This document shows positions 1-21,332 of a stretch of DNA of 21,332 nt, in pieces. The notes beneath the pieces were generated by a model. It saw only the letters and a program-made list of their open reading frames with translations. It made no database searches and was not told the DNA's origin. Within the stretch, counting starts at the first letter, position 1, and every line of letters begins with the position of its first letter. The stretch spans positions 1-21,332 of the IMG/VR virus record IMGVR_UViG_3300017967_000272, one strand, 5' to 3'. The DNA comes from a virus. A program made the translations under genes and the position numbers.

Positions 1-3000
1 AACAAAGGTTACTTTTGATGCCATTGGACTTAAATTTAGTGTATTACCAGTAGACCATTTGCCTATGCTCCAGAACAAAAATTGTTTACCTGCATAAAGC
101 CAATCACTAATGTCTCCGATTTCAGTATCAAATTCGCCAAAACTAAAACCTATAGATGATTGGTACCTTCCTAAACTAATTAAGAAATCAAACAGTTCTG
201 CAATATCAGCATAAATTGTTCCGTACTCTACACGTTGTATAAGTCCGGTGCCTTTTAGATAATATGTTGCTTCTGCACCGTTGACTGTAGGTAATGCTGA
301 TAGTCGTTGCCAGGTTGTTGTGTCGTTTATAGGTGTTCCGGCAGAAGCCGCTTTTATTGCCCTGTAATAATTATATCCAGATTTTACTATTGTACCACCA
401 CCATATTTTACAGATGTATCATACTGTACAAAGTCAGCAGGTTCGCCGCCCACGTTTACTTCTGTAACTGGGCCTTCTTTGTCACTGGCTTCAATTTCGA
501 AATATCTTTTTATGCTACTATAACCAGATACTTTATAACCTGAATTTAATTTTTCAATTAGGACTCCGGTGTATTGGTTAGTTGAAGCAACAGGCCCTTC
601 GTGAATATCTATTTGTATATCTTCTTGAGGTAATATCAAACTTGAACTATTTCCTGTAGTACTATAACTGTCACTAAACACAGTCATAGTGTCTTTGTCA
701 ACAAATCCTGCAAACTTATGTCCTAATTTTGTATTTGCTGTTCTAAAAGTTTTTGCAAATATTGAAGGCGTGTTAAGACCTTGGAATCTAAGATAAGAAT
801 CTATAAATTGTGTATAACCAGTATTTGTAACTAACGTTTTGTTATCTGCTTTTATATCACCATGCACCGCAGTAGATTTAACTTTAAATCTTTTCAATGT
901 GTTTCTATCAATCAATTGTAAGGTGTTTGCAGAACTACGAATTATTTTTTCTGGTTCTGCAAACACACTGGCAAACTTACCAGGCTTGGTAAGAAATAAA
1001 CTTTCTATAACTGCAAAAGGATATACCTCTGATGTTTTCCATGCATTTTCTACAGGTGCACCGTCGCTAAATTTCCAATCACTGCTTGCTAGTGTGCTGT
1101 TTGCACTGTAGGAAATAGATTGTGTACTATCTAATGTATACGTCAATGTACCGATTGTACTTAATGTAGAATTACCTTGGCTATTAGTTGAAATACTATA
1201 TGGTTGTTCTATAAATTTTGGCCCAACTGTATATGGGTATGCTGGTGTACCGTCTGCATTTATTGTGGCTACATAGTAATATGTTCCACTAGGGAATTCA
1301 GGAGTAATACCCCATCTACCATTAAACTCATCTAAATCTCCCGAGGCGGCATTGTAATAATAATCTTCTATAAATTCGCCTGTAGGTATACCTGAAGCAC
1401 CAGATGCAACATCAGATCTTAAAGTTGATCGTAATTCATAACTGCTTTCAATTCTTTTTATTGCACTGCTAGTGTTTGCAAAATCTGTATAGCCGTATGG
1501 TCCGTAAATAGGTAACCCGTCAAATGCCCATCCTATAATAGGAGAATGTACAGTATCATCCCATTCTTCCAAATTTACTACTGGAGGACTTGGTTGTACA
1601 TAACCGTAAATGTTGTTATTGTCTGCTGAGCCTCCAGCAAGATCTCTACTAACTTCATTTCTGTACATAGCATTATAATGCCAATTAGTAGAATCTTCGA
1701 AAGATATGCCGGTGTTTGCATTTTGTATTAAGCCACCATTTACAGCAATACCTACAGCAATGTTGCTTGTTGATGTTGCATTACTAAAATCATTATAGAA
1801 ACTTAAATTACCACTAGGCTGTACACCTGCATTTGATTGTATAACATAATTCAGTGTAGTCGACTCAATGTTATTTGGGTTATCATCGGTAGGAAAAATA
1901 CCTACTTCATGATTTAATAAATTGTTACCTGTAATATTGTATATTACATTACCAGAATTTGTGTATTCGCTATACGATAATCCGTTTGTACTTATTATAG
2001 AGTTTGCAAAAATTCCGGCATTACCACTGTCACTTTCTACCCAATTTATAGTTTTTGTTGTAGAAGTAGTGCTGGTAATATTTGCAGGGGATAAAAGTTT
2101 TCCGTTGCTGTCTACAGGGATCTCATCTTTAAGACCAATTCGTCTAAAAGGATTGTTAAATTTATATCGGTTGTTTTCTATATTTGCTCTAGTCCCTTGT
2201 CTAATGATACCTTGTTCTAGATCATTCCACATAGCATTATTAGTAGAAGCATACGATGTTCCGTATTCTTCGTCCCACCATGCAGGCTTTCTAGTAAATC
2301 CAAGCATTTCCCAAGGATGTGTATGTGGTCTTTCAGTATCGTAACATGCTTCAAAAATACCTCTCCAATATCCTGGATTTGCTGACCCATAATTATAATT
2401 CCATGTCCAGAAATTGTCTTGGTCATAAAATTCATTTTTAACAAAATCTACTTCATTTCTTGCAACAAATTTATTAAAACTTTCTCTTAAAATATTATAA
2501 AATTCATTTCTATTGTATCCAGTAGATCTAAACTCGCCAGGTCTTATATTGTAAATATTTAGATCTGGGTAAGAGTCTTTATCTCTATAAACTTGCAATG
2601 AATTATTAAATACTCTTCTTTCGAATTCTAATAAAATATCATCTGCAAGATCATTTACAGCAATAGATTTACTACCATCATGACCAGAAATAACATATAT
2701 TGGTTCTCTAAACGATGTATCTAGATATTTTTCTGGTTTAAAAATTGGATACAAACCTAACATACTTGGTGAAGGTGGACATTGAGCACTTTCTCTATTT
2801 TTATCAAACAGTCTTGCTTTTATAGTGCTACCTAATTTTAAATCAAATGTGTCAGTAAAAGTTAAGGTTACTAAGTTATTGTCACTGTTTATAGTATAAT
2901 CGTAATCTACTAGTAGCATTTGATCAGAACTACCATTATTCTCATAAACATATATGGTATTTTCTATTTTAGAAAGATCAATGTAATCTTCTAACACATA

Positions 3001-5829
3001 TTCTTTTTGGAATATATTATTGATAATAAATTCTTCTTCATCATATCTGTCGCCAATTGCCAGCATGTAACTGTAATCAAATACTAATTTTCCTGGATTA
3101 TATGCAATAACATTTTGAATTACAAGTTCTAAAATATCGCTAGTTGATAGTGAAGTTGTATCGTTGCTATCAATAAAACGTTTTATTTCTTTCTTTAACC
3201 TATTTTTATATTTTAAATATTCGTCACTATTGAATCTTATAGAGTCAATAATATTAAACTGATCGTTACTTAATAAGAAAGCCGCTGTAGTTAAATCGTC
3301 ATCTGTTTGCACAATTTTATTTGCATACTTCGACTCTTTTGTAAGGTTATTAAAATTATTATTACCTAAAGGTTCACCTGAAATATGTTCTTGATTGTTG
3401 ATATAATTTTTAAAATGTTCTAAATATTGTGGATCACTGATTTCTTTGATATCAACATTTTCAGTATTAGAATCCCAACTTAATGGAATATTATATCTTC
3501 CATTTCTGTTGTCATCTAAAATATAACCTTTAACAGTTTCTGTAGTAATATCTATAATATCATTTAGTTTAATATCAAACGAATCAAACACTACTGCTGT
3601 AAGTGTACTATTAAATGTAAAGGTTTTTATTCTCTTATTGTTTACATATACTCTTATAGAATCACTTTGTTTAGGCACTGCTGATATTTCCCAAACAATT
3701 CGCTTACTATCTAAATCATCTTGATTTACAATATAACGATCTTCGACTAACTGTTTTGCTGGAGTATCATTACCTCGCCACATAGTCCTGTATTCTGTAT
3801 CACCGTTACTAAGTGTTTGTTTGTAATAAAAATACCCATTTACATAAGATGTTGTTGTTCCTCCGAATGGAACATATCCTACTGTTGCACTATCTAAATT
3901 ATTATCAAATACAATTTTACTAAAGTTATTGAAGTTTTTATACTCTAATGGAAAACCTAATACTGAATCATTGATAGTATTTGTTTTAGGCTTTTTATAA
4001 GAAAAAATTTCGTTACCCTCAAAATTTGACTGAGGATATGTTAGGTTATCATTTAATAATACTCGTTTTGTATCATATGCATTAAATTTAATTGGTGTGT
4101 TTACTTTACTTTTTTGTTGACCTAATACCCATTTACTGCCGTTCCAATAAAATTCATTACCCTGGTTCTGGGAACCAAACAACACTGAAATAGAATCGCC
4201 TACCTCAGGCTCATACGGTACAAAGTTGCTGTCTCCGTCTACTGCACCTTCTGGGTTAGTAAGTGCAGGATATCTTTTTAAAATTATTCTGTCGCTAAAA
4301 CTAATACTTTGTCCATCGGATACTGATATACTACTGTCTAAGTAAATAGTATTTGTTGCAGTGTCTATACTAGATACCAGAACAGTTGTACTAATACCGT
4401 CACCGGTCACAGTTGCATACTCATATATGTTGTCAGTATTATCAACTACAACCATGCTGTTATTGACTATGTCTCCTACTACTGTTTTAGTAGTTGATGT
4501 TTTAATTATGTAGATATATTTAGAATTTTCTTCTACGTCGTCTGGTATAATTAAAACATTTTCATCTTTTATACCTTGACTATCGATAGGAGCAGAAATA
4601 GGTCTTCCTGAAATTTCGTCTTTTGTATAACCGGCGGCACTTAAATCGGCACTAAATGGTAATCCTTTATTACCAAAGTTATACAATTCAATATTTCTAT
4701 TAAATTCTAAAATAGGTCTTTTTGCTCGATAGTTTTTATTTGGTAAAGCAGTATTAGAATCAATAAAATTTTGTTTATGGTGCCAAAAATTTATTCTACT
4801 CCAAATATTGTTGTCTGTCGCCCCCCTCTTCATCAATATATAATCTGGTATTTCTTGAGTATTACCTCCGTCCCATGGTTCTTGATCAAAACCATATAAT
4901 CCGTCATTTATATACGATAAAAAGCCGTCAGCACCTGTTACATAACCTTGCCAATAAGGTTGGCCATCTAAACTAATATCTTCTAGGCTGTTTACTTGTA
5001 CTGTAGATTGTGCTCCTAATGCATTAAAATAATAGTAGTTACCTGTGTTAGGATCACGGTATCCGTGTGTTGATATAATGTTTTCTGTTATTGCCCCTGA
5101 TGGTATATCAGTTGCAATTAAATTGGATTCTGATGTAATTACTTCTTGATCCCATGGTGCCGGTGCAGGAGTTGAAAAACTTGCTGAAAAGTTTTGCTCT
5201 TTATTGTGTAGAATAATACTGTCACCAACGCCTTCTACAATGTATCTATTATCTTTATAAGATGCCGGAATCACATAGTCACCGGCAAACTCTATTACAC
5301 TACCATTTTTAAATACTGTTCCATTTGGGCTTGTAAATGATTTTTTGCCTAATATATCTTTTAAAATATTGATTGGTTTACTTGCTGTTCCTTCAATCGA
5401 TATAGGCGACGGTCCTTCAGGACTCCAAAAATATTCTTGATAGTTGACAAATTTATCAATATCTATAGGTGGTAAAAAGTTATAGAAAGCAGAATCAAAA
5501 ATCCTATTTTGATTTTGTGTATCAACTCCATAGCTCTTTAAAATATTTAAAAAGTCGTTATAGAATACTATGTTAGAGCTTTCTCCTGTAATAGGATCTA
5601 AACTATTTACAACTGGTTCTAAACTATATTTTTGTCTGTCTACCGACGGTTCAAAAACATAAGTATCTGAGCCCGGTGTATAGTCGTCAACTTCGGCTCT
5701 ACCAACATATGCTGATAAATTCTCTATATTTGATTTACTAAATAATTGCTCAACAGTACTTTCAAAAAAGTTTTTAATTACTGGTGTTTGTAAGACTATT
5801 GGTAAATCTGTATATTTTTTCTTAGACAT
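1..5829 (-). CDS. Giant baseplate/virion structural protein in gp7 position, with YHYH-type domain (3' end outside window)
   Basis: The minus-strand frame opens with ATG at 5829 and stays open to base 1, giving at least 1943 codons; the stop lies beyond the left edge. It starts 5 bases after the gp6 stop with no good Shine-Dalgarno, which suggests coupled translation. In T4 the gene after 6 is 7, a large baseplate wedge protein of about 1030 residues, so position and size suggest a gp7-like wedge component, but I see no diagnostic gp7 motif. At about residues 1380-1448 there is a YHYH-family signature: a WHYN motif (about 1660-1695) followed by GWAFDGLPIYGPYGY (about 1490-1540), the hallmark GWAxDGxPIYG block of that family. 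The rest is Asn/Ser/Thr-rich and beta-like, as in virion proteins. A structural role is fairly sure; the gp7 equivalence is an inference from position. Confidence 0.8.
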   Translation of the reverse strand, partial: MSKKKYTDLPIVLQTPVIKNFFESTVEQLFSKSNIENLSAYVGRAEVDDYTPGSDTYVFEPSVDRQKYSLEPVVNSLDPITGESSNIVFYNDFLNILKSYGVDTQNQNRIFDSAFYNFLPPIDIDKFVNYQEYFWSPEGPSPISIEGTASKPINILKDILGKKSFTSPNGTVFKNGSVIEFAGDYVIPASYKDNRYIVEGVGDSIILHNKEQNFSASFSTPAPAPWDQEVITSESNLIATDIPSGAITENIISTHGYRDPNTGNYYYFNALGAQSTVQVNSLEDISLDGQPYWQGYVTGADGFLSYINDGLYGFDQEPWDGGNTQEIPDYILMKRGATDNNIWSRINFWHHKQNFIDSNTALPNKNYRAKRPILEFNRNIELYNFGNKGLPFSADLSAAGYTKDEISGRPISAPIDSQGIKDENVLIIPDDVEENSKYIYIIKTSTTKTVVGDIVNNSMVVVDNTDNIYEYATVTGDGISTTVLVSSIDTATNTIYLDSSISVSDGQSISFSDRIILKRYPALTNPEGAVDGDSNFVPYEPEVGDSISVLFGSQNQGNEFYWNGSKWVLGQQKSKVNTPIKFNAYDTKRVLLNDNLTYPQSNFEGNEIFSYKKPKTNTINDSVLGFPLEYKNFNNFSKIVFDNNLDSATVGYVPFGGTTTSYVNGYFYYKQTLSNGDTEYRTMWRGNDTPAKQLVEDRYIVNQDDLDSKRIVWEISAVPKQSDSIRVYVNNKRIKTFTFNSTLTAVVFDSFDIKLNDIIDITTETVKGYILDDNRNGRYNIPLSWDSNTENVDIKEISDPQYLEHFKNYINNQEHISGEPLGNNNFNNLTKESKYANKIVQTDDDLTTAAFLLSNDQFNIIDSIRFNSDEYLKYKNRLKKEIKRFIDSNDTTSLSTSDILELVIQNVIAYNPGKLVFDYSYMLAIGDRYDEEEFIINNIFQKEYVLEDYIDLSKIENTIYVYENNGSSDQMLLVDYDYTINSDNNLVTLTFTDTFDLKLGSTIKARLFDKNRESAQCPPSPSMLGLYPIFKPEKYLDTSFREPIYVISGHDGSKSIAVNDLADDILLEFERRVFNNSLQVYRDKDSYPDLNIYNIRPGEFRSTGYNRNEFYNILRESFNKFVARNEVDFVKNEFYDQDNFWTWNYNYGSANPGYWRGIFEACYDTERPHTHPWEMLGFTRKPAWWDEEYGTSYASTNNAMWNDLEQGIIRQGTRANIENNRYKFNNPFRRIGLKDEIPVDSNGKLLSPANITSTTSTTKTINWVESDSGNAGIFANSIISTNGLSYSEYTNSGNVIYNITGNNLLNHEVGIFPTDDNPNNIESTTLNYVIQSNAGVQPSGNLSFYNDFSNATSTSNIAVGIAVNGGLIQNANTGISFEDSTNWHYNAMYRNEVSRDLAGGSADNNNIYGYVQPSPPVVNLEEWDDTVHSPIIGWAFDGLPIYGPYGYTDFANTSSAIKRIESSYELRSTLRSDVASGASGIPTGEFIEDYYYNAASGDLDEFNGRWGITPEFPSGTYYYVATINADGTPAYPYTVGPKFIEQPYSISTNSQGNSTLSTIGTLTYTLDSTQSISYSANSTLASSDWKFSDGAPVENAWKTSEVYPFAVIESLFLTKPGKFASVFAEPEKIIRSSANTLQLIDRNTLKRFKVKSTAVHGDIKADNKTLVTNTGYTQFIDSYLRFQGLNTPSIFAKTFRTANTKLGHKFAGFVDKDTMTVFSDSYSTTGNSSSLILPQEDIQIDIHEGPVASTNQYTGVLIEKLNSGYKVSGYSSIKRYFEIEASDKEGPVTEVNVGGEPADFVQYDTSVKYGGGTIVKSGYNYYRAIKAASAGTPINDTTTWQRLSALPTVNGAEATYYLKGTGLIQRVEYGTIYADIAELFDFLISLGRYQSSIGFSFGEFDTEIGDISDWLYAGKQFLFWSIGKWSTGNTLNLSPMASKVTFV

Positions 5830-5834
5830 TTAAT

Positions 5835-8800
5835 TTAATATCCACTGCCGCTACTATTGTTATTTGATGCAGAGTTTGAAACTGTATTATTTAATGTAAT
5901 TGAGTTTCCTGTTGCATCAGTACTTGTACTTTGATCTAGTACAAAAGTACCATGATAAACTGTTATGCCATTAGGCATATAAAATATTTTTCCAAAAAAT
6001 TCGTGAGTCATGCTAGTACCATCACCTGCAAAGTCAGCCGCCTCTTTTGTTGCATACAAAGGATAATATCCGTTTATAGCATATGGACCGACTGCATTAT
6101 TGGCACCGTCATATGTAGTTAGCAATCCAGTAGATGATCTATCTGGTCTAATATTTGCTGATGTTAGTTTGTCTACTATATCAATATCTAAAATATTTGC
6201 TGTACTTAAAAACAGTTCGTCTGAATTTGATTTAACTTGAAATAAATCTCCGAATACTCCGCTTGCATTTTTAGGTACAATTACAATACTTCCTATTGCA
6301 TTGCCTACCTGTTGATGTATATAACTACTTAATTCGGTAAAATAAAATGTATCTCCAAAATCCCAATTATCTATTGCAAAATATTGATTGATTGCCGCAA
6401 TAACTCGAGTTCTAATTTCGTTATCACTTAAACTTGTTCCTGGCAATCTTACAACTTTAAATCTTGCTTGCAACTCAGGCAATGCATCGTCACCAAACAA
6501 CAACTTAAATTTGGCACTTCTAAACACTAACTGATCGCTTGCAGATTTGAATTCATTTAAATTGCTAAATTCGTTTTCTAATTCAGTAGGTGTTGGAGGT
6601 GTTGGGTATGCTGTTCCCGGAACATTGAGATATGACAATACACTATTATAGTATGATGTTGTTAGAACAAACATTTCATGTACGTTACTAATACTTGGAT
6701 CTATTCTTACTGAATTGTCAGCATAATGATTCCATTTAAATACTACTCCTTGTTGCCTTGAGGAAGATGTATTTTGTGTAAAACTTCTACCTTTTTTAGC
6801 AAAATGACTCGATGATTCGTAGTGTGCAACTCTCTGTAAATTTGTACTACTTTTAGACATCAAATAAACTTTTCCATCTGATTTAGAATAAACTTTTTTA
6901 TTGTGTAATGCTGATACAGTATTATCAAAACTGTCAATAACTCCAGTAGTTTTAACTAAAAACCAATCATAGTCAGCAGTTTGATATACTGTTCCAGTGT
7001 TGTCTTCTGCATTACCTATAGAATTACCTGCTATCCTTGAATAATCAGCACTGAAGTTTACACCATTCTCTTTTCTAAGATCTAGAATAGATGCTTTAAT
7101 AGGTCGGGTATAAGTATAACCATCGAACTCTTCGTACTCTTCGAATAACACTATATCATCAGAGCCCACAAACTCACTAAACTGTATAGGGTTGTTTGGA
7201 GCATCTCCTCCTTCGGTGTTTATTGGCGTAATTTTAACCTTTTTAGGATCTGTATATCCGTCTTGGTATGTAAAATTACCAACCGCACTGTATAAAATTG
7301 GTTCTTGTATTCTTGTTGTATCAGTTACATACTTTATAGTAATTGTATCACTTTTATTTTGTCTTGGAGTGTTGTCTATAGCATAATGATGTCTACTATC
7401 TAAACTTATTTGCAAGTTGCCTGTTTGAGTAACAGCATCACTATCTAATAATTTAAGACCAAAACCATCTCCTGCGGCACCTGGTGCTAATACTCTATTT
7501 GTGCCTTCATATTTGTATGCAATATTTCCTGTGCTGTCTAAAATGTTAGTTCCAAAAGTTGCATTACTAAACGCAACATTGATAATAGGCAACGAATCAA
7601 CCAAGCCTGAATTGTTTACTATAACTACATTAGCATCATCAGTTGTATTCTGACTGGTGCCAAGTTCAATTGTTATCTCATCAACAAATTCTCCCGATGA
7701 CGAGGTGCCATTTTTGTAAAGTCCAAAATTAGTACTGAGTGTTACCTCTATATCGCTATGCTTGATGTCTCGAGAAATTAAAGGTATTTCATTAAACGTA
7801 TCACCAGTTTCGACTAGGTACCATTTATCACCTACATTATTACCGTCGTTATCAGTATCTCTCCACTCGAACACTTCGCTGAAACTTGGTCTAACATTTA
7901 ATGTTGTTAGTTCAATGGTGTCATATTTTGCAAGACCAGTTTTGTTATCTTGTATTCTATTAGTATTTACGTTATAGAATCTTACCTCGTCTAGACTTTC
8001 GAATACAAATTGTGTGCCTCTGATTTCTATATTAAATCTATATGATAACGTATCTATAGGGACGTAAGTAAATTTTAAAATCCAACTAGCATCTGCTCCA
8101 GAACCAGTGTTATCACCGGTGTTGGCAATATCAAATTCAGTTTGATTAGATAAATTATTGTTCTCTATGATATAATATCTATTGGTTATTGGGTCAAATC
8201 TCAAACCAAACGTTTCTTTTCTTGCTATTGCCTCAGCAAGTTCTGTTTTTTCCAATACAAATAGTGTTTTTCTTAATACAACAATTACTTCATTTGTTTT
8301 CCAACCATTTGGGATATTTCTATCTAATCCAATTGGTCCTGTAACAGCGGTGCTAGATGCTTGTCTCACACCGTTATTGCTTATAGACACAACTTTAGCC
8401 CAAATAAATTCGCTTATATCATTTGGATTATGAAACTTTAATACATTGCCTGGTTGAATTATTTTGAATAAGTTATTTGCTGTATTAAGATCGACTGCTG
8501 TATTAGTAGTATATGTTTCTGTAAGATACCCTGAATTACCTGAAGTTTTTTTAGGTAGTGTGTTCCAGGAGATATCAAATCCTTCTATATTAAATGTGTT
8601 TTTAGTTGAAGCATTATTTAAAAATGAATCTCTCCAATCACTGTAAATAAAATCATTAAGTTTTAAATTTTTTAATATTGTTGTTAGTTTAGTGTTTATA
8701 AAATCACCTGGAGTACTAGCAGATGTAAACACAAACGAGTCTGAGGAATTAGATGACTCAGAATATAATGCACCGTCTTCGGAAACAGAGGTCACTGACT

Positions 8801-10223
8801 GAAAAGTACTAGTAGGATCAGTAATATCTATATATCTGCTATGCCCGGCATGTGTTTTATTTGTTACTTTAAGTTTTGAGATATTCGTACTTTTTGATAT
8901 AGGTAATACTTGATAATCTTGAGCTGATATCATTCTATCTTGTGCATAAAATGCTTGTGGAGCACGTTCTTTAATACCTGCTAACGATTCTGCAGGTAAA
9001 CTGTTGTTTACTGCATTTTCTAATCTAGCAGACAAAATAATTTCGTATTGTTTATTATCACCATTTATATAAGGAATAGTGATATTTACTGTTCCCATAT
9101 CATCAGGTTGTACACTAAATCTTTCGTTGTCGCTTACTCTATAATAAGCTCTAAATCGACCAACAGGGGTGTTAGCAAAATTACCATCTGCAAATTGCAA
9201 AACAATTCCGTCTACACCTCTATTCTGTACAGCATACAATAGTGGACTGTTTTTTGCTTTAACATTATACATCAATGTCTGACCTACAGTGTTAGGAACC
9301 TTTTCCCACTTTGTCAGAACTTGACCTGTTGTACTAATACCTTGGAAGTAAACATCATATTCGTTTATGCCATCGATATTGATGGCTTGCTGTCTATTTT
9401 CTACTGGTCTATCAAAATTAAATGTTTGGCTTTGCAAACTACCTTGCTTAAACAACATAAAAAATCCAGTGTTTGTGCTAGATAATCCTAAGCCATCATT
9501 TCTGTGTAAAATAGAAAAGTTGTTAGTAGCATCAGGGTGTTTTTCAAAAAATGAACCGTTATCCTCAAAGTCTACGTTTACTACATCAAACGATCTTGAA
9601 ATGCCATTGATAGTCTTTTTAAAATTGTATGCCAATGGTGCAGTACCTGACGTCTTGATATCATATTGATCTGTAATGATACCGCCTACTGTACCAGTTT
9701 TAATTGGCCTACTAAATCTGTTTACGTTGCCAAACGCACTGTTTAAAATTATAATAAATTGTTCATAACTGTCTTGATTGTTAGCATCATTCCAACTTAT
9801 TGTTCTGTTATTTAACTGAGCACCCGAACTGTCTGTTATAGGCTCTGTGGTGGAAATAGATTGTATTTTAAGTAAACCACTTGCAGGAATATTTCTTTTA
9901 GGATTGTAGCCTAATTGTCTTGCAAGTTTAAAAACAGAATCGCGTCTTTCGGCTGTTTCTAGAAAATTTTCTCTAGTGTTTACATCCATTCTGAATGCAA
10001 TACTCTGAGCAAGATATGCCAACAGTTCTATGATAGCAATAAATTCTGAACTTTCGATATAGTCGTTAAAGTTTTCAGGGAAGTTTGTTCTAATATAATC
10101 AACCATTGCACTTCGTATTGTGTCGAAGTCGTATGCTTGAAAATCTACTTGACTATAAGCCTGATATGCTACGTCCCAATCTTCCGCCGCAAATAAATTA
10201 TTCTGTCTACTGTTGACTGCCAT
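5835..10223 (-). CDS. 6: Baseplate wedge protein gp6, strongly enlarged (baseplate J-like)
   Basis: gp6 forms the dimeric ring of the contractile-tail baseplate wedge and works with gp53, gp25 and gp7. The N-terminus (residues 1-135) has the helical block of gp6 proteins, including FPENFNDYIESSEFIAIIE and MDVNTRENFLETA. A baseplate-J core lies near residues 375-440 (ESLAGIKERAPQAFYAQDR, then SAQDYQVLP). The conserved C-terminal J-like block is near 1231-1310 (LPGTSLSDNEIRTRVIAAIN, then DNWDFGDTFYFTELSSYI). Between the core and the C-terminal block lie about 700 extra Asn/Ser/Thr-rich residues, making the protein 1462 residues against 660 in T4. The start follows a GAGGGATAAA leader and sits one base after the gp25 stop. 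The family call is secure; the role of the insertion is unknown. Confidence 0.93.
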   Translation of the reverse strand: MAVNSRQNNLFAAEDWDVAYQAYSQVDFQAYDFDTIRSAMVDYIRTNFPENFNDYIESSEFIAIIELLAYLAQSIAFRMDVNTRENFLETAERRDSVFKLARQLGYNPKRNIPASGLLKIQSISTTEPITDSSGAQLNNRTISWNDANNQDSYEQFIIILNSAFGNVNRFSRPIKTGTVGGIITDQYDIKTSGTAPLAYNFKKTINGISRSFDVVNVDFEDNGSFFEKHPDATNNFSILHRNDGLGLSSTNTGFFMLFKQGSLQSQTFNFDRPVENRQQAINIDGINEYDVYFQGISTTGQVLTKWEKVPNTVGQTLMYNVKAKNSPLLYAVQNRGVDGIVLQFADGNFANTPVGRFRAYYRVSDNERFSVQPDDMGTVNITIPYINGDNKQYEIILSARLENAVNNSLPAESLAGIKERAPQAFYAQDRMISAQDYQVLPISKSTNISKLKVTNKTHAGHSRYIDITDPTSTFQSVTSVSEDGALYSESSNSSDSFVFTSASTPGDFINTKLTTILKNLKLNDFIYSDWRDSFLNNASTKNTFNIEGFDISWNTLPKKTSGNSGYLTETYTTNTAVDLNTANNLFKIIQPGNVLKFHNPNDISEFIWAKVVSISNNGVRQASSTAVTGPIGLDRNIPNGWKTNEVIVVLRKTLFVLEKTELAEAIARKETFGLRFDPITNRYYIIENNNLSNQTEFDIANTGDNTGSGADASWILKFTYVPIDTLSYRFNIEIRGTQFVFESLDEVRFYNVNTNRIQDNKTGLAKYDTIELTTLNVRPSFSEVFEWRDTDNDGNNVGDKWYLVETGDTFNEIPLISRDIKHSDIEVTLSTNFGLYKNGTSSSGEFVDEITIELGTSQNTTDDANVVIVNNSGLVDSLPIINVAFSNATFGTNILDSTGNIAYKYEGTNRVLAPGAAGDGFGLKLLDSDAVTQTGNLQISLDSRHHYAIDNTPRQNKSDTITIKYVTDTTRIQEPILYSAVGNFTYQDGYTDPKKVKITPINTEGGDAPNNPIQFSEFVGSDDIVLFEEYEEFDGYTYTRPIKASILDLRKENGVNFSADYSRIAGNSIGNAEDNTGTVYQTADYDWFLVKTTGVIDSFDNTVSALHNKKVYSKSDGKVYLMSKSSTNLQRVAHYESSSHFAKKGRSFTQNTSSSRQQGVVFKWNHYADNSVRIDPSISNVHEMFVLTTSYYNSVLSYLNVPGTAYPTPPTPTELENEFSNLNEFKSASDQLVFRSAKFKLLFGDDALPELQARFKVVRLPGTSLSDNEIRTRVIAAINQYFAIDNWDFGDTFYFTELSSYIHQQVGNAIGSIVIVPKNASGVFGDLFQVKSNSDELFLSTANILDIDIVDKLTSANIRPDRSSTGLLTTYDGANNAVGPYAINGYYPLYATKEAADFAGDGTSMTHEFFGKIFYMPNGITVYHGTFVLDQSTSTDATGNSITLNNTVSNSASNNNSSGSGY

Positions 10224-10224
10224 T

Positions 10225-10596
10225 TTATCCCTCTAAGTCTTTTCTTTGATATTCTAAATAAAGTTGATCTTCATCAAGAAAAGGCAAAATTTTTAAATTT
10301 ATAATAAATTTCACAGTATGGTCTAATGCTTCAGTAAATATATCAAGTATTTCTACTCTAGCATCTTTTTGAATCACTCGACGGATTTCGTCCTCAACTT
10401 CTTGTACGACATAAGTATCCAACGGATTCATCAATATATCCTGGATATTTGTACCATAAGACGGCCTCATTACTCTTTCGCCTTTTTTAGCATAAAGCTC
10501 GTTGAGTAAATCAGTCTTCACAAGATCCGCATCAGTAAGTGTGTACGGAGGTCTAATCCTGCCAATTGTACTAAAGCCTCGATATATGTTTGCCAT
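10225..10596 (-). CDS. 25: Baseplate wedge protein gp25 (GPW/gp25 family)
   Basis: gp25 is the small wedge protein that, with gp6 and gp53, forms the core bundle holding the sheath to the baseplate. The protein of 123 residues (from ATG at 10596; MANIYRGFST) has the family pattern: an early LLNELYAKKGERVMRPSYG segment with Arg-Pro in the loop, TNIQDILMNPLD, and a C-terminal beta region with ILPFLDEDQLYLEY. T4 gp25 has 132 residues. An in-frame ATG at 10617 would add seven residues (MYMINID) that overlap a GATAAATA late-promoter box, so I prefer the inner start. That start lies only six bases after the box and has no Shine-Dalgarno, so the mRNA could be nearly leaderless. gp6 follows after one base. 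Confidence 0.92.
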   Translation of the reverse strand: MANIYRGFSTIGRIRPPYTLTDADLVKTDLLNELYAKKGERVMRPSYGTNIQDILMNPLDTYVVQEVEDEIRRVIQKDARVEILDIFTEALDHTVKFIINLKILPFLDEDQLYLEYQRKDLEG

Positions 10597-10601
10597 ATCA
10601 A

Positions 10602-10609
10602 TATTTATC
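10602..10609 (-). promoter_or_regulatory. Putative T4-type late promoter box for gp25-gp6
   Basis: The minus strand reads GATAAATA, one base from the T4 late consensus TATAAATA that is recognised by polymerase carrying gp55. The same box and following TTG occur before the tube cap gene (16788-16781). It would place transcription start about at the gp25 ATG. Promoter function is inferred. Confidence 0.6.
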
Positions 10610-10616
10610 ATATACA

Positions 10617-10634
10617 TTTAAAACTAGTTTTAAA
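10617..10634. repeat. 18-bp perfect palindrome between divergent promoters
   Basis: TTTAAAACTAGTTTTAAA is a perfect inverted repeat with no spacer. Its core AAAACTAGTTTT recurs with one change (AAAACGAGTTTT) at 16799-16810, at the same distance from a late box. The centre is about 59 bases upstream of the expected start of the plus-strand promoter. It may be an operator or activator site; this is inference. Confidence 0.6.
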
Positions 10635-10649
10635 GAGTCAAAAAAAAGG

Positions 10650-10678
10650 TTGACCTACTGCATATTTTCATATATAGT
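10650..10678 (+). promoter_or_regulatory. Sigma70-type early promoter for 10737-11827 gene cluster
   Basis: TTGACC (10650-10655) and TATAGT (10673-10678) are separated by exactly 17 bases, close to the bacterial sigma70 consensus. Expected start is about 10685, leaving a leader of about 50 bases before the first gene at 10737. The direction is opposite to the surrounding late genes. Confidence 0.75.
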
Positions 10679-10736
10679 ATAGGCTGTATAGTAATAACTA
10701 TGCAATAACTTTTTACTTTTTACATATAGGAAAAAC

Positions 10737-11015
10737 ATGCGTAAAGTAATTGAATATTTTGATAATATTTGTAAAAACGCCGACATTGCTAACAAAAAAC
10801 TAATGCTGTCGGATCAGTCAACTGGTTATAGAAATCGTTTTCAAAAAATGGTATCTAAACGCAATAATCGATATGATTCTATTGGGATTTACGATTATCA
10901 TACTAAGCAACATGTGTTGTTTGAAATGGTAAATCTTGTTGGCCAACCCAAGGATTCTATTCCTCAAGAATTGTATGATATGGAATCTTTGATCAATAAT
11001 GCCATTGCAGAATAA
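10737..11015 (+). CDS. Small hypothetical phage protein (92 aa)
   Basis: I do not recognise this protein. It has 92 residues, is rich in Lys, Asn and Asp, and shows no signal peptide, membrane segment or metal motif. The N-terminal half is basic and probably helical, with RNRFQKMVSKRNNRY; the C-terminal end is acidic (LYDMESLINNAIAE). The start has an AGGAAAA leader at 10728-10734 and lies about 50 bases after a strong sigma70 promoter, so expression early in infection is likely. It is the first of three plus-strand genes set between gp5 and gp25, and its last 17 bases overlap the hydrolase gene, which suggests coupled translation. A small host-takeover or regulatory protein is possible, but nothing in the sequence shows it. 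Confidence 0.75.
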   Translation: MRKVIEYFDNICKNADIANKKLMLSDQSTGYRNRFQKMVSKRNNRYDSIGIYDYHTKQHVLFEMVNLVGQPKDSIPQELYDMESLINNAIAE

Positions 11016-11649
11016 AAATATTATTTTTTTACATGGCACCGGCCAAAGTTCTTTAAGTTATAACTTTTTAGATGTATTTTTACCTGAGCATCGGGTGCAT
11101 TGCCACGAGTATAATGTACAGGATGATATCCATGGCATAGTCAACGATGCTTATCAATTTTATTTGGATAATATGTTTAGTCAACCTGTTTCTATTGTTG
11201 CACACAGTTATGGTTGTTTAATAGGAATATTACTAGCAGAAAAAATTAAACAGATTGAGCATTTTATTGCACTGAGTGCCCCGTGGGGTGGCAGTAGAAC
11301 TGCTGGGTGGCTTAGTATGGTTTTTAGGCAAAGCAAATTATTTGCAAATACTAAACCAGGAAGTGACCTTATCACCTCATTTGCTAACATAACCAACAAT
11401 TATCCGATAACTAATGTTATAACAACAGGTAGTGCATCTAGTGGTAATGCTTTGGCAGGATTTGGATCTTCAGATAATGATGGAATGCTAACAGTTGAAA
11501 CGCAATGTGCTTATCCTAAAAGTTTTAAAAATGTAACCAATATCAAACTACCTCTCAGTCATAATGAAATATTGCTGAGTATGGACACAGTTGATATTAT
11601 TAGGGGAGTAATTTTTGATTATGACAAACCAAAACATAACGTTGAATAA
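10999..11649 (+). CDS. Alpha/beta-hydrolase, lipase/esterase-like
   Basis: The 216-residue protein has the layout of a compact alpha/beta-hydrolase. An oxyanion strand NIIFLHGTG (residues 7-15) is followed by the nucleophile elbow AHSYG (68-72, Ser70), in which the usual first Gly of GxSxG is Ala, as in many lipases. Next come SAPWGG (93-98), a PGSDLI motif (120-125) typical of lipase and PGAP1-like members, an acid site DNDGMLT (Asp161 the likely triad residue) and LSHNEIL (His188). All three catalytic residues can be placed, so it is probably active on an ester or lipid; the substrate is unknown. There is no signal peptide, so it acts inside the cell unless carried in the virion. It overlaps the genes before and after it, consistent with one operon. 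Confidence 0.85.
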   Translation: MPLQNKNIIFLHGTGQSSLSYNFLDVFLPEHRVHCHEYNVQDDIHGIVNDAYQFYLDNMFSQPVSIVAHSYGCLIGILLAEKIKQIEHFIALSAPWGGSRTAGWLSMVFRQSKLFANTKPGSDLITSFANITNNYPITNVITTGSASSGNALAGFGSSDNDGMLTVETQCAYPKSFKNVTNIKLPLSHNEILLSMDTVDIIRGVIFDYDKPKHNVE

Positions 11650-11827
11650 TACCGTCGAAGAAGAATTACGCATAATGCTTTGCGAAGAGCGTAAGATTAT
11701 TGCTGGTTTACAAACTCAAGTAAAGTTTCTTGAACAAAATGTAAGAGAGCTAGAAAATCAAAAATACCAAGCATACGCTCGTCTTGCCGAACTTACTAAA
11801 TTAGATAAAGTACAAACTAGTATTTAA
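11621..11827 (+). CDS. Short coiled-coil protein of unknown function
   Basis: From the ATG at 11621 the product has 68 residues. The middle and C-terminal parts (about residues 10-62) form one long charged helix with heptad-like spacing of Leu/Ile/Val, for example GLQTQVKFLEQNVRELENQ, so a coiled coil is likely. I recognise no family. The gene begins inside the hydrolase gene (29-base overlap). A strong AGGGGAG at 11602-11608 lies 12 bases before this ATG but only 6 bases before an in-frame TTG at 11615, which would add two residues; the choice of start is therefore open. It ends one base from the gp5 stop on the opposite strand, with no visible terminator between the convergent genes. Confidence 0.65.
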   Translation: MTNQNITLNNTVEEELRIMLCEERKIIAGLQTQVKFLEQNVRELENQKYQAYARLAELTKLDKVQTSI

Positions 11828-11828
11828 T

Positions 11829-13373
11829 CTATATTTGATCTGGGGGAATAGGTCTATATTCCCAAGGCTCCCTTGTTGTGATATTTTGAGCAATACTTTT
11901 TATTGAATCTCTATCACCTTCTCGTAGACCTCTTGAAATCAAAGGATCAGTAGTATCAGTTACATCGTCTGGGTCAGTAGGATAATCCCATGCCGGTGGA
12001 GATATTGGTTGATCTTCAAATTCTTGTGTTTGAATTCTGTCAGCATTCATGCCGCTTGTTGCTTGTTCAGCGGCTCCCCCATCATTAAGATGAACTGTAG
12101 AACCTAACACATTATTTCTACCTGATGCTTGAGAATTTATTTCTCCTCCTGATTTTAAATCTAAACCATTAGCACCATACGTTTTTACTTTATTATTAGA
12201 GGCAATGTCTATATTGTTTTTGGCAGTAACAAAAGTATTGGTGCTAGAAACTAAACTTAATTGTCCCTCTTCATCTGTCTGTAATTTAAAATCTTTTTTA
12301 TTGAGCCAATTAGTCATATTACCAACGTTGATATTCAAATCACCTTTTGGATTTCCGTCTACATCAGTAAGACCAGAAGCAGTTTCATATTCTCCTGCAT
12401 TTATAAACACAGAAGAGTTAGCCTCTAAATTTAAATTTTTATCTGATCTAATAGTAACATTTCCTCGAGCTCTCATGTTAAAATCTCTATCAGCATAAAC
12501 ATTTATATCGCCTGCATCGCTTAATTCAACCCATGCTGTACCTGATTTGTTTATAACGTAGATATCGCCAGATGTGTCATCTAATAAAATTTGATGGCCG
12601 CCTCCTGTACGAATTCGAATGTTTCGACTTTGACCTTCTATATCACCATCATCCATTACAAAACTATGGCCTGCTTCTCGATGAGTGTTATCTTTTTTAC
12701 TTGTTCTTAGATTTGCTATTTCCGGTCCTGGGGTTAAAAAGCCAAATACTTGACTGGGAGATTCTCTTCTAGCAGTAGATTTACTTGGTCCTCTTAGATC
12801 ATCGAGAATCAATCCTTGTCTAACAATAGCTCTCGATACATATGGGTGTATTGGCCTTCTTCCTGCAACGCCATGATTTATGTCTTCCTCGTTTCGATTT
12901 TTTTCGGCTACAGGCAAACGTTCTTCTAGACCGTATGCTGGGCCACCTGCATTACCTGGCACCATGTACTGTAATTGATCGGGGAATAAACAGCCTAATA
13001 CTACAGGAAATTTCTTTTTACCGTCTGCAAATGCAACTAGAACAAAGTTACCAGGATCTGGTGGTACCATCCACATACCATATGATTTTTGTGTGTCGTG
13101 ATAACCGTAAATTTGGTCACCTTCACCTATCTTATTAGATGCTGTGCTACCTGCAAATGGACTGCTCCAGTATGCATTATAGTAACCTGCAGGGTCATCT
13201 CTGTCTTTAGACAGCATAGGTATATAAACAGTTAGTCTTCCAGAGTGTGTGTTATCTTTTGGTCTGACAATAATTTCGCCAATATACACACCAAAATCCA
13301 AGTCGGCGTGTTCTCGTAATTTGTCAACAAAGTTCTTTTTGCTACTTTTAAATCTATCTGCTTTATATGCCAT
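11829..13373 (-). CDS. 5: Baseplate central spike, gp5-type, without lysozyme domain
   Basis: gp5 forms the trimeric spike under the tail hub that pierces the outer membrane. Here residues about 28-135 look like the OB-fold domain of gp5/VgrG proteins (VYIGEIIVRPKDNTHSGRL, then YGMWMVPPDPGNFVLVAFAD and KKFPVVLGCLF). Residues about 240-430 form short repeats of the beta-helix needle type (HQILLDDTSGDIYVINKSG, then DINVYADRDFNMRARGNVTI). T4 gp5 carries a lysozyme between these parts; here the roughly 100 residues between them show no lysozyme fold or Glu-Asp-Thr pattern, so the spike appears non-enzymatic, as in VgrG-like spikes. The C-terminal 80 residues are Pro/Asp-rich. The gene starts 11 bases after the hub gene stop, with a weak AGGG upstream. 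Confidence 0.87.
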   Translation of the reverse strand: MAYKADRFKSSKKNFVDKLREHADLDFGVYIGEIIVRPKDNTHSGRLTVYIPMLSKDRDDPAGYYNAYWSSPFAGSTASNKIGEGDQIYGYHDTQKSYGMWMVPPDPGNFVLVAFADGKKKFPVVLGCLFPDQLQYMVPGNAGGPAYGLEERLPVAEKNRNEEDINHGVAGRRPIHPYVSRAIVRQGLILDDLRGPSKSTARRESPSQVFGFLTPGPEIANLRTSKKDNTHREAGHSFVMDDGDIEGQSRNIRIRTGGGHQILLDDTSGDIYVINKSGTAWVELSDAGDINVYADRDFNMRARGNVTIRSDKNLNLEANSSVFINAGEYETASGLTDVDGNPKGDLNINVGNMTNWLNKKDFKLQTDEEGQLSLVSSTNTFVTAKNNIDIASNNKVKTYGANGLDLKSGGEINSQASGRNNVLGSTVHLNDGGAAEQATSGMNADRIQTQEFEDQPISPPAWDYPTDPDDVTDTTDPLISRGLREGDRDSIKSIAQNITTREPWEYRPIPPDQI

Positions 13374-13384
13374 ATTGTGTTACC

Positions 13385-15733
13385 CTATTCTTCTGCTGTC
13401 ATGTCAAAGCCTGCTAAACTAAGTGCAGTTTGTTTTTTTGCCATTAAGTCTAATTCAAACATGCCGTTTGAAAAATTAGCAGTGGCTCCGTATATTTGAT
13501 ATACACCACTTATAAAATATGCAGTGCCAGTTTTTGCCATATAACCAGTGTTATCGTCCTCGTCATCTATGTACGGGTCTCTAACTCTTGGTGTTTGCAT
13601 TGTGAACAAAAAGTAATTATCAGTTCTATCATAAACAATGTACTGATCTGTGGAAATTTCTTCTTCGTCCTTTGCCAGCATAATTTGTTTTGGTGCTTTA
13701 GGTTCTACTTCAGGTGGTCCTAAATACCATGGATCACCTCTCACTTTTAAATTGAGATCAACCAAGATACTTGCATCGTTAGCATTCTGAAACATATAGC
13801 CAAACAATGTTGCCTTAGATGTACCATCACTGGTATTGCTACTTGTAGAATAAACACTTGCCTGATATTGAAATGTTGGTGCAGGATCAGTTTTTAGATC
13901 TTTTGCTTGCAGTGCGGCCGCTAATGTGTTTGCTTCAAGTTGTCCGGTAAGTTCTCCTATGACTGTTTCTGAACCGCCAGTTTGATCTAATAAATCTGCC
14001 GCGTAGATGTATCCGCTTGGGTCCGGTTTATAGTTTCCTGGAGTATTATCAACCGGAGTTGAAGAATTTTGCCCTGCATTTGCTGTTCTATAAAACGACT
14101 CCGGTTCCTTACCATTATTTTGTATGTAGATCAATGTTTGTGCTAATCTAGCTCTTGCTTGTTCATCATTTCTAATTTGCTGTTTTTCTGCTTCAGTTAA
14201 ATTTAATCCATCTAAACGTTCGTTTAAAAAAGCATCATCTTCGCCTAATCGATTTGCAAGTGCTTCTGCCTTTTCCTGTTCTGCCGCAATTTTTGCGGCT
14301 CGTTCTTCACCGTTGAGATCACCATCTACTGAAGGCTTGCCAGGAGCATTTGGACTTGTTGATGCATCTCCTAACAGGCCACCCCCAGGTGCGGCCAATA
14401 ATACTTGTCCTGCTTTGTATGATATATCGGCACTTAAAATTTGGTCATTTAATCCGGTGTACAAATAATGATATGCTTTTTTGATCAACATTTCTTTAAC
14501 ACGTTTTGTAATTTGATCGTCGGTAAGATTAAATTCATCTGGTGTCAAAGCATTTGCTTGGTCAGCAGTATTATAAATTATAGGTTTGTATGTGACTCTT
14601 CTCGCATAAACATTTCTTCTACGATCGTAACCATTCTCTATGTATTCCATAGATGCTTCTAAATTATACCATGATGTCCAGGGTTTTTCTAAATCTAGAT
14701 TTTCCTTATCCATATTGGGACTATCAAAAATTCTTTTACGGCTGATCGAATCTAAAAATGGCTCATTCATTACCAGTAGTGTTGTAAAGATTTTGTGGAA
14801 GTTGGTTCCCTCTTTTACTTGAATTCTATCCCAAGAAAAAATACCTCCGCTTGCTTCTATGCCGCCATCTAAACTTTCTGGGTTATCTTCTAACCGTTGT
14901 TCAAATTCTTTTCTCGTTGTAATGCCTTGTGCTTCTGCATTCATTAGCCTATTGATTTGCTCTGCATTTTTATAATTACTGTATTTTATTTTTGTATCAG
15001 ACAATCTATCTTGTATCTGACTTAAATCAAATACTATTTCATCATGTACTAATTCTTCTTTGAGATTTTCGTCTCTATATCGTTGTAGTGTTGTTTGTAA
15101 TTCTTCTATACATTCTTCGATAGTATTACCTGTCATACTTGTATCTGCAGGTAATGTAAAGTATTTGTCAGTCCACGACTCATCATCTCCGATAGTTACT
15201 AGTACATCGTATGTACTACCAGCGGAATCAATGGATACATCTATTGTAGCAATTTCACATTTGTAAATGTATGGTCCTGCTATCTGTGTTTCGATTTCGC
15301 CACCACCTTCTAAATCATCTAAATCTTCTCTATAACCTTTAAAATCTATTCTGAGGAATAAGGGCACTGGGGCAAACATTCCTGCTTCTATACCAAGGTG
15401 AAGTTTAGCGGCTTGTATTTGATCTAATAGATCGGCGGCTCCGGGTTGGATTAGTGTAAAGTTAGCAGATGTTGCAAATGCACCCGAAGGACCTTTTTTA
15501 ATGTCTATAGATAAATTATCTATTTGTATGCCAGTAACACTTGATTGTGCAATAATAACAGTTTCACTTGGCTCGGCTTCCTTGGCACCATTTAGATATC
15601 CCCCACCAGAAGATGTCTTGTCTTTTATCATGTACAACTTCATGGTGTATGAAGTGTTATTATATGCATCAAGGATATTCCCTTGAACACTGCCTAAATA
15701 TCTATCTTCTACTGGTACACTTGTTTCTGGCAT
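13385..15733 (-). CDS. Baseplate hub protein, probably gp27-like
   Basis: This 782-residue protein lies directly before the gp5 spike gene, the place expected for the hub that binds the spike and starts the tail tube (T4 gp27, 391 residues). The N-terminal part contains beta-rich blocks such as ITGIQIDNLSIDIKKG-like text near residue 70 and ends in a conserved-looking helix and strand near 420-445 (KKAYHYLYTGLNDQILSADI). Residues about 450-615 are Ala/Glu/Asn-rich and helical (for example AAKIAAEQEKAEALANRLG) and look like an inserted linker. The C-terminal part (about 618-782) is again beta-rich and ends in FELDLMAKKQTALSLAGFD. The ATG overlaps the gp53 stop by one base (TAATG). Hub identity rests mainly on position and general character. 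Confidence 0.7.
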   Translation of the reverse strand: MPETSVPVEDRYLGSVQGNILDAYNNTSYTMKLYMIKDKTSSGGGYLNGAKEAEPSETVIIAQSSVTGIQIDNLSIDIKKGPSGAFATSANFTLIQPGAADLLDQIQAAKLHLGIEAGMFAPVPLFLRIDFKGYREDLDDLEGGGEIETQIAGPYIYKCEIATIDVSIDSAGSTYDVLVTIGDDESWTDKYFTLPADTSMTGNTIEECIEELQTTLQRYRDENLKEELVHDEIVFDLSQIQDRLSDTKIKYSNYKNAEQINRLMNAEAQGITTRKEFEQRLEDNPESLDGGIEASGGIFSWDRIQVKEGTNFHKIFTTLLVMNEPFLDSISRKRIFDSPNMDKENLDLEKPWTSWYNLEASMEYIENGYDRRRNVYARRVTYKPIIYNTADQANALTPDEFNLTDDQITKRVKEMLIKKAYHYLYTGLNDQILSADISYKAGQVLLAAPGGGLLGDASTSPNAPGKPSVDGDLNGEERAAKIAAEQEKAEALANRLGEDDAFLNERLDGLNLTEAEKQQIRNDEQARARLAQTLIYIQNNGKEPESFYRTANAGQNSSTPVDNTPGNYKPDPSGYIYAADLLDQTGGSETVIGELTGQLEANTLAAALQAKDLKTDPAPTFQYQASVYSTSSNTSDGTSKATLFGYMFQNANDASILVDLNLKVRGDPWYLGPPEVEPKAPKQIMLAKDEEEISTDQYIVYDRTDNYFLFTMQTPRVRDPYIDDEDDNTGYMAKTGTAYFISGVYQIYGATANFSNGMFELDLMAKKQTALSLAGFDMTAEE

Positions 15734-16032
15734 TATGCTAATACTCTATCAATAGTTTCTCTAGGTGGTATGTAAATATTCTTACCTGACGTAAAATCCG
15801 CTAGCGGATCTAGTATTTGATCTGGATTACGCAGAGCAAATACCCACCATAGTTGTGTAGTACCATATAAGTCGTGTGCTAATAGGTCAGGTCTATTTTC
15901 ATACTTAGATTCTATTGAATAAAGTCTGTCGCTTGTGCCTTTAGGAATTTTAGGCAATCTATTCACATCAAGATAAAAATCTCTGATTTGTGCATTTTTC
16001 AAAAAACTATTTTTATTATGAAAGGCCGCCAT
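15733..16032 (-). CDS. 53: Baseplate wedge protein gp53 (LysM-like)
   Basis: gp53 is a wedge protein that, with gp6 and gp25, links wedges around the hub. This 99-residue version is about half the length of T4 gp53 (196). The conserved core is clear: YENRPDLLAHDLYGTTQLWW near residues 45-65, then VFALRNPDQILDPLADF and a closing GKNIYIP. This is the LysM-like pattern shared by short gp53 proteins of marine T4-like phages. Both ends are overlapping TAATG junctions: its ATG overlaps the stop of the tube cap gene and its stop overlaps the hub ATG, so the three genes are probably translated as a coupled set. An AAGGA lies nine bases before the start. Confidence 0.88.
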   Translation of the reverse strand: MAAFHNKNSFLKNAQIRDFYLDVNRLPKIPKGTSDRLYSIESKYENRPDLLAHDLYGTTQLWWVFALRNPDQILDPLADFTSGKNIYIPPRETIDRVLA

Positions 16033-16763
16033 TAAATAAATCCTTGGTTATATTGCTTACCGCTTGTAAAAGCATTAAGATCAAATCTTTTTCTTGTTTT
16101 CTTATATGTGTACTGTGGTGCTAATTCAATCATTATACTGGTTTCTGAAGGCATGTATGTAGTAGTGCCTTTAAATTTAACAGGAACATAATCTACGTCA
16201 GGTTGTAATTGGAAGTTGTAGTTTCTAATAATTACTGGCACTTTATTAAATCCAAACTCTCCTAAATATTCAAATAACAATACTGGAGGAGGTGTACCAT
16301 AGTATCCAGAAGTTACTGCACTGTCACCATAATATGCCTTAGTCACAGTTCTCAAAAAATGGAACAATGCTAACATGTATTGGCCCTCTTCTATAGTTTG
16401 TGCTGTGAATGTGCCTGTAATTGGCAAGGTTGGTGGCCTTGAGCTAATGTATGTATAGAAAGGATAGTTAGATCCATGTTGTTGTGCTTCATTGTAATCT
16501 ACTGACCCTTGTAAAAAGATGTCAGGTGTATATGGAAATATAATTCCGCCTTTATCTTGCAATGGTTTTAGTATACTATCTTGTACTTCGTTGCCGTCAC
16601 TATCAACTAAACCGTATGCCCATCTTTCTCCGCCTCTTTTTGGTCGTATTCTTGCTCGCCAATCAACATCCTTGAATGTTTTTGTCTCGGTTCGTTTTAC
16701 CAAATCGTCAAATTGTTGACTTGGGACTACGGTACTAGTTGTAAATTTGGTCTCTTCTGCCAT
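16032..16763 (-). CDS. Baseplate tail-tube cap/initiator protein (gp48/gp54 type)
   Basis: In T4, gp48 and gp54 sit on the hub and start polymerisation of the tail tube. This 243-residue protein resembles that group in FTAQTIEEGQYMLALFHFLR, then a TPPPVLLFEYLGEFGFNKVP block and VIIRNYNFQLQPDVDYVPV, ending with a strand-rich section (SIMIELAPQYTYKKTR). It is shorter than T4 gp48 (364) and gp54 (320), and I cannot say which of the two it matches; only one such gene is in the window. The ATG at 16763 has AGGAG at 16774-16770. A GTG at 16790 in frame would start inside the late-promoter box, so I reject it. It is the first gene of the baseplate module here. Confidence 0.75.
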   Translation of the reverse strand: MAEETKFTTSTVVPSQQFDDLVKRTETKTFKDVDWRARIRPKRGGERWAYGLVDSDGNEVQDSILKPLQDKGGIIFPYTPDIFLQGSVDYNEAQQHGSNYPFYTYISSRPPTLPITGTFTAQTIEEGQYMLALFHFLRTVTKAYYGDSAVTSGYYGTPPPVLLFEYLGEFGFNKVPVIIRNYNFQLQPDVDYVPVKFKGTTTYMPSETSIMIELAPQYTYKKTRKRFDLNAFTSGKQYNQGFI

Positions 16764-16780
16764 AACTATCTCCTGCACAA

Positions 16781-16798
16781 TATTTATCACGATAAATA
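16781..16798. promoter_or_regulatory. Back-to-back T4-type late promoter boxes (inverted repeat)
   Basis: TATTTATCACGATAAATA is an inverted repeat with a two-base spacer that places GATAAATA on both strands. The minus-strand copy (16788-16781) would start transcription near 16775, just before the AGGAG and ATG of the tube cap gene. The plus-strand copy (16791-16798) faces gp55 and might give late read-through of the recombination genes. Function is inferred from the T4 late consensus TATAAATA. Confidence 0.6.
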
Positions 16799-16810
16799 AA
16801 AACGAGTTTT
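16799..16810. repeat. Dyad AAAACGAGTTTT, second copy
   Basis: This differs from the 10620-10631 palindrome core by one central base. It lies 10 bases from the minus-strand late box and 17 bases from the plus-strand -35 element, matching the other copy (10 and 18). Confidence 0.5.
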
Positions 16811-16827
16811 AATTCTTAAAATAAAAA

Positions 16828-16856
16828 TTGACTTTAACTTAAAAATGTACTATAAT
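16828..16856 (+). promoter_or_regulatory. Sigma70-type promoter for the gp55-gp47-gp46 operon
   Basis: TTGACT (16828-16833), a 17-base spacer and a perfect TATAAT (16851-16856) form a near-consensus host promoter. Start is expected near 16863, giving a leader of about 18 bases that carries AGGAG at 16871-16875 before the gp55 ATG at 16881. Confidence 0.85.
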
Positions 16857-16880
16857 TGCATATTGAGTAAAGGAGAGTTC

Positions 16881-17741
16881 ATGGCACAGGCTAAAAAAAC
16901 AAATTATTTAAATAACAAAGATCTTCTAAAAGAAATACACAAAAGTAAAATGACTTATTGTTATGTTCAAGACGAAAGATTTTTGAATCCAGATATTATT
17001 GTGGATAGTGTTAAAAAAATAAACAAATCTGCAATAAAACAAGCACAATTAAATCGTGTTGCAAAATTACAATCAGAGGCATACCAAACTGCTATTGCGG
17101 AAGGCAACTGGGATAAAAAACCCAAGCAAAAAGATTTTGCTGTTGATCCAAATTCTATTGCGGTAGACGATCTAGTGTTCAGGGTAATGACTTATGAGCA
17201 TATACCAGAGGAACCTGGTAGGAAAAAGACAACAAAAACCGTTGCAGATACAAAAGCAAAAGTAAATTTTCCGCCATTCAAACATTATATTTTAGACAGC
17301 AACGGCATCAACCCACGTGAGGTTGCAAGAAGCCACTGGGAAGGTAGTTTAAGTAATGGTCAATTTAATACGGAACACGGTCAAATAACCAATGAATTGG
17401 GAAGAATGTTTATGAAACTTGTTGAGCGTTATAGTCAAAGAGGTAACTGGCGTGGATATACATACGTTGATGAAATGCGTGGACAAGCATTAGTACAATT
17501 AGCTCAAGTTGGTTTACAATTCAATGAGGCAAAATCAGATAATCCTTTTGCATACTATACTGCTACAGTAAACAATAGTTTTACAAGAGTTTTAAATTTA
17601 GAAAAACGCAATCAATCAATTCGGGACGACATTCTTATAGAAAGCGGTCATTTACCAAGTTATGGTCGACAAATACAGTATGAAAACGAAATGCGAGAAT
17701 TGCGTGAAGCGGCTGAAACAGAACTAGAATCTAGCGAGTAA
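16881..17741 (+). CDS. 55: Late-transcription sigma factor gp55
   Basis: gp55 replaces the host sigma on RNA polymerase and directs it to late promoters (TATAAATA-like). The C-terminal half carries the expected sigma region 2-like part, about residues 173-246, including WRGYTYVDEMRGQALVQLAQ, then NPFAYYTATVNNSFTRVLN and LEKRNQSIRDDILIE, which I recognise from gp55 of marine T4-like phages. The 286-residue length exceeds T4 gp55 (185): the first 150 or so residues are an extra basic, Lys/Ala-rich section. The ATG at 16881 has AGGAG with good spacing. An in-frame ATG at 16845 lies between the -35 and -10 elements, upstream of the expected transcript start, so it is rejected. gp47 begins five bases after the stop. 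Confidence 0.9.
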   Translation: MAQAKKTNYLNNKDLLKEIHKSKMTYCYVQDERFLNPDIIVDSVKKINKSAIKQAQLNRVAKLQSEAYQTAIAEGNWDKKPKQKDFAVDPNSIAVDDLVFRVMTYEHIPEEPGRKKTTKTVADTKAKVNFPPFKHYILDSNGINPREVARSHWEGSLSNGQFNTEHGQITNELGRMFMKLVERYSQRGNWRGYTYVDEMRGQALVQLAQVGLQFNEAKSDNPFAYYTATVNNSFTRVLNLEKRNQSIRDDILIESGHLPSYGRQIQYENEMRELREAAETELESSE

Positions 17742-17746
17742 TATAC

Positions 17747-18760
17747 ATGGCTAACCTTTTTAAAAGGGCCGCATGTTTTACTGACATTCATTACGGTCTT
17801 AAACAAAACAGTAGGCAACATTTGAAAGATTGTCACGATTTCATCGATTGGTTTATTGCGGAATCGCATGCCAGGGGTGCAGAAACGTGCTTCTTTTTAG
17901 GTGACTGGCATCATCATAGAGCTAGTGTGAATGTTGCTACTATGAATGCCACCATTAAAGATCTTAAAAAATTAAACGACAATTTTGAAAAAGTGTATTT
18001 TATTACTGGTAATCATGATTTATACTACAGAGAAAAACGTGATCTAAACAGTGTAGAGTTTGCTAGAGATCTTGAAAATTTTGTAATGATAGATGAATGG
18101 TTTTGTGAAGATGGTGTTGCTATTATCCCATGGCTAGTAGGTGACGAACATAAAAAACTAAACAAGTTAGATTGCAAATACATGTTTGGTCATTTTGAGT
18201 TACCTTATTTTAAAATGAATGCAATGGTAGAAATGCCAGATCATGGTGGTGTAAAAGCAAGTGATTTAACTAATCCAGAATATGTGTTTAGTGGTCACTT
18301 TCACAAACGCCAATATAAAGGCAACATACATTATATTGGCAATGCTTTCCCACACAACTATGCAGATGCTGGCGATAATGAACGTGGTGCTATGTTCCTG
18401 GAATGGGGTGGCGAACCTCAATATGTGAACTGGGAAGAATGTCCAAAATTTATAATGACTGGCCTTAAATCGTTGCTAGATAATCCAGATGTTCTAGATG
18501 CAAAAACACATGCTCGAGTAAAACTTGATATTGGTATCAGTTATGAAGAAGCAAACTTTATCAGAGAAACGTTTGCAGAAAAATATAATGTTAGAGAAAT
18601 ACAACTTATTCCTGTTAAAGAGGAAGAAGAAATATATGAGGGTACAGAAATAAAGTTTGAAAGTGTTGATCAAATTGTGATACAACAATTAGAAACCATC
18701 GAAAGTAATACTGTTGAAACTAATAAACTAATTGAAATTTATCGAGAGTTAGAAGTATAA
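17747..18760 (+). CDS. 47: Recombination endonuclease subunit gp47 (Mre11/SbcD-like)
   Basis: With gp46 this forms the phage Mre11-Rad50 complex, which resects DNA ends for recombination-dependent replication and host DNA breakdown. The calcineurin-type metallophosphoesterase motifs are all present in order: DIH (Asp13, His15), GDWHHHR (Asp53), GNHD (88-91), GHFELP (His149) and GHFHK (His184, His186). These supply the two-metal site, so the enzyme should be active. The 337-residue length is close to T4 gp47 (339). The acidic C-terminus probably contacts gp46. Its stop overlaps the gp46 start by one base (TAATG), as expected for proteins made in matched amounts. Confidence 0.96.
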   Translation: MANLFKRAACFTDIHYGLKQNSRQHLKDCHDFIDWFIAESHARGAETCFFLGDWHHHRASVNVATMNATIKDLKKLNDNFEKVYFITGNHDLYYREKRDLNSVEFARDLENFVMIDEWFCEDGVAIIPWLVGDEHKKLNKLDCKYMFGHFELPYFKMNAMVEMPDHGGVKASDLTNPEYVFSGHFHKRQYKGNIHYIGNAFPHNYADAGDNERGAMFLEWGGEPQYVNWEECPKFIMTGLKSLLDNPDVLDAKTHARVKLDIGISYEEANFIRETFAEKYNVREIQLIPVKEEEEIYEGTEIKFESVDQIVIQQLETIESNTVETNKLIEIYRELEV

Positions 18761-20538
18761 TGCTGACTATTAAAAATGTAAGTGCAAAAAACTTTATGAG
18801 TATAGGTAATAATACTCAAGCAGTAAACTTTAATACTGAATCTTTAACATTAGTATTGGGGCATAATTTAGATCTTGGAGGTGATGGTAGTAGAAACGGT
18901 ACAGGTAAAACTACAATTATCAACGCACTAAGTTATGCACTATACGGTGATGCTTTAACAAACATTCGCAAAGACAATCTCATAAACAAAACAAATGGTA
19001 AAGGCATGATTGTTTCTGTAGATTTTGAGATCAATGGAATTGAGTATCGTATTGAACGTGGAAGACGACCAAATGTTTTGAGATTTTTTATAAATGGTGC
19101 TGAAAATGCTGATGATGAACAACAAGGCGACAGCAGAGAAACACAAAAAGAAATAGAAAAAATAATTGGCTTCCCTCACAATATGTTCAAGCATTTAATT
19201 GCTCTAAATACATATACTGAACCTTTCCTTAGCATGAAAACAAACGATCAACGTGATATGATCGAGCAACTATTAGGTATTACTGAAATTAGTGCAAAAG
19301 CAGAAGTGCTTAAAGAAAAATTAAAAGAAACCAGAGATAGTATCAAAGAAGAAGAGTTGCGTATTAGTGCTGTTAAAAACAGTAACGAAAGAGTAGGTAA
19401 GAACATTGTTGAGATTGAAAATCGTAGCAAACTTTGGACTAAAAACAAACAAGATAAAATCACTGAGCTACAACAAAGTTTAGATGTTTTACAACAAACT
19501 GACATTGATCAAGAATTAAAAAATCACAAAATTATTACAGAAGTAAACGAAAAATATTTAACAATAAAAGGCTTACAAAGTGAGCAAACTAATTTGCAAA
19601 GTAGTTTACTAAGAAGCGATAACAACTTAGAAACATTACAACTTAATATACAAAAAGCACAAGAAGGTGTTTGCCCTACTTGCGAACAAAGTACTGCACA
19701 CCTAGACACACACGAAGCCTACACACAGGACTTGCAAGATAAACTAAAAGTAGAAGAAGAATATAACAGTGAACTAAATAGTAAAGTAAAAACAATTCAG
19801 TCAAAGATTGATGACTTTGGTGAATTGCCGGAAACACCAATTACTTTTTATAATAATTTAGAAGATGCATTACAGCACAGGCATAATGTTGAAACGTTAC
19901 AATCTCAAATAGAAGAAAAAACAAACGAAGTAAATCCATATATTGAACAAATTGATAGTCTAAAAAAGACTGCATTGGAAGAGATAGATTACGAACTTAT
20001 AAATGATTTAACCTTTTTAAAAGAACATCAAGAATTTTTACATAAGTTGCTTACCAGCAAAGACAGTTTTATTCGTAAAAAGATTATAGATCAGAATTTA
20101 CAATATTTAAACTATAGGTTAAATCATTACTTAGACAAGTTAGGATTACCACATGATGTTAAATTTAACAGTGACTTGTCAGTAGATATTACAGAATACG
20201 GTAGAGATTTAGATTTTGATAACTTGAGCAGAGGTGAACGTAATAGACTTATACTCGGTATGAGTTGGGCATTCAGAGACATTTATGAAAGTTTAAATCA
20301 ACCAATGAATTTGATGTGTATAGACGAACTGGTAGACAGTGGCATGGATACCACTGGTGTTGAAAATGCATTGGCAGTTCTTAAGAAGATGGGTCGAGAG
20401 TCCAAGAAAAATGTGTTCCTTATTTCGCACAAAGAAGAGTTACAAGGTAGAGTAAACAATGTACTATATGTTGTCAAGGAGGGAGGATTTACTTCATATT
20501 CGAATGATATTGAAATCCTTGACTCGGAGAATGGATGA
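18760..20538 (+). CDS. 46: Recombination ATPase subunit gp46 (Rad50/SbcC-like)
   Basis: This SMC-family ATPase drives and controls the gp47 nuclease. The N-terminal lobe has a Walker A ending NGTGKTT (residues 46-52). Long charged coiled-coil arms occupy roughly 170-450, with a zinc hook CPTC (Cys305, Cys308) near the middle for dimerisation. The C-terminal lobe carries the ABC signature LSRGERNRL (489-497) and Walker B LMCIDEL with Glu523 as the likely catalytic base. The length of 592 residues is close to T4 gp46 (560). Every key residue is present, so it is intact. It overlaps gp47 by one base and the next gene by four. Confidence 0.96.
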   Translation: MLTIKNVSAKNFMSIGNNTQAVNFNTESLTLVLGHNLDLGGDGSRNGTGKTTIINALSYALYGDALTNIRKDNLINKTNGKGMIVSVDFEINGIEYRIERGRRPNVLRFFINGAENADDEQQGDSRETQKEIEKIIGFPHNMFKHLIALNTYTEPFLSMKTNDQRDMIEQLLGITEISAKAEVLKEKLKETRDSIKEEELRISAVKNSNERVGKNIVEIENRSKLWTKNKQDKITELQQSLDVLQQTDIDQELKNHKIITEVNEKYLTIKGLQSEQTNLQSSLLRSDNNLETLQLNIQKAQEGVCPTCEQSTAHLDTHEAYTQDLQDKLKVEEEYNSELNSKVKTIQSKIDDFGELPETPITFYNNLEDALQHRHNVETLQSQIEEKTNEVNPYIEQIDSLKKTALEEIDYELINDLTFLKEHQEFLHKLLTSKDSFIRKKIIDQNLQYLNYRLNHYLDKLGLPHDVKFNSDLSVDITEYGRDLDFDNLSRGERNRLILGMSWAFRDIYESLNQPMNLMCIDELVDSGMDTTGVENALAVLKKMGRESKKNVFLISHKEELQGRVNNVLYVVKEGGFTSYSNDIEILDSENG

Positions 20539-20963
20539 GTGCTGATTGGACATATAAAGGTAAAAAAATAGATGTTATACCCGAAGAATACGAAGGTTTT
20601 GTGTACCTTATCACTAATAAGACTAATGGCAAAAAATATATCGGTAAAAAACTTGCTAGGTTCAAAACAACCAAACCACCCTTAAAAGGCAAAAAGAACA
20701 AACGTCGAGGTACCAAAGAAAGCGACTGGCGTACATATTGGGGTAGTAGTGATCATTTGATTGAGGATGTAGCAAATTTAGGTGAGAATAACTTTACCAG
20801 AGAAATATTAGAGTTATGTACGACTAGGGGTGTAATGAGCTACATAGAAGCAGAATTACAATTCAAACACAAAGTATTACTATCTGATGATTATTACAAT
20901 GGAATTATCAACTGTCGTATAGGTGGTTCAAAAATTCTTAAAGAAAGTTTGAAAGATAGATAA
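20535..20963 (+). CDS. GIY-YIG-type nuclease, phage accessory protein
   Basis: The 142-residue protein has the N-terminal pattern of the GIY-YIG fold: FVYLITNKTNGKKYIGKK (22-39), where VYL stands for GIY and YIG is kept. A basic loop (KPPLKGKKNKRRG) follows, then DWRTYWGSS with a candidate catalytic Arg, NNFTREILELC, and YIEAE with the candidate catalytic Glu. The domain takes up almost the whole protein and there is no separate DNA-binding domain of the kind found in homing enzymes such as I-TevI. The ATG overlaps the gp46 stop (ATGA), so it is translated with the recombination genes. It may be a Seg-like homing nuclease or a nuclease that works with gp46/47; the sequence does not decide. 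Confidence 0.8.
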   Translation: MSADWTYKGKKIDVIPEEYEGFVYLITNKTNGKKYIGKKLARFKTTKPPLKGKKNKRRGTKESDWRTYWGSSDHLIEDVANLGENNFTREILELCTTRGVMSYIEAELQFKHKVLLSDDYYNGIINCRIGGSKILKESLKDR

Positions 20964-21000
20964 CTATTTTTCGCAAGGCACTTCATAGACACCAAGTCAG

Positions 21001-21326
21001 ACTAACACAGGCAACACATAGGCTCCACACCACCCCGCCGAGGCAGATAATATCGGTATCCTTGACAATCCGTTAAACACGGTGCGAGAATCTGGATTGT
21101 GGACGGCAAGATACAAAAACGACACAGTATTAAAAAGATGTAGGCTCTGAGAAAAAGCAACCTACGAGTCAGTGTAACTAAACTCTACAAGGTTATACAG
21201 ACTTCCGTGAGATTCGTGACGGTAGTGTATGGGGACAGAAGGCTCACCGGTTCCTAGTAGCACCCGAGTTAGAGATGGCGATGCTCATCATGATGACATC
21301 ATTTTTTTCACCCGGCAACGGGTGAA
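21001..21326 (+). ncRNA. Candidate structured noncoding RNA region (family unknown; strand assumed)
   Basis: No convincing reading frame exists on either strand from 20964 to the window end, and the composition looks less AT-rich than the genes around it. Several inverted repeats can be paired by eye: CCGA/TCGG (21038-21041 with 21053-21056), GTATC/GATAC (21056-21060 with 21110-21114) enclosing ACAATCC/GGATTGT (21065-21071 with 21094-21100), ACAC/GTGT (21122-21125 with 21172-21175) enclosing GTAGG/CCTAC (21140-21144 with 21161-21165), CCGT/ACGG (21205-21208 with 21219-21222) and the 3' hairpin. Two of the pairs are nested. I found no match to tmRNA, RNase P, tRNA or a group I intron core. The plus strand is assumed because it follows the upstream operon; both ends are guesses. 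Confidence 0.35.
21307..21326 (+). other. 8-bp hairpin with GCAA tetraloop next to a possible start codon
   Basis: TTCACCCG pairs perfectly with CGGGTGAA around a GCAA (GNRA) loop. A T-run (21302-21308) comes before it rather than after, so it is not a normal terminator on the plus strand; on the minus strand it is followed by A residues. An ATG at 21329 begins two bases after it, so it could cover the ribosome site of the next gene, or be the 3' hairpin of a structured RNA. Confidence 0.6.
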
Positions 21327-21332
21327 TTATGG

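Follow-up and report, generated by a model that had tools for sequence, protein, structure and literature searches.

We found that a metagenomic virus contig of 21,332 nucleotides (in the following called the window) encodes a small alpha/beta-hydrolase on the strand opposite to the baseplate genes of a T4-like jumbo phage. The protein belongs to a new family within a well-known superfamily. The family has neither a PHROG of its own nor a known isolated carrier, and combines an intact active site with a single genomic slot and a long divergence; its promoter pattern is that of an early gene. On balance, we regard the protein as an early, cytoplasmic, and probably active serine lipase, phospholipase A, or carboxylesterase, which would cut a host lipid or acyl ester. 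Provided that the protein is active, the phage would possess an enzyme for editing the lipids or acyl esters of its host from within, early in infection. Phage lipases have rarely been described, and the two examples found in the literature searched are virion proteins. With 216 amino acids and no signal peptide, the hydrolase is a simple target for bench experiments.

A predicted alpha/beta-hydrolase with an invariant catalytic triad

The hydrolase gene starts with an ATG and extends from position 10999 to 11649 (+), exactly where the preliminary description of the sequence had placed it. The nucleophile Ser70 is encoded by the AGT codon at positions 11206–11208 (+) within the motif AHSYG, the acid Asp161 by the GAT codon at 11479–11481 (+) within NDG, and the catalytic His188 by the CAT codon at 11560–11562 (+) within SHNE. 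An alignment of 59 rows was generated, consisting of the 58 distinct hydrolase sequences and the row of the window. The residues H12-G13 at the end of the oxyanion strand, H69-S70-x-G72, P95, G98, N150, N160-D161-G162, Q169, and H188 were invariant in 59/59 rows.

The AF2 model, based on 11 sequences (pLDDT 81, pTM 0.84), has an alpha/beta-hydrolase fold with the order beta3-alphaA-beta4-alphaB-beta5-Ser-alphaC-beta6-cap-beta7-Asp-alphaE-beta8-His-alphaF. According to a DSSP analysis of the model, Ser70 lies in a G/A-H-S-x-G elbow after beta5, Asp161 between beta7 and alphaE, and His188 after beta8, as in the superfamily; this placement was judged by topology and conservation, and the loop of residues 147–157 before Asp161 has a pLDDT below 50. 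All 1000 of 1000 aligned chains reached a Z score of at least 8, with a top Z of 21. The window protein also matched Pfam Abhydrolase_6 (2.1e-5), below the curated cut-off. The fold, the profile matches, and the conserved triad thus bear out the hydrolase identity and the catalytic set that had been proposed from the sequence.

No signal sequence is apparent, and the chain begins directly with the first strand. No stretch has the hydrophobicity typical of a transmembrane segment (maximal 19-residue mean 1.44). Therefore, the hydrolase should be cytoplasmic. The short cap helices (residues ~100–130) are moderately amphipathic, with moments of 0.30–0.49, and could shield an acyl chain, although similar values were obtained for helices in other parts of the protein. 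The motif PGSDLI, to which the preliminary description had drawn attention, comprises residues 120–125.

Lipid esters as the probable substrates

The family comprises two subgroups. Subgroup A is window-like, has the motifs HG[ST]G, H-S-Y-G, and APW-G-GS, and is preceded by the small gene p92. Subgroup B is about 34% identical, has the motifs HGAN, HSFGG, and TPW-EGT, and lacks p92. Subgroup B exceeded the cut-offs of Abhydrolase_1 (PF00561) and PGAP1 (PF07819), for the latter with 36–38 bits versus a cut-off of 24.3, whereas the window protein had no PGAP1 match up to an E-value of 1. When the family profile was compared with the PDB, a "putative lipase" (7x2p) was found at 4.3e-6, followed mostly by lipases and related hydrolases. 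In the comparison with class 2 lipases, LipA chains matched the profile weakly (E-values of 0.02–0.1), and Lipase_2 was absent from the Pfam matches up to an E-value of 1. In PHROGs v4, the window protein had no significant match, and subgroup B had only local matches of 35–40 residues to esterase/lipase PHROGs; none of them was a whole-length match.

Structural comparisons pointed in the same direction. The best VIA-align match was the lipase BlEst2 (Z 21.2, 202 aligned residues, 2.8 Å), followed by the phospholipase PlaB (20.1), a Streptomyces lipase (19.6), and a family I.5 lipase (19.6); rows that were not more than one Z apart were counted as tied. These top-ranked enzymes cover 192–208 residues at Z scores of 19.6–21.2, and LCAT was found at 18.2. 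Matches among predicted viral structures included a PGAP1-like giant-virus protein and an unnamed protein of 151 amino acids with 26% identity. The suggested resemblance to PGAP1 and to lipases was thus recovered, with subgroup B above the PGAP1 cut-off and lipases and phospholipases leading the structural matches.

However, the thioesterases TesA (Z 19.3), palmitoyl-protein thioesterase (18.6), and BorB (18.3) matched nearly as well as the lipases, so the fold alone does not fix a lipid ester as the substrate. The protein may instead be an esterase or thioesterase for a small soluble substrate, such as acyl-CoA, acyl-ACP, a signal molecule, or a host-made inhibitor. It might, for instance, divert the metabolism of the host or abolish a defence signal. 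TesA, BorB, the carboxylesterase Est30 (17.8), and a feruloyl esterase (18.3) are all within about 3.5 Z of the best lipase, the top Foldseek match is the thioesterase NocB, and a cytoplasmic protein with early-type expression would fit. Nevertheless, lipase-like proteins account for the top VIA-align ranks and the profile matches, the sole specific Pfam match (PGAP1) is lipase-like as well, and PADLOC yielded no significant match. We thus consider a soluble substrate possible but rather unlikely; the models favor a lipase or phospholipase, while an esterase or thioesterase would also fit.

The hydrolase is part of an early-type cassette within a late operon

The slot that contains the hydrolase is bordered by the genes for a gp25-like baseplate wedge subunit (10225–10617, −) and a gp5-like baseplate hub subunit (11829–13373, −). 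Both are encoded on the minus strand, so the gene is indeed directed against the late baseplate genes, as had been noted. The hydrolase is the middle gene of a cassette of three overlapping genes, p92-hyd-p68. The first, p92 (10737–11015, +), encodes a small protein, and the last, p68 (11621–11827, +), encodes a short protein. The end of p92 overlaps the start of the hydrolase gene by 17 nt, and the end of the latter overlaps the start of p68 by 29 nt, which suggests coupled translation. The gp5 gene is convergent with the cassette, with a gap of one nucleotide after p68.

Both p92 and p68 are conserved families, and tblastn searches revealed p92 in slots like that of locus L018 and p68 in slots like that of locus L020. 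The sequence pattern of p68 indicates a likely coiled coil; it has a conserved motif, NTLEEELRxML, and a weak SlyX-like match. Homologues of p92 occur in phages without the hydrolase, including the isolate Paride (L011, 9699–9938, −). A p92 model (pLDDT 87) had no significant match in the PDB and therefore gave no clue to the role of the operon.

On one side, gp6 comes next in the baseplate operon, together with a structural gene that has at least 1943 codons and is cut by the contig end; on the other side are genes for a large virion protein, gp53, and a further virion protein. Beyond the operon, the plus strand encodes a gp55-like late sigma factor, gp47/gp46-like proteins (SbcD/SbcC), which were named by synteny with L011, and a SegE-like protein. 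The last of these is a GIY-YIG protein (20535–20963, +; PF19835, 1.1e-35), and its gene adjoins the gp46-like gene. The gp5 protein of the window has an OB domain and a beta-helix-like tail; a lysozyme, as in T4 gp5, was not matched in Pfam.

By gp5, the nearest sequenced relatives are the jumbo phages Paride/PA5oct, SCTP-2, and Atu_ph07 (29–36% identity), and no near DNA match to the window was found among the phage records. On the gp5 side, these jumbo phages have the same gene order as the window; their slots carry other small genes. The phage is a jumbo T4-like relative of phages such as Paride/PA5oct and not a small marine T4-like phage. In other jumbo phages, the gp5-gp25 interval contains an annotated exonuclease gene in Phosso (L014, 11391–12008) or genes for proteins of about 157 amino acids (L028–L050). 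As the opposite-strand genes differ, the interval has the appearance of a general early-gene site.

A sigma70-like promoter, TTGACC-N17-TATAGT, is located at positions 10650–10678 (+) and is conserved in relatives. The preliminary description had assigned an early promoter to the hydrolase itself; an early-type promoter is present, but it precedes p92 and not the hydrolase gene directly, and thus it would serve the three-gene operon. Of 70 distinct slots, 66 have a TTGAC-type −35 box and, at 16–18 nt, a TATAAT-type −10 box before the first cassette gene; in the controls, for which stretches were drawn at random from the same loci, the proportion was 5%. A promoter score of at least 10 of 12 was reached in 67/70 slots versus 6.4% of the controls. 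About 6 nt separate the −10 box from the start codon of the hydrolase gene in subgroup B.

A different element is associated with the late genes. The gp25 gene has a late-promoter-like box, GATAAATA, at positions 10602–10609 (−), opposite to the cassette. This box was found in 69/70 slots versus 1.2% of the controls, and it was not found on the cassette strand at the slot. Further GATAAATA boxes are located at 16781–16788 (−) and 16791–16798 (+). The pattern DATAAATA occurs at three sites in the window, while 12 would be expected by chance; each of them is GATAAATA, and all three mark operon starts, namely those of gp25, of the gene at 16032–16790, and of the gp55-like gene. The late promoter box of T4 is TATAAATA. 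By analogy, GATAAATA is likely the late promoter of the jumbo-phage group around the window, and the pattern fits a cassette under early control amid late genes.

These results also bear on the possibility that the hydrolase is packed into the tail or acts late in disrupting the envelope. Its position within the baseplate operon would agree with such a virion-associated or lysis enzyme, and lipase-like proteins have been found in virions of the jumbo phage XacN1 (ORF279; PMC5852040) and the cyanophage S-CREM1 (ORF157; PMC9964418). However, the cassette opposes the late genes, and both the conserved early-type promoter and the failure to find a late-type box on the same strand speak against a role confined to late lysis. 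In addition, the protein has no apparent secretion signal. A profile search of the whole XacN1 record gave no match to the hydrolase family; any membership of the XacN1 lipase is thus below detection. We regard a virion or lysis function as improbable.

The family is conserved at one slot and under apparent purifying selection

The hydrolase is carried at 160 IMG/VR loci, which were gathered by direct search followed by gp5-guided and profile-guided scans; some contigs enter this count as more than one locus. They encode 58 distinct full-length proteins with identities down to 33%. All 160 loci share the gp5-gp25 slot; both genes flank the hydrolase on the opposite strand in 145 loci, and one of them does so in the other 15. 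The direct search yielded close copies in four other contigs, and homologues with 59–33% identity occupy the same slot. The orthologues that had been proposed to be sought between gp5 and gp25 are thus present in many related phages. Pairwise dN/dS values were 0.05–0.23, with the exception of one nearly identical pair, which points to purifying selection. The close copies, the homologues in the slot, the conserved triad, and the purifying selection show that the ORF is not a product of chance.

Related phages outside the hydrolase clades either have an empty slot (5–27 bases) or carry p92, p68, or both in the absence of the hydrolase. Many relatives within the same clade also lack the hydrolase. 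On a tree of gp5, gp25, and gp6, in which long branches were joined and the deep part is weakly supported, the presence of the hydrolase needs three changes, which suggests that the gene is old and has mostly been kept vertically.

All known carriers are metagenome contigs. A protein search with the window protein against 50,697 phage and 72,556 plasmid records gave nothing useful, and subgroup B had only short local matches to lipases and hydrolases. No isolated phage with the hydrolase was found among these 50,697 records, and it was not found in the records of Paride, Phosso, or XacN1. A scan of genome contigs for close relatives yielded no hydrolase, and a profile scan revealed two remote cellular proteins with 25–38% local identity. 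As only such remote matches were obtained, a recent host donor was not identified. The absence from many same-clade relatives and from the phage records would be compatible with a relic that has no catalytic function, or with a passenger gene that is mobile and of no steady use, but the invariance of the triad and oxyanion residues in 59/59 rows, the low dN/dS values, the fixed position, and the few changes (three) on the phage tree make this explanation very hard to sustain.

A possible mechanism

The computational results support the fold, the invariance of the triad, the purifying selection, the fixed synteny, and the pattern of promoters; the enzymatic activity, the lipid substrate, the timing, and the purpose are inferred. 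For the early lipase, phospholipase A, or carboxylesterase that we prefer, the following course of events can be envisaged. A host-type sigma70 promoter would drive early synthesis of the hydrolase from the p92-hyd-p68 operon, which has been inserted in opposite orientation into the late baseplate operon. With His188 and Asp161 as activating residues, Ser70 would attack the acyl ester of either a host lipid or an acyl carrier, the cap helices would cover the acyl site, and the ester would likely be hydrolyzed via an acyl-Ser70 intermediate. Most likely, stores of lipid or acyl esters in the host would thereby be remodeled or degraded early, to the benefit of phage growth. More speculatively, an entire clade of aquatic T4-like jumbo phages might use an early phospholipase or lipase together with two small partners encoded in its operon to remodel, from within the cell, the inner membrane or the lipid stores of the host as a permanent strategy of infection; we propose this version only tentatively.

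Comparison with known systems

The literature searched on phage-encoded lipases, phospholipases, and esterases yielded no described counterpart of the hydrolase. XacN1 ORF279 and S-CREM1 ORF157 share with it that they are phage-encoded and annotated as a lipase or a distant lipase homologue. Phospholipase effectors are used in a defence against jumbo phages (PMC13282480), and PlaF is a membrane-bound bacterial phospholipase that edits the lipids of its own cell (PMC9132575). The two phage proteins and the defence effectors may be viewed as precedents for lipid enzymes in phage biology; none of the four is a demonstrated member of the hydrolase family. A small alpha/beta-hydrolase of a related jumbo phage, PBI_SCTP2_3 of Salicola phage SCTP-2, matched the profile weakly (9.8e-5). 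It was rejected as a family member, as it belongs to UPF0227 (3.3e-12), is encoded at another genome position, and has an Asn at the position of the nucleophile (GCNLGS). This exchange of the nucleophile Ser makes PBI_SCTP2_3 (L178, 597–1172, −) a possible pseudoenzyme.

PGAP1-like proteins and the Abhydrolase_1 and Abhydrolase_6 (PF12697) families have the same nucleophile elbow, the same [ST]-[AT]-P-W-G/E-G motif after beta6, and the same order of catalytic residues. The window hydrolase itself, however, reaches none of the cut-offs, has only 216 amino acids, and has no transmembrane segments. GPI-anchor substrates, on which a GPI inositol-deacylase would act, are not known from bacteria.

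The closest structural likeness is to bacterial lipases. Nearly the whole hydrolase model could be aligned with BlEst2 (6wpy) and I.5 lipases (5ce5) at 2.7–2.9 Å, and family I.2 lipases (1cvl, 4lip) were also among the best structural matches. These lipases are secreted and mostly larger, whereas the hydrolase, which is 12–17% identical to them, is shorter and has no signal peptide. Legionella PlaB (6zth, 6zti) ranked second, with a Z score of about 20 and 207–208 aligned residues. The identity is 18%, and the PlaB chains comprise 464–470 residues, including an additional portion that is absent from the hydrolase.
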